Of a stretch of 64,000 nucleotides of DNA, positions 1 to 64,000 are shown piece after piece (positions within the stretch are counted from its first letter, which is position 1; every line of letters starts with the position of its first letter). This DNA is from an uncultured Pirellulaceae bacterium (GTDB lineage: Bacteria > Planctomycetota > Planctomycetia > Pirellulales > Pirellulaceae): contig CALKCK010000019.1 in assembly GCA_938083195.1 (NCBI GenBank), positions 1-64,000 of the forward strand, read 5' to 3'. The notes below the pieces were generated by a model that was given only the letters and a program-made list of their open reading frames with translations, was not told the DNA's origin and did no database searches. The translations under genes and the position numbers were made by a program.

Positions 1-1280
1 TGGCGTCCGCTTTGATTGCCACTGGCCTCACCTTTTTCGAGCATTAGGGCCTCTAAGTCGGCTAGGCCGACCTGGCCACTTTCAATTTTTTGGCCGAGTT
101 CGGAATCCCAGCTTTGATAGCGATCGGTCACAATGGAGTCAATCGCTTGATCGGCACGGATAGCCGCTGCAATTTTTAATCCACGAGCGAATGCGTCCAT
201 TCCTCCGATATGAGCGTAGAATAGATCGACTGGCTCAAAGCTCTCGCGACGAACTTTAGCGTCGAAGTTAACGCCTCCTGGGGCGAGTCCGTACTTTAGC
301 AACACCAGCATCGTCTGGGTGGTCAAGTAATAATCAGTTGGGAACTGGTCGGTATCCCAGCCAAGAAGCAAGTCGCCAGTATTGGCATCAATTGATCCCA
401 ATGCTCCCTGCATTCCCGCGTACTCGAGTTCGTGCATCATGGAATGCCCAGCTAGGGTCGCGTGGTTGGTTTCGATATTTAATTTAAAGTGATCCATCAG
501 ATCGTAGGCACGCAAGAAATTAAGGCAGGCCGCCGCGTCGGAATCGTACTGGTGCTTAGTTGGCTCTTTTGGTTTGGGTTCGATTAGGAATTGGCCTGTG
601 AATCCAATTTCTTTCGCGTAGTCAACCGCCATATGAAAGAACTGACCGAGATGATCAAGTTCCCGTTTCATATCCGTATTGTAAATGCTTTGATAGCCTT
701 CTCGACCGCCCCAAAAAACATAATTCTCTCCACCGAGTCGATGGGTTACTTCGATTGCTTTTTTGACCTGGGCTGCGGCGTAAGTGTAAACATCTAAATT
801 ACAGGTCGTTGCTGCACCATGCATAAAACGTGGGTGGGAAAACATGTTGGCGGTGCCCCACAATAACTTGACACCACTCCGATTTTGTTCGGCTTCGAGA
901 ACATCGGCGACCGCGTCAAAATTTGCGTTTGATTCACGGAGCGAGTCACCTTCGGGGGCAACATCACGATCGTGAAATGCGTAGTAGGGTACATCGAGTT
1001 TTTCAAAAAATTCAAATGCAACGCGAGCGCGATTGCAGGCGTTCTCGACCGAGTTGCTACCGTCATCCCATGGGCGAACCATGGTGCCGCTACCAAAGGG
1101 ATCGGCGCCAGTGCCTCGAAAGGTATGCCAGTAACAGACGGTGAAACGAAGGTGCTCTTTCATCGTCTTACCTTCGACGAGTTCATCCGGGTTGTACCAC
1201 CGGAATGCAAGTGGGTTATCGGACCCCGGACCTTCGTACTGAATCTTATTGATTTCTGGAAATGCGTTAGTAGTGCTCAT
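1..1280 (-). CDS. xylA: Xylose isomerase, 3' end cut by window edge
   Basis: Catalyses D-xylose to D-xylulose isomerisation in the cytoplasm. I translated the minus strand by hand because the frame runs off the window. It starts [17 protein letters not shown], carries the catalytic His/Asp segment [16 protein letters not shown], and the metal-ligand segments [28 protein letters not shown] and [10 protein letters not shown]. It runs to QSGR at base 1, which matches the stretch about 15-20 residues before the end of E. coli XylA, so the gene is probably intact outside the window. A second in-frame ATG at 1313 would add 11 residues; neither start has a clear ribosome binding site and I prefer 1280 because it fits family N-termini. 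It is divergent from a XylR-type regulator with a perfect palindrome between them, so xylose-responsive control is likely. Confidence 0.95.
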
Positions 1281-1350
1281 GGCAGGCCCCGTAGTGGTAG
1301 GTTTTTTGTTCATTGTTTATCAATAAAAACCATTTGCCAGTAGATGATGC

Positions 1351-1373
1351 GTAAAATATCATAGATATTTTAC
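1351..1373. promoter_or_regulatory. Perfect 10-bp inverted repeat, candidate XylR-type operator
   Basis: GTAAAATATC, spacer ATA, GATATTTTAC: both arms are fully complementary. It lies in the intergenic region between divergent xylA (ATG at 1280 or 1313) and the XylR-type regulator (ATG at 1456). Location and symmetry suggest an operator controlling one or both genes. The assignment to this regulator is inference; AraC-type proteins often use direct repeats, so another dimeric repressor is possible. Confidence 0.5.
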
Positions 1374-1455
1374 CGGCTTGGCGGTGGTTGGCTTGTGTTG
1401 AAGCGACCGAAGCTGGTTTTTACTGTTCCCGGTCTTGTCTCGGATCGATTTTGAT

Positions 1456-2622
1456 ATGAAGCAACGACGTTCAGTTGCCCTTTTAGTAGAAACGTCCAAT
1501 GCCTACTCGCGCGGCCTGTTGGAGGGAGTGATTGCGTACAACAAGCAGCATGCGAATTGGTCGATGTTTATTGCAGAGCAGGAGCGGGGCGCGGATCCTC
1601 CCGGTTGGTTGCGTCATTGGAGTGGTGATGGCGTTATTGCACGAATTGAAACTGATAATATTGCGAAGGCAATTAAGAAAATTGGCCTCCCGGTTGTCGA
1701 CTTAAGTGCGGCTCGACATGTCACTGAGATTCCCTGGGCTGACACGGACGACCAGGCGATTGCGAGTTTGGCAGTCGAGCATTTTGTAGAACGGGGATTT
1801 AAGCATTTAGCTTACTGTGGAGACCCAGCATTTCGCTGGTCTGACTCTCGTTGCGAACGGTTTTCAGAGATTGTTAATCGTAAAGGATTGAAGCTTTACA
1901 CTTACCAAGCGATTTCCAGGTACGATAAAAAATTCACTCTCGATCGGGAGAAACGGAGAATTGAGAATTGGTTAAGGGGTTTGCCTCGGCCTGTGGCAAT
2001 CATGGGATGTTATGACTACAAAGCGCAGCAGGTGCTTGATGTTTGTCGGGAATTAGATTTCGCGGTACCTGAAGAAATTGCCGTGCTCGGCGTTGATAAT
2101 GATAATTTGCAGTGTGAGTTCGCCAGTCCACCTTTATCCAGTATTATTCCAGATACCCGAAGGACAGGATTCGAGGCAGCGGAGTTGCTTGATCGAATGA
2201 TGTCTGGTGAAACAGTTTCGACACAACCTTTAATTACCAAGCCGTTGGGAATTGAAACTCGAGAGTCGACAGATGTGTTGGCAATCGAGGATCGAGAAGT
2301 TGCGGTCGCGTTAAAATATATTCGTGAACATGCCAACCAGAATATTCGTGTTGCAGATGTTCTTCGGGTCACTCCGATGTCCCGCCGTGTACTTGAGGCT
2401 CGATTCAAGAAAGCAATTGAGCGAACGCCTCATCAGGAGATCCAGCGCGTCCGGATCAATCGGATTGAGCAACTGCTTCGAGAAACAGATTTGACAATCC
2501 ATGAAATTGCTGAGCTTTGTGGATACGTACACGCGGAATACCTCGCCGCTGTTTACAAGCGAGAGACTGGGAGAACTCCCAGTCAATTTCGAAAGCAAAC
2601 AGAGGTTGTGCCTCGCTCTTAA
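1456..2622 (+). CDS. xylR: XylR-type AraC family regulator with periplasmic-binding-like sensor domain
   Basis: 388-residue regulator colinear with E. coli XylR. Residues about 6-270 form a LacI/periplasmic-binding-like sugar sensor, beginning RRSVALLVETSNAYSRGLL and including the VLGVDNDNL segment followed by SPPLSSI. Residues about 280-380 form two AraC helix-turn-helix units, the second with LTIHEIAELCGYVHAEYL and TPSQFRK. An upstream in-frame TTG at 1435 would add seven residues. I chose ATG 1456 because the product then aligns with the start of the paralogue at 10186. Divergence from xylA supports xylose or a related pentose as effector. It could also act on the neighbouring convergent sulfatase gene; no evidence for that is visible. 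Confidence 0.88.
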   Translation: MKQRRSVALLVETSNAYSRGLLEGVIAYNKQHANWSMFIAEQERGADPPGWLRHWSGDGVIARIETDNIAKAIKKIGLPVVDLSAARHVTEIPWADTDDQAIASLAVEHFVERGFKHLAYCGDPAFRWSDSRCERFSEIVNRKGLKLYTYQAISRYDKKFTLDREKRRIENWLRGLPRPVAIMGCYDYKAQQVLDVCRELDFAVPEEIAVLGVDNDNLQCEFASPPLSSIIPDTRRTGFEAAELLDRMMSGETVSTQPLITKPLGIETRESTDVLAIEDREVAVALKYIREHANQNIRVADVLRVTPMSRRVLEARFKKAIERTPHQEIQRVRINRIEQLLRETDLTIHEIAELCGYVHAEYLAAVYKRETGRTPSQFRKQTEVVPRS

Positions 2623-2679
2623 CGTCGCTTTCGGGGCATCATCCAGGGTGAGGTTCACGAATTGAGCACGGTATTTTCA

Positions 2680-4272
2680 TTATTGAATTCGACCGGAATC
2701 GTGGATGGTCTGCAATTGTTTACTTAGCTCATTTACCAATGGCTTCAGCATGGGGTCGTTAATTCGATTGGTTTGTTCTTTCAAATCTGTCGAGAGTTCG
2801 TACAGTTCCCGAGGATTTAGTTTTCCATCGATTAAAAGTTGGTGGTCTGCCAGCATTTTCCATTGGCCGGGAAATTGTTTTCCATTCACCACTGGATTGT
2901 CGATCCGAATCGCAATCCACGCCGCTTCTGGGTCCTTTGCTTTTTTGCCGGCTTGGCGGGCTCCTTCGTTGTGGTCATTGTGAATGATTGCAGTTCGCTT
3001 GGACGGTGGATTATCTTTCAAAGCGGAGAGGATGCTGAAGCTATCTTCACCGTTGTTGGCACTGATAGAGGTTCCCACAATTTCGGCAAGTGTGGCTAAC
3101 ACATCCACGTGGCAGATGGGAAACGAAGAAGTTTTACCATCGTTATTCGGATCGCCGTTTCCGACTCCTCCCAGAGGCCAAGAGGCAATGAAGGGGACAC
3201 GGTGTCCACCTTCATAGATGGAACCTTTGTTGCTGCGGAGTGGCCCGGTTGCCATTTTCGCTCTCGATTCAGCACCGTTGTCGCTGGTGAAAATTAACAG
3301 GGTATTGTCGATCAAATCATGACCTTGACGTCTGGGGTCATCGTGTTGTTGAAGATAATCGATTAGCAAACCGAGAACGACATCGTTCTCGTAAATGAAA
3401 TCGCTGCGTTTACCACCGGGGTGACTTTTTCCTTTGACTTGCCGACCTTCAATTTCTTTGCAGGGATCATGGGATGTATGGTTAGAGTGGCAGGCGTAAT
3501 ACAGGAAAAATGGCTTCTTTGAGGTGTCTTGTTGGCTCAAATGGTTGTCGAGAAACTTCTTTGCCATTTTGAAATTGGTGGGGCCAGTTTCGTTCAAAAT
3601 ATATTTAGCCCTGTCGACTTGAATTCCGCCTTGAGCTGCCGGAACTCGACTGCCAGCTAGCCATCCCTGGTCTTTTGAAGTGGGATGGCTGCGCGACGTT
3701 CCGTGAAAAAAGTCAAACCCGTGATCCAAGGGGCCATCTGCAATTCCTTGAGTCAGGTCGACGTTTTGGTAATTTGACTCTGGAGCCCCTTCCGCGTTTC
3801 GATAGGTTAGTCCGCAATGCCACTTGCCTGACATGCCTGTCCGGTACCCGTTATTTTGAAGCATTGTGCCAAGCGTCACTCGGTCTGGTTCAATCAATGG
3901 GTCACCTTGGGGTCCCCAAAGAACGCTGAACTTCAATCGAGTTCGCCAGGTGTATCGCCCCGTCAAAAGTGCCTGTCGAGTCGCGGTGCACCGTGAAGAG
4001 GGTGAATGTGCGTCGGTGAAGCGAATGCCGCGTTTAGCCAACTGAACCATTGAGGGGGTTTTCACCTGATTCGGATCTAGATTGCCAGTCCAGTCTTGAT
4101 AGGCACTTGTGTCTCCCACGCCCATGTCATCGGCCATCATAATAATCACGTTAGGCAATTCTGTTGTGGTTTGCCCTGAAGCGATTAGACCGATTGAAAA
4201 GACGGCGAGAGAGAATACCAAACTGGCAACGCGAGCAGCAGTTTTCGTTTTGGGAAAAAGATGGGGTTTCAT
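2680..4272 (-). CDS. Secreted arylsulfatase-family sulfatase
   Basis: 530-residue sulfatase. An N-terminal signal peptide (residues 1-33, hydrophobic stretch VASLVFSLAVFSIGLIASG) precedes the alkaline-phosphatase-like fold. The metal-binding DD pair is in NVIIMMADDMG (about 48-49). The formylglycine motif is C95-T-A-T-R, the CxAxR variant, followed by QALLTGRYTWR. Later, LLIFTSDNGAES supplies the second metal-ligand motif. The substrate is expected to be a sulfate ester of an algal or animal glycan, but cannot be read from sequence. Start: ATG 4272 has GGAG five bases upstream; an in-frame TTG at 4302 is less likely. It is convergent with the XylR-type gene and divergent from the exporter gene at 4402. 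Confidence 0.9.
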   Translation of the reverse strand: MKPHLFPKTKTAARVASLVFSLAVFSIGLIASGQTTTELPNVIIMMADDMGVGDTSAYQDWTGNLDPNQVKTPSMVQLAKRGIRFTDAHSPSSRCTATRQALLTGRYTWRTRLKFSVLWGPQGDPLIEPDRVTLGTMLQNNGYRTGMSGKWHCGLTYRNAEGAPESNYQNVDLTQGIADGPLDHGFDFFHGTSRSHPTSKDQGWLAGSRVPAAQGGIQVDRAKYILNETGPTNFKMAKKFLDNHLSQQDTSKKPFFLYYACHSNHTSHDPCKEIEGRQVKGKSHPGGKRSDFIYENDVVLGLLIDYLQQHDDPRRQGHDLIDNTLLIFTSDNGAESRAKMATGPLRSNKGSIYEGGHRVPFIASWPLGGVGNGDPNNDGKTSSFPICHVDVLATLAEIVGTSISANNGEDSFSILSALKDNPPSKRTAIIHNDHNEGARQAGKKAKDPEAAWIAIRIDNPVVNGKQFPGQWKMLADHQLLIDGKLNPRELYELSTDLKEQTNRINDPMLKPLVNELSKQLQTIHDSGRIQ

Positions 4273-4401
4273 TGATACTCCAGTAATTTGAAAAACTCCC
4301 AAAATTTTAACCGATCCTCGGCAGATCGCCTACAATTGATTTCGCAGATGACCAGGTGAGTGGTTGGAGTATTAACTAATTACTGTGAAAAAGGCTAGGT
4401 T

Positions 4402-6705
4402 TTGAATCGAATTGATTACTTAGGGGTGAGCTTTGCGGCCGTCTGTATCGTATTTTGCTATTTCGGTTTCTCGCGAATTCAATCGAATACCGAAGACGTC
4501 CTGCAATGGCTGCCGGACCAATCCGAAGCTAGGTCAGATTACGATTTTTTTGAATCCAAATTTGGCTCAGATGATTTCCTAATCGTGACCTGGGAAGATT
4601 GTCGTCTTGGAGATGAACGGCTGGATCGGTTTACTGAATATTTGCGGAGTCAAGATTCCACCGAGTTAATTCAAAAAGTAACGAATGGTACGGAAATCTT
4701 GGAGCGTCTGAAGCGAGATTCGGATTTCTCGCGAAAGCAAATTCTTGGCCGGCTGAGTGGAGTCTTTTTTGGTGCAAGCGATCCGAATTTAACCTGTGCG
4801 TTAATTGAGTTGTCAGATATTGGGACGGCTGATCGAACTGCGTCGATGAACCTGGTGTGGGGGGCAATTGATGCAGACCCAGAACTGAATCGCGAGCAGG
4901 TTGTGATGGGGGGCTATCCTTATATTGCGACCTTCATTGATGGTCAATTGAAAAACTCGTTTCGCTATCTCTTATTGCCTTCCATTATTCTATCGACTTT
5001 GATTTCTTTGTTTTGTTTGCGAAATGGGATGCTGACACTGATCGTTTTTATTGCGGCGGTGGGAGCGGCAGCGACAAGTATTGCGTTTATTCCGATCTGC
5101 AATACAAAATATGGCGGATTGATGTCAATCATCCCAGCGCTGGTTTTTGTGCTGGCGACCTCGGGCAGTATTCATCTGATTCGATACGGATTGGAGGCGA
5201 TTGGAGACGCCCGGAAATTGTTGTCGATTGGCTGGCGCCCTTGCATCGTCTCGGCAGCGACTACTGCTGTGGGGATGTTGTCGCTGATGCGTAGCGATTT
5301 CCCTGCGATTAGAAATTTTGGGCTGTTTTGTGCAACCGGTGTCGGTTTCGCAATGTTGTTTCAGCTGATTTTAGTTCCCTGCTTGCTTGCGAGATTTGGC
5401 AAGAAGGGGCTGCGTGCACTTGCCGCCCGCAGCGAGAATGCTTCCTTTTGGACGTCGCTCATGATTTGGGTTCAACGGCGGCGGATGGCGGTTGCCTTTG
5501 TTTTTTCAATGGTGGTGCTGGCCGGTCTTCTTGGTTTGACTCGGTTGAAAGCGGAAGTTGAAGTAGAGAAGTTATTTCGTCCTGAATCAGAAATTCTGGT
5601 TTCCATTGGAAATTTGGAGAATCAATTGGGGCCATTGGACCAGACGGAATTGTTGGTTGTTTTCAATCAACCTGCTGCAGACTCGTTTCCGGACAGAGTT
5701 GCACTGGTAAAGAAAATTCAGTTGAAAGTGTCACAGTTAGAGGATGTTCACGTTATTTATTCGCTGATCAATTTTCTTCCGAACGAGCCATCAAAAAAAA
5801 CAGCTCGTAGCATGTTGAAGCGATCAGCCTACCGTAGCATTCTGAGGCGAGAGCGAGACAATCTTGCCAATGGGAACCTGTTGCATGTGGATGACGCAGC
5901 GGAAACTTGGCGAATTAGTTTGCGTTTCCCATTCGCAGAAAAAGCAAATTTTGATCGCTTGATGACGGAAGTCGAGACGGCCGCCGAGCAAGTAGTTTCT
6001 ATGTCAGATAAGTCATTGTCGTTTAGTGAACAAGCGATCGGATCAGGAGTTGATAACAGTTTTCAAAGTGATGCCGATGGATTAGCTTCGCCGTCCGATA
6101 CTCGGCCTAAATTGATTTACACTGGGAAAACGCATTTGTTCCAACATGCGCAAATAAGTTTGTTGGCAGATTTGTTTCAGAATTTTCTATTAGCTTTTGT
6201 CATCATCACGCCCATTCTGATCTTAGTTTTGCGATCGGTACCATTGGGTTTGATTGCAATGCTTCCAAATGTTTTTCCAACGTTACTGGTGTTTGGAGGG
6301 CTTGGCTGGGTTGGGATTCCCGTTGATTTGGCAATTGCGATGACTGCCTGTGTTGCGTTGGGAATTGCTGTGGATGATACAACCCATTTCTTAATTCGAT
6401 TTCGTGATTTTAATGGTCGGCTTGGGAACGTTGTGGATCCGGTCATGCAAACGATTGCGCAGTGCGGACCGGCAATGTTGCATACCACTTTGATTGGATC
6501 GGCGGGTTTGTTGGTTTATTATTTTAGTGACATGTTAGTGGTTTCGCGATTTGCATGGGCGATCTCAATTTTATTAGTGATCGCACTTTTGGCTGATGTA
6601 CTAATGTTGCCAGCGATGCTGTTTTTGTTTTCAAAATCCAAGAATGGGGACGGCGGTGCAGAGACAATTGGCCAATCTGTGTCGGTTGATTCTGAGCGAG
6701 AGTAA
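4402..6705 (+). CDS. MMPL/RND superfamily exporter
   Basis: 767-residue inner-membrane protein with the RND (HAE2/MMPL) layout. There is TM1 at about 8-25, a periplasmic domain to about 190, a group of membrane segments to about 335, TM7 near 360-378, a second periplasmic domain, and a final group about 590-750. The charged TM motif GIAVDDTTHFLIRF matches the conserved Asp motif (GxxxDY/D) of MMPL proteins and indicates proton-driven transport. Substrate unknown; such proteins export lipids or hopanoids in other bacteria. Start is TTG (4402) with AAGG/AGG upstream; no ATG lies near. The sulfatase gene at 6806 follows after 100 bp on the same strand, so cotranscription is possible. Confidence 0.85.
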   Translation: MNRIDYLGVSFAAVCIVFCYFGFSRIQSNTEDVLQWLPDQSEARSDYDFFESKFGSDDFLIVTWEDCRLGDERLDRFTEYLRSQDSTELIQKVTNGTEILERLKRDSDFSRKQILGRLSGVFFGASDPNLTCALIELSDIGTADRTASMNLVWGAIDADPELNREQVVMGGYPYIATFIDGQLKNSFRYLLLPSIILSTLISLFCLRNGMLTLIVFIAAVGAAATSIAFIPICNTKYGGLMSIIPALVFVLATSGSIHLIRYGLEAIGDARKLLSIGWRPCIVSAATTAVGMLSLMRSDFPAIRNFGLFCATGVGFAMLFQLILVPCLLARFGKKGLRALAARSENASFWTSLMIWVQRRRMAVAFVFSMVVLAGLLGLTRLKAEVEVEKLFRPESEILVSIGNLENQLGPLDQTELLVVFNQPAADSFPDRVALVKKIQLKVSQLEDVHVIYSLINFLPNEPSKKTARSMLKRSAYRSILRRERDNLANGNLLHVDDAAETWRISLRFPFAEKANFDRLMTEVETAAEQVVSMSDKSLSFSEQAIGSGVDNSFQSDADGLASPSDTRPKLIYTGKTHLFQHAQISLLADLFQNFLLAFVIITPILILVLRSVPLGLIAMLPNVFPTLLVFGGLGWVGIPVDLAIAMTACVALGIAVDDTTHFLIRFRDFNGRLGNVVDPVMQTIAQCGPAMLHTTLIGSAGLLVYYFSDMLVVSRFAWAISILLVIALLADVLMLPAMLFLFSKSKNGDGGAETIGQSVSVDSERE

Positions 6706-6805
6706 ATCGCAGGTGGTGAAAAGCGAATGGTGGCAATTGGGTGCCGATCTAGGTGAGATTGGTCGAAGGATGGTTGACTCAAAATTATGAAATGGGTGTT
6801 TTAAG

Positions 6806-8359
6806 ATGAATTCAAGTTCTCGATTCTCGATGATACTTTTTGGTTGTGTGAGTTTTGTAATTAGCGGGATTGTCCTACCGAGTTCTTCATTGGAGAAAGT
6901 TGTATCGGATGAGCTGACGGTAACCGTAGAAAAACAGCAACCCAATGTTTTGATGATCCTTGTCGATGATTTGAAACCGGCTTTAGGATGTTATGGTGAT
7001 TCCCATGCGAAGACACCTCATCTCGATGCGTTGGCAAGGCGTGGGATGCGGTTTGAGTTGGCTTATTGCAATCAAGCAGTGTGTGCTCCGTCTCGATTTT
7101 CTTTAATGCTTGGCTCGCATTCTACAACGACCGGTCTTTATGGATTAGGGAGCCAACTGCGTGAGGTGGTACCGGATGCAGTTACGATTCCACAGTATTT
7201 TTCACAGCATGGTTATCGCACTGAGTCTCTTGGGAAAATTTTTCATATCGGTCATGGCAATCTCGGTGATCCTGAGTCATTTGCTGTTGATCATTTTCAT
7301 GAAAAAGTCATTGAATATTTGGAGCCAGCAAGCACTGACGGTGGCCAATTAACGAGGGAAGAAGCTTTTTTTACGAATCAACAACTAGGGAACATCCGGG
7401 CTTTGCCGCGCGGTGCGGCGTTTGAAGCGCCCGAGACCAGCGATGAAGGATATGCTGATGGCCGAGTTGCGGCCGAGACAATCCAAAGGCTCGAAGAGGC
7501 GAAGAAAAAGCTTGCGGCTGATAAGCAGCCATTTTTTATTGCCGTTGGATTCGCCCGGCCGCATCTGCCTTTTAGCGCTCCTAAAAAATATTGGGATTTG
7601 CATGACCCAGCAAAATTGCCAATGCCTCAATTTGAGAAATTTCCCGTTGGATCTCCCGAGGCCGCGCACAAACGGGGTGGAGAAATTAATAATTACAAAC
7701 CGGTGCCGACTGATCGCGAGATGCCCGACTCCCTCAAGCGAGAGTTGGTTCATGGTTATTATGCAAGTGTAAGTTATGTCGACGCTCAAATTGGAAAAGT
7801 GATATCAGCGCTGGATCGTTTGGATTTGGCGGAAAACACGATTGTTGTGCTTTGGGGAGATCACGGATTTCATTTAGGTGATCTTGGGATCTGGACGAAG
7901 CATACGAATTACGAGCAGGCAAATCGAATTCCAATTATGTTTTCCGGGCCGGGCGTCCGAGTTGATAGTCGAACTCGTCAATTAGCCGAGTCCGTCGATA
8001 TTTACCCAACGCTTTGTGAGCTGGCTGGATTACCCAATCCTGTCGTGCCTCAACGACTGGATGGAGTTTCATTGGCGACGGTATTAAGCGATCCTGCTCA
8101 ACGCGTGCGTGGCCACGCCTATCACGCCTATCCAAAACGAAAACTGGGTCGAGCGATTCGGACGGAGCGGTATCGAATGGTTGAGTGGGCGAAGCACAAT
8201 GGTTCTGGGGGGGGGATTGATTACGAGTTGTACGATTACCAAAGCGACCCGTTCGAAAAAGAAAACCTCGCAGACAAGCGTCCCGAGGTTTTGAAAGAGT
8301 TGAAGGCTATTTTGGCGAGTTATCCCCCACCCGTCACACGATCTAAGAAGAAAAAGTAA
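6806..8359 (+). CDS. Secreted sulfatase, iduronate-2-sulfatase-like
   Basis: 517-residue sulfatase. The N-terminus has a hydrophobic segment (about 8-24) consistent with a signal peptide or anchor. Metal ligands are in NVLMILVDDLKPALGCYG (D54, D55). The formylglycine motif is C93-A-P-S-R followed by FSLMLGSHSTTTGLYG. Further segments typical of the iduronate-2-sulfatase group are GKIFHIGHGN, FFIAVGFARPHLPF and VVLWGDHGFHLGDLGIWTKHTNYE. Expected to remove sulfate from a polysaccharide uronic acid or sugar; exact substrate unknown. The gene is convergent with the next sulfatase, with only 19 bp between their stop codons and no obvious terminator between them. Confidence 0.92.
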   Translation: MNSSSRFSMILFGCVSFVISGIVLPSSSLEKVVSDELTVTVEKQQPNVLMILVDDLKPALGCYGDSHAKTPHLDALARRGMRFELAYCNQAVCAPSRFSLMLGSHSTTTGLYGLGSQLREVVPDAVTIPQYFSQHGYRTESLGKIFHIGHGNLGDPESFAVDHFHEKVIEYLEPASTDGGQLTREEAFFTNQQLGNIRALPRGAAFEAPETSDEGYADGRVAAETIQRLEEAKKKLAADKQPFFIAVGFARPHLPFSAPKKYWDLHDPAKLPMPQFEKFPVGSPEAAHKRGGEINNYKPVPTDREMPDSLKRELVHGYYASVSYVDAQIGKVISALDRLDLAENTIVVLWGDHGFHLGDLGIWTKHTNYEQANRIPIMFSGPGVRVDSRTRQLAESVDIYPTLCELAGLPNPVVPQRLDGVSLATVLSDPAQRVRGHAYHAYPKRKLGRAIRTERYRMVEWAKHNGSGGGIDYELYDYQSDPFEKENLADKRPEVLKELKAILASYPPPVTRSKKKK

Positions 8360-8378
8360 ATGCAAATTGAACTGGCTA

Positions 8379-10046
8379 TCAAGTTCCTGGTAGGCGCTTT
8401 TTGCTTTTAGGGGATTGCTTGTTTTTCTTTTTTTGATTGAGAAACTGGTACATGTTGAACCGTTCCGGGTAGGCGACACCGGTTTTATCTGCCCAGGTTT
8501 TCCACATGGCAACCATTTCCTGTTGTTTCGGAGCGTTTGATTTGGCGAGATTTTTCATTTCAGTTCGATCGGTTGACAGATCGTAAAGTTCCCATGGTTT
8601 TTGATACTCGCGAACCAGTTTCCAGTTGCCCCAACGCACGGCGGCGTTTCCTTCGTGTTCCCAGAAAACAGGTTCTTGATGAATGGGGGAATTGCTGCCT
8701 TGCAGTACGGGGACTAACGAATTGCCAACGCAGGGAGGGAGATTTTCAGGGTACGTTGCGCCGGCAAGTTCAACGCAGGTCGCCATGAAATCCGGCAGGT
8801 AGCCAAATTGTCGAATGAACTTGCCACGCTTACTCGATGCGATTCCTTTCGGCCAGAAAGCAATCATTGGTGTTGAGGCTCCGCCTTCATGGAGAAAATG
8901 TTTGTAGAGTCGGAATGGCGTGTTGGAAGCGTTTGCCCAGGCGAGTCCTTGGCGAATTCCATCAACGGTTTCTAAAGGCGAGTTTTTTTCCCAGCCTTTT
9001 TGGTAACGTCCAAGGACGCCGCCTTCCTGGCAGGCTCCATTATCCGAGAGGAATAAGATAAGTGTATTGTCTAAAACGCCGCAATCTTTGAGGTGTTCAG
9101 TAAGCTTTCCTACGTTTTGATCAATGGAGTCAATACATCCCGCGTAGGCCGCTTGAATCGTGTCTAGCTCGTCTTGTTTTTCATTGGTGAGTGAATCCCA
9201 TTTCGGCCCAACGTGCGGAGCAGGAGTAACGTTTTTGGCAAATAAACCTAAATCTTTTTGTTTTTGCAAACGGGTTTTCATGAGCGCTTCCCAGCCGTCT
9301 CGATACTTACCTTTGTATTTTTCGAAGTCCTTTAACTTTGGTTGCAGTGGCCAATGAGGGGCGTTGTAGGCAAGGTAAAGGAAAAATGGACGGTCGTCTT
9401 CTTTGGTCACTTGCGAAATATATCGACAGGCTTCATCGGTGAAAGTGTCGGTGCTGTAAAAGTTTTCATCGGTTTCAACTGGTTGGTTGTCGCGAGACAT
9501 GGTGCGCCCGTTGCCCGGTTTGAAATAATTAAATGCACCGGATAAACCGCCATAAAAATGTTCAAAACCTCTTTGGCTTGGCCATGTTTTTTTGTCGTTG
9601 GCCCCTAAGTGCCATTTGCCAGTCATCAGAGTGTGGTAACCGGAGCCTTGTAATACTTGAGCGATCGTGGCGCAGTTGTCATTCAAGTAACCCTGATACG
9701 GGCCAGTAAATCCCAACGGCTGGTTGGGCGGAGCAGTCATGTGCCCGATTCCAGTTTGGTGCGGATGCAGTCCAGTCATCAAACTTGCTCGCGTAGGGCA
9801 ACAGCGGCCGGAATTGTAGAATTGTGTAAATCGAAGTCCTTCGCTGGCAAGGCGATCAACATTGGGTGTTTCAATTTCACTTCCGTAACAGCCGATATCC
9901 GAAAACCCCATATCGTCCACAAGGATGATTACGATATTGGGCCGGTCGGCATTTTCTGCGGAATCTTCGCCCCTCAGAGCTCTCGAAGGGGGGGCTGCGG
10001 AGCTAAGTGCAAAAACTAAGATAAAAGCGATTGCCATTGGACGCAT
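8379..10046 (-). CDS. Secreted arylsulfatase
   Basis: 555-residue arylsulfatase with a signal peptide (MRPMAIAFILVFALSSAAPP). Metal-binding DD is in NIVIILVDDMGFSDIGCYG. The formylglycine motif is C82-C-P-T-R followed by ASLMTGLHPHQTGIGHM, the classical bacterial arylsulfatase form. The second metal site is in LILFLSDNGAC. The ORF extends upstream to 10076, but ATG 10046 has AAAGGA seven bases ahead and gives a clean signal peptide, so I chose it. The C-terminus is Lys-rich (about 540-555). Divergent from the second XylR-type regulator at 10186, which suggests local control by that protein. Confidence 0.92.
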   Translation of the reverse strand: MRPMAIAFILVFALSSAAPPSRALRGEDSAENADRPNIVIILVDDMGFSDIGCYGSEIETPNVDRLASEGLRFTQFYNSGRCCPTRASLMTGLHPHQTGIGHMTAPPNQPLGFTGPYQGYLNDNCATIAQVLQGSGYHTLMTGKWHLGANDKKTWPSQRGFEHFYGGLSGAFNYFKPGNGRTMSRDNQPVETDENFYSTDTFTDEACRYISQVTKEDDRPFFLYLAYNAPHWPLQPKLKDFEKYKGKYRDGWEALMKTRLQKQKDLGLFAKNVTPAPHVGPKWDSLTNEKQDELDTIQAAYAGCIDSIDQNVGKLTEHLKDCGVLDNTLILFLSDNGACQEGGVLGRYQKGWEKNSPLETVDGIRQGLAWANASNTPFRLYKHFLHEGGASTPMIAFWPKGIASSKRGKFIRQFGYLPDFMATCVELAGATYPENLPPCVGNSLVPVLQGSNSPIHQEPVFWEHEGNAAVRWGNWKLVREYQKPWELYDLSTDRTEMKNLAKSNAPKQQEMVAMWKTWADKTGVAYPERFNMYQFLNQKKKNKQSPKSKKRLPGT

Positions 10047-10185
10047 GCGGGATTCCTTTATTGGTTTGGTGGTCACTGGTCATGTGTTAGAGTTTAGAGG
10101 TGACGCAAGGCTGGCCTTATTCTAATCCATGAGTGTGGTTGGATTCTATGCCTTTAATTTTGATTGCCAAATTCTGGTTGTGAAT

Positions 10186-11367
10186 ATGCGAAGACGTTAT
10201 TCCGTTGCCTTAATCGTAGAGACTTCAAGTAATTACGGACGAAATTTGCTTGACGGAATCGTGCGTTTTAAAAAAACTCAGAGCGATTGGTCTGTTTTTC
10301 TTGAAGAGCAGGATCTTCGCGGAGGCCCACCTGAATGGCTGATTGACTGGAATGGTGATGGAATCATTTGTCGCTCAACGAATCCAGAAATTGCTCAAAT
10401 GGTGCGGTCGCGAAAAATTCCGTTTGTCGATTTAAATGATCGCCGCAGTGGAAATAGCGAGTTCGTTACTTTACGTTCTGACGATCACGCGATTGGTCGT
10501 TTAGGGGCGCGACATTTTATGGGTCGGGGATTTCGGAGTTTCGGGTTTTTTGGATTTGATCAGGAAGCTTGGTCGCGTCGGCGAGAGGAATCGTTCGTCA
10601 AAGAATTAAAACAGAAACGTCATGAGTGCTCCATTTTAAAATCTAAATGGCATGGTTTGTCTAATCGGGAATTGGACCAGCCTCGCAAATTTTCACTGGC
10701 TTATGAGCGTAAGCGAATAACGAGTTGGTTAAAGGGATTGCCCAAACCGGTGGGCATCATGGCAAGTAACGATATTGCGGGAAAGAATATTCTGGATTGC
10801 TGCTTGTTGGCGGAAATCGCTGTGCCGGAACAGGTGGCGGTTTTGGGGGTCGATAATAACGAAGTGATCTGCAATCTATGCGAACCGCCGCTTTCAAGCG
10901 TGATGCCCAATTCTGAGCAAATTGGATTTTCTGCAGCAGAACGTTTGGCAAAATTGATGGCGGGGGAAAAAGTAACGCCGCGGTTGCAGTGTTTTGATCC
11001 ATTGGACGTAAGGCTTCGGCAGTCTTCCAGTGTTTACGCCATTGAAGATCCAGAGTTGGCAACTGCATTGAGCTTTCTCAGGACCAACGCGTGTTTTGGT
11101 ATCTCGGTTAAACAGGTCCTCGAGCACACAAAATTATCACGGAGTTCTCTTGAGCGCCGAATGCGAAAACTTCTCGGCCATTCTCCCCAACAGGAAATTA
11201 GGAATTGCCAACTGAAACAGGTTCGAAGTCTGTTGGCCAAGACGGATATGTCGATCGAACAAATCGCAATTAACTGCGGATTTGAACATCCAGAGTACTT
11301 ACATGTTGTTTTCAAAAGAGAGTTAAACATGACCCCTGGCGATTACCGAAAGGCGCTCAATAAATAG
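10186..11367 (+). CDS. XylR-type AraC family regulator, paralogue of the 1456 gene
   Basis: 393-residue regulator with the same architecture as the gene at 1456: a sugar-sensor domain starting RRYSVALIVETSSNYGRNLL and containing VAVLGVDNNEVICNLCEPPL, then a C-terminal AraC domain with LSRSSLERRMRKLLG and MSIEQIAINCGFEHPEYL and ending in MTPGDYRKAL. An upstream ATG at 10129 would add 19 residues that do not align with the paralogue, so ATG 10186 is preferred. It is divergent from the arylsulfatase gene at 10046, its likely target. The ligand is presumably a monosaccharide released from a sulfated glycan; that is inference. Confidence 0.85.
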   Translation: MRRRYSVALIVETSSNYGRNLLDGIVRFKKTQSDWSVFLEEQDLRGGPPEWLIDWNGDGIICRSTNPEIAQMVRSRKIPFVDLNDRRSGNSEFVTLRSDDHAIGRLGARHFMGRGFRSFGFFGFDQEAWSRRREESFVKELKQKRHECSILKSKWHGLSNRELDQPRKFSLAYERKRITSWLKGLPKPVGIMASNDIAGKNILDCCLLAEIAVPEQVAVLGVDNNEVICNLCEPPLSSVMPNSEQIGFSAAERLAKLMAGEKVTPRLQCFDPLDVRLRQSSSVYAIEDPELATALSFLRTNACFGISVKQVLEHTKLSRSSLERRMRKLLGHSPQQEIRNCQLKQVRSLLAKTDMSIEQIAINCGFEHPEYLHVVFKRELNMTPGDYRKALNK

Positions 11368-11373
11368 ATGCGT

Positions 11374-11398
11374 AACTCACAATGCGATTGAGTGAGTT
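11374..11398. terminator. Possible hairpin between convergent genes
   Basis: AACTCAC / GTGAGTT arms with an 11-base loop, lying between the stop codons of the XylR-type gene (11367) and the FAD oxidoreductase gene (11433). There is no T-run on either side, so a bidirectional terminator role is only suggested by position. Confidence 0.25.
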
Positions 11399-11432
11399 GT
11401 GAAATTTCAAAGAAACACACGAAGGTGGTTCG

Positions 11433-13709
11433 TTATTTAGCTGGCAGGATTTGAATTGCATCGGCGCAAAGGTTGCCAATCGAATTTCCGTGGGACATGA
11501 TGATTGCCGTGGATTCACCTTTTTTGAGATCAAATTCACCGAGAGATACGAAGCCGTGTTCGAGTGTCGGTGCTTTGGTTAAGTCTAAATAAATTGTCTT
11601 CGATTCTATTCCTTGTTCAATTGTGATACGTGCCTTTTGGGTTCGATTTTCGTGGTGCCGATAGGCGAGTCTGATTTCGCATCGTGTATTTTTCTCCGGT
11701 TCCCAAGCAAATCGAATCGAAGCATCCGTATTCGCACCGGCGTAAACATAGTGTTTTCCAATAAAGCCTTTTAGGCCTGTCCCCGCGTTCCAGATTCCTG
11801 TTTTCGTTGCTGAAACATCGTCGATGACGATCCCTGTGATTTTTTTCGGTGAGATGCCTTGGTTTACGACGACTGGTTTGGGTTGCTCCGCGATTGGAAC
11901 ATCGGGAATGGTTAATTTGCCTCCAATGCTCAGTCGGCGTGACCCGCCGGGAAGCTGGAGCAGGCTCTTTAATTCTGGTAAGTGTTTTTGGTAGACCTCT
12001 CGGGGAGAGCACTGGTGAAGGGCGCAAAGAGAAGCGGCTTTCCCAACGACCTCTCCCATCATTCCGCAGGTCTTCATGACACGCACAGTTCCCAGCGCCT
12101 CGTGGGTAACGCTGATGCAGCGGCCTGCCATGAAAAGGTTGTCGATGTTGGCTGAGTAAAAACAGCGGTACGGGACGGGGTAGCCGTAGCTTCTGTCGAC
12201 TCCTTTTCCATGAACTGCTTTGGAAATGAAAGGATTGTTAGGATATTTTTTGGCGTATTGTTCTTTTGGATAATGAAGGTCGATGGACCATGTGCTGGGC
12301 ACAACGCCGTCGGGAAAATCTCGTTTGCCAACGATATCGGCTTCGGTTAGCAGGACGTCGCCCAGCAGTCTTCTCGATTCTCTTGGGCCTCCAATGAATG
12401 CGACCCAGGTCAAAAATGCATTGGGATGTTGAGCCGCTCCGTCTTTGTTTTTCATTGCGTTGAACGCACCGTAAACTGCTCTCAGATTCCAGTCACGAAT
12501 CCCTTCAGCATCTGCCAAGGGATCTTTATCGAATCCACTTTCCCAAAACCACTGACCATGGAAGTCACGGGGGTATGGGAAATCTTTCATGCTCAGGTCC
12601 AGCGCCCAAGGGGTATTGGGGAACTTACTCAGTTGGGTGTCTTGCTGCCAACGCCACATGTTGCTCATTCCCATTCGGCCGCCGGGAGTCATGTCGTTCT
12701 CTGCTCCGGCAAGAGTTCCAATCGTGCCGTGTCCAGTACAGTCTACAAATTGGGTGCCGGAAAATCGTTTTAATTCGCTGGAGAGCGTGTCAAATGCAAG
12801 AATCGATTTAATGGAATTCTCTGACGAAAGTTCAACTTGATAGGCATGGTGATTAAGGAATAGATCGATATTTTTTTCGGCGCGGACCAACGATTCTTTT
12901 TTGTCGTCTTCGAACTCTGCGTAGGTGCCGGGAGATTTTGTGGCCTGATCTGAGAATTCATTGACGATTTCACCAATTCTCGGATAACGGCCCCGGCGAA
13001 TATTCCCCTTTGCCCAAACACGAACTTCGCTGGATCCGTTCCCGCCGAGCACGCCTCGGTTTTGAACCAAGGCAACTTTGCAGCCCATTCTTGCGGCTGA
13101 TAGAGAGGCTGCAACTCCAGCATAGCCTCCACCGATCACGACTAAATCGTAGCCACTTTGATTGACCGGTTTTTCAGAGATGTTTGATAATTGACGGCGC
13201 CACGAAGGGAGGATTTCCGTGGTTGCCGGGGGAGTCCAGTCAGGATCAAGCGAGAACGCAATTGCATCGCAACGACCGTCAAAGCCGGTCAGATCATGAA
13301 GAGCGAGTTCGTTCTGCTTTTTATCAATTTGGACGGTTCCACCGTTTTGCCAGAACCAGTTTTCCCCTTTCACTCCAAACTTTTGCTCCAACGGCACACC
13401 ATTGAGGTGTAATTCAAATTTCCCAGGTTGGCCCGGTGCCTTCCAGCGTGCCACCCAGTCTTTTGTGCGGACCCAAACGTTGTAGCGTCCCGTCGCCGGG
13501 AAATCGATGGTTGTTTTTGCATCAGCCACTGGTTTTCCGAGGCCGTGTGCAAGCAGATAGGGAGAACCCATTTCATGAATGAATTGGGTATCGAGTTTCC
13601 ACCCACCAGGTTCTGAAAAACTTTCCGCCTCGACGAGCAGCGTCTGAGAAATGCCGGTAGAAATCAAACCCAGTAAGATTGTCAGGCTTAAGACAAAACG
13701 AGTACCCAT
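11433..13709 (-). CDS. Secreted FAD-dependent oxidoreductase with flanking beta-sandwich domains
   Basis: 758 residues with a signal peptide (1-22). Residues about 23-155 resemble a carbohydrate-binding beta-sandwich: LLVEAESF near the start, then FPATGRYNVWVRTKDW. Residues about 186-600 are an FAD-dependent oxidoreductase of the FAD_oxidored type, with the dinucleotide-binding motif VIGGGYAGVAASLSAARMG (GxGxxG at 193-198) and a late LFMAGRCISVTHEALGTVR segment. Residues about 625-758 resemble the golvesin/xanthan-lyase C-terminal domain (IVIDDVSA, ending ADAIQILPAK). This suggests an extracytoplasmic enzyme acting on a glycan-derived substrate; the reaction is unknown. Start ATG 13709 has a weak AGAGA ahead. 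Lies 38 bp downstream of the arginine decarboxylase gene on the same strand. Confidence 0.8.
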   Translation of the reverse strand: MGTRFVLSLTILLGLISTGISQTLLVEAESFSEPGGWKLDTQFIHEMGSPYLLAHGLGKPVADAKTTIDFPATGRYNVWVRTKDWVARWKAPGQPGKFELHLNGVPLEQKFGVKGENWFWQNGGTVQIDKKQNELALHDLTGFDGRCDAIAFSLDPDWTPPATTEILPSWRRQLSNISEKPVNQSGYDLVVIGGGYAGVAASLSAARMGCKVALVQNRGVLGGNGSSEVRVWAKGNIRRGRYPRIGEIVNEFSDQATKSPGTYAEFEDDKKESLVRAEKNIDLFLNHHAYQVELSSENSIKSILAFDTLSSELKRFSGTQFVDCTGHGTIGTLAGAENDMTPGGRMGMSNMWRWQQDTQLSKFPNTPWALDLSMKDFPYPRDFHGQWFWESGFDKDPLADAEGIRDWNLRAVYGAFNAMKNKDGAAQHPNAFLTWVAFIGGPRESRRLLGDVLLTEADIVGKRDFPDGVVPSTWSIDLHYPKEQYAKKYPNNPFISKAVHGKGVDRSYGYPVPYRCFYSANIDNLFMAGRCISVTHEALGTVRVMKTCGMMGEVVGKAASLCALHQCSPREVYQKHLPELKSLLQLPGGSRRLSIGGKLTIPDVPIAEQPKPVVVNQGISPKKITGIVIDDVSATKTGIWNAGTGLKGFIGKHYVYAGANTDASIRFAWEPEKNTRCEIRLAYRHHENRTQKARITIEQGIESKTIYLDLTKAPTLEHGFVSLGEFDLKKGESTAIIMSHGNSIGNLCADAIQILPAK

Positions 13710-13747
13710 GATTTCTCTTTTATTACTGTGTGGAAAGGCAGTGAAAT

Positions 13748-15742
13748 TTAGTGTTCAAAATAAGTATATCCGCGGAGGCTCTCGCGAAACAGATTCAAGA
13801 TTTCGTTTCGCTGGGCGACAGTGATTTTCCCGTTACTCAATGCGGTATCGGTGCGTTTTTCAAATTGAGAAAATAGATCTTCCGTTTGGTACTCAACGTA
13901 ACTTAACACATCTCTAATGCTGTCGCCTTCGAGTTCGTGGACAAACTCTAATTGCCCTTCGCTGGTAACTCTGACGCTAACGACGTGAGTGTCGCCGAAT
14001 AAATTGTGTAAATCGCCTAGCGTTTCCTGATAGGCTCCAACGAGGAACACACCGAGGCAATATTCTTCACCTTCGACGATCGGGTGTAATCTAAGTGTGT
14101 TGGTGTTGGATTTGGTTCCCACAAATTGGTTGAGTTGGCCATCACAATCACAAGTTAAATCCCCAATAATAGCGTTTCGAGTCGGTTCTTCGTCGAGACG
14201 TTGCAATGGCATTACTGGGAAGACTTGTTGAATGGCCCAGGCGTCGGGAAGTGATTGAAAAACGCTAAAATTCCCGTAGTAAATATCTGAGAGTGAGTCT
14301 TTGATGGTTTGCAGGCTTGCCGGAGGGCGTGTCATTTCGGGCACGCGGTCGGCGATTTGATGGAGAATCGTCAGGCAGATATTTTCAGCAATTGCCCGTT
14401 CGCGCAAGCTTAGTTCTCCATTCTGAAATGCTTTTCTTGCCTGATCGCGGTAGTAAATCGCGTCGTTGAAGTTTTCTTGCAGGCGTCTGACTTCGATATG
14501 TCGCAGCGTATCAATCAGGAAATCAATGGATGAATGGATGTTTTCTGGAAGCGGGTCGGGAAGTGGTTGCGGTTGGAAGTCATTGACATCGAGAATGTTG
14601 AACAGAAGCACAGACATTGGTGCGACGGTCCAGCGACCTGATTCCGAAATAATTGTAGGGTGAGGGATGTCATGGGGGCTGAGGGCTGCCATGATTGCCT
14701 CGACAATATCGACACAGTACTCGTCGAGGTCATAATTTCGACTGTGCCCATCGATGCTGGCCGACCCGTCATAATCGACGGCGAGTCCACCACCGATGTC
14801 AAAATATCCCATCGGAGCGCCTTCTTCGATGAGATTAACATAGAATCGACAGGCCTCGGTAATGCCGTCACGGACATTGCGAATATTTGGTACTTGGCTA
14901 CCGAGATGGAAATGCAGCATCTTCAGTGAATCCAGCATTCCAGCCTCGCGGAGGCTGTCAATAATTTCAATCAGTTGCAGTGTTGATAAACCGAACAGGC
15001 TACGGTCTCCAGCGTCTCGACTCCAGTGTCCATCAACGGCAGTGGAGAGTTTCAAACGAACCCCAATGCAAGGCGTAACTCCCCAGTGATTTGCACGGTC
15101 AAGGATCATCGGTAGTTCCTTGGGAGTTTCGATGACGAAAAAGACTTGAAGGCCCATCGCAAGTGCTTGTAATCCGAGATCGATGTATTCCAGATCTTTG
15201 TAGCCATTGCAGATGATCAGGCTTTCAGGAGATGGAAGGGTCGCCAATGCGATCAAGAGTTCGGCTTTACTTCCCGCTTCGAGTCCGTAATTGAACCGCT
15301 CTCCGAATCTGGCGATTTCTGCAATCACGTGACTCTGTTGATTTACCTTAATCGGAAAAACGCCGCGATACTCGCTTTTGTAATTGGTCTGAGCAATGGC
15401 CGATGCAAATCCCTGATGGAGTTGAGTTATACGGTCATCCACTAGATTTTCGAACCGGAGCATGACTGGCATGTCGAGTCCGCGCTGTTTTAGACCCTCG
15501 AGTATTTCCGAGAACTCAATCGTCTTGACGCCTGCCGGGGTTGGTGCCTGAACGGTTGCGTTTCCCGATTCGGAGATTCCAAAATAGTCTAGTCCCCATC
15601 GCTGAATACCGTATAGGTCTCTCGCTTGATCGAGTGTCCAAGTAGGTTCCGTGAAGGTCTCATCTGTTTTTTTTTCGGTGCGACGATGTGCCGGATCGCG
15701 ACGCGAGGTTTCGTTGGGAAAAGCTGGTTCAGGTGTTGTCAA
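13748..15742 (-). CDS. speA: Biosynthetic arginine decarboxylase
   Basis: PLP-dependent enzyme converting arginine to agmatine for polyamine synthesis. About 664 residues, the usual SpeA size. The PLP-lysine region is GVFPIKVNQQSHVI; other family segments are GLEAGSKAELLIAL, LIICNGYKDLEYI, HFHLGSQVPNIR and MGYFDIGGGLAVDYDGS, and a C-terminal DLTCDCDGQLNQF. No ATG is available near the N-terminus. The frame opens at a TTG at 15775 without a ribosome binding site. A second TTG at 15742 has GAGG eight bases upstream, so I chose it; the conserved region begins about 35 residues later in either case. Confidence 0.93.
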   Translation of the reverse strand: MTTPEPAFPNETSRRDPAHRRTEKKTDETFTEPTWTLDQARDLYGIQRWGLDYFGISESGNATVQAPTPAGVKTIEFSEILEGLKQRGLDMPVMLRFENLVDDRITQLHQGFASAIAQTNYKSEYRGVFPIKVNQQSHVIAEIARFGERFNYGLEAGSKAELLIALATLPSPESLIICNGYKDLEYIDLGLQALAMGLQVFFVIETPKELPMILDRANHWGVTPCIGVRLKLSTAVDGHWSRDAGDRSLFGLSTLQLIEIIDSLREAGMLDSLKMLHFHLGSQVPNIRNVRDGITEACRFYVNLIEEGAPMGYFDIGGGLAVDYDGSASIDGHSRNYDLDEYCVDIVEAIMAALSPHDIPHPTIISESGRWTVAPMSVLLFNILDVNDFQPQPLPDPLPENIHSSIDFLIDTLRHIEVRRLQENFNDAIYYRDQARKAFQNGELSLRERAIAENICLTILHQIADRVPEMTRPPASLQTIKDSLSDIYYGNFSVFQSLPDAWAIQQVFPVMPLQRLDEEPTRNAIIGDLTCDCDGQLNQFVGTKSNTNTLRLHPIVEGEEYCLGVFLVGAYQETLGDLHNLFGDTHVVSVRVTSEGQLEFVHELEGDSIRDVLSYVEYQTEDLFSQFEKRTDTALSNGKITVAQRNEILNLFRESLRGYTYFEH

Positions 15743-15912
15743 TGAATGGCCCTCGAGTGCCAGATGAAGTGCCAAGGAAAGTGTTTTAGAGAATCCATCG
15801 TATCAGAGAAAAGTTTTTTTAGTATGGGATTTCTAAAAATCCAAGAGCTTTCAATGGCTGCTGTTTTTGTGGTTTGCGTGGGCGTTTTGCCATCCGCGTT
15901 GCGAAACTAAAA

Positions 15913-17379
15913 TTAAGCTAAAATTTCATGAACGACTCGACCGTGAACATCAGTCAGTCGAAATTGTCTTCCTTGAAACCGGTAGGTTAATTCTTCGTGA
16001 TTAATTCCAAGAAGATGCAATAGCGTTGCCTGTAGGTCATGGATGTGAACACCATCACTGGCGACGTTCATAGCGAGTTCGTCGGTTTCGCCGTAGCTAA
16101 GGCCGGGCTTGAGACCCCCTCCGGCCATCCACGTTGTGTAGGCATAGGGGTGGTGGTCGCGTCCCCATTGTTTTCGATTGTTGATGTCTCCCTGAATAAA
16201 TGGAGTACGCCCGAATTCTCCACTCCAGAGAACGAGTGTGTCGTCGAGCATTCCGCGTTGTTTCAGATCCATTACCAAAGCCGCACTTGCCTGATCAGTG
16301 TCCCGACATTGAGTGTAAAACTCGGTGGTCAAGCTTCGGTGTTGATCCCAGCCAGCGTGCATCAGTTGAGTGAAACTGACACCTCGTTCGGCAAGTCGAC
16401 GCGCCATCAAGCAGTTGTGCGCAAACGAACCGGGTTCTTCGACACCGGGTCCATACATTTCAAGAATAGAACGAGGTTCATCGGAAAGATCCGTCAACTC
16501 GGGAACGCTCGCCTGCATTTGAAATGCCATCTCATACTGAGCAATTCGGGTTGCGATTTCTGGGTCCCCAAATTCTTCAAGTTGCATTTGGTTTAACCGA
16601 GCGATGTTGTCCAGCCACCCGCGGCGCATTTCACGTGTTATGCCGTCAGGATTAGAAAGGTAGAGGACCGGATCGCCAGATCCGCGAAATTTTACCCCCT
16701 GGTGTTTGGATGGTAAAAAGCCACTTCCCCAGTAGAAATCGTAGAAAATTTGTCCGCAGGTCGTGTTTTTTGATACGGAGGTCATGACGATGAAATTTGG
16801 AAGGTCATCCACTTCGCTTCCCAGACCATAGTTCATCCAGCTTCCCAGTGTCGGCCGGCCTGGTATCTGAGCGCCGCTCAGTAAGAAGCTGATCGCTGGA
16901 GCGTGGTTGACCGCGTCGGTGTGCATGCCTTTTACAAATGTTAATTCATCCGCGATCGAAGCAGTGTAGGGGAGCATGTCACTGACCCAGGCTCCAGAAT
17001 TTCCTCGCTGGTGAAACGGTTCAATGGGAGCCAGCATTAATTTTCCATCGGGTTTGCCGGTCATCGTACTGAATCGTTTTCCAGCAACGAATTCTTCAGG
17101 CACAGGCTGTCCGTGCATTTGGGCTAATTTTGGTTTCCAGTCAAATAGATCAGCATGAGAAGGGCCGCCGTTTTGAATCAATGCAATCACGCGTTTTGCC
17201 TTGGGAGCAAAATGAGGAATGCCGGGTAGGCCGCCGATGTGCGGCTCGGGCCGCGGTTCACTAGCAATTCCAGAACGGTTTAACAGGCTCGCCAACGCTG
17301 CGGATCCAATTCCGCTTGCCGTACGACCAAAAAATTCGCGTCGCGTCGAATGCAATGTTTTTTGTTCTTGAAAATTCAT
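15913..17379 (-). CDS. DUF1501 protein, Tat-exported
   Basis: 488-residue DUF1501 protein, a family in the alkaline-phosphatase/sulfatase superfamily. The N-terminus has a twin-arginine signal (TRREFFGRTASGIGSAALAS). Family segments are RVIALIQNGGPSHADLFDWKP, DTLVLWSGEFGRTPF and GRDHHPYAYTTWMAGGG, ending with the ELTYRFQGRQFRLTDVHG tail. Enzymatic role unproven. It follows the cytochrome-like gene at 17436-20450 by 56 bp, and the two probably form a functional pair, as the same order occurs twice more in this window. Confidence 0.88.
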   Translation of the reverse strand: MNFQEQKTLHSTRREFFGRTASGIGSAALASLLNRSGIASEPRPEPHIGGLPGIPHFAPKAKRVIALIQNGGPSHADLFDWKPKLAQMHGQPVPEEFVAGKRFSTMTGKPDGKLMLAPIEPFHQRGNSGAWVSDMLPYTASIADELTFVKGMHTDAVNHAPAISFLLSGAQIPGRPTLGSWMNYGLGSEVDDLPNFIVMTSVSKNTTCGQIFYDFYWGSGFLPSKHQGVKFRGSGDPVLYLSNPDGITREMRRGWLDNIARLNQMQLEEFGDPEIATRIAQYEMAFQMQASVPELTDLSDEPRSILEMYGPGVEEPGSFAHNCLMARRLAERGVSFTQLMHAGWDQHRSLTTEFYTQCRDTDQASAALVMDLKQRGMLDDTLVLWSGEFGRTPFIQGDINNRKQWGRDHHPYAYTTWMAGGGLKPGLSYGETDELAMNVASDGVHIHDLQATLLHLLGINHEELTYRFQGRQFRLTDVHGRVVHEILA

Positions 17380-17435
17380 AGCCGGTACGGGTTTGTTGAT
17401 TCGTGGGGAGTTTGGTTTTTAGTTTGTCACTTGGG

Positions 17436-20400
17436 CTATTGCCGTGTCAGGCTTTCATCGAGGTTCAAAACGGCGATGCAAAGGTTAGTCCAAGAAGCTA
17501 GTTCAACGGGATCGAGGCTAGAGTCCACCGGTGAATCGCCGACTCCCAAAAAAGCAATTACATTGTCATTATTCGCGGCGAATTGTTGACGGTCTCGCTC
17601 CAATCCGGCAAGGAGGATTGGGATTTCTTTCTCGCGCGGCAAACGCGTCAATATTCGCTGGTAAATTTTCTTTAGTGTTTCTTGGTCTGTTGATTTTTCT
17701 TTCAGTGCGCTACCGGCGAGCAATCGAGCTGCCTCGACATAGGTCGTATTGTTGAGAGTATTCAGGGCGTGAAGCGGCGTGTTCGTCCGGTAGGAAATGA
17801 CGGAACATGTCATTCGGTCGGCATTGTCGAAAATCATAGTCGGCGCGGCGATCCGTCGCCAGAATGTGTAGATTGATCGTCGGTAAAGCGCGTCTCCCGA
17901 ACTCTGCCGGTAAGTTTTTTTACCAAAACTAGCTTCTTCCCAAACCCCCTTCGGTTGATAGCTGTTGACCGGGCGGCCACCAATTTCTCGTACAAGTCGT
18001 CCGCTGGCTGCGAGGGCGTAATCACGAATCATCCACGAGGGAATTCGAAACCTCGATGCTCGGGCGAGAAGACGATTGTCGGGGTCGAGTTCGCGTAAGG
18101 AGGGGGATGTCTGTGAGGATTGGCGATAGGTTCGACTATTTAAAATCAACTGGATCATATGTTTTGTGTCCCAACCGCAATCCCGATATTCAGCAGCCAG
18201 CCAATCTAGTAATTCTGGATGGCTCGGCGGTTCCCCCTGGACCCCAAAATCTTCCAAAGTTTTAACTAATCCAGTGTTGAAGAACTTGGCCCAAATTCGA
18301 TTGATTGAAACACGCGGTGTCAGAGGGTTGTCGGCTGAAAAAAGCCAATTCGCAAGTGCGAGTCGATTGGGGGAGATATCTTCTGGTAGCGGGGCCAGCA
18401 TTTCAGGCACGCGCATGGAGACTTCGTTTAATGGATCTTCGTAGGACCCCCGGTTCAGCCGATAGGTTTTTCGAACCTTTGGTCGATCAGCCATGACCAT
18501 GACCTTGGGGTACGCTTTCGCTAGAGATTTAATTTGACTGGTAATTGAGTTAATGTTTTTGGCTTGCGTTTGGTAAACAGCATCAGACTCGATGTGGGTG
18601 CGGTGGATTAGTTCGAGTTGTTCTGGGGATCGCGACTCGATTGGTTGCTGCAAAGCTGCCAGTAACTGTTTTGTATCGCCAGCGAGCGTTGGGTTTTTCT
18701 GCTCGGTGAGGGAGATTCTCAGTCTCCCAATATTGTGTTTTTCATATATTGATTCGTGTTTGAGTACGAATTTGATTTTTGCATTAGGCGACAAGGTGAC
18801 TGGTTTTTCAAACGAGAAGATGGCCTCGCGCTCCCGCTGCATATTCTTATCGGGAGCCAAGACTGCCCATCCTGATTGGGCATTTGCATCAATTGCTAAT
18901 TGGACACCATGACCCGGTTGTTCGTAATCAGCTTGAGCTTTTTTGAATGGAAGGCGGGTCGGAGGCTTTCCTGTTTCGATGAGATATGCGGAAAAATCAG
19001 TTAAGACAAAATTGGAACTGTTCGATCGCGTGAGACCACCGGCAGTCATCGACGCGTGTTTGAGGGTTTCCAAGCGAATGGCTTGGATAGTGGCGAGATC
19101 TGATTTGCCAGTGAGTTCGTAATTATCATTGACGGGATTGGCTCCCGAGGTGAGCAGCGAACCATCATTGGAATAAGCTAAATCGGCCTTCTGGGCGGAG
19201 TAGGATTCGGGGTGCCAGACGGACCAAGTATTTTTGTCTTGGATTTGTTTGGTTTGGGTCAATTCCCAATCACTTTGTTTTTGCTTAAGTGCCTCAACAA
19301 GGCGTTCTTGTTCTGATTCTAATTTGGTTAATTCGTTCTTCAGCTTTGCCAATTGTAATCGTTGGGTTTGATCGGGCACGGATAGTACGGGGGCTGTTTG
19401 AGCATTACCGCCAGCGCCGGTTACCGGCGTTTGGTTGAAAAATGCAAACAGACTGTAGTAGTCATCTTGTGTCAGTTGATCGTATTTGTGGTCGTGGCAG
19501 CGACAGCAATTGAAGGTGAGGCCGAGCCAAACAGTGCCGGTTGTTTCGGCCATGTCCATCACATAGTCGATTCGATTTTCCTCTGGAATCCTGCCCCCCT
19601 CACCGTTGATGGGATGATTTCGATTGAATCCGGTTGCCAGAATTTGCTCTTCCGTTGGTTGGGTCAAAAGATCGCCAGCGATTTGCCATTTAGAAAACTG
19701 ATCGAAGGGGAGATTGTCATTGAACGCACCAATTACCCAATCTCGCCATGGCCACATGGTCCGTTCGTTGTCGCCTTGGTAGCCGTTGGTATCGGCGTAC
19801 CTTGCTGAATCGAGCCAGTCCCAAGCCATACGCTCACCATAGGCAGGTGATTGGAGCATTCTCTCAACCATTTGCTGATAGGCGTTCGGTGAATTGTCTG
19901 CAAGAAACGTATCGATTTGCTCAATAGTTGGTGGTAAACCGGTCAGGTCAAGGCTTACTCGTCGAAGTAATGTTCGGCGGTCGGCAATCGGTGAAAACTC
20001 AAGGCCTTGCTGATGCAGTTGCTGTTGGACAAAAAAATCAATCGCGTTGCTTGACTTGATCTCTGGCTTAACGATCGGTTTGTAGGCCCAGTGTTGTCCC
20101 CATTTCCCACCTTCATCAATCCATTTTTGGATCAATAAAATTTGGTCGGGGGTTAAACTCCGGTGTGAATCCGGAGGGGGCATTTGTTCGTCAGGATCAT
20201 CCGATTGAATGCGCGAATACAATTCACTGGAATTAGCATCAAACGCGATGATTGATTGTTTTGCTTCTTCTTCAATATCGAGCCGGAGGTCGGAGGCCCG
20301 CTGTTTCGCATCAGGCCCATGGCAAAAATAGCAGTTCTCAGCAAGGATGGGTTGAATGTCTCTCGCAAAATCTACCGGCTCTTCAGCGACCGATGTCATT

Positions 20401-20450
20401 GAGAGTGCGCAACAGGAGAGTATCAGTGTGATTGAGAAGATGGATTTCAT
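17436..20450 (-). CDS. Planctomycete cytochrome-like protein (PSCyt1/DUF1549/DUF1553)
   Basis: 1004 residues, secreted (signal peptide 1-22). The N-terminal PSCyt1 module has a haem-type CYFCH at 40-44 within DIQPILAENC and ends near the PDSHRSLTPDQ segment. DUF1549 follows (LLRRVSLDLTGLPPT; AWDWLDSARYADTNGYQGD) and includes a second CxxCH (C-C-R-C-H) before DHKYDQLT. A middle region contains a coiled-coil-like stretch (about 355-385). DUF1553 is C-terminal (NRIWAKFFNTGLVKTLEDFG, then RTNTPLHALNTLN). Probably an extracytoplasmic c-type haem protein partnered with DUF1501; function unknown. It lies 51 bp downstream of the DUF1501 gene at 20502, so all four genes may be one transcript. Confidence 0.88.
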   Translation of the reverse strand: MKSIFSITLILSCCALSMTSVAEEPVDFARDIQPILAENCYFCHGPDAKQRASDLRLDIEEEAKQSIIAFDANSSELYSRIQSDDPDEQMPPPDSHRSLTPDQILLIQKWIDEGGKWGQHWAYKPIVKPEIKSSNAIDFFVQQQLHQQGLEFSPIADRRTLLRRVSLDLTGLPPTIEQIDTFLADNSPNAYQQMVERMLQSPAYGERMAWDWLDSARYADTNGYQGDNERTMWPWRDWVIGAFNDNLPFDQFSKWQIAGDLLTQPTEEQILATGFNRNHPINGEGGRIPEENRIDYVMDMAETTGTVWLGLTFNCCRCHDHKYDQLTQDDYYSLFAFFNQTPVTGAGGNAQTAPVLSVPDQTQRLQLAKLKNELTKLESEQERLVEALKQKQSDWELTQTKQIQDKNTWSVWHPESYSAQKADLAYSNDGSLLTSGANPVNDNYELTGKSDLATIQAIRLETLKHASMTAGGLTRSNSSNFVLTDFSAYLIETGKPPTRLPFKKAQADYEQPGHGVQLAIDANAQSGWAVLAPDKNMQREREAIFSFEKPVTLSPNAKIKFVLKHESIYEKHNIGRLRISLTEQKNPTLAGDTKQLLAALQQPIESRSPEQLELIHRTHIESDAVYQTQAKNINSITSQIKSLAKAYPKVMVMADRPKVRKTYRLNRGSYEDPLNEVSMRVPEMLAPLPEDISPNRLALANWLFSADNPLTPRVSINRIWAKFFNTGLVKTLEDFGVQGEPPSHPELLDWLAAEYRDCGWDTKHMIQLILNSRTYRQSSQTSPSLRELDPDNRLLARASRFRIPSWMIRDYALAASGRLVREIGGRPVNSYQPKGVWEEASFGKKTYRQSSGDALYRRSIYTFWRRIAAPTMIFDNADRMTCSVISYRTNTPLHALNTLNNTTYVEAARLLAGSALKEKSTDQETLKKIYQRILTRLPREKEIPILLAGLERDRQQFAANNDNVIAFLGVGDSPVDSSLDPVELASWTNLCIAVLNLDESLTRQ

Positions 20451-20501
20451 AACCGTTTATTTTAATCTATTTGAAACGGCAGCGAAGTCTATTAAATCTA
20501 A

Positions 20502-22001
20502 TCAGGCAAGGATATCTCGAATCACTTTGCCTTCATCGGAAGGACCAATGAGCCTTTGTTTCAGGCCTTGATAAGGGAAGTTAAACCGTTTGGGGTCGAT
20601 TCCAATTTGGTGGAGAATGGTTGATTGGAGGTCGCGAATACTGACCGCATTTTCGGTGATATAGTACCCAATGTCATCGGTTTGACCATAAACTCCGGGT
20701 TTGATACCACCTCCGGCCATCCACATAGTAAAGGCGTGGGGGTGGTGGTCTCGGCCAATGAATCCTTTGACCAGCTTTTTGCGAACGTTGTTTTGCATCA
20801 TTGGTGTTCTGCCGAACTCACCTCCCCAAACAACGAGCGTCTCATCGAGCATTCCACGTTGTTTTAAATCGGTAATCAAACCGGCAACCGCTCGATCAAT
20901 TTGTCGACATTTGATTGGTAGTGTCTCGTCGATCGATTCCCCCGGAGAAGAGCCGTGGTGATCCCAGCCCCAATCATAGAGCTGAACAAACCGCACGCCG
21001 CTTTCGACGAGCCGCCGAGCGAGTAAACAATTGTTGGCGAATGTGGGGTCATCACCTTTGTAGAGTGTCCGCGGGTCCGCCGCCGATTCAGCAGCGGAGA
21101 CATGCCCAGGTTTTGCACCGTAGAGATCGAGCATTGATTGGGTTTCACGGCCAATGTCCATCACTTCCGGGACCGATATCTGCATTCGAAATGCAAGTTC
21201 GTATTGGGCAATGCGAGTGATCGTTTCAGGGTCACCAATGTGCTCATGTTGGTACCGATTCAGATCGGCAATTGCATCGAGTGTTTTCCGACGCTCTCCC
21301 CGATTAAGCCCTTTGGGGTCGCTGAGGAAGAGGATAGGATCGCCACCGTCGGTCCGGCATTGAACGCCTTGGTAGATCGTCGGTAGGAATCCGCTGCCCC
21401 AAAGAGATTTTCCAGCGCTGGGCGTTTTTCCCCCAGAAGAGAGAACCATGAATCCTGGAAGATCTTTGTTTTCGCTTCCCAGACCGTAGGTCGCCCACGA
21501 ACCGATCGAGGGGTAACCTAATAGTGGGTTGCCAGTTTGCATCAACAGTTGTGCAGGGGAATGATTGAATTGTTCTGTGTGGACCGAGCGAATAACGCAG
21601 AGATCGTCAATGACCTGACTGAGATGCGGCAGCCGGTCACTCACCCACTGACCGCTTTCGCCGGTTCGCTGGAACTTGAACTGTGAGCCAAGCATCTTGG
21701 GGACGCCGCGAATAAAAGCAAACCGTTTTCCCTCAAGATATTCTTGGGGGCACTGTGTATCGTGAAGTCGGTCGAGTGCCGGTTTATGTTCGAATAATTC
21801 TAACTGAGAGGGAGAGCCTGCCATGTGCAAGTAGATGACAGATTTTGCTTTGGCTGGAATTCGAAAGCCAGTTGGTTCGTCTGAGCTTTCCTGATTGAGC
21901 AGGGAGCTGAGCGCGATCGATCCGAGTCCTAAACCCGTTTGGCCAAAAAATTGACGCCGGGTTGTCGCTTGGATTTTTTTAAGTGGGAGAGGTAATTTCA
22001 T
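20502..22001 (-). CDS. DUF1501 protein, Tat-exported
   Basis: 499-residue paralogue of the gene at 15913. The Tat-like N-terminus contains TTRRQFFGQTGLGLGSIALSS. Shared family segments are SVIYLHMAGSPSQLELFEHKP, WGWDHHGSS, ETLVVWGGEFGRTPM and GRDHHPHAFTMWMAGGG. ATG 22001 lies 7 bp after the stop codon of the cytochrome-like gene at 22009, so the two are almost certainly cotranscribed and perhaps translationally coupled. Biochemical role unknown. Confidence 0.88.
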   Translation of the reverse strand: MKLPLPLKKIQATTRRQFFGQTGLGLGSIALSSLLNQESSDEPTGFRIPAKAKSVIYLHMAGSPSQLELFEHKPALDRLHDTQCPQEYLEGKRFAFIRGVPKMLGSQFKFQRTGESGQWVSDRLPHLSQVIDDLCVIRSVHTEQFNHSPAQLLMQTGNPLLGYPSIGSWATYGLGSENKDLPGFMVLSSGGKTPSAGKSLWGSGFLPTIYQGVQCRTDGGDPILFLSDPKGLNRGERRKTLDAIADLNRYQHEHIGDPETITRIAQYELAFRMQISVPEVMDIGRETQSMLDLYGAKPGHVSAAESAADPRTLYKGDDPTFANNCLLARRLVESGVRFVQLYDWGWDHHGSSPGESIDETLPIKCRQIDRAVAGLITDLKQRGMLDETLVVWGGEFGRTPMMQNNVRKKLVKGFIGRDHHPHAFTMWMAGGGIKPGVYGQTDDIGYYITENAVSIRDLQSTILHQIGIDPKRFNFPYQGLKQRLIGPSDEGKVIRDILA

Positions 22002-22008
22002 AGCAAGC

Positions 22009-24927
22009 TTATTTCATCAGTGTTTCGTCGAGATTAAGAAGAACATTGGCGATAGCGACCAGACGAGGATCACCCTCAGTTAATGCGGATGCTTGAAGAA
22101 GCGATTTAGACGCGTCCGTATCGATGGCAAGCGATGCGTACAAATCCAATAAACGCTCGGTTTCCCGAGGGGTGGGTTGCCGGACGAGTGCCATTGTAAA
22201 GCCGTTCATGATTTGTTGTTTTAAATCTTCCGAGGATTGCTGCATACGTTGGGCCAACCCGCCAGCGGCTTCTAGGAATGCGGTATCGTTCAGCGTCACT
22301 AACGCTTGGAGCGGCGTGTTGGTTCGAATGCGACGCACTTGGCAGACTTCGCCACTGCCGGCATCAAAGGTTGTCATTGCAGGGTAAGGACTGGTGCGTT
22401 TGAGGTAGGTGTAAAGACCTCGGCGGTAGCGATCGGGGCCGGTGGCATTTTTCCAGTCGTCGCCACTGTAGGTAGTTTTCCATACCCCGCCTGGTTGGGG
22501 TGGCATGACTGATTTGCCCCCAAGTTGTTCGGTCAGCAAACCACTGATTGCGAGCGCCTGATCGCGCACGGTTTCGGCAGAGAGACGGAAGCGTGGTCCG
22601 CGTGCGAGCAAGCGATTGCGAGGGTCGCGTGCAAGATGGTCAGGAGTCGCGACCGCGCTCTGCTGGTAAGTGCTAGAAGTTACGATTGTCTTGAGGAGAG
22701 TTTTTATTGACCATCCTCGTTCGCGGAAGTCGACTGCTAACCAATCCAGTAATTCGGGGTGAGAAGGGGGGAGTCCTTGTGAGCCAAAATCTTCCTCGGT
22801 TTCGACGATCCCAACCCCAAAGATTCGTGACCAAATTCGATTGACCATGACGCGTGAAGTGAGTGGGTTTTCAGGTTGCATTAACCATTTTGCAACGCCA
22901 AGGCGATTGGGCGATGTGTTGTCAGGGAAACTACCAAAGGTTTCCAAGACATTTGGGGTGACCTCGGCCCCCAGATCAAGAAAGTTTCCGCGATTATTGA
23001 TTTTGGTTTTACGTTGTTGAGCGGCAGACAGCTCTGCCATCACTGGCGTACGGGTGACTGCTTTTTTTAGCGACGCTAGTTTAGCTAATTCGGTTTGATA
23101 GTTTTTCTTTTTCGCAGAATGTTGAGGGTCGCTGAGTGACCAAAAGATTTCCTGGAAATTAGGTTCGAGTTCGGCGATTAGCCACTCAGCAGGGTACGGG
23201 CTGACTGAAAAACGTGATCGGGCGAGTAACAGGCTTTCTCCGTATTGTTGTTCGAGGGTGATTCGAATGGTGCCCGCAGCGATCGGCTCGGAGAAATCAA
23301 GGATGCAGTTTTGCGGATCCTTAAATTTGGGTGAAAGTGCCCAGCCAGCAGAGTTATCCCCGTTGATTAGTTTGGCAACCTCCCAATTGCGTTGAGAGAA
23401 AGTTGCTCTCGGATTGGTCAGCGTGATTTTTTTTGGTGTTCCGGCGTCTTGGATTTGTTCAACGGTCATATCCCGAATTGCGACGTTTTTATCCGCCCAG
23501 TCACCGCCGGCGATTGATTTTGGGAAATGCTCAATTCGTAATGATTGGTATTTTTTTCCATCGGTTAGTGCGGGCAACTTAAAGGTTAGTGTCCATGTAT
23601 CTCGTTCTGGTCGATTGCCAGTTGCTAAAATGATTCGGTCATCTTGTTGTTTCAAAACGACGTCCGTTTCTGAGGTCGATTCCATTAGTTTTAAGTTTTG
23701 CCAGAGTGGAGTCTCGGTGAACTGTTGCTTCCACTGGGAAAGCTTGGCGTCGAATTCGGCTGGCCGAACATTTAGTTCTTTGCTTGCCAAAGTGACAATG
23801 TTTTGTTGAGCGGCAATTTCTCTTGCTTGCTCAGACGTTGGAGTGGGGTGAAACGGTGACTCAGTATCTCTGTCCTGTGTTTGATTAAAGTAGGCTAAAA
23901 AAGAGTAATAATCGCTGATACTGATTGGGTCATATTTATGAGAATGGCATTTTGCGCAACCCATGGTTAATCCCATCCAAACTTGCAGTGTCGTATCGAC
24001 TCGGTCTTTGACTGCCGCGACCCTGAATTCTTCATCGTCGGTTCCCCCTTCTTCGTTGGTCATCGTGTTGCGATGAAACGCCGTGGCAAGAATTTGATCG
24101 TCCGTTCTTTCGGGCAATAGATCGCCGGCCAATTGTTCCTTCGTAAATTGATCGTAAGGCATGTCTTGGTTGAGGGCATCGATCACCCAATCTCGATAGC
24201 GCCAGATGTCACGGTGTCGATCCTTTTCATAGCCTTTGGTGTCCGCGTAACGCGCGAGATCGAGCCACATCCGCGCCCAGTGCTCACCGAATGCGGGGGC
24301 CGCGAGTAACCGGTCGACTTCACGTTCGTAATTTTCGGGGGAAGGGTCTGCCAAGAAGCGTGCTGCGGCGGCAGAGGTTGGAGGAAGGCCGGTCAAGTCA
24401 AGGGCTACACGTCGCAGGAGCCGAGCGGGATCCGCTTGGGGAGCGGGAGCAAAATCCTGTGCCTCCATTTGTTTCAAAATGAAATAATCGATCGGACGTT
24501 TTGGCCATTGCGAGTGCTTGACAGTAGGCAGAGGTTTTTGTGTGGGGGCGACGAAAGACCAGTGAGCTGAATAGGCACCACCTTCAGTGATCCATTGCCG
24601 AAGAAGTTTTTTTTCAGCATCGGTTAGCGGCTGTCCACTTTCTGGAGGAGGCATTAACACATCGGCATCGTCTGAATAAATTCGCGTGACAATTTCGCTT
24701 GCCTTGGGCTGATGGGGTACGAGAGCAAAGCTTCCGCCAAGATCGCGAGTCGCTCCCTCGAAATTGTCCAGCCGCAATTCGGCTTCGCGAGTCGATGGGT
24801 CGAAACCATGGCAAGCAAAACAATGCTTACTGAGAATGGGTCGAATCTCACGATTAAAGTCGACGTCGGAAAACACTGTGCAAGTTGGTAGCCAAGCAAG
24901 GCAGATGGTCATTAAGATTCTTTTCAT
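22009..24927 (-). CDS. Planctomycete cytochrome-like protein (PSCyt1/DUF1549/DUF1553)
   Basis: 972 residues with a signal peptide (1-20). PSCyt1 has CFACH at 36-40. DUF1549 has RLLRRVALDLTGLPPT, MWLDLARYADTKGYEKD and a second CxxCH in GCAKCHSHKYDPIS. A middle beta-rich insert (about 400-600, with SLRIEHFPKSIAGGDWADKN) may be a jelly-roll-like binding domain. DUF1553 contains NRIWSRIFGVGIVETEEDFG and RTNTPLQALVTLND. It is the first gene of the minus-strand cluster and is divergent, by 69 bp, from a PAS-AraC regulator that is its likely controller. Confidence 0.88.
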   Translation of the reverse strand: MKRILMTICLAWLPTCTVFSDVDFNREIRPILSKHCFACHGFDPSTREAELRLDNFEGATRDLGGSFALVPHQPKASEIVTRIYSDDADVLMPPPESGQPLTDAEKKLLRQWITEGGAYSAHWSFVAPTQKPLPTVKHSQWPKRPIDYFILKQMEAQDFAPAPQADPARLLRRVALDLTGLPPTSAAAARFLADPSPENYEREVDRLLAAPAFGEHWARMWLDLARYADTKGYEKDRHRDIWRYRDWVIDALNQDMPYDQFTKEQLAGDLLPERTDDQILATAFHRNTMTNEEGGTDDEEFRVAAVKDRVDTTLQVWMGLTMGCAKCHSHKYDPISISDYYSFLAYFNQTQDRDTESPFHPTPTSEQAREIAAQQNIVTLASKELNVRPAEFDAKLSQWKQQFTETPLWQNLKLMESTSETDVVLKQQDDRIILATGNRPERDTWTLTFKLPALTDGKKYQSLRIEHFPKSIAGGDWADKNVAIRDMTVEQIQDAGTPKKITLTNPRATFSQRNWEVAKLINGDNSAGWALSPKFKDPQNCILDFSEPIAAGTIRITLEQQYGESLLLARSRFSVSPYPAEWLIAELEPNFQEIFWSLSDPQHSAKKKNYQTELAKLASLKKAVTRTPVMAELSAAQQRKTKINNRGNFLDLGAEVTPNVLETFGSFPDNTSPNRLGVAKWLMQPENPLTSRVMVNRIWSRIFGVGIVETEEDFGSQGLPPSHPELLDWLAVDFRERGWSIKTLLKTIVTSSTYQQSAVATPDHLARDPRNRLLARGPRFRLSAETVRDQALAISGLLTEQLGGKSVMPPQPGGVWKTTYSGDDWKNATGPDRYRRGLYTYLKRTSPYPAMTTFDAGSGEVCQVRRIRTNTPLQALVTLNDTAFLEAAGGLAQRMQQSSEDLKQQIMNGFTMALVRQPTPRETERLLDLYASLAIDTDASKSLLQASALTEGDPRLVAIANVLLNLDETLMK

Positions 24928-24996
24928 GGGTCAATCATATCTCAGATCTCGTTGTTTGGCTTGCACGGCCACCGCATCTTTGTGTAAAAAATCAGT

Positions 24997-25737
24997 ATGA
25001 ATAATACAAGTCTTGTGCGCTCGTTTTTCTCACAAGTCGATATATCCGATTTTCTGGACCTCTTTAACCTGCAACCCGAGGTTAGTTTTTTTGTGAAGGA
25101 CCTCCGCGGTCGTTTTTTGGCGATCAATCGGAGAGGTTGTGAATACTGCGGCGTGCTGGATCGAAGCGAAGTGATCGGGAGAACTGATTTCGATTTTTTT
25201 CCAACGCAGCGAGCCGAGAGTTATCGCCAAGACGACGGGGAGGTAATGCGGACGGGTGAGCCGATAATCAATCGTCTCGAGAGCGCACCGGAGATGGCTG
25301 GCTCTCCACGGTTAGTAATGACCAGTAAGATTCCAATTCGCAATGTCGAAGGCGTTGTAGTGGGCATTGCTGGGTTTTCCCGTCAAGTTGATACCAAGCG
25401 GGGGGAATCGAAAGACGCCAAACGATTTGCCAATGTGGTTGAATATTTACATTCGAATTACCAACAAAAGCTCAATACGTCTGAACTAGCAGCAAGGGCG
25501 AAGCTCTCGGTTAGTCAATTTGATCGGCAGTTTCGTCGGGTATTTGGGGTCTCAGCCCGACAGTATCTTTCGCGTGTTCGGCTGGAAGTCGCTTGTCGGG
25601 AATTAGCCCAGACCGACGAGACGGTGGCAACGATCGCGATTGGGTGTGGTTTTTTTGACCATGCTCATTTTTCGCGCTGCTTTCGCAAGCAAATGAAAGT
25701 CTCTCCATCGGACTATCGCCGCAGCAAAAAATCCTGA
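24997..25737 (+). CDS. PAS-domain AraC family transcriptional regulator
   Basis: 246 residues. Residues about 22-130 form a PAS sensor (SFFVKDLRGRFLAINRRG; EVIGRTDFDFFPTQRAESY; VVVGIAGFSRQVDT). Residues about 145-243 form an AraC DNA-binding domain with two helix-turn-helix units (LNTSELAARAKLSVSQFDRQF; VATIAIGCGFFDHAHFSRCF) ending SPSDYRRSKK. No receiver or kinase domain, so the PAS domain probably senses a ligand directly. Divergent promoters with the cytochrome-like/DUF1501 cluster (69 bp gap) suggest it regulates that cluster. The ATG has no strong ribosome binding site in view. Confidence 0.85.
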   Translation: MNNTSLVRSFFSQVDISDFLDLFNLQPEVSFFVKDLRGRFLAINRRGCEYCGVLDRSEVIGRTDFDFFPTQRAESYRQDDGEVMRTGEPIINRLESAPEMAGSPRLVMTSKIPIRNVEGVVVGIAGFSRQVDTKRGESKDAKRFANVVEYLHSNYQQKLNTSELAARAKLSVSQFDRQFRRVFGVSARQYLSRVRLEVACRELAQTDETVATIAIGCGFFDHAHFSRCFRKQMKVSPSDYRRSKKS

Positions 25738-25783
25738 AAGCAAGAACAGGTAATCGCCCAACCTCACTTTAATCATTTGTTGG

Positions 25784-26587
25784 TTAAGGTTGTTTGGGGG
25801 CGGTTTGTTTGGGTGCGATTCGATAGACCGCAAGGTTCTTGATGTCGACCATTCGAGGCACAGACAACGCGATATTTTCTTTGGTTGGATGTCCAATTCC
25901 AGAAGACGAAAATTGGCTTACGAATTCGTTGTCAATTTGAACAACAATTTTCTCTCCCTCAAGTAAGATTTTTAGCTCGTGCCATTGGGATGCCTTGGTG
26001 GCTCGTTTAGTCGTTTTGGATTTACCTTGGATCCGTTTCGCCAGTTCTGATTTCGAGGTTCCACTCTCTTTTAGTTTACGGTACTCATTTGCCATGGTTC
26101 CAGTTTTTTGGTCTTGAATGACAACGGCCTTGGTACTTACTTCCACGCGGCAAAGGTGGCCTGCGTGGACAGTCTTGCAATTTGGGTCATTGATGTTCAC
26201 GCCAAATTTTTGATTTTCAGCGAGTTGGAATTTGCAGGTAATCACAGCGTTTTGAAATTGCACTTTTGTTCGTGCGACGGCAGCATGGTCAGAGCCCTCA
26301 GTCCGGCGGATTTGCAGAACACCATCCTTAACGCTTGCTTGGGGAACCATTTTGTTTTTTGCGATCTTGGCTGACTTTTGAGCCCGACCGTCATTGGTCC
26401 ACCAATCTTGTGCGTTGAGAGGTTGATCGAAGTTATGAGAGAGGATGAGGTCGGCCCGCGAGATTGCATTTTCGATCGTCTGTGCTTGTGCCGGGGCAGC
26501 GGAGAGGGTTGTAATTACGGCGATTGCAACGAAAGAAAGGAAGCAGTGATGGAAAAGGTTGCGGAGTGAGCATTTTGAATTCAGCAT
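25784..26587 (-). CDS. Secreted LamG/DUF1080-like protein
   Basis: 267 residues with an N-terminal signal peptide (about 1-35, ending SAAPAQAQ). The rest resembles a concanavalin-like jelly roll such as DUF1080 (3-keto-disaccharide hydrolase-like) or LamG: HNFDQPLNAQDWWTNDGRA, VKDGVLQIRRTEGSDHAAV, ASQWHELKILLEGEKIVVQID and VDIKNLAVYRIAP are in the family order. Probably binds or acts on carbohydrate outside the cytoplasm; no catalytic residues can be assigned. Convergent with the PAS-AraC gene and divergent from the helicase gene. Confidence 0.65.
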   Translation of the reverse strand: MLNSKCSLRNLFHHCFLSFVAIAVITTLSAAPAQAQTIENAISRADLILSHNFDQPLNAQDWWTNDGRAQKSAKIAKNKMVPQASVKDGVLQIRRTEGSDHAAVARTKVQFQNAVITCKFQLAENQKFGVNINDPNCKTVHAGHLCRVEVSTKAVVIQDQKTGTMANEYRKLKESGTSKSELAKRIQGKSKTTKRATKASQWHELKILLEGEKIVVQIDNEFVSQFSSSGIGHPTKENIALSVPRMVDIKNLAVYRIAPKQTAPKQP

Positions 26588-26933
26588 GATGCGGCAGGCC
26601 TAAGGGGCGAAGTAGGGAGAATAAACTGTTTGAGATTTTAATACTTTGGGATGTTGAGTGGAACAGATTGATCCATTTGTTAGCGAGAATATCTCGGGCG
26701 ATCGGTGTTTTTGCACTATGAGGACTTCCGGCAAGGTGTAGACTGTTGAACTGTCCACGTTTTTTGATTCTGAAAAATGGGCGATATCCCCACTGATCCA
26801 TCGTTTAATATCGGTCAGTTGGTTCCGGCAAAGGCGTCGAAGATGCCATGAATTGCGACTTCTGTTGACCTCGAGCACCAATCGCTGAATCGATTTCAGT
26901 GGGTTGTCTTAGCGGGTTCTAAAAGGAAAACCA
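26588..26933. other. Gene-free divergent region
   Basis: About 350 bp between the secreted LamG-like gene and the RhlE-type helicase gene, expected to hold both promoters. A 93-codon minus-strand frame here has no ribosome binding site and no recognisable features. I see no convincing RNA gene or hairpin. Confidence 0.5.
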
Positions 26934-28466
26934 TTGAAGACCTTCACCGAGTTAAATTTAATCGAACCGTTGCAGCGAGCGATTGCGGGCGAGAATTATA
27001 AAATCCCGACGCCCATTCAGGCGCAGACCATTCCCGTCGCTCTAAAACGCCAAGACGTTTTGGGTTGCGCTCAGACGGGAACCGGTAAGACGGCGGCGTT
27101 CGCGTTGCCGATTCTCAATCGCCTTGGTTTACAAAATCGATCTGCCAAAGCGAAGCGCCCATTCGCGCTTGTGTTAGCGCCGACTCGTGAGTTGGCAGTG
27201 CAGATCGGCGCCAGCTTTGAAACTTATGGAAAGCATCTGAAGCTTCGCCATGCTTTGGTTTACGGCGGGGTCAACCAGAATTCTCAAGTGCGGGCTCTGC
27301 AGCGAGGAGTGCATGTTGTCATTGCCACTCCGGGGCGATTGTTAGATTTGATGAATCAAGGGTTCATTCAGCTCGACAAGCTTGAGGTTTTCGTTCTCGA
27401 TGAAGCAGATCGAATGCTTGACATGGGGTTCATGCCTGACATCAAACGGATCATCCGCGAACTTCCTGCGAAGAGACAGTCGTTGTTTTTCTCGGCAACG
27501 ATGGCGCCTGCGATTGTTGAAATCACGGACAAGCTACTCGTCGATCCCGTAAAAGTAGACGTAACGCCAGAGACTCGCAGTGTCAAGAAAATCAAGCAAC
27601 AGGTCATCCTTGTCTCTCGCAAAGGGAAGACGGAATTGTTGCATAAGATCCTTTCGGCGCGAGATGATTTACGCGCAATCGTGTTTACGAAAACGAAACG
27701 TTCAGCAAATTTTGTAGCTGAGCGATTAAACCGGGAAGGATTGAAGGCTGCGGCGATCCATGGCAATAAATCTCAAAATGCAAGGCAGCGGGCGCTCGAT
27801 GCGTTTCGAAATCAATTCGTGAAAATTTTGGTTGCGACCGACGTCGCGGCTCGCGGAATTGATATTGAAGGAGTGACCCATGTTGTTAATTTTGATTTGC
27901 CAATGGAGCCAGAAGCGTACGTTCATCGAATTGGTCGAACTGGGCGTGCGGGCGCAAAGGGAGTTGCGATCTCGTTTTGTAGCGCAGGTGATCAGGGAGA
28001 TTTAAAGGCGATTGAAAAACTGATTGATCAGGAGATTCCAGTCAATCAGGAATTATCGGTGGCTTTGCCGAGTCCAGGGCCAAAGACTACGCGAGGGCGA
28101 ACAGGACGTAAGCCTTCGAGCGGAGGTCGTTCTAAAGCGTCTCAAGGGGGGCGATCTCGGAAGGGTTCGAGTAGCCGAGCTGGCGGGGAGGAGGCTGCTG
28201 GCAGTGAAAAGGGGAAGCGAACGACAAAGCGTCGCCGCCGTCGAGTGCGAACTGAAAAGGCGAGTGCTGTCAAAAGCTCTCGATCCGGTGAAAGCTCTCG
28301 ATCCGGTGAAAGCGCCCAGAAGAAATCTGTTAAAAAAACAGGTGGAGGTAGGCGTGCCTCGAGCGGGCCAGAGGGTGGGGCAACCGAAGGTTCCGCTAAA
28401 CGTCGAAGACCTCAACGCAAAGGTAAAAACGCTCGGAGTCGCACGAATACGTCTCGTTCGGAGTGA
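26934..28466 (+). CDS. rhlE: DEAD-box ATP-dependent RNA helicase, RhlE type
   Basis: 510-residue RNA helicase with all core motifs in order: Q motif (YKIPTPIQAQTIP), Walker A AQTGTGKT (47-53), PTRELA, TPGR, DEAD in VLDEADRMLDMGFMPDI, SAT in LFFSATMAP, then VFTKTKRSANFVAERL, TDVAARGIDIEGVTHVVNFD and HRIGRTGRAG. The core matches RhlE, which remodels ribosomal and mRNA structure. Residues about 385-510 are a Lys/Arg/Gly/Ser-rich disordered RNA-binding tail including an SSRSGE tandem repeat. The TTG start at 26934 is supported by AAGGA seven bases upstream. Convergent with the zinc-ribbon membrane protein gene. Confidence 0.93.
   Translation: MKTFTELNLIEPLQRAIAGENYKIPTPIQAQTIPVALKRQDVLGCAQTGTGKTAAFALPILNRLGLQNRSAKAKRPFALVLAPTRELAVQIGASFETYGKHLKLRHALVYGGVNQNSQVRALQRGVHVVIATPGRLLDLMNQGFIQLDKLEVFVLDEADRMLDMGFMPDIKRIIRELPAKRQSLFFSATMAPAIVEITDKLLVDPVKVDVTPETRSVKKIKQQVILVSRKGKTELLHKILSARDDLRAIVFTKTKRSANFVAERLNREGLKAAAIHGNKSQNARQRALDAFRNQFVKILVATDVAARGIDIEGVTHVVNFDLPMEPEAYVHRIGRTGRAGAKGVAISFCSAGDQGDLKAIEKLIDQEIPVNQELSVALPSPGPKTTRGRTGRKPSSGGRSKASQGGRSRKGSSSRAGGEEAAGSEKGKRTTKRRRRRVRTEKASAVKSSRSGESSRSGESAQKKSVKKTGGGRRASSGPEGGATEGSAKRRRPQRKGKNARSRTNTSRSE
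28273..28308 (+). repeat. Two exact 18-bp tandem copies in the helicase tail
   Basis: AAAGCTCTCGATCCGGTG occurs twice back to back. The unit is six codons, so it repeats SSRSGE in frame within the disordered tail. Copy number could vary between strains without breaking the frame. Confidence 0.85.
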
Positions 28467-28480
28467 ATTGAAGTCAAGTT

Positions 28481-29023
28481 TTAACGCTTCAGCGCGATCA
28501 GGGCGCAGCTCAGTGAGCAAGCAAGAAAAATCCCGCCGAGGCTCATTAAAACGTACGAAGTGTTGGTCAGGATCGCGGATTGTTTGTTGTATCGGACGTA
28601 ATTGGGCTCGTACCAATCGCCGAGACCGTTATCGATTCTCAATTCGTTGTAGTAAGTTACGACCTGAGACGGCTCGAGTTGGTCGACAAATTCGTTATGT
28701 TGCTCGGTAGAGAGTTCTCGGTCGATATCGGTTGCCATGCTTCCAGCATAGCCATAAAGCCAGTATCCCGAACCGCCTAGAAGGACCGCAGCAAAGAGGC
28801 CAATTGAGAAAAATATATTGAAGCTAACGCTTTTTTCGACTGTTTTCTTAGTCTTTTTGGCGGTTTCGTCTTCTACCGGTTCCAAGAGCCTCATTTTTCG
28901 AAGCATTGGGGCTTCGGTTAATTCGCCGCACTCCGGGCATTTTAGTTCTTGCCCCGCCTGTTTGGGAATGACTTCGAAGGGGTGACTGCAGTGGTCACAA
29001 GGAAGTAAGTATGTAGACGGCAT
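28481..29023 (-). CDS. Zinc-ribbon membrane protein, unknown function
   Basis: 180 residues. The N-terminus is a zinc ribbon of two CxxC pairs (C9/C12 and C29/C32: LPCDHCSHPF, LKCPECGELT), which may bind zinc or act as a regulatory knob. Two membrane segments follow at about 68-90 (FNIFFSIGLFAAVLLGGSGYW) and about 153-176 (TSYVLMSLGGIFLACSLSCAL). The stretch between them is polar and probably faces the periplasm. No catalytic motif. The start ATG follows the gene-free kilobase, so its own promoter should lie there. Composition resembles the neighbours and it is likely a real gene. Confidence 0.75.
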   Translation of the reverse strand: MPSTYLLPCDHCSHPFEVIPKQAGQELKCPECGELTEAPMLRKMRLLEPVEDETAKKTKKTVEKSVSFNIFFSIGLFAAVLLGGSGYWLYGYAGSMATDIDRELSTEQHNEFVDQLEPSQVVTYYNELRIDNGLGDWYEPNYVRYNKQSAILTNTSYVLMSLGGIFLACSLSCALIALKR

Positions 29024-30047
29024 TGGGTTCCAGCTTAGCTTTTCAAGTTGGTTAGTTGCTAATAGTTAGTTGGCTAACTGTTCGGGGTGTCCTTTTAGGG
29101 GAAGCTCTCTGGTTCGCAGGGAGCCAGCAAGCGTTCTCCAGTATAGCAAGTGACGGGGGCGTTTTTGGGTTAACCGCGGATTTCCTCCCGAGTTTTACAA
29201 TTTCAACTACGAGATCCCAATCTCCATCGTTCATTTAGGATCGGCTGGGGAGGGAAGAAAAAATTGTCCGCGGTCGACTTTTCTGGTTGTTAGGATTGTT
29301 TTTGAGGGAGGCGGGACTGCGTTGCTTTTTCGAATCATCCAATTTCATCACCTTCCATTGGTGGAACCGGAAGAAGTTATCATTTAGGGGCGATCTGCTA
29401 ATAAAAATAGATAGATTGCAGGCTTTTTTAGCTGGACTATGATTATCCGACAGTTACAATTGTACAACTGCGATTCGAGACTCTGCTGTATCCACAGTCC
29501 ACCCAAGGTCTAGCGTCTTTTTAGGGCGACGCGGCTCCTTAATAAATGAGTGACATTGAATCCAACCGGCCAGGATAACTGGTCAAAACCGGTGCGGGAA
29601 TTTGGTAAAGATTTTACGCAGACAGGAAATGGGACAGGGCTGTTGATTCGTTTTAATTGGTTAGCTTCGATAAGTATCGAAGTTTTCTCTACTCACCGAG
29701 TGGAGCGAGCTAGTTCAAAACGATTCGGGTAGGAAAACAATCACGAGATGTTGCTGGGGTTCGCTGTATGTTGCGATTTCTCCACGAGGATTTTGAGATT
29801 AATTCCGACGAACGGTTTAATCAGCACTTGCTGAATGCCAACCCGCTTTGCTGCTTGGAACTTGCTAAAAATTAACCTTTGCGACGGTTTCACACGAACC
29901 AAACAGTAACCTTTTAAGATTCGGTGTGAAGGCAAACTTGGATCCATCACAGTATGCATTTCGACCTGCCTCAGGTTGAGATTGTGATTAACCGCTTCCG
30001 CCTCACAATGGAAACATTTTTAAAAACCTTTGCGCAGGAGTGCTAAA
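29024..30047. other. Gene-free kilobase upstream of sigma-70 gene
   Basis: About 1 kb without a credible gene. Three short frames of 60-72 codons look random. Structure seen: a hairpin CTTCGAT/ATCGAAG (29665-29682) followed by TTTT, and an inverted repeat ATTGTGA/TCACAAT (29981-29987 and 30003-30009) next to the sigma gene. No match to tmRNA, RNase P or tRNA signatures by eye. It may hold promoters, a long 5' leader or an unrecognised small RNA. Confidence 0.6.
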
Positions 30048-31577
30048 TTGTACGATGCACTGCTAGAAGACGACGATGCAACACGAACACGTGTTGCTCC
30101 TAAGCGATTCGAAGAAGTAGTTGAAGCCAGTCCACCGGCTCCATCCGATACCACTGCCGCTAAGAGCGATGGGGAGGAATTGGCCGCTGGCGTAGATGAA
30201 TCTGAATCTTGGTCAGACGACCCGGTTCGGATGTATTTAACGCAGATGGGCGAGATTCCACTTCTGACTCGAACCGAAGAAATCACTTTAGCGAAACGAA
30301 TTGAAGAGACTCGACGAGAGTTTCGAACGAAGTTGCTTGAATGCGATTACGTCATTCGTTACGCCTATAAAACACTCGTGAGAGTTCACCGTGGCGAGTT
30401 GCCGTTTGATCGAACGGTTCAGGTTTCGGTAACGGATCGGCTTGAAAAAGAGCAGATTCTTGGCCGGATTCCTCACAACCTCAACACGCTTTCGGTTTTG
30501 CTAAAGCGAAATCGGCATGATTTTCTCACAGCGTTTTCTAAATCTCATACCCAAGCTCGGCGTAAAACCGCTTGGAAGAATCTCGCTCGTCGTCGTCGTC
30601 GAGCGGTGCGTTTAATCGAAGAACTCGGTTTGCGAACACAGCGTATTGAATTAATGATTCGTACGATTGAAGACTTCAGCGCTCGCGTCGACGAGTTAAT
30701 GGACAAGATCCAGGAGCACAAGAAATTGCGAAAGCCCGCGATTGAGCGTGAGGCTTGGATTCAAGAAATGCGAACGATCCTGTTGGCTTGCCAGGAATCC
30801 CCGACAAGTTTGCGGAATCGTGTGAAGTATCTTCGTGATATCTACACCAAATACCAAAAGGCGAAGCGCGAGCTTTCCGAGGGTAACCTGCGATTGGTCG
30901 TTTCCATTGCCAAGAAATATCGAAATCGCGGCTTGAGCTTTTTGGACTTGATCCAAGAGGGAAATGCTGGATTGATGCGTGCTGTTGATAAATTTGAATA
31001 CCGTCGTGGATTTAAGTTTTGTACTTATGCGACCTGGTGGATTCGCCAAGCGATCACCCGGGCTGTTGCGGATCAGAGTCGAACGATTCGAATTCCAGTG
31101 CATATGGTTGAAACGATGTCACGCGTCCGCACGGTTTCGCGTCAACTGCTTCAAGAACTTGGTCGTGAACCAACTCTCGAAGAAGTCGCTCGACGAAGCG
31201 AGACGACCATTGATGAAGCACGTCGCGTGCTTGCGATGAGCCGTTATCCGATCAGTCTTGATCGGCCTGTTGGTAACAGTGAGGATAGTCATTTTGGTGA
31301 CCTCTTGCCTGACGGTGATGCGGAGAGTCCGTCGATTGGTGCGTCACAGGAAATGCTTCGTGGACGGATTCAGGATGTCCTGAAGACGCTCAGTTATCGT
31401 GAACGCGAGATCATCAAGCTTCGCTACGGGCTCGGTGATGGATATAGCTATACGCTGGAAGAAGTGGGGCACATTTTCAAGGTGACTCGCGAGCGTATTC
31501 GCCAGATCGAGGCGAAGGCCGTAAGAAAGCTTCAGCAGCCAAGTCGCTCGCAAGAGTTGGTTGGGTTCCTCGATTAA
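30048..31577 (+). CDS. RNA polymerase sigma-70 factor, primary (RpoD/SigA-like) type
   Basis: About 509 residues. Region 1.2 is [22 protein letters not shown] basic spacer of about 180 residues follows. Region 2 has [40 protein letters not shown] and the -10-binding helix [20 protein letters not shown]. Region 3 is [13 protein letters not shown]. Region 4 has [21 protein letters not shown] and the -35 helix-turn-helix [20 protein letters not shown]. This is the layout of an essential housekeeping or closely related group 2 sigma factor. The frame opens at TTG 30030, but TTG 30048 has AGGAG seven bases upstream and is preferred. Followed by a strong terminator. Confidence 0.92.
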
Positions 31578-31604
31578 TTTTTGAGCAGACAAGAAAATTG
31601 TAAG

Positions 31605-31638
31605 AAAGAGGCGAGTTAATTAGCTCGCCTCTTTTTTT
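31605..31638 (+). terminator. Rho-independent terminator of sigma-70 gene
   Basis: Eleven-base arms AAAGAGGCGAG and CTCGCCTCTTT with an 8-base loop, the right arm running into a seven-T tract. It lies 28 bp after the sigma gene stop codon and should insulate it from the selenoprotein candidate downstream. Confidence 0.93.
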
Positions 31639-31899
31639 GCGCTCATTTGAATCAAACGAGTCGGTAGTACGTTCAAAGGTAGAGCGATTTTTTAAAGCTC
31701 AAAAGAATCAGCCCCAATCTCTCAGGGTGGGTGCATGACCGCTTCGCCAGAGAATGTAGGTGCGAGATAGACTGGATTTTTCCAAGTCTAACTTTTTCCC
31801 TGTCTTGGATCCTTCGCCAATGCGTGTCTCTTAGAAGCGTCCGTTTATCGCTTGCGGGTCATTGGTGACCCTCGCTATCAATTTTCAACGGGTGGAAAC
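31639..31899 (+). other. Leader region of the deiodinase-like gene
   Basis: About 260 bp between the sigma terminator and the next start codon. It contains a hairpin GGGTCA-TTGG-TGACCC at 31856-31871, ending 28 bases before the ATG, that might shape the 5' leader of the mRNA. A promoter is expected here but I cannot place one with confidence. Confidence 0.35.
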
Positions 31900-32952
31900 A
31901 TGAAACGTCGTCTAAAAATAACAAGTTTATCATTGGCTTTTTTGGGTCTTGTCCTTGCGGGCAACTCAGTATTGGGACAGCAGAATCGGTCGACCAGTGG
32001 TACTGGGCCTTGGGATTATTTGCAAGACAAATACGATGCAAATGGAGACGATCAGCTTACCGAAGCTGAATACTCTCGCGGGGCTGAGAAATTCCAGCGA
32101 CTCGATACGAACCGTGACGGAGTCATTTCAGCCAAGGATTGGGGTGGAGGGAATTCAGGCCAGCAGTCTTCCAAGGGTAGGCAGAAACGATCACGGAATT
32201 CTTCGGAAATTACGCCACCAGCGAAGGGGGAAAAGGCGCCTGGGTTCAAGCTAACTTATGTGAATGAACCATCAAAAACTGTAGAGCTGGCTAGTTTCCA
32301 AGGCAGTAAACCAGTCGCGCTTATTTTTGGAAGTTGTTCGTGACCGCCGTTCGTTCGTTCAGCTGGTCAGCTGGAGAAGTTATTCGAAGAGTATGGTACT
32401 GAGGTTCAGTTTTTTATGGTTTATTGCCGAGAGGCACATGCAATTGATGGTGACAGGCCGATGTACAATTCCATTGTGGAAGAGCCGGTTTCCACGGCGG
32501 AACGTAATCAAATCGCCAAAGACTTTGTAGAGCAATTAGGTATTAAAATGCCGGCGCTACTGGACAAGATAGATGACAAAACAGGAACGGATTACGCAGC
32601 GCATCCCGATCGCTTGTATTTGATTGGAAAAAATGGACGGGTTGCCTACGCCGGAGGACGAGGGCCGTCTGGTTTCAAACCGGATGAGCTTCGGGTGGCA
32701 ATCCGTGTCGAACTTGGAGAGGAACCGTCAGGCGAGAAAAGCAAGCAAGCGAGTCCGATGGCGGCTCGGCGAGGAAATATGTTCATGCCGGCTATCGAGG
32801 CGCTGGATCTCAACAAAGATGGGAGATTGTCAGTCGCCGAAATCGAAGCGGCACCGGAGTCTCTGAAAACACTAGATAAGAATTCAGACGGTGATTTGTC
32901 TAGAGAAGAGTTGCGTCCAGATCAGCGTTTCAGGCCGCGGCGAAGTAGATAG
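31900..32952 (+). CDS. Deiodinase-like EF-hand selenoprotein candidate, in-frame TGA read as Sec
   Basis: Read through the TGA at 32341-32343, this is one 350-residue secreted protein. ATG 31900 has GGTGGA upstream and starts a signal peptide (1-26). Two EF-hand loops follow at 46-57 (DANGDDQLTEAE) and 69-80 (DTNRDGVISAKD). A thioredoxin-fold iodothyronine-deiodinase-like domain spans about 105-275: GSCS-U148-PPF, matching the SCT-U-PPF active site of deiodinases, then the conserved EAH (178-180), PDRLYLI, and GPSGFKPDELR near the end. Two more EF loops lie at 303-314 and 326-337. Both halves share the same frame. A bSECIS-like hairpin follows the TGA. A nonsense mutation is the alternative, but conservation on both sides and the exact position favour selenocysteine. 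Substrate unknown: a redox or dehalogenation role is inferred. Confidence 0.85.
32358..32375 (+). promoter_or_regulatory. Candidate bacterial SECIS element
   Basis: Hairpin in the coding mRNA: arms UUCAGCU and AGCUGGA (seven pairs, one G-U) closing a GGUC tetraloop. Counting the U of UGA as base 1, the loop is bases 25-28. The E. coli fdhF SECIS has the same GGUC loop at 22-25, with G23 and U24 contacting SelB. Loop identity and spacing fit what is known of bSECIS elements. No 3' UTR element is needed in bacteria. Confidence 0.8.
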
Positions 32953-33439
32953 ATGGTGGTTCATCTGGTTAGACCAGTGAGCAGGATTTTGTGTGCTTGA
33001 GTGAATTCTTAATGAATTCTTAATGGAGCCCAGGTTGGGCACCGTTAGTTCATTTTTGATTTGGGTAGCAGCCACCTAAATTAACCAGTGCAAAATTCTT
33101 TTTGGTCTTAAAAGAATTAGGTTATTCGACAGTGATTGCGAATTGAGTGTCATCAATTGTTGTTTTTGGCGACGTGTTAAACGTTCCCATGCATCGCTGT
33201 AAAAAGCGAGTGAAATTTTATTTTAAATTGCTTCAATTAAATGGCGTCTTGTCGCATCTAATTTGTACCACTTTCCAAAATTTAAAATAACGCCAGATGA
33301 ACGTACTGCGATTCACGGCAACGTTGAAACGTAAGCGCACGTATTTGATAGGCTTGCGTGTTGGTTTTGAGGCTCTGTTGTTGCTCTCGGTGGGCAGTTT
33401 GATTTAGGGCGCTCCTAGGAAGGAAAGTAAAAAGTAGTT
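32953..33439. other. Gene-free region
   Basis: About 490 bp, AT-rich in the middle. It contains a direct repeat GAATTCTTAAT at 33003-33024 and a long-range inverted repeat TATTTTAAATT / AATTTAAAATA (33219-33229, 33279-33289), both simple enough to be chance. No terminator with a T-run was found after the deiodinase-like gene. A purine-rich AGGAAGGAAAG precedes the next gene. Confidence 0.5.
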
Positions 33440-34120
33440 ATGTATTCAGTGAATGCTAGTGCATTGCCCGTTGGTCAATTTGAAAATCGAATTGGAAGCT
33501 TTGTGTGTCTTAAGAAGATGTACTCAGCAATCGTCATTTTGATTGGTTTAGTTTCTGTTTACGATGCTTTTTTAGTTTATCAGTACCGAGAAGTGATCAA
33601 CGAGCAGAATCCTTTCTGTGCCTGGTTGATTAGTCTTGAGCCTAATTACGTTTCCTTGTTTCTGGTTGGCAAAGGGCTTGGAACACTCTCAGTGATGATC
33701 ATCTTATTTCTCTTGTTTCGACACTGGAGTCGATTGGCAATTCCTGTTGCTGCTTCGCTAATGCTGTTTCAGGTTGGTTTGATGGGCTATTTACACGGAA
33801 GCGATGGCAGGCGGCCGTCGGTGACCCAAATGGCAATGCTGTCGAGCGATACTTTTCCTCCACTCATTGCCGTGAGCGGGAAGGCTGTAAACTCGAAGAG
33901 GGTTAAGAAGATTCCCAGGAAATCCGAGATGGCTGGGTCTGCAGCGGCTTCGGCAGGATCTGGGCAGCAGCGGTTGACTAAGGGGCAGCGGCGCCGCCTG
34001 TGGAGCCAGCGATTGAAACTACAGGCTCAAAATAAACTGGTGAATCCAAAAAACAGTAATGCCAAAGGGAGCAAAACTAAGCGTTCCAAAGAGCGAGTTC
34101 TTAACCTTAAAAGCCATTAA
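33440..34120 (+). CDS. Small multi-pass membrane protein with basic tail (DUF5658-like)
   Basis: 226 residues. Three membrane segments at about 28-48, 69-92 and 97-117. The pattern of an acidic residue in TM1 (VSVYDAFLVYQY), NPF after it, and GKGLGTLSVM in TM2 resembles DUF5658-type small membrane proteins; this match is by eye. Residues about 145-226 are a Lys/Arg/Ser-rich cytoplasmic tail (QRLTKGQRRRLWSQRLK), probably disordered. The ribosome binding site is about 12 bases from ATG 33440; ATG 33518 just before TM1 is an alternative start. No function can be assigned. Confidence 0.65.
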   Translation: MYSVNASALPVGQFENRIGSFVCLKKMYSAIVILIGLVSVYDAFLVYQYREVINEQNPFCAWLISLEPNYVSLFLVGKGLGTLSVMIILFLLFRHWSRLAIPVAASLMLFQVGLMGYLHGSDGRRPSVTQMAMLSSDTFPPLIAVSGKAVNSKRVKKIPRKSEMAGSAAASAGSGQQRLTKGQRRRLWSQRLKLQAQNKLVNPKNSNAKGSKTKRSKERVLNLKSH

Positions 34121-34167
34121 AAGTCTCGACGAATGACGAAGGGATGGCATCGCTTTGGGTTTGAGGT

Positions 34168-34947
34168 TTATTTCTTTTTTAGAATGTAAACAACGTCTTC
34201 GCTTGCTGAGTCAAGCTTGATTGGCTGATTGATGTCATAGGTGAAATCGTAGGTTCCGGCAATGTTCCAACAGCTTGATTCTTCAATCAGCGATGCGAAC
34301 TGACCCACGGTATAGCTCCGCATTCTTAATTCGTCACTGATTCGAAATAGGCGTGTGGGCGTGTAAACATCGAAGTGCATTCCAAAAGTTTCGAGCCGTT
34401 TGCGAGGTGATCGATTGATCGTCCACATTTTTGTGATTACAGAAAGGTTGCCGCGGCGAGCAGACCATGATTCCCAATCCGTAGGTTCTTGGGTTTCAGG
34501 TGTCAGGTGGAATCCGATTACATAGATCCCACCTCGCTTGGTTTGCTTAGCCATGCACCGAAGGTGAGATAGCGTGGAGGCATTGTCGGTCAGGTGGCGA
34601 AAGCTATTCACCGTATTAAACGCGAGATCCCATTTTCGTTTTGCTCGGAAATCGGTCATGTCGGCTACAAAGGCCGTTTGTGGAAAACCATGGCGACTGG
34701 ACCGCTGATTGCTGAATTCGATAGCTTTGGGGTTCAAGTCGATCCCCTCGACTTCGAACCCGCGTTTCGCGAGGCTGTACATTAATCTGCCCGTGCCACA
34801 GGCAGGTTCGAACAGTCGACTCGCTTGATTGTTGAGATACTTTTTATTGACGTCGCAAATGAAACGCGTCTCGGCAGCACAGTCAGCACCGAAGACGAGG
34901 TCATAATAACGTGGGTGGTTGTAAATGCTGTCGTTGATAACTTCCAC
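34168..34947 (-). CDS. Class I SAM-dependent methyltransferase
   Basis: About 259 residues. Motif I is LFEPACGTGRLMYSLAKRG, followed by the acidic motif II VEGIDLNPKAIEFS. Motif III-like segments are AFVADMTDF and WDLAFNTVNSFRHL. This is a Rossmann-fold methyltransferase of the Methyltransf_25/31 kind; small-molecule or lipid substrate, not predictable. The frame opens at TTG 34968 with no ribosome binding site, while GTG 34947 has GGAG seven bases upstream and is chosen. It lies 126 bp downstream of the kinase gene start-side cluster on the same strand but beyond its stop, so it is probably transcribed upstream and separately from that gene. Confidence 0.85.
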   Translation of the reverse strand: MEVINDSIYNHPRYYDLVFGADCAAETRFICDVNKKYLNNQASRLFEPACGTGRLMYSLAKRGFEVEGIDLNPKAIEFSNQRSSRHGFPQTAFVADMTDFRAKRKWDLAFNTVNSFRHLTDNASTLSHLRCMAKQTKRGGIYVIGFHLTPETQEPTDWESWSARRGNLSVITKMWTINRSPRKRLETFGMHFDVYTPTRLFRISDELRMRSYTVGQFASLIEESSCWNIAGTYDFTYDINQPIKLDSASEDVVYILKKK

Positions 34948-35044
34948 GAAACGGCTCCGCTTTCGCAATTGATTTTTTTAGTGGTGTTGGTCGTCGTGTC
35001 TCTGTTTCAGAGTCTGCCTGTTCAGCGGCAGCTTGGTGCACGAT

Positions 35045-38041
35045 TTACTGTTGGGTTGTCGAGTCTTGGCGAATTCGATATTCCGAGATCATTTCATCCA
35101 AATCTTTGCGAATATCTTTGGCTGACCTGGCGATTTTTTCATCTGTGTTGTTGTTCTCAGCCGCTTCGACGAGGCTGCGAAGCTGCACGCCAAATAATCG
35201 ATCTGTTTGGCGGAGCGCAGAACCATTTGGATTTAGCTGCAAGATCGCCTTAAAAGTTTCTTTCGAGTTTTGAAATGCCTTTAAGGCCTCGTCTAGATTT
35301 CCAGCCGATACAAAATTGACTGCCAATGTGTTTTGGACGGAAATAAATAGATAGTGATAGTCGAGGACTTTAGGGAATTGGATTTTGAGATCGTTGGCTA
35401 TTTTGATAGACCTTTCCAGCATCAGCTTTCGATTTTCTGGAGAATCTGATGGGTTGCTAAGTGAATAGGCCAGGGCGAGGCGGTAGAGATAGATCGAGTG
35501 ATTGGGGGATTCAGCAATTAACGATTCGAGTTCCTTAATCGCGAGACTGCGCATATTTAAGGCAGCTTTTTGGTCGGGTTCGACGAAACTGCACGCGAGG
35601 CAGCAGTAGCATTCAGCGCGGGCCGATCGATAATCGGGATTGTCCGGTTCGTCGTCAATTAGCTGATCGAGGATTGTAATCGCTCTGTCTGCATTTTCGT
35701 TACTTCGCCGTAAGAGTCTAAGATTGGCTTCGTGAGTGCGAGCTCTGCCTGGGCCGCGAGGCAGAAACCCGGGGCCATCATTAAACCGATTAGTATTAGG
35801 GCGATTAGTATTAGGTCTTTTCGTTAGATCCTGCCCCTTCCGCGGTGGAGGGCGTCGAAAGCGATTCTGGTCGAGATATAGTTCCATCCAATTAGGTGGT
35901 CGATGCCCTTCGGGGCGGCGGTGGAATCCGGGATTTCCTTTTTTGGTGGATCGACTCTCTTCAAGACTGTCAATAATGACGGCATTGATGGCGAGGCTGG
36001 AGCCGATTGAGTTGAATGTCTTTGCCAACTCCAGTTTCAATTCGTTATCAAGTTGCTCAATGGGAACATCGTTCAAGAGTTGGATTGCGCTTTCGTTTTG
36101 AGCGATCGCCTGTTGAAGATTTTGGTCACGTCGGTAGGCTCGGCTGAGTTCATTTTTCGTTTGTACCAATGCGATCAGTGATTCCTTAGAATCAGGAGAC
36201 TCCACGAGAACTTTGTTATACAGATCGATGGATTTTTTGTAGGCATCAAAGGAGCGGTCAAACTCGCCGAGCAATTGATAGATGTTTGCAACGCGACGAA
36301 AAGCGCGTGCCGATTCCGCTTGAAGGTCTTTGTTGTCAAAGTTGTTAGTGGCAAATTTGTCGTAAAAGGCAAGGAACTCTTCTAGGAAAACAGCATCCTG
36401 TTTCGTAATCGATGTCTCGATTCCTTGTAAATCTTCGAGTCCGTCGATACTAAGTTCAGTCGAGTTTGCTGAGTCTTTGGCGACGAGTTGTTTGAACATC
36501 CGGTCAAACGCTTGAATGGAAATATCAACATTTCGTTCGGCACGTTGGTATTCACTTTCTTGCTTTTTGTAAGCTGCCTGGAATTTATTGTTAGCATTCT
36601 CCGTCTTTATAATTTGCTCTTCTAAGAGTGCTGATTTTTGTGCTTCTTTTTTCAACGCGTCCTTTGTGTAGAGATAGCCAAAGGAGGTTGCGACAGCGAC
36701 GAGCAAGAGGAGGACGCAAGAGACAACTGAAAGGGAAGCGGCAAGCGGATTGCGCCGGCCCCACTTGCTGATCATTTCAATCGTGGACGGTGGGCGGGCA
36801 GCAATCGTTCGATCTTCTACAAACGCGATGAGATCTCGTTGAAGATCTTTGACGGTTGGATAGCGCTCTTCTGCATTTCTTGAGATTGATTTTTCGATAA
36901 TCGTACTCAGGTCGATCGGAATGCTGGGACTAATTTTACGAGGAGAGGGTGGCGAAGATGTTGCAATCGCTCGGATGACCTCCGCAGTAGTTCCGTTGTT
37001 AAAGGCGGGTTGCAGCGTGGCCAGTTCGTAGAGTGTTAGTCCAATGCAATAGACTTCACTGCGACAGTCGTATTTCCCTTCTAGTGATTCTGGTGAAAGA
37101 TATTGCGGAGTTCCAATGACATCGCCGGTTTTTGTTAGATTGATATCGCTTCGTGTGTCTTTAGCGAGGCCAAAGTCGGTGATCCAGACTTGCCCTTTTT
37201 GGTCAAGAATGATGTTGGAAGGCTTGATGTCTCGATGTAGGAGGTCAGCGTCATGGGCGAAGGCGACCGCATTGGCGATGTCTGCCGCAATTCTTGCCGC
37301 CCACCGGTAATGGTTGGCTTTCATGCTCGGTCGAGCTTGCGAACTGCCGGTTGGCGTTTCGGGTGTTTTGGTTTTTTCGTGCGATGTTACCGAGAGTTTT
37401 TCTGAAGGCGGAGAAGCGTTAATCGCGATGGTTTGCTCTCCGCTGATATCCACTCGGGTTTCATAGCGGTCAATTTTTGTGCTGAGAGGGTGCGATGCAT
37501 TGAACCCGTTGATGACTGCCCCAAGCGTCTGCCCTTCGATTAAGTCCATCACGTAGTAGTGGTACCCCTCGCCCTCACCGACTCCAAATACACTCACAAT
37601 ATTCGTGTGGTGTAATCTCGCGGCGGATTGTGCTTCTCGTTTAAATCGTTCGACGAAGTTTTTACTGTTGATAAGTGGTGTCGGCATCACTTTGATCGCC
37701 ACTCGTTTTCCAAGCGATTCATGAACCGCCTCAAAAACCACCCCCATCCCTCCGCGCCCAATCTCTCCATTGATTTTGTATTGGCCAATTTGCTCTAGAC
37801 CGGAGACTTCGTCGAGTGACCTGGATTTGGCGGGTGAGTTCGTCGGGTCGGATTTTAGTTGCTCGATCATCGCCACGGATGCGAGCAAATCCTCAATCTC
37901 ATCTTTGAATTTAGGATAGCGACTTTGATAGTCAGCGATGGCGGGATGTTCTCCCGCTCGGAGACGATTGGTGAAATGCTCTACAATCTGTTCAAGTATT
38001 TCGGGGTCGCTTTGCGAGTTGTCAGGGGATTTATCTGTCAT
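35045..38041 (-). CDS. Transmembrane Ser/Thr protein kinase with C-terminal repeat sensor region
   Basis: 998 residues. Residues 1-60 are the helical N-terminus usual in planctomycete kinases. The kinase domain begins with the glycine loop GRGGMGVV (96-102) and lysine K117 (VAIKVMP). It contains LLHRDIKPSNIIL and ITDFGLAK (catalytic and DFG motifs) and the activation segment GTPQYLSPESLEG. Between the N- and C-lobes lies an insert of about 55 residues rich in Ser/Thr/Pro. One membrane helix follows (NPLAASLSVVSCVLLLLVAVA, about 431-455), then a coiled coil and TPR-like helices to the end, interrupted by a Pro/Arg/Asn-rich segment near 715-765. Its start overlaps the sigma factor gene by 11 bp, so translation is coupled. 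Confidence 0.92.
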   Translation of the reverse strand: MTDKSPDNSQSDPEILEQIVEHFTNRLRAGEHPAIADYQSRYPKFKDEIEDLLASVAMIEQLKSDPTNSPAKSRSLDEVSGLEQIGQYKINGEIGRGGMGVVFEAVHESLGKRVAIKVMPTPLINSKNFVERFKREAQSAARLHHTNIVSVFGVGEGEGYHYYVMDLIEGQTLGAVINGFNASHPLSTKIDRYETRVDISGEQTIAINASPPSEKLSVTSHEKTKTPETPTGSSQARPSMKANHYRWAARIAADIANAVAFAHDADLLHRDIKPSNIILDQKGQVWITDFGLAKDTRSDINLTKTGDVIGTPQYLSPESLEGKYDCRSEVYCIGLTLYELATLQPAFNNGTTAEVIRAIATSSPPSPRKISPSIPIDLSTIIEKSISRNAEERYPTVKDLQRDLIAFVEDRTIAARPPSTIEMISKWGRRNPLAASLSVVSCVLLLLVAVATSFGYLYTKDALKKEAQKSALLEEQIIKTENANNKFQAAYKKQESEYQRAERNVDISIQAFDRMFKQLVAKDSANSTELSIDGLEDLQGIETSITKQDAVFLEEFLAFYDKFATNNFDNKDLQAESARAFRRVANIYQLLGEFDRSFDAYKKSIDLYNKVLVESPDSKESLIALVQTKNELSRAYRRDQNLQQAIAQNESAIQLLNDVPIEQLDNELKLELAKTFNSIGSSLAINAVIIDSLEESRSTKKGNPGFHRRPEGHRPPNWMELYLDQNRFRRPPPRKGQDLTKRPNTNRPNTNRFNDGPGFLPRGPGRARTHEANLRLLRRSNENADRAITILDQLIDDEPDNPDYRSARAECYCCLACSFVEPDQKAALNMRSLAIKELESLIAESPNHSIYLYRLALAYSLSNPSDSPENRKLMLERSIKIANDLKIQFPKVLDYHYLFISVQNTLAVNFVSAGNLDEALKAFQNSKETFKAILQLNPNGSALRQTDRLFGVQLRSLVEAAENNNTDEKIARSAKDIRKDLDEMISEYRIRQDSTTQQ

Positions 38042-38672
38042 TGTGTCCCTTTGCAGTTTCCATGATCTCTCGAAGTTTCTTCAGTGCTCGCAGGTACCTC
38101 TTGCTCGCAGCAGATGGCTCGATCGCTAAAATTTCGGCAGTTTCAATGTTGGAAAGTTCCTCGAAATGTCGCAGGGCAATTACTTCCCGGTCCAGTTCAT
38201 TCATCTCAGCCAGGGTTTTTTCCAAAATTGAAATTTGTTCCGCACGTTCGATCAAGCGACTTGGTGAAGTCAGTTGGGCGACGATGTGGGCGGCCAAGGC
38301 CATGGATGTTTTACCTGAATCATTGGTTTGGCCGAGTTTGATTTCTTTGCGTATGTCTCTTTTTTCTGCTCCAAAATGATGGCGGTGAATTTCGTGTAGT
38401 TTTTGATTGACCTCTAATCGCAGCCAGACAAAAAAAGGCATGTCGTCTTTTTCAAGGAAGCTGTCAATTCGTTTGGCAGCGCGAACGTAGGTTTCCTGAA
38501 TCACATCCGACTCGGAGACCCGTCCGCTTAAGCGATAGTCAAGCCGAAAGTTAACGATTCGTTTCAAGCGATTTTGGACTATCGAAAAGTACTCAGCGAG
38601 AGCTTCTTCGCGATCCCGTCGGAGTGCCTCGACAATTTCATCGCGAATGGGTAACAGTTGTTCGTCGACCAT
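38031..38672 (-). CDS. ECF-type RNA polymerase sigma factor coupled to kinase
   Basis: About 213 residues. Sigma region 2 (RLSGRVSESDVIQETYVRAAKRID, then FFVWLRLEVNQKLHEIHRHHFG) and region 4 (LNELDREVIALRHFEELSNIE, then TAEILAIEPSAASKRYLRALKKL) are clear. Planctomycetes have many such factors next to Ser/Thr kinases, which probably regulate them by phosphorylation in place of an anti-sigma factor. The stop codon overlaps the kinase start by 11 bp. The frame opens at GTG 38687; ATG 38672 is chosen, with GAG seven bases ahead. Targets unknown. Confidence 0.88.
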   Translation of the reverse strand: MVDEQLLPIRDEIVEALRRDREEALAEYFSIVQNRLKRIVNFRLDYRLSGRVSESDVIQETYVRAAKRIDSFLEKDDMPFFVWLRLEVNQKLHEIHRHHFGAEKRDIRKEIKLGQTNDSGKTSMALAAHIVAQLTSPSRLIERAEQISILEKTLAEMNELDREVIALRHFEELSNIETAEILAIEPSAASKRYLRALKKLREIMETAKGHNDR

Positions 38673-38904
38673 AATTAACTCGATCACGTCCTATAAGTTT
38701 TGCACGCAAAGAACAGAGAGCAGGGACATCCCTAAGTAGCAATCTGCCAATTAATTCTATTGCTTTAAAACCGGCCCCGCCGTTTAGTTCTTAATTTATA
38801 TACATAAATGAAGAACTTTACTGTCTTTTGTCCTGTTTGTTCGCGTGTTCAAGATAGAGATGATGGATTGAAGAAACAATAATCTAAACGAGTGAGATAT
38901 TGCA

Positions 38905-39651
38905 ATGAAAAACATATTCTTGGTATTTGGGTTGATCTTGAGTGTTACTTTGGGTGCATCCGAATTGTTCGCTCAATCCAATGGTCGAAAAAAACGCGAT
39001 GCAAAAAAACCTCCTTCTACCAAGGTAGAATCGAAGCGTTCGCGAAAATCTGCGGACGATTCCAGGGGTAAAAAAGAACGTGGTTCGGAGATGCACTCGA
39101 AATCAAAGCGGGGTGGGGATGGAGGCCGTAGCGATCGTGAGTCTCGAGATAAAAACGCAGATGTCCCTCCTCGGTCGATGGAGAGAATGCGGCAACATTC
39201 TAATTCACGAGTCGATCAAAAAGGGGTGGGTCGTGATCATGGTGGCCAGCATCGCCGTGGTCATTCTGAATGGGACCGTCGTGGCGACCGTCCATCAACT
39301 GGGCATCGCGGCCACGAAAGAAGTGCACGTGGTGAGGATCGCGAACGACCTTCAGCGAGTCGCCGAGATGCTCAGCGACGCAGAGGCAGTGGTGACTTTT
39401 CTCGTGAGATGCGATCGGGGAATTCCGATCATGACCGGAAGCATGGGGTAGAGCGATCTCGGTCAGAGGATAGTCGGCGGGGGCGTGGAGGTCGTTCTCA
39501 GGAAATGGATCGCGGGCCTCAAAGTCAACGTGGTGGAAGAGATCTAAAGTCTTCTCGTAATTCACCGCGCGGCTCAAGTGACGTGAGGCGAGGAAAACCA
39601 GAAGCGAAACATCGTGGCACACGTGACGAAAAGCCCCGGGGTAGGAAATAA
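38905..39651 (+). CDS. Secreted Arg/Ser/Gly/Asp-rich low-complexity protein
   Basis: 248 residues. A good signal peptide (1-24, LVFGLILSVTLGASELFAQ) is followed by an almost purely hydrophilic chain of Arg, Lys, Ser, Gly, Asp, Glu and His, with no hydrophobic core, so it is expected to be disordered. Short RSRSED, DRESRDK and GRGGRSQ-like runs resemble RS-domain composition. Codon usage and the intact frame argue for a real gene. It precedes the cytochrome-like/DUF1501 pair by 114 bp on the same strand. It could bind polyanionic polysaccharide or metal outside the cell; this is speculation from charge. Confidence 0.65.
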   Translation: MKNIFLVFGLILSVTLGASELFAQSNGRKKRDAKKPPSTKVESKRSRKSADDSRGKKERGSEMHSKSKRGGDGGRSDRESRDKNADVPPRSMERMRQHSNSRVDQKGVGRDHGGQHRRGHSEWDRRGDRPSTGHRGHERSARGEDRERPSASRRDAQRRRGSGDFSREMRSGNSDHDRKHGVERSRSEDSRRGRGGRSQEMDRGPQSQRGGRDLKSSRNSPRGSSDVRRGKPEAKHRGTRDEKPRGRK

Positions 39652-39765
39652 ACGGATGCTCGAGATTTTTGGTGCAAACGATGGCTAGAGAGACGTTAGG
39701 ATTGTGGGTATAGATTGGTTGTGACAGATCGATCAGCCAGTGGCGGGGTTTCTAAGGGAGATGAA

Positions 39766-42396
39766 ATGATCATTCAAAAAAAACAGGTCGCTAAATTGCT
39801 GATCCTCTTGCTGATTGCCACGGGGCTTTCGCAGACTCTGGAGGCTCAGGAGATGGAGGCGCAGTCCGAACCGTTGACTGCTGACCAAACGAAATTTTTT
39901 GAAACAAAGATCCGTCCTGTTCTGGTGCGTGAATGTTACAGCTGCCATTCAACGCGGAGTCAAGTCAAAGGTGGGCTGTGGCTAGATACGAAACTAGGGG
40001 TGTTGAGCGGCGGTGACTCTGGGCCGGCGATTGTCCCAGGAGATCTTGACGAAAGTTTGCTTTGGAGTGCAATTAATCATATTGATTATAAAATGCCACC
40101 GCGAAAAAAATTATCGGATGAGATTATTTCTGATTTCCGTAAGTGGATAGAGATGGGTGCGCCCGACCCTCGCGTGCTCAAAGAGAGTAAAGTCAACACC
40201 AAGATCACTCAAGAAGAGATTGAGAAAGGACGTCAGTTTTGGGCCTTTCAAAAGCCGATTTCTTACTCCCCGCCTGCAGTAGAGAGTCTGGAATGGCCAA
40301 TTTCGGATATTGATCGTTTTGTTTTGCACGAACTAGAGCAGCATAATTTAGCTCCCTCCCAGGATGCTGAAGCGACGATGTTTTTGCGGCGATTGTCTTT
40401 TGACCTAATCGGTTTGCCTCCAACCCCCGAACAGATTCAATGGCTTGAAAAACGTTGGGACCAAGATCGTGAGCAGGCGATCTTACACATTGTAGATTCG
40501 TTGTTGGCGAAGGATGAATTTGGTGAGCGTTGGGGGCGGCATTGGCTTGATGTCGCTAGGTTTGCCGAGTCGACCGGGAAGGAATTAAATCTTACCTATC
40601 CTCAAGCGTGGCGCTATCGCGATTACGTGATTGATGCTTTCAATTCTGACAAGCCTTACAATGAATTTATTGAACAACAGATTGCCGGTGATCTCTTGCC
40701 AGTCAAGACTGACCAGCAATGGTCTGAAAATCTTGTTGCGACGGGATTCTTGGCGATCGGTCCGAAGACACTAACCGAACAAAATAGCCGGCAGTTCAAT
40801 CATGATTTAATTGATGAACAGATAGATGTCGCCACTCGCGTGATTCTTGGCGTATCGGTTGCCTGCGCTCGCTGCCATGATCATAAGTTTGATCCAATTC
40901 CTCAGGCTGATTATTACGCGATGGCAGGGATCTTTAATAGTACAACGACGCATTACGGGACGATTGATACATTGCAGAATCGTCATCCCAGTAATTTACT
41001 GGTCCTGCCGACTGACGATTTGAATCCATTTGACAAGCGAATCTCGACGAATCAGCTTGCTGAATTGAAGTCCCAGCTTTCCGAAAAACAAAGGGAATTA
41101 CGAGAAGCTCAGTTTGCCAGGAGGGCTCAGCGTCAAGGTGATACTTCGAGTAATGCACAGGTCAACGTGCGAAATATCGCTAGGCTTTCTTCGATAGTTG
41201 GAGGGTTGAGAGCTAAAATTCAGCAATACGATGAGAAGGGAAACCCGTATACCTATTTCATGGGAGTTCAGGCAAAGTCGCGGCCTGAAAACGCGCGTCT
41301 GCTTGTGCGGGGAGAATTTGACAAGCCCGCTCAGGAGGTCAAGCGAGGCTTCCCACAGGTGTTGCTCCAAGGGCCGACCTCGATTCCTGCCAAAGCTTCT
41401 GGACGTCTAGAGTTAGGGAGATGGATGGCAAGTGATGACAACCCGCTCAGTGCTCGGGTGATGGTCAATCGTGTTTGGCAGCATATGTTCGGTAATGGGA
41501 TTGTTAGGTCGCCAGAGAACTTTGGGGCGACGGGGCAAGCTCCGACACACCCCGAATTGCTGGATTACTTGGCTCGTGATTTTCAAAATAATGATTGGAG
41601 CGTCAAGACGCTGATTAGAAAAATTGCGACATCGAGAATCTATCGATCTGATTCTGGATTCAGTGCAGCAAGTTTCGAAGCTGATCCAGAAAATCAATTC
41701 ATTTGGAGAATGGAACCACGGCGTTTGGAGGCGGAGGTTTTACGAGATTCAATTTTGAGAATTAGCGGCGAGCTAGATCCTGATCGACCTCGGGGTTCTT
41801 TAGTTGCAGAAATAGGAACGGCCTTGGTTAGAGACGGTGTTTTAATATCAACCACGGGTTCATCCAATCCGGACGTAAAAACAGGTCTTCCAAGTCGCGG
41901 TTCAGGTGGGCGTTCTCGAATGAACCGTCAGGGGGGCATGCAAGAATCAACGTCGCAGACGTCAACGTCGATGGCGAAAATTGACCAACCGGTGCTTTAC
42001 CGGAGTGTTTATTTACCCGTGATTCGAGATAACGTAACGCGGTCGATGGAGGTATTTGATTTCGCTGAATCGAGCATGGTAATCGGGGTCCGGGAGACTT
42101 CAAACACTCCCGATCAAGGACTCTATTTTTTGAATAATCAATTTGTGATTCAGCAAGCAGACAAGATGGCGGCTCGTTTGATCAAAGAAAAAAGTCAGGT
42201 CAAGGACCAGATCAAGTTGGCATTTTTACTTGCCTTTGGGCGACGGGCCAATAGCACTGAGTTGCGTGCGGCAGAGTCGTTTTATCGTAATTTCGAAACA
42301 AGTCGTGCTCGATTTAGTCCGTCGTCGAACGTGCAAAAATTAAGTGCCTTGTGTCAAGGTATTTTAGCATCGGCTGAGTTTCGTTTTGTAAATTAA
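39766..42396 (+). CDS. Planctomycete cytochrome-like protein (PSCyt1/DUF1549/DUF1553)
   Basis: 876 residues, the shortest of the three paralogues. Signal peptide 1-28 (LLILLLIATGLSQTLEAQ). PSCyt1 carries CYSCH at 57-61, followed by KMPPRKKLSDE. DUF1549 has FLRRLSFDLIGLPPTPEQ, HWLDVARFAESTGKE and a second CxxCH in ACARCHDHKFDPIP. DUF1553 has NRVWQHMFGNGIVRSPENFG and TSNTPDQGLYFLNNQF. The long middle insert present in the other two copies is missing, replaced by a coiled-coil-like stretch (about 425-480). ATG 39766 has GGAG six bases upstream; the frame itself opens at 39715. Paired with the DUF1501 gene 51 bp downstream. Confidence 0.88.
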   Translation: MIIQKKQVAKLLILLLIATGLSQTLEAQEMEAQSEPLTADQTKFFETKIRPVLVRECYSCHSTRSQVKGGLWLDTKLGVLSGGDSGPAIVPGDLDESLLWSAINHIDYKMPPRKKLSDEIISDFRKWIEMGAPDPRVLKESKVNTKITQEEIEKGRQFWAFQKPISYSPPAVESLEWPISDIDRFVLHELEQHNLAPSQDAEATMFLRRLSFDLIGLPPTPEQIQWLEKRWDQDREQAILHIVDSLLAKDEFGERWGRHWLDVARFAESTGKELNLTYPQAWRYRDYVIDAFNSDKPYNEFIEQQIAGDLLPVKTDQQWSENLVATGFLAIGPKTLTEQNSRQFNHDLIDEQIDVATRVILGVSVACARCHDHKFDPIPQADYYAMAGIFNSTTTHYGTIDTLQNRHPSNLLVLPTDDLNPFDKRISTNQLAELKSQLSEKQRELREAQFARRAQRQGDTSSNAQVNVRNIARLSSIVGGLRAKIQQYDEKGNPYTYFMGVQAKSRPENARLLVRGEFDKPAQEVKRGFPQVLLQGPTSIPAKASGRLELGRWMASDDNPLSARVMVNRVWQHMFGNGIVRSPENFGATGQAPTHPELLDYLARDFQNNDWSVKTLIRKIATSRIYRSDSGFSAASFEADPENQFIWRMEPRRLEAEVLRDSILRISGELDPDRPRGSLVAEIGTALVRDGVLISTTGSSNPDVKTGLPSRGSGGRSRMNRQGGMQESTSQTSTSMAKIDQPVLYRSVYLPVIRDNVTRSMEVFDFAESSMVIGVRETSNTPDQGLYFLNNQFVIQQADKMAARLIKEKSQVKDQIKLAFLLAFGRRANSTELRAAESFYRNFETSRARFSPSSNVQKLSALCQGILASAEFRFVN

Positions 42397-42447
42397 GACG
42401 ATTTTATTTTTCACTCAGTTGAGTTGATATCAGAAAAAGGAGAGACG

Positions 42448-43863
42448 ATGATGAATGCAGAAATCAATCCTTCGCAGTTCCCATCAAGACGCGCATTGTT
42501 GAAAACAATTTCGTCTGGATTTGGATTTCTCGCCTTTTCGTCGCTAGCGACTTTAGCTAAGGCGCGTGATGACAAGGGAGGGAATAACAACCCGCTTGCC
42601 TCAAAAGATCCACACTTTCCAGCCAAAGCGAAGCGAGTGATTTTTCTTTGCATGCGGGGTGGGCCGTCCCATGTCGATACCTTTGACTATAAACCTGAGT
42701 TGATCAAGAACCACGGAAAAACGGGGAAATTTCGAGGTTCGATTCTGAAATCTCCCTGGGATTTTCCTGCCTGCGGCGAGAGTGGTCTACGGATTTCCGA
42801 GTTGTTTCCAACGCTTGGTCAGCAGGCGGATAAACTCTGTCTGCTCAGGGGGATGAACACTGACCTTCCAGTGCATCCACGAGCATTGACTCAAATGCAC
42901 ACGGGCAATGCTCAATTTGTGCGACCTTCGCTAGGCGCTTGGACGCTGTATGGTCTGGGAACGGAAAATGACAGTATGCCTGGGTTTGTTTCAGTCAATC
43001 CTGGCGCTGGAAACGCACAGACTTATGGCAGTTCATTTCTTCCTGCTATTTATCAAGGCACTAAGTTAAGTGGCTCTCGGGGTGGTGGAAGGATGCGAGG
43101 TCAGAGTGCGAATGCAGGTGGCGGCATTCCTGATATTGCTAACCCCCGTCTGAACACCCGTCAACAACGGCAGCAGCTTGAGTTTATTCAAAAGTTAAAC
43201 CAAGAAAAACTCCGTCGCGAAAAAGAGCATCCGGGGGTAGAGGGAGTGATCGAATCCTATGAGCTCGCATTTCGTATGCAAGCTGAGATGCCAGATCTAC
43301 TGGATTTATCAAAAGAAGATCAGAAAACGCTTGATCTGTATGGGATTGGTCAGGGCGAAACCGATAAATTTGGAAAGCAGTGTTTACTTGCTCGACGAAT
43401 GTCCGAGTCGGGTGTGCGATTTATTGAAATCTCACACGATAATTGGGATACGCATTTTAATATGACAACGCGATTACCTCAGCTTTGTAATCAAATTGAC
43501 AAACCAATCGCAGGGCTACTCGAAGACCTTCAGCGTCGTGGATTACTTGATGAAACGCTAGTAATTTGGGCTGGCGAATTTGGACGGACTCCCTACGCCC
43601 AAGGGGGAGATGGGCGAGATCATAACAACAAGGGGTACACAACCTGGATGGCTGGCGGAGGTGTGAAAGGTGGATTTAGCTACGGAGGAACCGATGAGCT
43701 AGGGGCGGTCGCCGTGGATGGGAAGTGCCACATTCACGATTGGCATGCTACCATTTTGCACCTGTTGGGTCTCAATCATGCAGAACTTACGTATCGTTAT
43801 GCCGGACGAGACTTTCGATTGACGGATGTTTACGGCAACGTCATGAAAGACATTATTGCGTAG
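42448..43863 (+). CDS. DUF1501 protein, Tat-exported
   Basis: About 471 residues. The N-terminus SRRALLKTISSGFGFLAFSSL is a Tat-like signal. Family segments: RVIFLCMRGGPSHVDTFDYKP, DNWDTHFNMTT, ETLVIWAGEFGRTPYAQG, GRDHNNKGYTTWMAGGG, and the ELTYRYAGRDFRLTDVYG tail. It contains a Gly/Arg-rich insert (GSRGGGRMRGQSANAGGG) absent from the other two copies. Start ATG 42448 (or the adjacent ATG 42451) follows AAAAGGAGAG. Cotranscribed with the cytochrome-like gene. Function unknown. Confidence 0.88.
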   Translation: MMNAEINPSQFPSRRALLKTISSGFGFLAFSSLATLAKARDDKGGNNNPLASKDPHFPAKAKRVIFLCMRGGPSHVDTFDYKPELIKNHGKTGKFRGSILKSPWDFPACGESGLRISELFPTLGQQADKLCLLRGMNTDLPVHPRALTQMHTGNAQFVRPSLGAWTLYGLGTENDSMPGFVSVNPGAGNAQTYGSSFLPAIYQGTKLSGSRGGGRMRGQSANAGGGIPDIANPRLNTRQQRQQLEFIQKLNQEKLRREKEHPGVEGVIESYELAFRMQAEMPDLLDLSKEDQKTLDLYGIGQGETDKFGKQCLLARRMSESGVRFIEISHDNWDTHFNMTTRLPQLCNQIDKPIAGLLEDLQRRGLLDETLVIWAGEFGRTPYAQGGDGRDHNNKGYTTWMAGGGVKGGFSYGGTDELGAVAVDGKCHIHDWHATILHLLGLNHAELTYRYAGRDFRLTDVYGNVMKDIIA

Positions 43864-44010
43864 AGTGCTGCGTTTTCGAAAGAATTGAATCGATCGAGTG
43901 GATAGCTAGGGATTCTTGGAAATTCTTTTTCCGAATCGAATCCTAGTTGAGCGTTAATCCTCTTGATTAAGATTTCTATAACTCGCATTTTCATATCGAG
44001 TTTATTGGCG

Positions 44011-44265
44011 TCAGGGGCTGATCGAAAAACAGTTCCATCGCTCGATTCCTGAAGCACTGATTTGGTGAGCTAGTAATTTTTCAAAAGGAGATTGCTGGGC
44101 AATTTCCTCGATGAAGGGGAATCGGCCTCTTTCGAGATCTGATGATTTTTGTCTTTCGGCACGAGCTTGCATAAAGAGAAACAAAAATATCACCACTGCG
44201 GCGGTCTCCAGTAGAAAAGCTCCGAAGAAATTAGTTATTCGTCTTGGCTTGGATCGACGTGACAT
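44011..44265 (-). CDS. Small single-pass membrane protein, unknown
   Basis: 84 residues. A basic N-terminus (SRRSKPRRITNFFG) leads into one membrane helix (FLLETAAVVIFLFLFMQAR, about 17-36), followed by a charged tail, giving an N-in, tail-out protein. ATG 44265 has AGGA six bases upstream (AAAGGAATGTTGATG), which supports translation; the frame opens one ATG earlier at 44271. It lies between the DUF1501 gene (convergent) and the helicase gene (divergent). No family recognised. Confidence 0.5.
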   Translation of the reverse strand: MSRRSKPRRITNFFGAFLLETAAVVIFLFLFMQARAERQKSSDLERGRFPFIEEIAQQSPFEKLLAHQISASGIERWNCFSISP

Positions 44266-44507
44266 CAACATTCCTTTCCGATCGGTTTTAAAAAATATTT
44301 CCTGATCAGAAGCAATCAGGTACCAATGGTTGACTTAAGCAAAAGAAATGCCAATTGGGCCAGATTGAGAGATGGTTGCCGTCATTTATCGATTGAATAA
44401 ATAATACTCCTGAAAATTTGGAGTCAAATCCGACAGCAGTTGCAAGTGCTGGCAAGGTCGTAACAATCAATTGTTATTGTTGCCGCAATCAATTTGATAA
44501 CAGACTG

Positions 44508-46967
44508 ATGTCAGTGGAGCCCGCTATTTCAACGGATGAATTACAAAACCGTCGCGACGAAATTGCCGAATTGTATTTCGATCAATTGGTATTTGAGCCT
44601 TATCCGGTACAGGAAGAGGCGCTGCTGTCGTGGTTCACGTCCGATCAGGGGGTGCTTGTTTGTGCGCCCACGGGCACTGGGAAAACACTGATTGCTGAGG
44701 CTGCCCTCTACGAAGCACTCAAGCTTGGTAAAACGGCCTACTATACAACTCCATTGATTGCGTTGACGGATCAGAAATTCCGCGATATTCAAAAAACGGT
44801 TGTGGAGTGGGGGTTTTCAGCGGACGAAGTTGGGTTGGTGACGGGGAATCGTAAGGTAAATCCGAATGCGAGAATCCAGGTTGTCGTGGCTGAGATATTG
44901 CTGAACCGTTTATTGCACCCGGAGGCATTTGATTTTGAAAATGTCTGGGCGGTCGTGATGGATGAGTTCCACAGTTTCAATGACCCCGAGCGGGGGATTG
45001 TCTGGGAGTTTGGATTGGGTTTGCTGCCGCCGCATATCAAGACGCTTTTACTGTCAGCGACTGTTGGGAATTCTCGAGAGTTTGCGATGTGGTTGAATCG
45101 GGTGCATGGCCGAAATTTAAAATTAGTTGAGAGTAGTGATCGAAAAGTCCCATTGTCCTACCATTGGATAGAGGACAAGATCCTTCCAGATCAAATCGAA
45201 GAGATGTTCCAAGGCCAGGAGGATGCACGTTACACGCCGCTGTTATTGTTTTGTTTTAATCGTGAACAATGTTGGAATGTTGCGGAAACGCTTAAGGGAA
45301 AGAAGTGCGTCGATCAGGAACAGCGAAAATTGCTAAGTGATCGATTGAGTCAGTACGATTGGTCACAGGGTGTCGGTCCTAAATTGAAGCAAATTCTGGT
45401 GCGGGGCATTGGCGTGCATCACGCGGGTGTTCTTCCGAGGTATCGCAAAATTGTCGAAGAGCTATTTCAAGAAAAATTGCTTAGTGTTTGTGTGTGTACC
45501 GAGACGCTTGCGGCGGGCATCAATTTGCCCGCGCGGAGTGTTGTGTTGCCAACCTTGATCAAAGGGCCTCGTGGTAAAATGAAGTTGATCGAGCCAAGCT
45601 CGGTGCACCAAATGTTTGGCAGGGCAGGGCGACCGCAATTTGACGACCGCGGATATGTATTTGCATTGCCTCATGAAGACGATGTGAAAATTCTAAAATG
45701 GAAAGAAAAGTACGATCAAATCCCGGAAGACACCAAAGATGTTGGTTTGCGAAAGGCGAAAAAGGCACTGAAAAAGAAGCAGCCTAAACGACGTGAGGGT
45801 CAGCAGTATTGGTCGGAACAGCAATTTCAACAGTTAATTACTGCCCCCTCCGCAGATTTGGCGAGTCGTGGTCCGCTGCCATGGCGATTGTTGGTTTACA
45901 TGCTTGATGCTTCCCCGGATGTTAGCCAAATTCGCAAATTGGTAGCTGGTCGATTACTGGCCCCTAAAGAACAGATTTCCGCGCAAAAACGACTGAATCA
46001 ACAATTGGTTACTTTGTGGCGGGGCGGTTATTTAACGCTGGATCCCAAACCTCCACTGGCGGAATTAGACGAAGGGAAATCGGTCGAAGCGGATGCTACA
46101 GATGAAACAGAGGCGGTGGTGGAGTCTGCGTCGTCAATGACTCTCGATTTAGGGCAGCGCCGATCAACGCCTGAACCAGAACTGGTTGAGGAGCCTCGCA
46201 AGAAAAATCGAGAGGTTTCTGATGCTGATTCGGATGAATCAACTTATCAACCGGATACTGCGACTCCCACCGAGAAGATGGCTGACCTCTTAAAACTGCG
46301 AGGTGTGCATCCGCTGTATGCTCTGTTTTTAATGAATCATTTAGGAATTGCGGATACGAATGAGCGCATAATGGCATTCGAAAGTATTCTGCAGCTTTCC
46401 CGATCATTGGGGAGAGCGATTTGGATTCCGCGTCCTGACGTCTTGCCTCCGGGGCCACTGGCAACCACGCGTCTCGATTCGCAACTGCTAAAACTGGGGT
46501 TGGCGACGGCGGAAGAATTAGGAGGTCGGGAAAAAGACGAAGACGAAGATAAAAAACGAGGCTGGTATGACGAAGACGATTACGTCCCCGTTTTAAGCTT
46601 GCCGCATAAGCTCCAGCGTTTATTTCAGCATGATTTTCCCGGTGTCCACGACGTCAGAATCACACCGGTCTGGGTGGTGGGAGAGTTGCTGCAGTACGGA
46701 ACGGATTTTAATAAATATATCACCAGCCATAAGTTGCAAAAGCAAGAGGGCGTTGTGTTTCGCCATCTGCTTCGATTTATTCTACTGATCGATGAAATGG
46801 CTGAGTTGTGTCCAGCGGATGTTGAGCATGAGGTCTGGCGCGAAGATCTATTTGCGGTTGCGGATCAATTGGAAGAAATTTGCCGACTTGCAGATCCCTA
46901 CAGTACCGATCAATGGCTCGCTGAAACAAGAGAAGACACGGGGAAATCGAAAGAACCAAATTCATGA
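44508..46967 (+). CDS. Ski2-like DExH superfamily 2 helicase
   Basis: About 819 residues. Motif order: a Q-like YPVQEEALLSWF, Walker A CAPTGTGKTLIAEAALYEA, TPLIALTDQKF, DEFH in VVMDEFHSFND, SAT in LLLSATVGNS, GIGVHHAGVLPRYRKIVEELF, then CTETLAAGINLPA and the QMFGRAGRPQFDDRG motif VI. These are hallmarks of Ski2/Mtr4-type helicases, which unwind RNA or DNA for degradation or repair. A disordered acidic linker lies at about 525-590. The frame opens at TTG 44418, adding a 30-residue stretch with CYCC; ATG 44508 just before the conserved start is preferred, though neither has a clear ribosome binding site. Overlaps the next gene by 4 bp. Confidence 0.87.
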   Translation: MSVEPAISTDELQNRRDEIAELYFDQLVFEPYPVQEEALLSWFTSDQGVLVCAPTGTGKTLIAEAALYEALKLGKTAYYTTPLIALTDQKFRDIQKTVVEWGFSADEVGLVTGNRKVNPNARIQVVVAEILLNRLLHPEAFDFENVWAVVMDEFHSFNDPERGIVWEFGLGLLPPHIKTLLLSATVGNSREFAMWLNRVHGRNLKLVESSDRKVPLSYHWIEDKILPDQIEEMFQGQEDARYTPLLLFCFNREQCWNVAETLKGKKCVDQEQRKLLSDRLSQYDWSQGVGPKLKQILVRGIGVHHAGVLPRYRKIVEELFQEKLLSVCVCTETLAAGINLPARSVVLPTLIKGPRGKMKLIEPSSVHQMFGRAGRPQFDDRGYVFALPHEDDVKILKWKEKYDQIPEDTKDVGLRKAKKALKKKQPKRREGQQYWSEQQFQQLITAPSADLASRGPLPWRLLVYMLDASPDVSQIRKLVAGRLLAPKEQISAQKRLNQQLVTLWRGGYLTLDPKPPLAELDEGKSVEADATDETEAVVESASSMTLDLGQRRSTPEPELVEEPRKKNREVSDADSDESTYQPDTATPTEKMADLLKLRGVHPLYALFLMNHLGIADTNERIMAFESILQLSRSLGRAIWIPRPDVLPPGPLATTRLDSQLLKLGLATAEELGGREKDEDEDKKRGWYDEDDYVPVLSLPHKLQRLFQHDFPGVHDVRITPVWVVGELLQYGTDFNKYITSHKLQKQEGVVFRHLLRFILLIDEMAELCPADVEHEVWREDLFAVADQLEEICRLADPYSTDQWLAETREDTGKSKEPNS

Positions 46968-47890
46968 AAAATGTCATTCAAGCTTCATTGCTATTTATTG
47001 CGATTGCCCTTCAAGCGGTATCCGTTTTTGCAGTTCAGGACGACCCGTCAGAGCAGGCTTTGGAATTGCCTGAATGTGATATTTATTTATTCGATGTCGT
47101 GGTGGCAGAGAATTTAGTTTCGATTGCAAACGGCCAAAATGTGACTAAACGCTCCGGTTACGATAATCAGCCTTGGTTTACCCCCGACAGTAAAACATTT
47201 TTGTTTACGGCCAACTATCAACCCGATCGAACCGATGTCTATGAGTTTAGATTGGCATCAGGAGAGATCCGACAGCTTACCGACAGTCGAGATCAAGAGT
47301 ACTCGCCGCAAGTCTCCAAAGATAATCAGATGCTGTCGTTTGTGACCGATGGGGAGACTGCCAACCAGAGCATTTGGTCAAGTAACCGAGAAGGTGGGAA
47401 CCTAAACTGGGTTTTAAAGAATCTTGGCGAACGGGAGCCCGTTGGTTACTACGCTTGGAATCGATCAACGGAAAAGATTTTATTTTGGTCACGTTATGGG
47501 TTTAGTTTGCAATTGGTGGATCTTCAAAGTAATACCGCACGGTACATTACGGGGGATGCGATTCCTGTATCACCGCAGATTATTCCAGGGACTACCAATT
47601 TTAGTTTTGCTCATCGGCAAGGCAACGGAGAGGTGTGGATCAAGGAATTGAATCCCAAGACGTTTGCGATTCGTCCGTTGGTCATGATTGAGGGTGCGAA
47701 CCACCACTACGCCTGGACGCCCAATGGCAGCATCTTAATGGCGCAGGGGGAGAAATTGAATCAATGGAGACCCGGTGGTAAGTGGGAGGCCGTCGCAGAT
47801 TTTTCAGAATATGCGATGAAATCGCCTACGCGTGTAGCGGTCAGTCCCGACGGAAAGAAACTGGCAGTCGTGGCGGTAGCGGGCGATTAG
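46964..47890 (+). CDS. Secreted TolB-like beta-propeller protein
   Basis: 308 residues with a signal peptide (1-24, VIQASLLFIAIALQAVSVFA). The rest has PD40/TolB-like blades: QPWFTPDSKTFLFTANYQPD, YSPQVSKDNQMLSFVTDG, VAVSPDGKKLAVVAV and others, about six repeats. Such propellers bind proteins or peptides in the periplasm. Its ATG overlaps the helicase stop (ATGA), which implies translational coupling even though one product is cytoplasmic and the other exported. No catalytic domain is attached. Confidence 0.78.
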   Translation: MKNVIQASLLFIAIALQAVSVFAVQDDPSEQALELPECDIYLFDVVVAENLVSIANGQNVTKRSGYDNQPWFTPDSKTFLFTANYQPDRTDVYEFRLASGEIRQLTDSRDQEYSPQVSKDNQMLSFVTDGETANQSIWSSNREGGNLNWVLKNLGEREPVGYYAWNRSTEKILFWSRYGFSLQLVDLQSNTARYITGDAIPVSPQIIPGTTNFSFAHRQGNGEVWIKELNPKTFAIRPLVMIEGANHHYAWTPNGSILMAQGEKLNQWRPGGKWEAVADFSEYAMKSPTRVAVSPDGKKLAVVAVAGD

Positions 47891-47928
47891 GAGATTTTTG
47901 AATTTCGGTCTAGCCAGCCGTTAGCGTG

Positions 47929-49419
47929 CTATTCGATTTTTGGTTTCAATTTCTTTTTCATTTGAGGCCAGGTGGTATTTTTAAATTCCTCTCGTTTTTC
48001 AGGTCGATCTGCATCGACGCTATTCCAAAGTGAGATGCCGGTGCGAACCAACGGCGCTTCATTTTTAGGAAAGAACTCTGTCAGTTTTTTCTTAATGGCG
48101 GTTGCTTCGGGTGTGTCGGCGAGATTATTCCATTCGTTGGGATCATGGCTGTGGTCGTAGAGTTCTTCGGTGCCATCAAAATAGCGAGTGTAACGCCATT
48201 GATCATCTCGAAGTGAATAGTTTCCGCGGCCCCAGGTTGTGATTGCTGGGGCGGTAATCTCTGTGGCTGGGTTGCGAATTTGCTTTACGAGGCTGGTTCC
48301 ATCGATATAGTGAGGCACCTCGATTCCGGTAAGTTCACCGAGGGTACGGTAGATATTGATGAGCGACACCGCTTCCTCGCAAACGCCTGACTTCATTTGT
48401 CCGGGGCGCGGGTCAAGGATAATAAATGGTACGCGGGTCGATTCTTCCCAAAGAGAAAATTTTCGAAAACTGCGCTTCTCGCCTTGATGGAATCCGTGGT
48501 CTGACCAGAGCACGATGATCGTGTCCTTGGCGTATGGACTGCTTTGAAGTGCATCAAGGACTCGCCCCACGTTGTAGTCCGCCCACGAATTGCAAGCGAG
48601 ATAGGCACGGTGGACTTTTTCCCAAGATTTATCTTTCCGAAAATTATTATCATCACCAAGTTTGGCCATCGATCTTCCGACCCAGGGAACATCCTGTAAA
48701 TCTTTTGCAAGAATGGCAGGTGGCTCAATGGTTTCAGCCTGCATATCGAAAAAGGGCTGTGGACAAATAAATGGCAAGTGAGGTTTTACAATTCCAACTG
48801 CTAGAAAAAACGGTTGGTCGTGCTGTTGTTTAATTACGTTGATTCCGTAATCAGCAACTTGGTAATCGGGGTGATCGGAGAGTGGATTGGTCGTTGGGCA
48901 AAACGACATTTTAGATGATTGATTTTGCTGGTAGCCTTTTTCCACCGCTCGATTGAGGCTGCGAGGTGTGTGGGTTCGATAGTGATCCCAGTCACTGGTG
49001 TTTTCTTTGACTCCGTGAAAAATCTTTCCTGCCCCAAAAGTTTGGTATCCATTTTCGCGAAACAGCTTGGGTAGACTTGTGTATTTTGAAAGAACCGAGT
49101 CAGGGATTTTTGTCTGATCATAGAATGGGTAAAGTCCAGAATGGAAGGGTTCAACACCTAGCAGTAGGCCTAGTCTGCAGGGAGAGCACGCAGGGGCGAT
49201 ACAATGCGCGTTGGTGAAATTTACCCCGCGTTTCGCAAGCCGATCCATGTTGGGCGTTTTTGCTTGCGGGTGACCATCAAGAAAGCCAACCCAGTCATTC
49301 ATATCGTCGATGGCGATGAATAAAACGTTGGGCGATTTGTTACTGGCGTCTTCGTTTCCAAAAACTGGATTAATCAACAAAGTGAGGAGAACGAGGCTGT
49401 GAAGGATTGATAATTTCAT
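47929..49419 (-). CDS. Secreted sulfatase, iduronate-2-sulfatase-like, CSPCR active site
   Basis: 496 residues with a signal peptide (1-20). Metal ligands in NVLFIAIDDMNDW (D38, D39). The formylglycine motif is C78-S-P-C-R followed by LGLLLGVEPFHSGLY; it fits CxPxR but has a second Cys in the variable position, which is unusual. Other segments: GAGKIFHGVKENTSDWDHY, FFLAVGIVKPHLPF and IVLWSDHGFHQGEKRSFRKFSLWEE. ATG 49419 gives the signal peptide; a TTG at 49461 would add 14 residues. Neither has a good ribosome binding site. Substrate is presumably a sulfated polysaccharide. Confidence 0.88.
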   Translation of the reverse strand: MKLSILHSLVLLTLLINPVFGNEDASNKSPNVLFIAIDDMNDWVGFLDGHPQAKTPNMDRLAKRGVNFTNAHCIAPACSPCRLGLLLGVEPFHSGLYPFYDQTKIPDSVLSKYTSLPKLFRENGYQTFGAGKIFHGVKENTSDWDHYRTHTPRSLNRAVEKGYQQNQSSKMSFCPTTNPLSDHPDYQVADYGINVIKQQHDQPFFLAVGIVKPHLPFICPQPFFDMQAETIEPPAILAKDLQDVPWVGRSMAKLGDDNNFRKDKSWEKVHRAYLACNSWADYNVGRVLDALQSSPYAKDTIIVLWSDHGFHQGEKRSFRKFSLWEESTRVPFIILDPRPGQMKSGVCEEAVSLINIYRTLGELTGIEVPHYIDGTSLVKQIRNPATEITAPAITTWGRGNYSLRDDQWRYTRYFDGTEELYDHSHDPNEWNNLADTPEATAIKKKLTEFFPKNEAPLVRTGISLWNSVDADRPEKREEFKNTTWPQMKKKLKPKIE

Positions 49420-49521
49420 AATGGTGGTAGATTGAAGCAGAGTTGTAGTAAAGGAATCCAATTTAAATAGAGTCGCTAGACAGTCAAAAAGGAGTCTGTA
49501 GAAAAATTGGCATCGCGACGA

Positions 49522-50313
49522 TTACTCGTCATTTGCAATTTTTATTGCCTGTCCAGTGACGTTGGCTTGCTTGCTTATTTTTTTCTGGACTGGCTGGAAC
49601 AAAATACGTGACGTGAGAATCTCCTGTTCGTTTTTCCCGCGCGTGCCTGTCAGAAAAACCTGCGTTTGGTTGGGTTTGAGCTGATTAATCGAAAAGCCAT
49701 TCATCGTGGCAAATCGAAACCCGAGCATGACTGAAATTTTTTCATCATTCACAATTACGTATGGCTGATCGTTTTCGACGAATAACTCACCTGAAAGAAA
49801 GGGTTCGTCTGCGGTGGGTTGGTGGTGCCCCGTGTCTTCGGGGGTGATGAGATAAAAATTGAGTCGCTTGACCTTTTTCGCCATTGTGGCTTGCATTGTT
49901 TTGGCATTCCCAAGACGGGAGATGAGGAATAATTTCTGGGCTGGTAGTGGAACTCCAACTCGTTTTGAATCTGCTGAGGCGACGTTCTCATCGATTGCAT
50001 CGACGACTACTTGCTTGTTTTTCCAGTCGTACCAGGGACGATTCATTTTCAATGCAATCGCAACGCCGTCGGTCAGTTTGACATCGAATTCTTGTTCGCC
50101 CTGTTTGACGCGAATCGAGTACTTTTTCCTTTCGGTAACCATTCCTTCGATTCGGATTACGTTGGGTGGCGTTTTTGTAATCGCTGTCTTGGCTTGGCCC
50201 CAAATCCGCGATTCCTCTGCTGTAAAGCAGGAAATAAGAGTTAGGAAAAAGACAGTTGCGGTTTTCACGATTTGATTCCAATGCAGGTAGCGGCAACACG
50301 CGGGCATTTTCAT
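49522..50313 (-). CDS. Secreted protein of unknown function
   Basis: 263 residues. A hydrophobic segment at about 17-30 (TATVFFLTLISCF) suggests a signal peptide or lipoprotein-like leader, with a Cys at 29. The body is beta-rich and polar, with VIRIEGMVTERKKYSIRVKQ and LSGELFVENDQPYVIVNDEK. No motif of a known enzyme is visible. Two ATGs two codons apart lie at the start; 50313 is used. It lies 102 bp downstream-to-upstream of the sulfatase gene on the same strand, so cotranscription with it is possible. Confidence 0.65.
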   Translation of the reverse strand: MKMPACCRYLHWNQIVKTATVFFLTLISCFTAEESRIWGQAKTAITKTPPNVIRIEGMVTERKKYSIRVKQGEQEFDVKLTDGVAIALKMNRPWYDWKNKQVVVDAIDENVASADSKRVGVPLPAQKLFLISRLGNAKTMQATMAKKVKRLNFYLITPEDTGHHQPTADEPFLSGELFVENDQPYVIVNDEKISVMLGFRFATMNGFSINQLKPNQTQVFLTGTRGKNEQEILTSRILFQPVQKKISKQANVTGQAIKIANDE

Positions 50314-50461
50314 TGTAATCCACTTGATCTCAATTAGAAAAAATCTAACCGGTTTAAGCCAAGCCCTGCGTGGATAAATTATATTTTAATAATCGAAAAT
50401 AGAGAGGCTTGAAAGGATGCATGTGACGTCGATGAACGGGGTGGTAGATGTCCTGCAAAGC

Positions 50462-51649
50462 TCATTTTTTAGCAGGGCTCACTACAATTTTAGCTTGGTA
50501 CTCTCCTGTCCATCGATAGCCATTGCCGTTCGTTGCGTAGCTGTCTCGCATGGCAATTCCTAAATACAGGATTCCGCTTGATTTGGCGACGAAACTGGCG
50601 TCGTTTCCAATGGCAACACATCGAGAATTGTCGGTGCCGATTCTTGCCGTCAGTTTTCCGGAGTTGATGCCGTTCCATTGGCTGCGGTTGGTCAAGCCTT
50701 CTGGCGAACTCGTATTGTTAAAGTTGGCCCACTGGACGGTTCCACTTCCTCGAATGGTAATACGATCTCCTTTGTTGACTCTAATTTTTGTCGACTTAGG
50801 TGTCCGTTGAAAGAATGCCTCCGCGGGAACCGAGACTGTCTTTCTCACATCCGGGCCGGTTGTCTCGACACTTCGATCTGCGAAATCGATGTCGCTCAGT
50901 TCGACTTTAAGGTCGCCAAATTTACTTTTTAAAGAAAACTGTTTCTGTTGAATTTCGCCAACAACGGAAAAGTCAGGAGTCACGATGGTGTCCATCAGTG
51001 CCGAGGGTTGGTCCGATGAAAGCATCTCTTCTTCGTTGAGTTCTGTCTGTTCTTCGAAAGCTTTCCGGATTTCAGAAAGTAATTTTTTCTGATCGTCATT
51101 GGCTTGAGTCGCAAGTTGGTCGAGCAGATTTTGGTTTTTCAAACCGAGTGCTATTAATTCCTTCTGCGCGGCGATCCTTGTCTTTTCATCGGCGTCACCC
51201 ATTTTTTCAAAAAGCAAAGAAATGGAATCGACATAATCGGGGCGGGTATTGAGCCCGGGCTGAAATCTGACAATTCTTGAAATTGGAATTTTTAGCATTC
51301 CGTAATTTGTTTTAACATCGATCTCGACGGTTAAAAAATCGCCTCCAATAATTGAGCCATCCATTAAGTGAAGCTGGGCAAATTGTTTTCCAATGGGTTT
51401 CTGTTCGCTTTGCCGAGGTGTCGTACTTATTTCGGGCTCATCCTCTTCTTGAGTGGCCGTGTCAGGTTTTGTCAGCTTTGGAGAGATTTTCAGCGGCACG
51501 GGTAGCTTGGGAGCAGCTTCGTTCTCGACTTCATCACTCTGCCACGCGTTGGCCTCGGAGGTGATCGCAAAAGCGATTGCTAGAATTAGAAGGCTTAGGT
51601 TGAATGAGGCTTTACCCCAATCTTTAAGATTATCGCCGCCGAACTTCAT
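50462..51649 (-). CDS. Secreted protein with two beta modules and a LecA-like lectin domain
   Basis: 395 residues with a signal peptide (about 15-34). After a Pro/Glu-rich linker come two related modules, HLMDGSIIGGDFLTVEIDVKTNYGMLKIPISRI (about 93-126, split here only for reference) and a second near 218-255 with TPDFSVVGEIQQKQFSLKSK, separated by helices with a HEAT-like look. The C-terminal about 125 residues resemble PA-IL/LecA galactose-binding lectins: IRVNKGDRITIRGSGTV, KLTARIG, SGILYLGIAMRDSY and GYRWTGEYQAKIVV. Probable glycan-binding protein at the cell surface or periplasm; specificity unknown. Confidence 0.65.
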   Translation of the reverse strand: MKFGGDNLKDWGKASFNLSLLILAIAFAITSEANAWQSDEVENEAAPKLPVPLKISPKLTKPDTATQEEDEPEISTTPRQSEQKPIGKQFAQLHLMDGSIIGGDFLTVEIDVKTNYGMLKIPISRIVRFQPGLNTRPDYVDSISLLFEKMGDADEKTRIAAQKELIALGLKNQNLLDQLATQANDDQKKLLSEIRKAFEEQTELNEEEMLSSDQPSALMDTIVTPDFSVVGEIQQKQFSLKSKFGDLKVELSDIDFADRSVETTGPDVRKTVSVPAEAFFQRTPKSTKIRVNKGDRITIRGSGTVQWANFNNTSSPEGLTNRSQWNGINSGKLTARIGTDNSRCVAIGNDASFVAKSSGILYLGIAMRDSYATNGNGYRWTGEYQAKIVVSPAKK

Positions 51650-51863
51650 GGGTGAACTCTCCGAAAAGGTAAAACTTCAGCCCTTAGTCTAACGAGTTGT
51701 GGTTCAGTGTTCAAAACCTATTATTGTTGTCATGCCGAGTTATGGCCGTCCCCAATAATGACGATTTCCTCGCAGCGATGCGTTGTTGGAGCGGTTTTCA
51801 CTTGGGAAACCAGTCACAGAAAGAAATTTGTGTGGTGGAAAAGGGAAAAAGCGCCAATCATTC

Positions 51864-51904
51864 CAAAAAAAAACTCTGACTCGGTTCAAAAACCGAGTCA
51901 GAGT
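51864..51904 (-). terminator. Rho-independent terminator of FAS1 gene
   Basis: Fourteen-base perfect arms ACTCTGACTCGGTT and AACCGAGTCAGAGT (51873-51886, 51891-51904) with loop CAAA. On the minus strand the hairpin is followed by a nine-T run (51864-51872). It lies 26 bp after the FAS1 gene stop codon. Confidence 0.93.
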
Positions 51905-51930
51905 GAATTTGGTTTATCCAGCAGGGGAAC

Positions 51931-52917
51931 CTACTTAGGCATGATAACCGAGTCGATCACGTGGATGACTCCGTTTTTGCAGTCGATGTCAGTTTTGACA
52001 ACGGTTGCACCGTCGATCATCACTTTGCCATCGACAACTTTGATTGCAACTTTTTGTCCGTTGGCTGTCTTCGCAGACGTTAGCTTAACAACGTCGGCGG
52101 CCATCACTTTGCCTGGTACGACGTGGTAGGTCAAGATCGAAGCAAGCTTTGCTTTGTTCTCTGGCTTTAACAACTCCGCGATTGTGGCGGCAGGAATTTT
52201 CTTGAAAGCGTCGTCTGAAGGTGCGAAGACAGTGAAAGGTCCTTCGCTTTTCAGAGTTTCAACCAAACCAGCAGCCTTGACTGCTGCGACGAGTGTGTTG
52301 AACGCTCCGGCACCAACGGCTGTGTCAACAATGTCAGCCTTCTTCGGTGGCAAGATTACTGAGTCGATGACGTGAATGACGCCATTGCTGCATTTGATGT
52401 CAGTTGTTACGACCTTCGCACCGTTGATCATCACGCCACCATCGGTGACTTTGATTGTGACTGGGTCGCCTTGGACTGTTTTCGCTGAGGTTAGTTTGAC
52501 GACGTCTGCAGCCATTACAGAGCCTGGAATCACGTGGTAGGTCAGGATGCTCTGAAGTGTCTTGAGGTTTTCTGGCTTGAGCAGAGTTTCAACTGTACCT
52601 TTTGGCAATTTCTTGAACGCGTCGTCTGTCGGAGCGAGAACGGTGAACGGTCCTTCTCCTTTAAGGGTTTCAACCAAACCGGCAGCTTTTACGGCAGCGA
52701 CCAAAGTGTTGAAAGAGCCGGCACCAACTGCGGTGTCGACGATGTCTTTTTCGGCAGGTGCTGCAATAGACACATTCATGGTCTTGCGAGCGGCAGCCAT
52801 CTTAGCTTGTTGGATCGGGCACTGGTTTTGTGCAGAGCTAATGGCTGGGGTTACGAACAATAGTAGAGCGGGAGCAACGAGTAGTTTTCCGGCGATTGTC
52901 AACGACTTCTTCAACAT
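51931..52917 (-). CDS. Secreted protein with two fasciclin (FAS1) domains
   Basis: 328 residues. Signal peptide about 1-29 ([19 protein letters not shown]). Two FAS1 domains follow, residues about 58-189 and 195-327. Each has the H1 motif ([17 protein letters not shown] and [17 protein letters not shown]), a TYHVIPG/TYHVVPG segment, and the H2 motif ([12 protein letters not shown] and [12 protein letters not shown]). FAS1 domains mediate adhesion to other cells or polysaccharides. The two copies are very similar in protein and DNA, so the gene arose by internal duplication. ATG 52917 has GAGGA about eight bases upstream; the frame opens earlier at TTG 52941. A terminator with a perfect stem follows. 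Confidence 0.95.
51934..52746 (-). repeat. Two imperfect direct repeats, FAS1 coding modules
   Basis: The module at 52351-52746 (residues 58-189) and that at 51934-52335 (195-327) are near copies: both begin [17 protein letters not shown] and end with [10 protein letters not shown]. Several long stretches match at the DNA level. This points to a duplication recent enough to preserve the DNA, or to ongoing gene conversion. Confidence 0.85.
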
Positions 52918-53238
52918 TTCCAAATTCCTCGATAGAGTCAAATTAATAACGCTTTGAGCGTTCCTTACGATTCGTATATCCGCAGAAACTTCGGCTATAG
53001 ATTGGAAAAAAACAGGATTTTTAAAAATTGTTTTTGTCAGTTATGTGTTACCAATTTAGTCGGTTCGCGGCACATTGCAGGAAATCAGAAATTCTGAGCC
53101 AAGCGGATCCATTCGTTCGTAATGTGGAATGTTGGCCAAAAATTCAATTTCAGAAAGCGTTATATATCTCACTATTCGCGCATGCAGCCACGGGGCTGAG
53201 AAAGATAGTGAGACGATAACAGCGAAAAGTTTGGTGAC
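52918..53238. other. Intergenic region between FAS1 and topoisomerase genes
   Basis: About 320 bp. Contains a small hairpin AACGCT-TTG-AGCGTT (near 52949-52963) in the leader of the FAS1 gene. A larger compound hairpin lies at 53167-53213 (outer arms TCTCACTAT/ATAGTGAGA, inner CAGCC/GGCTG), 26 bp beyond the parE-like stop. It has no T-run, so a terminator or stabilising role for the parE-like transcript is only possible. The AT-rich stretch near 53010-53160 probably holds the FAS1 promoter. Confidence 0.4.
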
Positions 53239-55161
53239 TCAGACGTCGATTTCGCTGGCGGTTTCAGCCCGATCCATGATGAATCTAAAGCGAGCGGACG
53301 CGTCGCGGCCCATAAGATCACTGATCACACGGTCAGTTTCGAGTTGGTCATCAATTTCAACCTTCAAAAGCCGCCGGGTTGCTGGGTTGAGCGTTGTGTT
53401 CCAGAGCACTTTTGGCATCATCTCGCCAAGTCCCTTAAACCGAGTGATATCGGGTTTCGAGCGTCCGTCGGCGTGGTCTGCCAAGATTTTTGTTCTGTCT
53501 TCTTCGTCTGCAGCCCAATAGGTTTGTTTACCAATGTCGATTCGATAAAGCGGGGGTAGGGCGATAAATAGCCTGCCATCCGAAATCAATTGTGGCATAT
53601 GACGGTAGAAAAATGTGAGCAAAAGGGTCGTGATGTGGTGGCCGTCGGAATCAGCATCAGCAAGTAGGATAATACGTTCGTACCGTAATCCGGAGAGTTC
53701 AAGTTTGGGGCCGATGCCGCAGCCGATGGCGGTCACCAAGTCTTGGATTTCTTTGTTCTCCATCATTTTCTTTAAAGTGGCACTCTCGGTGTTGAGGACT
53801 TTTCCACGTAGCGGCAAGATCGCTTGATTATTACGATTTCGGCCCTGTTTCGCAGATCCACCAGCCGAGTCACCTTCGACAATGAAGAGTTCCGAATCGC
53901 CCCTCCCTGAATTCAGGCAGTCGCTTAGCTTTCCAGGAAGCATCGAGCGCTTACCGCCCGTTTTTCGGGAGACTGCCGCCGATGCGGCTCTCGATGCAGC
54001 ACGGGCTCGAGCCGCAGCAATAATTCTTGCAATGATTCCATCGGCAACACTTCGGTTGTTGTTCATCCATTGCTCAAGTGCCGGGCGGATGACACTGTCC
54101 ATCGTACTTTGCACTTCTGGGTTGTTGAGTCGATCTTTGGTTTGTCCTTGAAACTGTGGCTCTGCAATGAAGAGTGAGATAATTCCAACCAGACCTTCAC
54201 GAATATCATCGGGAGCAATTTTCACGCCTCGGGGGACAAGGTTGTGCATGTCGAAGTAATTACGAACCGCTTTGTTGAGCCCAGAGCGAAAGCCATTTTC
54301 ATGGGTTCCACCGTTGCCGGTCGGAATTCCATTGACGTAGGACCGAAGATGTTCGTCCGTAGATTCTGTCCACTGCAGCGCTAATTCGATTCGTGCTGGA
54401 TTCTCCACGCTGATCGTGAATGCTGATTCGTGAATTGGTCGGGCATTTCGTTCTTTGAGAACTTTGCCGAGGTAATCCACAATGCCTTGTTCATGATGAA
54501 ATGTTTCTTTTGACTTGTTAGCGTCGTCGACAAAGTGAACTTTAATCCCGCGATGGAGGAAGCTGGCAATTTCGAGTCGATGCCGAATAGTTGAGGCATT
54601 GAAGTCGGTGCGAGGGAAGATAGTTGGGTCAGGAGAAAAAGTAATCGCGGTTCCCGTTCCACGAACGGCACCTTTGAGTTTCTGAAGTTTTGATTGCGGA
54701 TGTCCTTTGGAGAACTCCATTCGGTACTGAGTCCCTCCGCGTTTAACGATCGCAACTAATTTTTTTGACAGTGCATTGACGACAGATGCACCAACGCCAT
54801 GCAGTCCACCGGCTGTCTTGTAGTTGTTGCCGTCAAACTTTCCACCTGCATGCAAGACTGTGAGAACGGTCTCCAAAGCGCTCTTTTTCGTTTTAGAGTG
54901 TTTATCGACTGGAATGCCACGCCCATTGTCTGAGATGGTCACGGTCTCCCCATCTTTATGGAGCTGTAGCGTGATTTCTGTTGCGTGTCCATTCATTGCC
55001 TCATCGACTGAGTTGTCGAGGATTTCCCAAATGAGGTGATGAAGTCCAGCGGTACCTACTCCACCGATGTACATTCCAGGGCGTTTTCGGACGGGTTCAA
55101 GCCCTTCGAGAACAACAATGTTGTCGCCATCGTAGCGTGTTTTATTAGTTGCGGTGCTCAT
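53239..55161 (-). CDS. parE: Type IIA DNA topoisomerase subunit B (topoisomerase IV ParE/GyrB-like)
   Basis: 640 residues, ATPase subunit of a DNA gyrase/topoisomerase IV. GHKL ATPase motifs: catalytic Glu in WEILDNSVDEA (E46, N50), GRGIPVD, and GLHGVGASVVNALS. The transducer segment QFQGQTKDRLNNPEV follows. The Toprim domain has EGDSAGGSAKQGRNRNNQAILPLRGK and the metal motif DADSDGHH. The size (640) matches ParE and compact GyrB forms without the E. coli insert. Its partner A subunit lies 60 bp upstream on the same strand, and a single transcript is likely. Confidence 0.93.
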   Translation of the reverse strand: MSTATNKTRYDGDNIVVLEGLEPVRKRPGMYIGGVGTAGLHHLIWEILDNSVDEAMNGHATEITLQLHKDGETVTISDNGRGIPVDKHSKTKKSALETVLTVLHAGGKFDGNNYKTAGGLHGVGASVVNALSKKLVAIVKRGGTQYRMEFSKGHPQSKLQKLKGAVRGTGTAITFSPDPTIFPRTDFNASTIRHRLEIASFLHRGIKVHFVDDANKSKETFHHEQGIVDYLGKVLKERNARPIHESAFTISVENPARIELALQWTESTDEHLRSYVNGIPTGNGGTHENGFRSGLNKAVRNYFDMHNLVPRGVKIAPDDIREGLVGIISLFIAEPQFQGQTKDRLNNPEVQSTMDSVIRPALEQWMNNNRSVADGIIARIIAAARARAASRAASAAVSRKTGGKRSMLPGKLSDCLNSGRGDSELFIVEGDSAGGSAKQGRNRNNQAILPLRGKVLNTESATLKKMMENKEIQDLVTAIGCGIGPKLELSGLRYERIILLADADSDGHHITTLLLTFFYRHMPQLISDGRLFIALPPLYRIDIGKQTYWAADEEDRTKILADHADGRSKPDITRFKGLGEMMPKVLWNTTLNPATRRLLKVEIDDQLETDRVISDLMGRDASARFRFIMDRAETASEIDV

Positions 55162-55221
55162 GCTGATTTTGTGGTAAGAAGGGGGTTTGGTTTCTTGTTC
55201 GGCGAATCTGAGTGTTGGAAT

Positions 55222-57735
55222 TTATTTCTTTTTCAGAGGCTTTAGCTCGCCCGGCGATTCCACGGGAGACCAAACGACTTTCGAAATTTTACCATTTTTT
55301 TGAATTTCATTTCCTTTGCCACCTCTTGATGTGACCCGGTATTTTGCTGTGGAAATTGTCTTTTGTGCGCCACGATTGGTTTCGACGAGGAGTAAATCGC
55401 GGTCGCCTTTGGAAGGCTTAAAGCCGACAAGGCGGTCGGTTTTGGCCAGCTTGATCAGCATCACGCCTTTGCCTACGCCAGAAAGGTAATTGACATCTTC
55501 AGCCGGGCAAACCATGGCTCGGCAATCTGCCGAAATGGCCAAAATGGTTTCCGTGCCATCAATGGGATAAACTCCGATTAATTCTGCACCCGTTGAGGTT
55601 CTCGCGTATTTTCGTCCACTTCGAGTCGAGGGTTCGATATAGGTATCGAGTCCAAATCGCAAAGCATAACCATTGTTGGAGGCAGCCAGTCCATGCACCT
55701 CTGGGCAATAATCGGGCTGCTTGGGATCGGTGAAAATATTGCCGGCAACACGGGGGTCAAAAGAGATTGCGCTGACAATCTTTTCCCCGTCTTTTAGTTT
55801 AAACAATTTTTGGATGGGTTCGCCGAATCCTGTCGAAGCTGGAATGTCTATCATTCTCGCGGTGTAGCAAACTCCAGTTGACGAAAAGAAACCGACGGTA
55901 TTACGTGTTGAGCCAGCCACGCAGGCGAGTACGGCGTCCCCTTGGCGTAGTCGGCTTTTGGCGGGGTCCGCGATGTTGCGCTGTCGTTTGACCCAGCCGT
56001 CTTTTGTGATCAAAACATGGCAATCTTCGGCAACGATAAAGTCTTCCGCATTAATCTCAACCTCACGACCGGCTGCCTGAATGACCGTTCTTCGCTTGGC
56101 TTCCGGTTGACTGCAGAAATCTTTAACGATCTCTTCAATTTCAGTTCTAACGATTTTCCAGCAACCAGAAGCATTTGTATCAGCCGTATCTTCCTTTAAG
56201 AGTCGGCGAATTTCTCGTGCTCGTTTTTCTTTTTTCTTGAGCTCCTCCGTTACCAAATTGATTTCCAGGCGTGCTAATCGATAGAGCTTCAGTTCAAGGA
56301 TTGCATCGGTTTGCTCGGCATCGAGCCCCTGTTGTTTCCCCCGGTTTTCCTTGACTGGAAATCGCTTCATGATCTTTGCAGCCGCGTCCGCTTTCCCATC
56401 ACTCTTTCGAATGATGCGAATGATCTCATCCAGCGCATCAAAAATGGTGACGAATCCACGTAGGATATGAATTCGTTTATTTAATGTCTCCAGTTCATTT
56501 TCCAAGCGTTTGGTAACGACATCGAGCCGGAATTGTAGGAAATACCAAAGCGCTTCTTTGAGGCCAAGACGCTCGGGGCGACCGACGTCCGGGTTTTCTG
56601 TTGGAACTAAGCAGGTCAGGTTGACGTTGAAGTTTGTCTGAAATTGCGTGTTTTTGTACAGAAACGCCAAGACCTTTTTTTCATCCGCATCTTTTTTAAG
56701 GTGTAAATCGATTCGAATATCATCGGTAGAGACATCGCGAATTTCGACTACGAGCGGAAGTTTTCCGGTATAGACCAACTCCGAGATTCTCTCGACTAAA
56801 ACTGCTTTGTTGACGGCATACGGGATCGAATTGATTTGTAGAATGCGGCCTGTCTTCTTATTGCCACCAATGAGTTTACTGGTTCCTCGAATTTTGATCG
56901 GGCCTTGACCAGTTCGATAAATCTCTCGGAGCTCTTCTTTTGTGTTGATGACTTGACCGCCCGTGGGAAAGTCAGGGCCATGGACGGCGTCATTAGCAAC
57001 CAGTTGGTACGGCTTGGTTTCTGGATCTTTTAGTAATTTTAAAAGCGCGCGGCAAAGTTCTTTGAGATTGTGAGGTGGAATGTTGGTCGCCATGCCAACC
57101 GCAATCCCAGTCGCGCCATTGAGTAACAGATTTGGGATTTTACTGGGAAGAACTACTGGTTCTTCGCGACTGCCATCATAGTTAGGACGAAACGCGACAG
57201 TTCGCGTTGCTAGATCGGAGAGAACTTCGCCAGCGATTTGAGTTCGCCGGCATTCGGTGTATCGCATGGCCGCAGCATTATCGCCATCAATTGATCCAAA
57301 ATTCCCTGAGCCATCAATTAGTGGCATACGCAACGAAAAAGGTTGCGACATGCGAACGAGCGCGTCGTAGATTGAACTGTCGCCGTGCGGATGGTAATTG
57401 GCCATCGCGTCGCCGACGACCTTGGCACTCTTGCGGTGTTTAGAATTATGATCGAGCCCGAGTTGACGAGTCGTATATAGAATTCTGCGCTGGACGGGTT
57501 TGAGTCCATCACGGACGTCGGGAAGTGCCCGAGAGGTGATAACCGATAGCGAGTAATTTAGATAGCGTGTTTGTGCTGCCAGTCGCAATGGAACAGGTTC
57601 ATAACCTGCCAATTCCTTGTCATCGAAAAGTGAATTATCGACGCCGCGGTTTGCTTTTTTTGATTTTGCTTTTCTAGTCGAAGTCTCTTTTGAGACTTTG
57701 CTCGTTTTCTTTTTCGCAGGCCGGCGTTTTGCCAC
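55222..57735 (-). CDS. parC: Type IIA DNA topoisomerase subunit A (topoisomerase IV ParC/GyrA-like)
   Basis: 837 residues, the DNA-cleaving subunit. A Lys-rich N-terminal tail (1-32) precedes the core. Core motifs: [34 protein letters not shown], and the catalytic Tyr159 in [12 protein letters not shown] coiled-coil region follows at about 430-510, and the C-terminus (about 560-820) has six-bladed propeller-like repeats. No intact GyrA-box (QRRGGKG) is seen at the expected place, which fits ParC rather than gyrase. GTG start 57735 is preceded by AAAGGATGG. The ParE-like gene follows after 60 bp. Confidence 0.92.
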
Positions 57736-58126
57736 GTCAATCCATCCTTTGTTGACTTACTAATTCGGTCCACTGGCGGCCTGGTAAGCCGGCAAGTAGA
57801 AATTGAAAACCCGCTGCCAACTCGCATGTTACGAGGTTTGAGTCGGATTTTTTATGGTTTGTATCGTTTTTTCAAGCTGAATGAAAAGTGAGGCTTAATG
57901 AAAAAACGGGCGGTTTAGGAAGAGTATACCAATCAGGTCAAATCGGTTACAGACGGTTTTTAGGGTTGTATTATGGGGGATTGAGGAATGCACGAACACG
58001 GGCCCATTTTTGCTATCACAGACTAAGCCAGCACGCCGAAGACCAAACGGAAGTGGTTTTGCCACATTTTTGCCAGCTAATTTGCCCGCGATTTGCGTTT
58101 GCAGGGCCAACTCAGGAGTCGACCCG
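57736..58126. other. Divergent intergenic region
   Basis: About 390 bp between the parC-like gene and the secreted Cys-rich protein gene, expected to hold both promoters. AT-rich near 57850-57910. No RNA gene recognised. A 12-codon frame at 57988 preceded by GAGG is too short to judge. Confidence 0.4.
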
Positions 58127-58699
58127 ATGATTCGTAACATGATCTCAACCGCCATTGCAGCGGTTATGTGCCTTGCCGCAGCGACTGCTTCGGCTCAAAA
58201 CACTGAAACACATTTGCCTAATGACATGTTTTCGCAGTACGCGACGGCCAGTGGCGCCAGTGCAATTAACGCCGGAATTTATCCAGCACCACATTACTCT
58301 CCTGCACTCGGCGCTCAGAGTTATTATACCTACCAGCCGTTGATGCCACACGAGATGATGTACGCTCACTCTCGGAACTATTTCAACTATTACAACACAA
58401 ATCAATGTGGTCACCCGGATTCATTAACAAAGACTTCGATTCGGTGGCAAAGTGGTACGAATCATATTGCTCCTATCCGGCAGAGTCATTGCTTGTCAAA
58501 TTTGACCTACCGCCTCCAGGCTCACAAGTACGGTCTTAACTGTGGTAACTGCGGTGATAACGATTGCGGTGGGCAGTGCGGTGGATCTAAAAAGTTTTTC
58601 AATCATGGCAAACTGGGCCGTCGAAGCAACGAGTGTGGGCAAAATTCCTGCGATAGCGGTTGCTCGGCAAACTTGAGCGATCTAACGCTTAATCGATAG
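58127..58699 (+). CDS. Small secreted protein with Cys-rich tail, unknown
   Basis: 190 residues. ATG 58127 has AGGAG nine bases upstream and opens a signal peptide (MISTAIAAVMCLAAATASAQ). The middle is rich in Tyr, Pro and Asn (YPAPHYSPALG). The C-terminal third has Gly/Cys-rich stretches (NCGNCGDNDCGGQCGG, then NECGQNSCDSGCS) that may form disulfides or bind metal. Followed 76 bp later by another small secreted protein gene, so the two may be cotranscribed. No family recognised. Confidence 0.7.
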   Translation: MIRNMISTAIAAVMCLAAATASAQNTETHLPNDMFSQYATASGASAINAGIYPAPHYSPALGAQSYYTYQPLMPHEMMYAHSRNYFNYYNTNQCGHPDSLTKTSIRWQSGTNHIAPIRQSHCLSNLTYRLQAHKYGLNCGNCGDNDCGGQCGGSKKFFNHGKLGRRSNECGQNSCDSGCSANLSDLTLNR

Positions 58700-58700
58700 G

Positions 58701-58726
58701 ACGGTTTTCAGTTTACGCAAAACCGT
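58701..58726 (+). terminator. Hairpin after Cys-rich secreted protein gene
   Basis: Arms ACGGTTTT and AAAACCGT with a 10-base loop, starting one base after the stop codon. No T-run follows. It may protect the 3' end of the upstream message or weaken read-through into the next gene. Confidence 0.35.
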
Positions 58727-58774
58727 TTGATAGACGGTTATCCTCAATCAATACGGTTATCTGGAGTCAATCCA

Positions 58775-59338
58775 ATGAAAAAAATTAGTTTTATTATCGG
58801 CGTCGTGATGATAGCGATGCTCGTCTCGATGGCGGCAGATGCAAATGCTCAATCGCGTTTTCACTCACGCATGTCCAAAGGTGCGTTAGGGAATCGAGTG
58901 CCTGTTTATACGACTGCCGATGCAGATGGGATGACAATGAACGGCTACCAAGGTCGAGTCAACATGGCGCGGTCACTTAAAATGGCGTCCCACAATTCGT
59001 ATTCGCCAGCCCCGTTTTACACCTACAGTAATCGAGGGCTGAACGCTGGTCGTCTGCATCATCAAAATCAGACCGAAGCCGCACAGACTCCATGGCATGG
59101 TGAGTACATGGGATGGCAGTGGCGTCAGCCAACGGCTTTGATCGTGCCACCGACGGCAAGTTATCAGACCAGTTACGGCTGGGGAGTTGGTCAGGTTAAG
59201 AGCACTCCGATTGTCCATCAGTTTGGCCGTCAGAGCGTGCCGACTAGCGGTGCAGGTGCTGCGTCCTACAAAAAGACGCCTTACTGGCCTAATAGCACGG
59301 AGCAATTTGGAATCTATCCAGTCCGCGCTCCTTGGTAG
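58775..59338 (+). CDS. Small secreted protein, unknown
   Basis: 187 residues with a signal peptide (MKKISFIIGVVMIAMLVSMAADANAQ cut to its core FIIGVVMIAMLVSMA). The mature part is rich in Gly, Ser, Tyr and Trp (WHGEYMGWQWRQPTALIVPP; YGWGVGQVKS) and lacks known motifs. ATG 58775 follows GGAG with an 8-base spacer; the frame opens at 58727. A strong terminator follows. Pairing with the Cys-rich secreted protein upstream suggests a surface or envelope role, which is inference. Confidence 0.7.
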   Translation: MKKISFIIGVVMIAMLVSMAADANAQSRFHSRMSKGALGNRVPVYTTADADGMTMNGYQGRVNMARSLKMASHNSYSPAPFYTYSNRGLNAGRLHHQNQTEAAQTPWHGEYMGWQWRQPTALIVPPTASYQTSYGWGVGQVKSTPIVHQFGRQSVPTSGAGAASYKKTPYWPNSTEQFGIYPVRAPW

Positions 59339-59383
59339 TCGAAGTGAGACGCATGACGTCGTTTTGATAACGATAGCTACAAT

Positions 59384-59423
59384 GCCCGAAGAGACGTTTA
59401 ATCCCGTTTCTTCGGGCTTTTTT
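59384..59423 (+). terminator. Rho-independent terminator
   Basis: Thirteen-base arms GCCCGAAGAGACG and CGTTTCTTCGGGC (one G-U pair) with an 8-base loop, followed by six T. It lies 45 bp beyond the stop codon of the secreted protein gene at 58775-59338. Confidence 0.92.
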
Positions 59424-59504
59424 AATGTTTTGAAAAATAATCGCGGATGGCCTGAGATCTGCAAATAGGTTCCCTTGTTAGATTTTCTTGTAAGGAGGCC
59501 AAGG

Positions 59505-59603
59505 CATGTTTCTATTTCCATTACTCTTAGCCATCGGTGGCTTCATCACGATTCCATTCGCCATTACTGTCTGTTGCCCTGTCAAGGAAAGCCGCTGTAT
59601 TTA
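59505..59603 (+). CDS. 32-residue membrane microprotein with consensus ribosome binding site
   Basis: A 32-codon frame, MFLFPLLLAIGGFITIPFA then ITVCCPVKESRCI. The perfect Shine-Dalgarno TAAGGAGG stands seven bases before the ATG, the best in the window. The peptide is one hydrophobic helix (about 2-22) followed by a short basic, three-Cys tail. It lies after a terminator and before the convergent TPR gene, in its own transcription unit. Too short for similarity-based recognition; no function claimed. Confidence 0.6.
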
Positions 59604-59711
59604 GGGCAACCCTTGAATTGTCTCGGAATCAACAGGCGCGGTTGGAGTGCGGTCAGCTCGCATCACGATCGAGTCCATTTCTGATTCGGTGGAACATCTG
59701 AAATTGTTTTG

Positions 59712-62282
59712 CTACTGCGTGCTTTTGAGCAGTAACGATTCAAATTGTGGTTTTAGTTTTGATTGGTTCCAACCCGGTGGGATGGCTTTTATGTATTTCA
59801 ATAACTTTGCCGCGCTTTCACGATCGCCTGATTTAAATAGTAGCCGAGCGACTTGGTACTTGGCTTCATACCAATTGGGCGTATTTTTTTTCAGGCGGGT
59901 CGCAATGCGTCGCCATTTTTTAAGGGGGACTTCGGGGTTCGATTCTTCAAGCTCCCCGGTAAGCGACCGCGCTAATTGCATTTGAATTTCTGCATTTTTA
60001 GGATACTTCTTTTCTAATTCTGTCAACGTCTGCGACGCCTGCTGGTTTTGTTTGAGTGCAATGAAAACAGCGGCCTGTTTCAGCCTCCAATTGTCTTTTA
60101 GGTTTGCTTTGTCAGGTTGCTGTATTTCTGGCAACCCGAGTACCTTGTCGATCAGTGCGAGTTTCACGGTTTGAAGATTTTGATTCGCAGTTACATCTGT
60201 CGGAGAAAAATTTAAAAGCGGTTCACACTGTTGAAGCGCTTTCTGATTATCCGCGATGGCTGAGATATATTGGATTGCCGTTTTAGGATCGGATTCTGCA
60301 TAGAAGGCGACTAGCAAAGCGTTTGCCAGAGTGAGATTACTCGTGTTGGTGTTTGCGCTAATTTCCTCGACTTTTTCTCGATTGTTTTTTAACAGTTGGC
60401 GTGAGCCAAATTGCCAATCAAATTCGAATTGAGCCAGCTCTAATTTGTTTCGGAGGGTCGTATTGGCAGGTAGGTCGTCCGCCCGTAGCGCGAGCTGTGA
60501 TAATATATTTTTCCACTTTTGTGAGGTCGTATTGCTTGAGAGTTTTAAAGTCTGACGGGCACAGGCAATGGCCTGCTCAATGGCCGAGTCTAACTGGGGG
60601 CATAAATTGGTTACTGCGAGGTAAAGTTCCAGTCCCCGTTCCCAGTCACCAAGATTGATTCGTTCCTTTGCCAACCAGATTCTAGCTTGATTTGAACTGG
60701 CTGCTGTCGGCCATTGCTCGAGATGCTGAATAAGCAGCGTTTGAAACGCTGGACGCGAATCGGGATTCTCGGTTGAAATTGATTTGGCATAGTTCCAGCA
60801 ACCGACTAAATGCGCGGCAGAGGCGACTGGTTGAGCCGCATATTGGATCGCGTTAGTTGTCAGTCGGTCTGCTGCTGATCGGTGCTTGCCCTGTCTTTCA
60901 AGAATTTTGGCCAGGCGGATTTCGAGGTTTAAAACTGTTGTTGAATCGGCTTGCGATTTTGCTAAGTCTGATGCGCGTTGGAGCGCCTTTAAGGCGTTAT
61001 CCCACTCTTTTTTACGTTCTGCCTCTGTGGCCAATCGAATCAATAATTCGAGTTCAATGCTTTTGGGTTGATTCGTTAAATTGGGAGGAGATTGAGATGT
61101 TCCGGTTGCATTGTTTTCCGTCGCAGACGTTGGAACTCCCACCGTATTGATAAGTATCAGTTCTGCGCGTCGGCCCCAATAGGGCCCATATTCGCGTTTG
61201 ATGGATTGAGATCGATTAAATGCCAGAGAGATCCAGTTTTGTTTTTTTTGTTTATCGGTCGTACTGGCGGAGAGTGAAATTGCCAGTTCGAGCAAGGCAA
61301 GTTCTAAATCTGGCGTTGGTGGGCGAAATTTTTTAAGATTTTCAAAGGTGGATTGAGCATAAGTTTTGTCTCGGAGGGCGATAGCGTTGCGAATCGTTTG
61401 TTCAGCTAATCTTTGTTTGATCGAAAGCGGAGCTTTGAATTTTTCAAGGGACTGCGCAAGTTTGCGAGCCAGATCGGGGGTGTTGAGCAAACGGTAGCAC
61501 TCAATTTGCCCCAGTTTTGTATTCCACCAAAGCATTTGGCCTTCGGAGGTCAAACGTTGAACCTCTCTTAATTTTTCACTCACTCCATTGAGTGCATCGA
61601 TGCGGTTCAGGCGATCATCTGGAAGATAAAGCTGAGCTCGAATTAAGTTGCACTGGGCTAATTGATACTGAATGTTATTTTTTAGGTTCAGCAACTGGTC
61701 TACCGCTAGTTCGTTTGCATCGAGAGTGCGCCCTTGCTGTTCCGGTATTTTGTTGGAAATCTCTCGCTGCAAATTATTTAGATTGGTTCGGGCTATTTTA
61801 ATTTCTAGCAGTGCCTGGGTTCGCGCGGATTCGTCGGCCATTTGCGATTCGATTTCTCGGCTTAACATTTGGCCGTGGGCAATATGGCTTAGCGCTTGCT
61901 GGACTTGAACCAGAATTTTTCTGGGATGGTTAATTTCCGTGCTTAAAAAATCTGCCGATGTCGATTGAACCTCGTTCCAAGCTTGGGCACGTTCCGGCAG
62001 AGGTGAAAGGAGCGCCTTCATTGTTTGGGTTTTCATTAATTCAATGATTAATCCAACCTGGCTGGTTGGATCAAGCTCTGGCTTTTTCAATTGTTCCCGG
62101 CAGTAGAATTCGGCGGTCTCAAATAACCGCCGTTGTCGAAGGCCTTCAACCAACGCTGAATTATCCTGACGTTCAATGGACGTGTCGTCATTTTGGCTAA
62201 AACTGAAAGTGGGGATGATCAGGATCAGGATGATGCCCGCTAACCATTTTCCCATTTGGGATTTGTCGGTCACAGTATTCAT
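59712..62282 (-). CDS. Secreted helical-repeat (TPR-like) protein of ExbBD operon
   Basis: 856 residues. N-terminal hydrophobic segment (about 11-29, WLAGIILILIIPTFSFS) is a signal peptide or anchor. The rest is alpha-helical with many TPR-like A-helix/B-helix pairs, e.g. ALKALQRASDLAKSQAD, ALQQCEPLLNFSPTD and ALTELEKKYPKNAEIQMQLA-like runs near 770-800, so it is a long solenoid in the periplasm. ATG overlaps the upstream ExbD gene by 4 bp (ATGA). It is probably a periplasmic partner energised by, or scaffolding, the ExbBD complex. Confidence 0.75.
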   Translation of the reverse strand: MNTVTDKSQMGKWLAGIILILIIPTFSFSQNDDTSIERQDNSALVEGLRQRRLFETAEFYCREQLKKPELDPTSQVGLIIELMKTQTMKALLSPLPERAQAWNEVQSTSADFLSTEINHPRKILVQVQQALSHIAHGQMLSREIESQMADESARTQALLEIKIARTNLNNLQREISNKIPEQQGRTLDANELAVDQLLNLKNNIQYQLAQCNLIRAQLYLPDDRLNRIDALNGVSEKLREVQRLTSEGQMLWWNTKLGQIECYRLLNTPDLARKLAQSLEKFKAPLSIKQRLAEQTIRNAIALRDKTYAQSTFENLKKFRPPTPDLELALLELAISLSASTTDKQKKQNWISLAFNRSQSIKREYGPYWGRRAELILINTVGVPTSATENNATGTSQSPPNLTNQPKSIELELLIRLATEAERKKEWDNALKALQRASDLAKSQADSTTVLNLEIRLAKILERQGKHRSAADRLTTNAIQYAAQPVASAAHLVGCWNYAKSISTENPDSRPAFQTLLIQHLEQWPTAASSNQARIWLAKERINLGDWERGLELYLAVTNLCPQLDSAIEQAIACARQTLKLSSNTTSQKWKNILSQLALRADDLPANTTLRNKLELAQFEFDWQFGSRQLLKNNREKVEEISANTNTSNLTLANALLVAFYAESDPKTAIQYISAIADNQKALQQCEPLLNFSPTDVTANQNLQTVKLALIDKVLGLPEIQQPDKANLKDNWRLKQAAVFIALKQNQQASQTLTELEKKYPKNAEIQMQLARSLTGELEESNPEVPLKKWRRIATRLKKNTPNWYEAKYQVARLLFKSGDRESAAKLLKYIKAIPPGWNQSKLKPQFESLLLKSTQ

Positions 62283-62743
62283 GGATTCCCCTGAGGGTTA
62301 ACTGCAAACGAAACTTTTGAGAATCCAGACAGTTTGGCAGTGTCATAAGCACCAATGACAATTCCCAAAGGGACAATCGGATCGGGGTGAAGCACAACAA
62401 TTGCGTCTGTTTGGATGTCAGCGATTGCACTTAATTGCGTTTTCACTTCTTCGATAGAACCGAATAGTTGGTCATTTATTTTCCAGGTAGGGGCTTGTCC
62501 ATCCCAAGCGATCCGCACAATAACGTCATCGAAATCTTTTGGTTCCGGCGGTTCCACCTGGTTTACTGGATCTGATCCGGTGAGTTCTGACATATTACTG
62601 GGAAGAATTTGTTCAATGATCTGAAAGCTTGCGGTCCAGACAAAAAACACCAGCAGCAAAAATACTACGTCGATCATCGGGGTCATGGCATCGTCAATAT
62701 CGATGTCGCTTCCTCGGCGAATAAAAGGGCTGGAGCGCTTCAT
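62279..62743 (-). CDS. ExbD/TolR family biopolymer transport protein
   Basis: 154 residues. One N-terminal membrane helix with the conserved Asp in DAMTPMIDVVFLLLVFFV (about 17-37); this Asp carries the proton in ExbD/TolR. The periplasmic domain follows, with VRIAWDGQAPTWKIND. Pairs with the second ExbD and ExbB genes. Start ATG overlaps the previous gene's stop by 4 bp and its stop overlaps the TPR gene start by 4 bp, so the operon is tightly coupled. Confidence 0.9.
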   Translation of the reverse strand: MKRSSPFIRRGSDIDIDDAMTPMIDVVFLLLVFFVWTASFQIIEQILPSNMSELTGSDPVNQVEPPEPKDFDDVIVRIAWDGQAPTWKINDQLFGSIEEVKTQLSAIADIQTDAIVVLHPDPIVPLGIVIGAYDTAKLSGFSKVSFAVNPQGNP

Positions 62744-63165
62744 TGGCTCTCCTCCCGGTAGACGGCGTAGGTGACTTTCCAGATCTTGGACGCAGTGCAG
62801 GCAAGCATAATCGGTTCGACGGTGGAGTAGGGGGCTTCTCGACTTCCACGAATCCGGACCTCAATGTTTTCACCTTCTTTGTCGCGCGCCTCTGTAAATT
62901 TTGCTTTGAGTTGTTCCTTTGAAATGGGCCTTCCGGCTAACCATAGTGAGCCATCAGATTTTACGTTGACGGTGAGTCGTGGCGTCTCCAAATCAATATC
63001 GTCTTGGCCTGAACTGGCTTGCGGCAGCGTAAGTTCCATTTGCGATTCTTGTCTCGCGAGATGGCTGCTGACGAGAAAGAAAATAATCAACAAGAAGACA
63101 ACGTCAATCATCGGTGTGATGTTGAAGCCATATTTGCGATTCGACTTGTGTTGTGGGATTTGCAT
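62740..63165 (-). CDS. ExbD/TolR family biopolymer transport protein
   Basis: 141 residues. Membrane helix with ITPMIDVVFLLIIFFLV (conserved Asp near residue 20), then the periplasmic domain with LTLPQASSGQDD and LTVNVKSDGSLWLAGRPIS. Second of two ExbD paralogues in the operon; two distinct ExbD subunits may form a heteromeric stator. It follows the ExbB gene by 52 bp. Confidence 0.92.
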   Translation of the reverse strand: MQIPQHKSNRKYGFNITPMIDVVFLLIIFFLVSSHLARQESQMELTLPQASSGQDDIDLETPRLTVNVKSDGSLWLAGRPISKEQLKAKFTEARDKEGENIEVRIRGSREAPYSTVEPIMLACTASKIWKVTYAVYREESQ

Positions 63166-63217
63166 AAATAAGCGAGAGGGTGATTGCGAGCGGATTCGAG
63201 CCGGCTAATGTGCGAGG

Positions 63218-63973
63218 CTATTTTTTGCTGGCTCGCCTTCGAAGTGGAGTGAAAACATGTTGAGCAATGTACGCCGCTTCGGCGACAAATTGATCAATGC
63301 GGTTTCGGAAAATGGCAAATGCTCCAATCGAAGGAATCGCCACAATCAAACCACCGACGGTTGTGACTAGTGCTTGATAAATCCCTTCGGCTAATTGTGG
63401 CGCGCTGGCCGTTCCCTGTGTGGTGGCAACATTCTGAAAAGCAATGATCATTCCGATCACGGTTCCGAGGAGTCCAACCATCGGTGCAATATTTCCAATT
63501 ACTGAGAGGTATTCAATTTTTCGAAAGAGTCTAGCTGATTGTTCTGCAAGCGCGTCTTCGATTGATTTCTCGACTGCGTTCCAACCAAAATCTAGTTCAG
63601 AGATGCCGTGCATTAAGACAAATGAGAGGAAGCTGGGGCGGTCATTGCAGGCAGCCTGTGCGCCCGATATGTCCCCGGAGAGGAGGCATTGGCGGACTTG
63701 TTCGCTCAACCCTTCTGGGATGAGGTCTTTCCGGCGGATTGTCATTAGATGATCAAAGATCAAATAGGCAGCCGTCATCGAAAGTGCGAGTAGAATCAGG
63801 ATCATGATCGCCCCGACAATCCCTCCGGAGAAAAGGATCGAGAGAAATCCAGAGGGCGCACCGGCCGAAGCACCTGCCTCGCCGGCATTTTGCGCGAGAA
63901 GTGTCTGGGTTGGAATAAAAATCAATAAATGACTCAGACCAACGGAAAACCATTGTCTCGGACTCAGTGACAT
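63218..63973 (-). CDS. ExbB/TolQ/MotA-family proton channel
   Basis: 251 residues. An extra N-terminal signal-like segment (about 10-28) precedes TM1 (about 46-72). The conserved ExbB core has IEYLSVIGNIAPMVGLLGTV, GMIIAFQNVA, and ALVTTVGGLIVAIPSIGAFAIF (TM2 and TM3). ExbB forms the pentameric proton channel with ExbD, driving energy-dependent transport across the outer membrane or envelope maintenance. ATG 63973 has AGGA seven bases upstream. First gene of the four-gene operon unless a further gene lies beyond the window edge. Confidence 0.93.
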   Translation of the reverse strand: MSLSPRQWFSVGLSHLLIFIPTQTLLAQNAGEAGASAGAPSGFLSILFSGGIVGAIMILILLALSMTAAYLIFDHLMTIRRKDLIPEGLSEQVRQCLLSGDISGAQAACNDRPSFLSFVLMHGISELDFGWNAVEKSIEDALAEQSARLFRKIEYLSVIGNIAPMVGLLGTVIGMIIAFQNVATTQGTASAPQLAEGIYQALVTTVGGLIVAIPSIGAFAIFRNRIDQFVAEAAYIAQHVFTPLRRRASKK

Positions 63974-64000
63974 GCTTCGTTCCTGTTCTGTGGTGAGTGT

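Follow-up and report, generated by a model that had tools for sequence, protein, structure and literature searches.

A putative exported selenoprotein of the deiodinase family with EF-hand loops on both sides of its catalytic domain in a planctomycete

The window analysed here, a stretch of 64,000 nucleotides, carries a gene whose predicted product can justifiably be described, from its sequence, as built on the same catalytic domain as the iodothyronine deiodinases. Its host is a marine planctomycete that almost certainly reads the in-frame UGA of this gene as selenocysteine (Sec). The least expected result of the analysis is a swap within the family, in which a partner cysteine lies either beside Sec or on a later helix.

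The joined frame starts with ATG at 31900, passes one in-frame TGA at 32341-32343 and ends with TAG at 32950-32952, giving 350 aa. The plain ORF list, in which UGA is a stop, split the gene in two. An earlier note on this DNA had joined the two frames across the single TGA into one protein with the landmarks EAH, PDRLYLI and GPSGFKPDELR; the 350-aa frame was confirmed and all three landmarks were found. The features are as follows.

31900..32952, + strand: selenoprotein gene, UGA read as Sec148, 350 aa (joined frame, Pfam, TGA kept in four named orthologues)
31900..31980, + strand: probable signal peptide, aa 1-27 (by eye)
32035..32070, + strand: EF-hand loop 1, aa 46-57, DANGDDQLTEAE (pattern, Pfam EF-hand)
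32104..32139, + strand: EF-hand loop 2, aa 69-80, DTNRDGVISAKD (pattern, Pfam EF-hand_5 with best stretch 64-81)
32224..32700, + strand: deiodinase-type thioredoxin-fold domain, aa 109-267 (PF00837; Dio3 and Dio2 in PDB)
32335..32337, + strand: Cys146, proximal Cys, aligned with the Cys168 side of Dio3 (SC-T-Sec) (alignment, Cys exclusivity)
32341..32343, + strand: UGA codon for Sec148 (frame, PDB alignment, family column)
32358..32375, + strand: predicted SECIS hairpin of 18 nt, seven pairs, GGUC loop at 32365-32368
32806..32841, + strand: EF-hand loop 3, aa 303-314, DLNKDGRLSVAE (pattern)
32875..32910, + strand: EF-hand loop 4, aa 326-337, DKNSDGDLSREE (pattern)

The N-terminus shows, by eye, KRR followed by a hydrophobic run, and a hydrophobic segment lies within the first 60 aa in 121 of 136 family gene models. 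The signal peptide of the earlier note is thus probable, and judging from these features the product is probably exported from the cytoplasm. Between the sigma-factor gene and the selenoprotein gene, a GC-rich inverted repeat followed by T's (31605-31638) looks like a terminator by eye and is absent from the scanner output. The promoter scan gave a single site, on the minus strand.

The host genome contains tRNA-Sec (67.4 bits; ARAGORN anticodon tca), SelA, SelB and SelD, all above their cut-offs, so that the search for selA, selB, selC and selD suggested earlier had a positive outcome. SelD (L022, contig C40:5264-6172) sits within a 740-aa open frame, compared with 311 positions in the model, and is possibly part of a fusion.

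Relatives were drawn from 392 genomes sampled from the phylum, of which 163 match the protein at E <=0.001 (some through the EF-hands alone), and from 199 genomes of the same family, of which 60 match PF00837, 53 of them above its cut-off. The 145 aligned rows are part of these matches, better scorers first, and 20 further loci come mostly from lower ranks of the phylum list; all were picked by similarity and hence are not an unbiased sample. Among the 145 rows, one U row, from the second frame of L132, is a thioredoxin-like non-member, and two rows come from a single broken gene in L058. The UGA column holds Sec in 125 rows, Cys in 19 and a gap in one; in the 20 further loci it holds Sec in 15 and Cys in five. 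The expectation that Cys or TGA should occupy this column was thus borne out in 144 of the 145 aligned rows and in all 20 further loci. Internal-stop counts were not taken as Sec counts: in L144, L162 and L163 the counted TGA is not the active-site codon, which encodes Cys. Among the genomes whose loci were fetched, a strong SelA match was detected in 78 of 85 with a Sec copy versus 4 of 10 that are Cys-only. The seven Sec genomes lacking one are assemblies that are 67-92% complete, and two of them have a weak match.

A search of genome contigs with one protein gave four loci. The named orthologues belong to four metagenome-assembled genomes (two Mariniblastus, one Pirellulaceae bacterium and one Planctomycetaceae bacterium). 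All four keep the TGA, which makes five genomes with that of the window, and in all four a frame whose end resembles the sigma-factor gene of the window lies upstream. Against these orthologues dN/dS is 0.13, 0.09, 0.09 and 0.09 after the UGA and 0.27, 0.12, 0.15 and 0.10 before it. According to this sequence comparison, purifying selection acts on the protein encoded beyond the UGA.

UGA is also a normal stop in this DNA, since 6 of the 29 window frames of at least 250 aa end in TGA. That it functions as a stop speaks for a reading in which the codon is an ordinary stop, arose by error or marks a pseudogene, the second half being left untranslated. Against this stand the same TGA in five genomes with purifying selection after it, a family column of only Sec or Cys, and a conserved hairpin (below); we grade this reading as already contradicted and its probability as negligible. 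As candidates, a plain stop, a pseudogene and a sequencing error were each rejected by the column, by the TGA and selection in the orthologues, and by the further loci. UGA as a sense codon throughout was rejected as well, given the 6 of 29 long frames ending in TGA, beyond which the extensions are 0-60 codons. The earlier note had named absent Sec machinery, a sequencing error at the TGA and decayed downstream sequence in homologues as outcomes that would count against it, and none of the three was found. Its selenoprotein reading is strongly supported by the machinery, the column, the SECIS conservation and the selection after the UGA.

In bacteria, the SECIS rule as given in the available part of PMC1088965 is a hairpin just after the UGA with a G in a small loop. 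The window sequence agrees with this rule, with a hairpin just after its UGA and a GGUC loop, and its single-sequence energy is ordinary: taken alone, the hairpin is no more stable than its shuffled versions (z 0.03). The Rfam scan did not find a SECIS and returned two chance matches on the other strand. For the 48 nt after the UGA, folding energy against codon-usage redraws gave a mean z of -0.72 in the 125 Sec rows and -0.46 in the 19 Cys rows, with -0.14 to -0.36 in control stretches of the Sec rows. Because this shift is only weak, conservation of the stem was tested against a null in which codons were redrawn per column and amino acid, so that proteins stay unchanged and relatedness is not kept. 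The mean longest stem was 6.58 as observed versus 4.76±0.12 in 300 redraws. For the 30 rows that carry the SAG peptide the values were 6.70 and 5.28±0.30, and none of 2000 redraws reached the observed length; the fraction of paired cells in these rows was 0.943 versus 0.887±0.016, the largest redraw (0.948) lying above the observed value. Sliding the partner strand, which keeps relatedness, lowered pairing from 0.943 to 0.13-0.53. In L084, from the same genus, a C-G pair is replaced by T-A, both sides having changed. At least five pairs at exactly the place of the window hairpin were found in 41 of 125 Sec rows (38 with GGUC) versus none of 19 Cys rows. A further 27 Sec rows have a loop of three at nucleotide 18; the other 57 fit neither geometry, and most of them, not all, have another stem of at least five pairs. 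The 19 Cys rows lie slightly above their own stem null (z 3.3). Together, these sequence comparisons indicate that a predicted bacterial-type SECIS hairpin with a GGUC loop is maintained beyond coding constraint.

The domain matches PF00837 (T4_deiodinase) over aa 109-267 with E 6.9e-27 and 94.7 bits (cut-off 27). EF-hand profiles also matched the joined frame above cut-off, as had been anticipated for both. Phmmer against PDB found mouse Dio3 (4tr3, E 2.6e-20) and Dio2 (9h48, E 1.3e-13), whose catalytic residue aligns on the TGA, in agreement with the active-site position assigned to it earlier. Tyr175, His180, Arg202 and Asp222 occur in all 143 rows that have a letter there, Glu178 occurs in 133 of the 143, and all five align with Dio3 and Dio2; the exceptions in the 20 later loci are Lys at 202 (L172) and Asp at 178 (L181). 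The proton relay proposed for deiodinases, according to the accessible text of PMC11592359, consists of Ser, Thr, Tyr, Glu and two His. The corresponding residues here are Ser145, Ser147 (for Thr), Tyr175, Glu178 and His180. The second relay His of the animal enzymes aligns with column 196, where the window protein has Pro196; of the 145 rows, 121 have Pro and 12 have His in this column. A sub-group combines Cys203 with His196 (L064, L085, L059, L066, L068, L078, L083 and L120), two of them in the genus of the window. Asp185 occupies the position of the Trp in the Dio DGW stretch.

Because the second relay His is Pro, "iodothyronine deiodinase" is unjustified as a name for the function. The label "deiodinase-like" in the earlier note holds for the family, the fold class and most catalytic residues, and does not extend to iodothyronine deiodination, which is not favoured. 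With the vertebrate deiodinases the protein shares the domain, the Sec position, Ser-x-x-Sec-Pro-Pro-Phe, Tyr, Glu, the first His, Arg and Asp, and with Dio1 and Dio3 also the proximal Cys. It differs from them in the second relay His, in the absence of the distal Cys and in its EF-hands on both sides; the available part of PMC11592359 names a membrane anchor in the vertebrate enzymes, whereas a probable signal peptide is found here. A structure predicted from four close sequences had a mean pLDDT of 33.6.

A proximal Cys (145 or 146) is present in 17 of the 144 rows that are ungapped at the Sec column, and none of these 17 has Cys at 203, 209 or 210. Conversely, 125 of the 127 rows without a proximal Cys carry one at 203, 209 or 210, the two with neither being the L058 fragment and the non-member frame of L132. 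The 20 later loci comprise one with the proximal Cys only (L178), 16 with the helix Cys, three with neither (L166, L171, L174) and none with both. Overall, proximal and helix Cys are mutually exclusive, and neither occurs in 3 of 162 members. The trait changes at least three times (in the clade of the window protein, in that of its paralogue and in Dio3) on a tree of 123 rows, built without the Cys columns by a quick method and with weak support for 57 of its 120 inner branches. According to the available part of PMC9141512, the proximal Cys of human DIO1 bonds with catalytic residue 126 and is required for reduction by glutathione. In the alignment, Dio2 lacks the proximal Cys and has one at column 203. 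The parallel between Dio2/Dio3 and the swap in this family is only suggestive, because Dio2 is hard to re-reduce and may be single-turnover (PMC11592359, accessible part) and because Dio2 and Dio3 both have a further, distal Cys. From these alignments, we read the swap as a resolving Cys that may occupy two places.

The earlier description of four EF-hand loops was correct: by eye, pattern scan and Pfam, these are canonical 12-residue loops, two before and two after the domain. A loop before the domain is present in 90 of the 136 gene models uncut at the N side, that is in 90 of 103 with a long leader and none of 33 with a short one; the pattern arises by chance in 0.5% of shuffled N-terminal regions of long-leader members. 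Loops after the domain occur in 14 of 136 models, of which five are orthologues of the window gene and nine are of the paralogue type. The flanks that had been called unusual are thus common in the part before the domain, and only the pair after it is rare.

Extra domains were sought by a Pfam scan of ten relatives. An AhpD-like CMD match lies above cut-off in L057 and under it in L136, and L053 has a thioredoxin domain. A CxYCMGHC motif is found in an AhpD-like tail module of L057, L060, L067, L136 and L140, which are Cys-type and 822-849 aa long. Such redox-domain fusions in relatives would favour thiol or peroxide chemistry.

We consider it moderately probable that the protein is an exported, thiol-dependent oxidoreductase of the Sec/Cys type with putative Ca-binding flanks, for which peroxidase-like activity is more likely than deiodination. 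Sec148, in the active-site loop of the deiodinase-type thioredoxin fold, would attack the substrate, with the proton relayed by Tyr175, Glu178 and His180. Cys146 would then capture the oxidised selenium as a selenenyl-sulfide, and an external thiol would open this bond, by the route published for human DIO1. A Cys of the later helix (209, 210 or 203) would replace Cys146 in most relatives. The substrate would most likely belong to the peroxides or the oxidised thiol partners, not to the iodinated thyronines, and the EF-hand loops may bind Ca2+ and stabilise the protein or attach it outside the cytoplasm. This oxidoreductase reading is supported by the Sec machinery (tRNA-Sec, SelA, SelB, SelD) with the Sec/Cys column, by the low dN/dS after the UGA with a SECIS stem longer than in amino-acid-preserving redraws, by the invariance of Tyr, His, Arg202 and Asp222 across the 143 rows with a letter, by the exclusivity of proximal and helix Cys together with the bond to residue 126 in DIO1, and by the AhpD-like and thioredoxin domains fused in some relatives. 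It is weakened because the AhpD fusions are all in Cys-type relatives, the L136 match being under cut-off, and because 3 of 20 later loci have neither Cys. The z of 0.03 for the window hairpin, the negative Rfam result for SECIS, the SAG paired fraction exceeded by a redraw and the z of 3.3 for Cys rows also count against it as best explanation.

There is a modest chance that the selenoprotein is instead an enzyme that resembles a chaperone or exchanges disulfides and turns over neither peroxides nor halides. The thioredoxin-fold class, a weak ResA match and the secreted location would suit this reading, whereas the CxxC motif is absent and the deiodinase-specific Tyr/Glu/His set is conserved. 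In a further rival reading, the protein is a true reductive dehalogenase that works outside the cell, its Sec attacking the halogen of iodinated or brominated phenols in the way that animal deiodinases attack thyroxine. In its favour, Ser, Tyr, Glu and the first His of the published relay are kept, Dio3 and Dio2 are the best PDB relatives, the proximal Cys is as in Dio1/Dio3, and the second His is present in some relatives (12 of 145 rows). Yet in the window protein that second His is Pro196 and the DGW Trp is Asp185, relatives are fused to redox domains, and a different function was expected by the authors of 2005, in the available part of PMC1088965; such a dehalogenase appears unlikely. Very unlikely, in our view, is a wider scenario in which a large planctomycete family of exported Sec enzymes, the stock of the animal deiodinases, strips halogens from algal phenolics outside the cell, held on the surface by Ca-binding flanks and with selenium recharged through a Cys that moved several times between helix and active-site loop.

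A paper of 2005 described deiodinase-like selenoproteins from marine bacteria and proposed a redox role for them (PMC1088965); a count followed in 2008 (PMC2398784). As far as the accessible parts of both papers go, these marine-metagenome proteins share with the window protein the Pfam family, Sec or Cys forms and a bacterial SECIS. The bacterial motif given in the available text of the reviews of 2022 and 2026 is UxxC (PMC9312934, PMC13188914), in contrast to U-P-P-F here, where the partner Cys precedes Sec by two residues. None of the available portions of PMC1088965, PMC2398784, PMC9312934 and PMC13188914 mentions EF-hands for these bacterial selenoproteins. NCBIfam NF038285 ("deiodinase family protein") matches aa 105-272 with E 1.9e-56; its 192 bits are under the cut-off of 250 and the match does not include the EF part after the domain. 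In the relative L029 this model covers the EF-hand part. As in peroxiredoxins with a separate resolving Cys, the catalytic Cys/Sec is paired with another Cys, borne on a helix in most relatives, and Pfam gave weaker Redoxin and AhpC-TSA matches for the window protein; unlike in peroxiredoxins, T4_deiodinase is the best match and the deiodinase Tyr/Glu/His set is present. Judged from titles and abstract openings in a mostly open-access literature, no listed paper deals with the combination of a deiodinase-like selenoprotein, EF-hands and a planctomycete host; "deiodinase" was absent among the matches listed for papers with the genus names and from the main text of the planctomycete paper PMC4807772. 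The parts are thus known, whereas EF-hands on both sides of the domain, the wide occurrence in the phylum and the Cys swap are undescribed as far as these literature searches show.

The roles of the Cys residues near Sec in animal deiodinases are not fully settled, according to the available parts of PMC9141512 and PMC11592359. With well over a hundred bacterial sequences, and the partner Cys at either of two places, the present family makes this question directly testable. Large and little-studied, the family may show how deiodinase-type enzymes recharge themselves, and a soluble exported member may be purified with selenium more easily than the membrane-bound animal enzymes. Since gene callers that treat UGA as a stop split such genes, selenoproteins of this kind may be under-counted.

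The same genome holds a second UGA gene of the family (L002:670-2274, minus strand, contig C1 near 143222), which has the motif GCLT-UGA-PPF, 535 aa and EF loops both before and after the domain. Close copies of it with the same motif were observed in seven other genomes of the genus. The thioredoxin-like second frame of L132 (minus strand), which contains UGPC and adjoins a family member, is possibly another selenoprotein.
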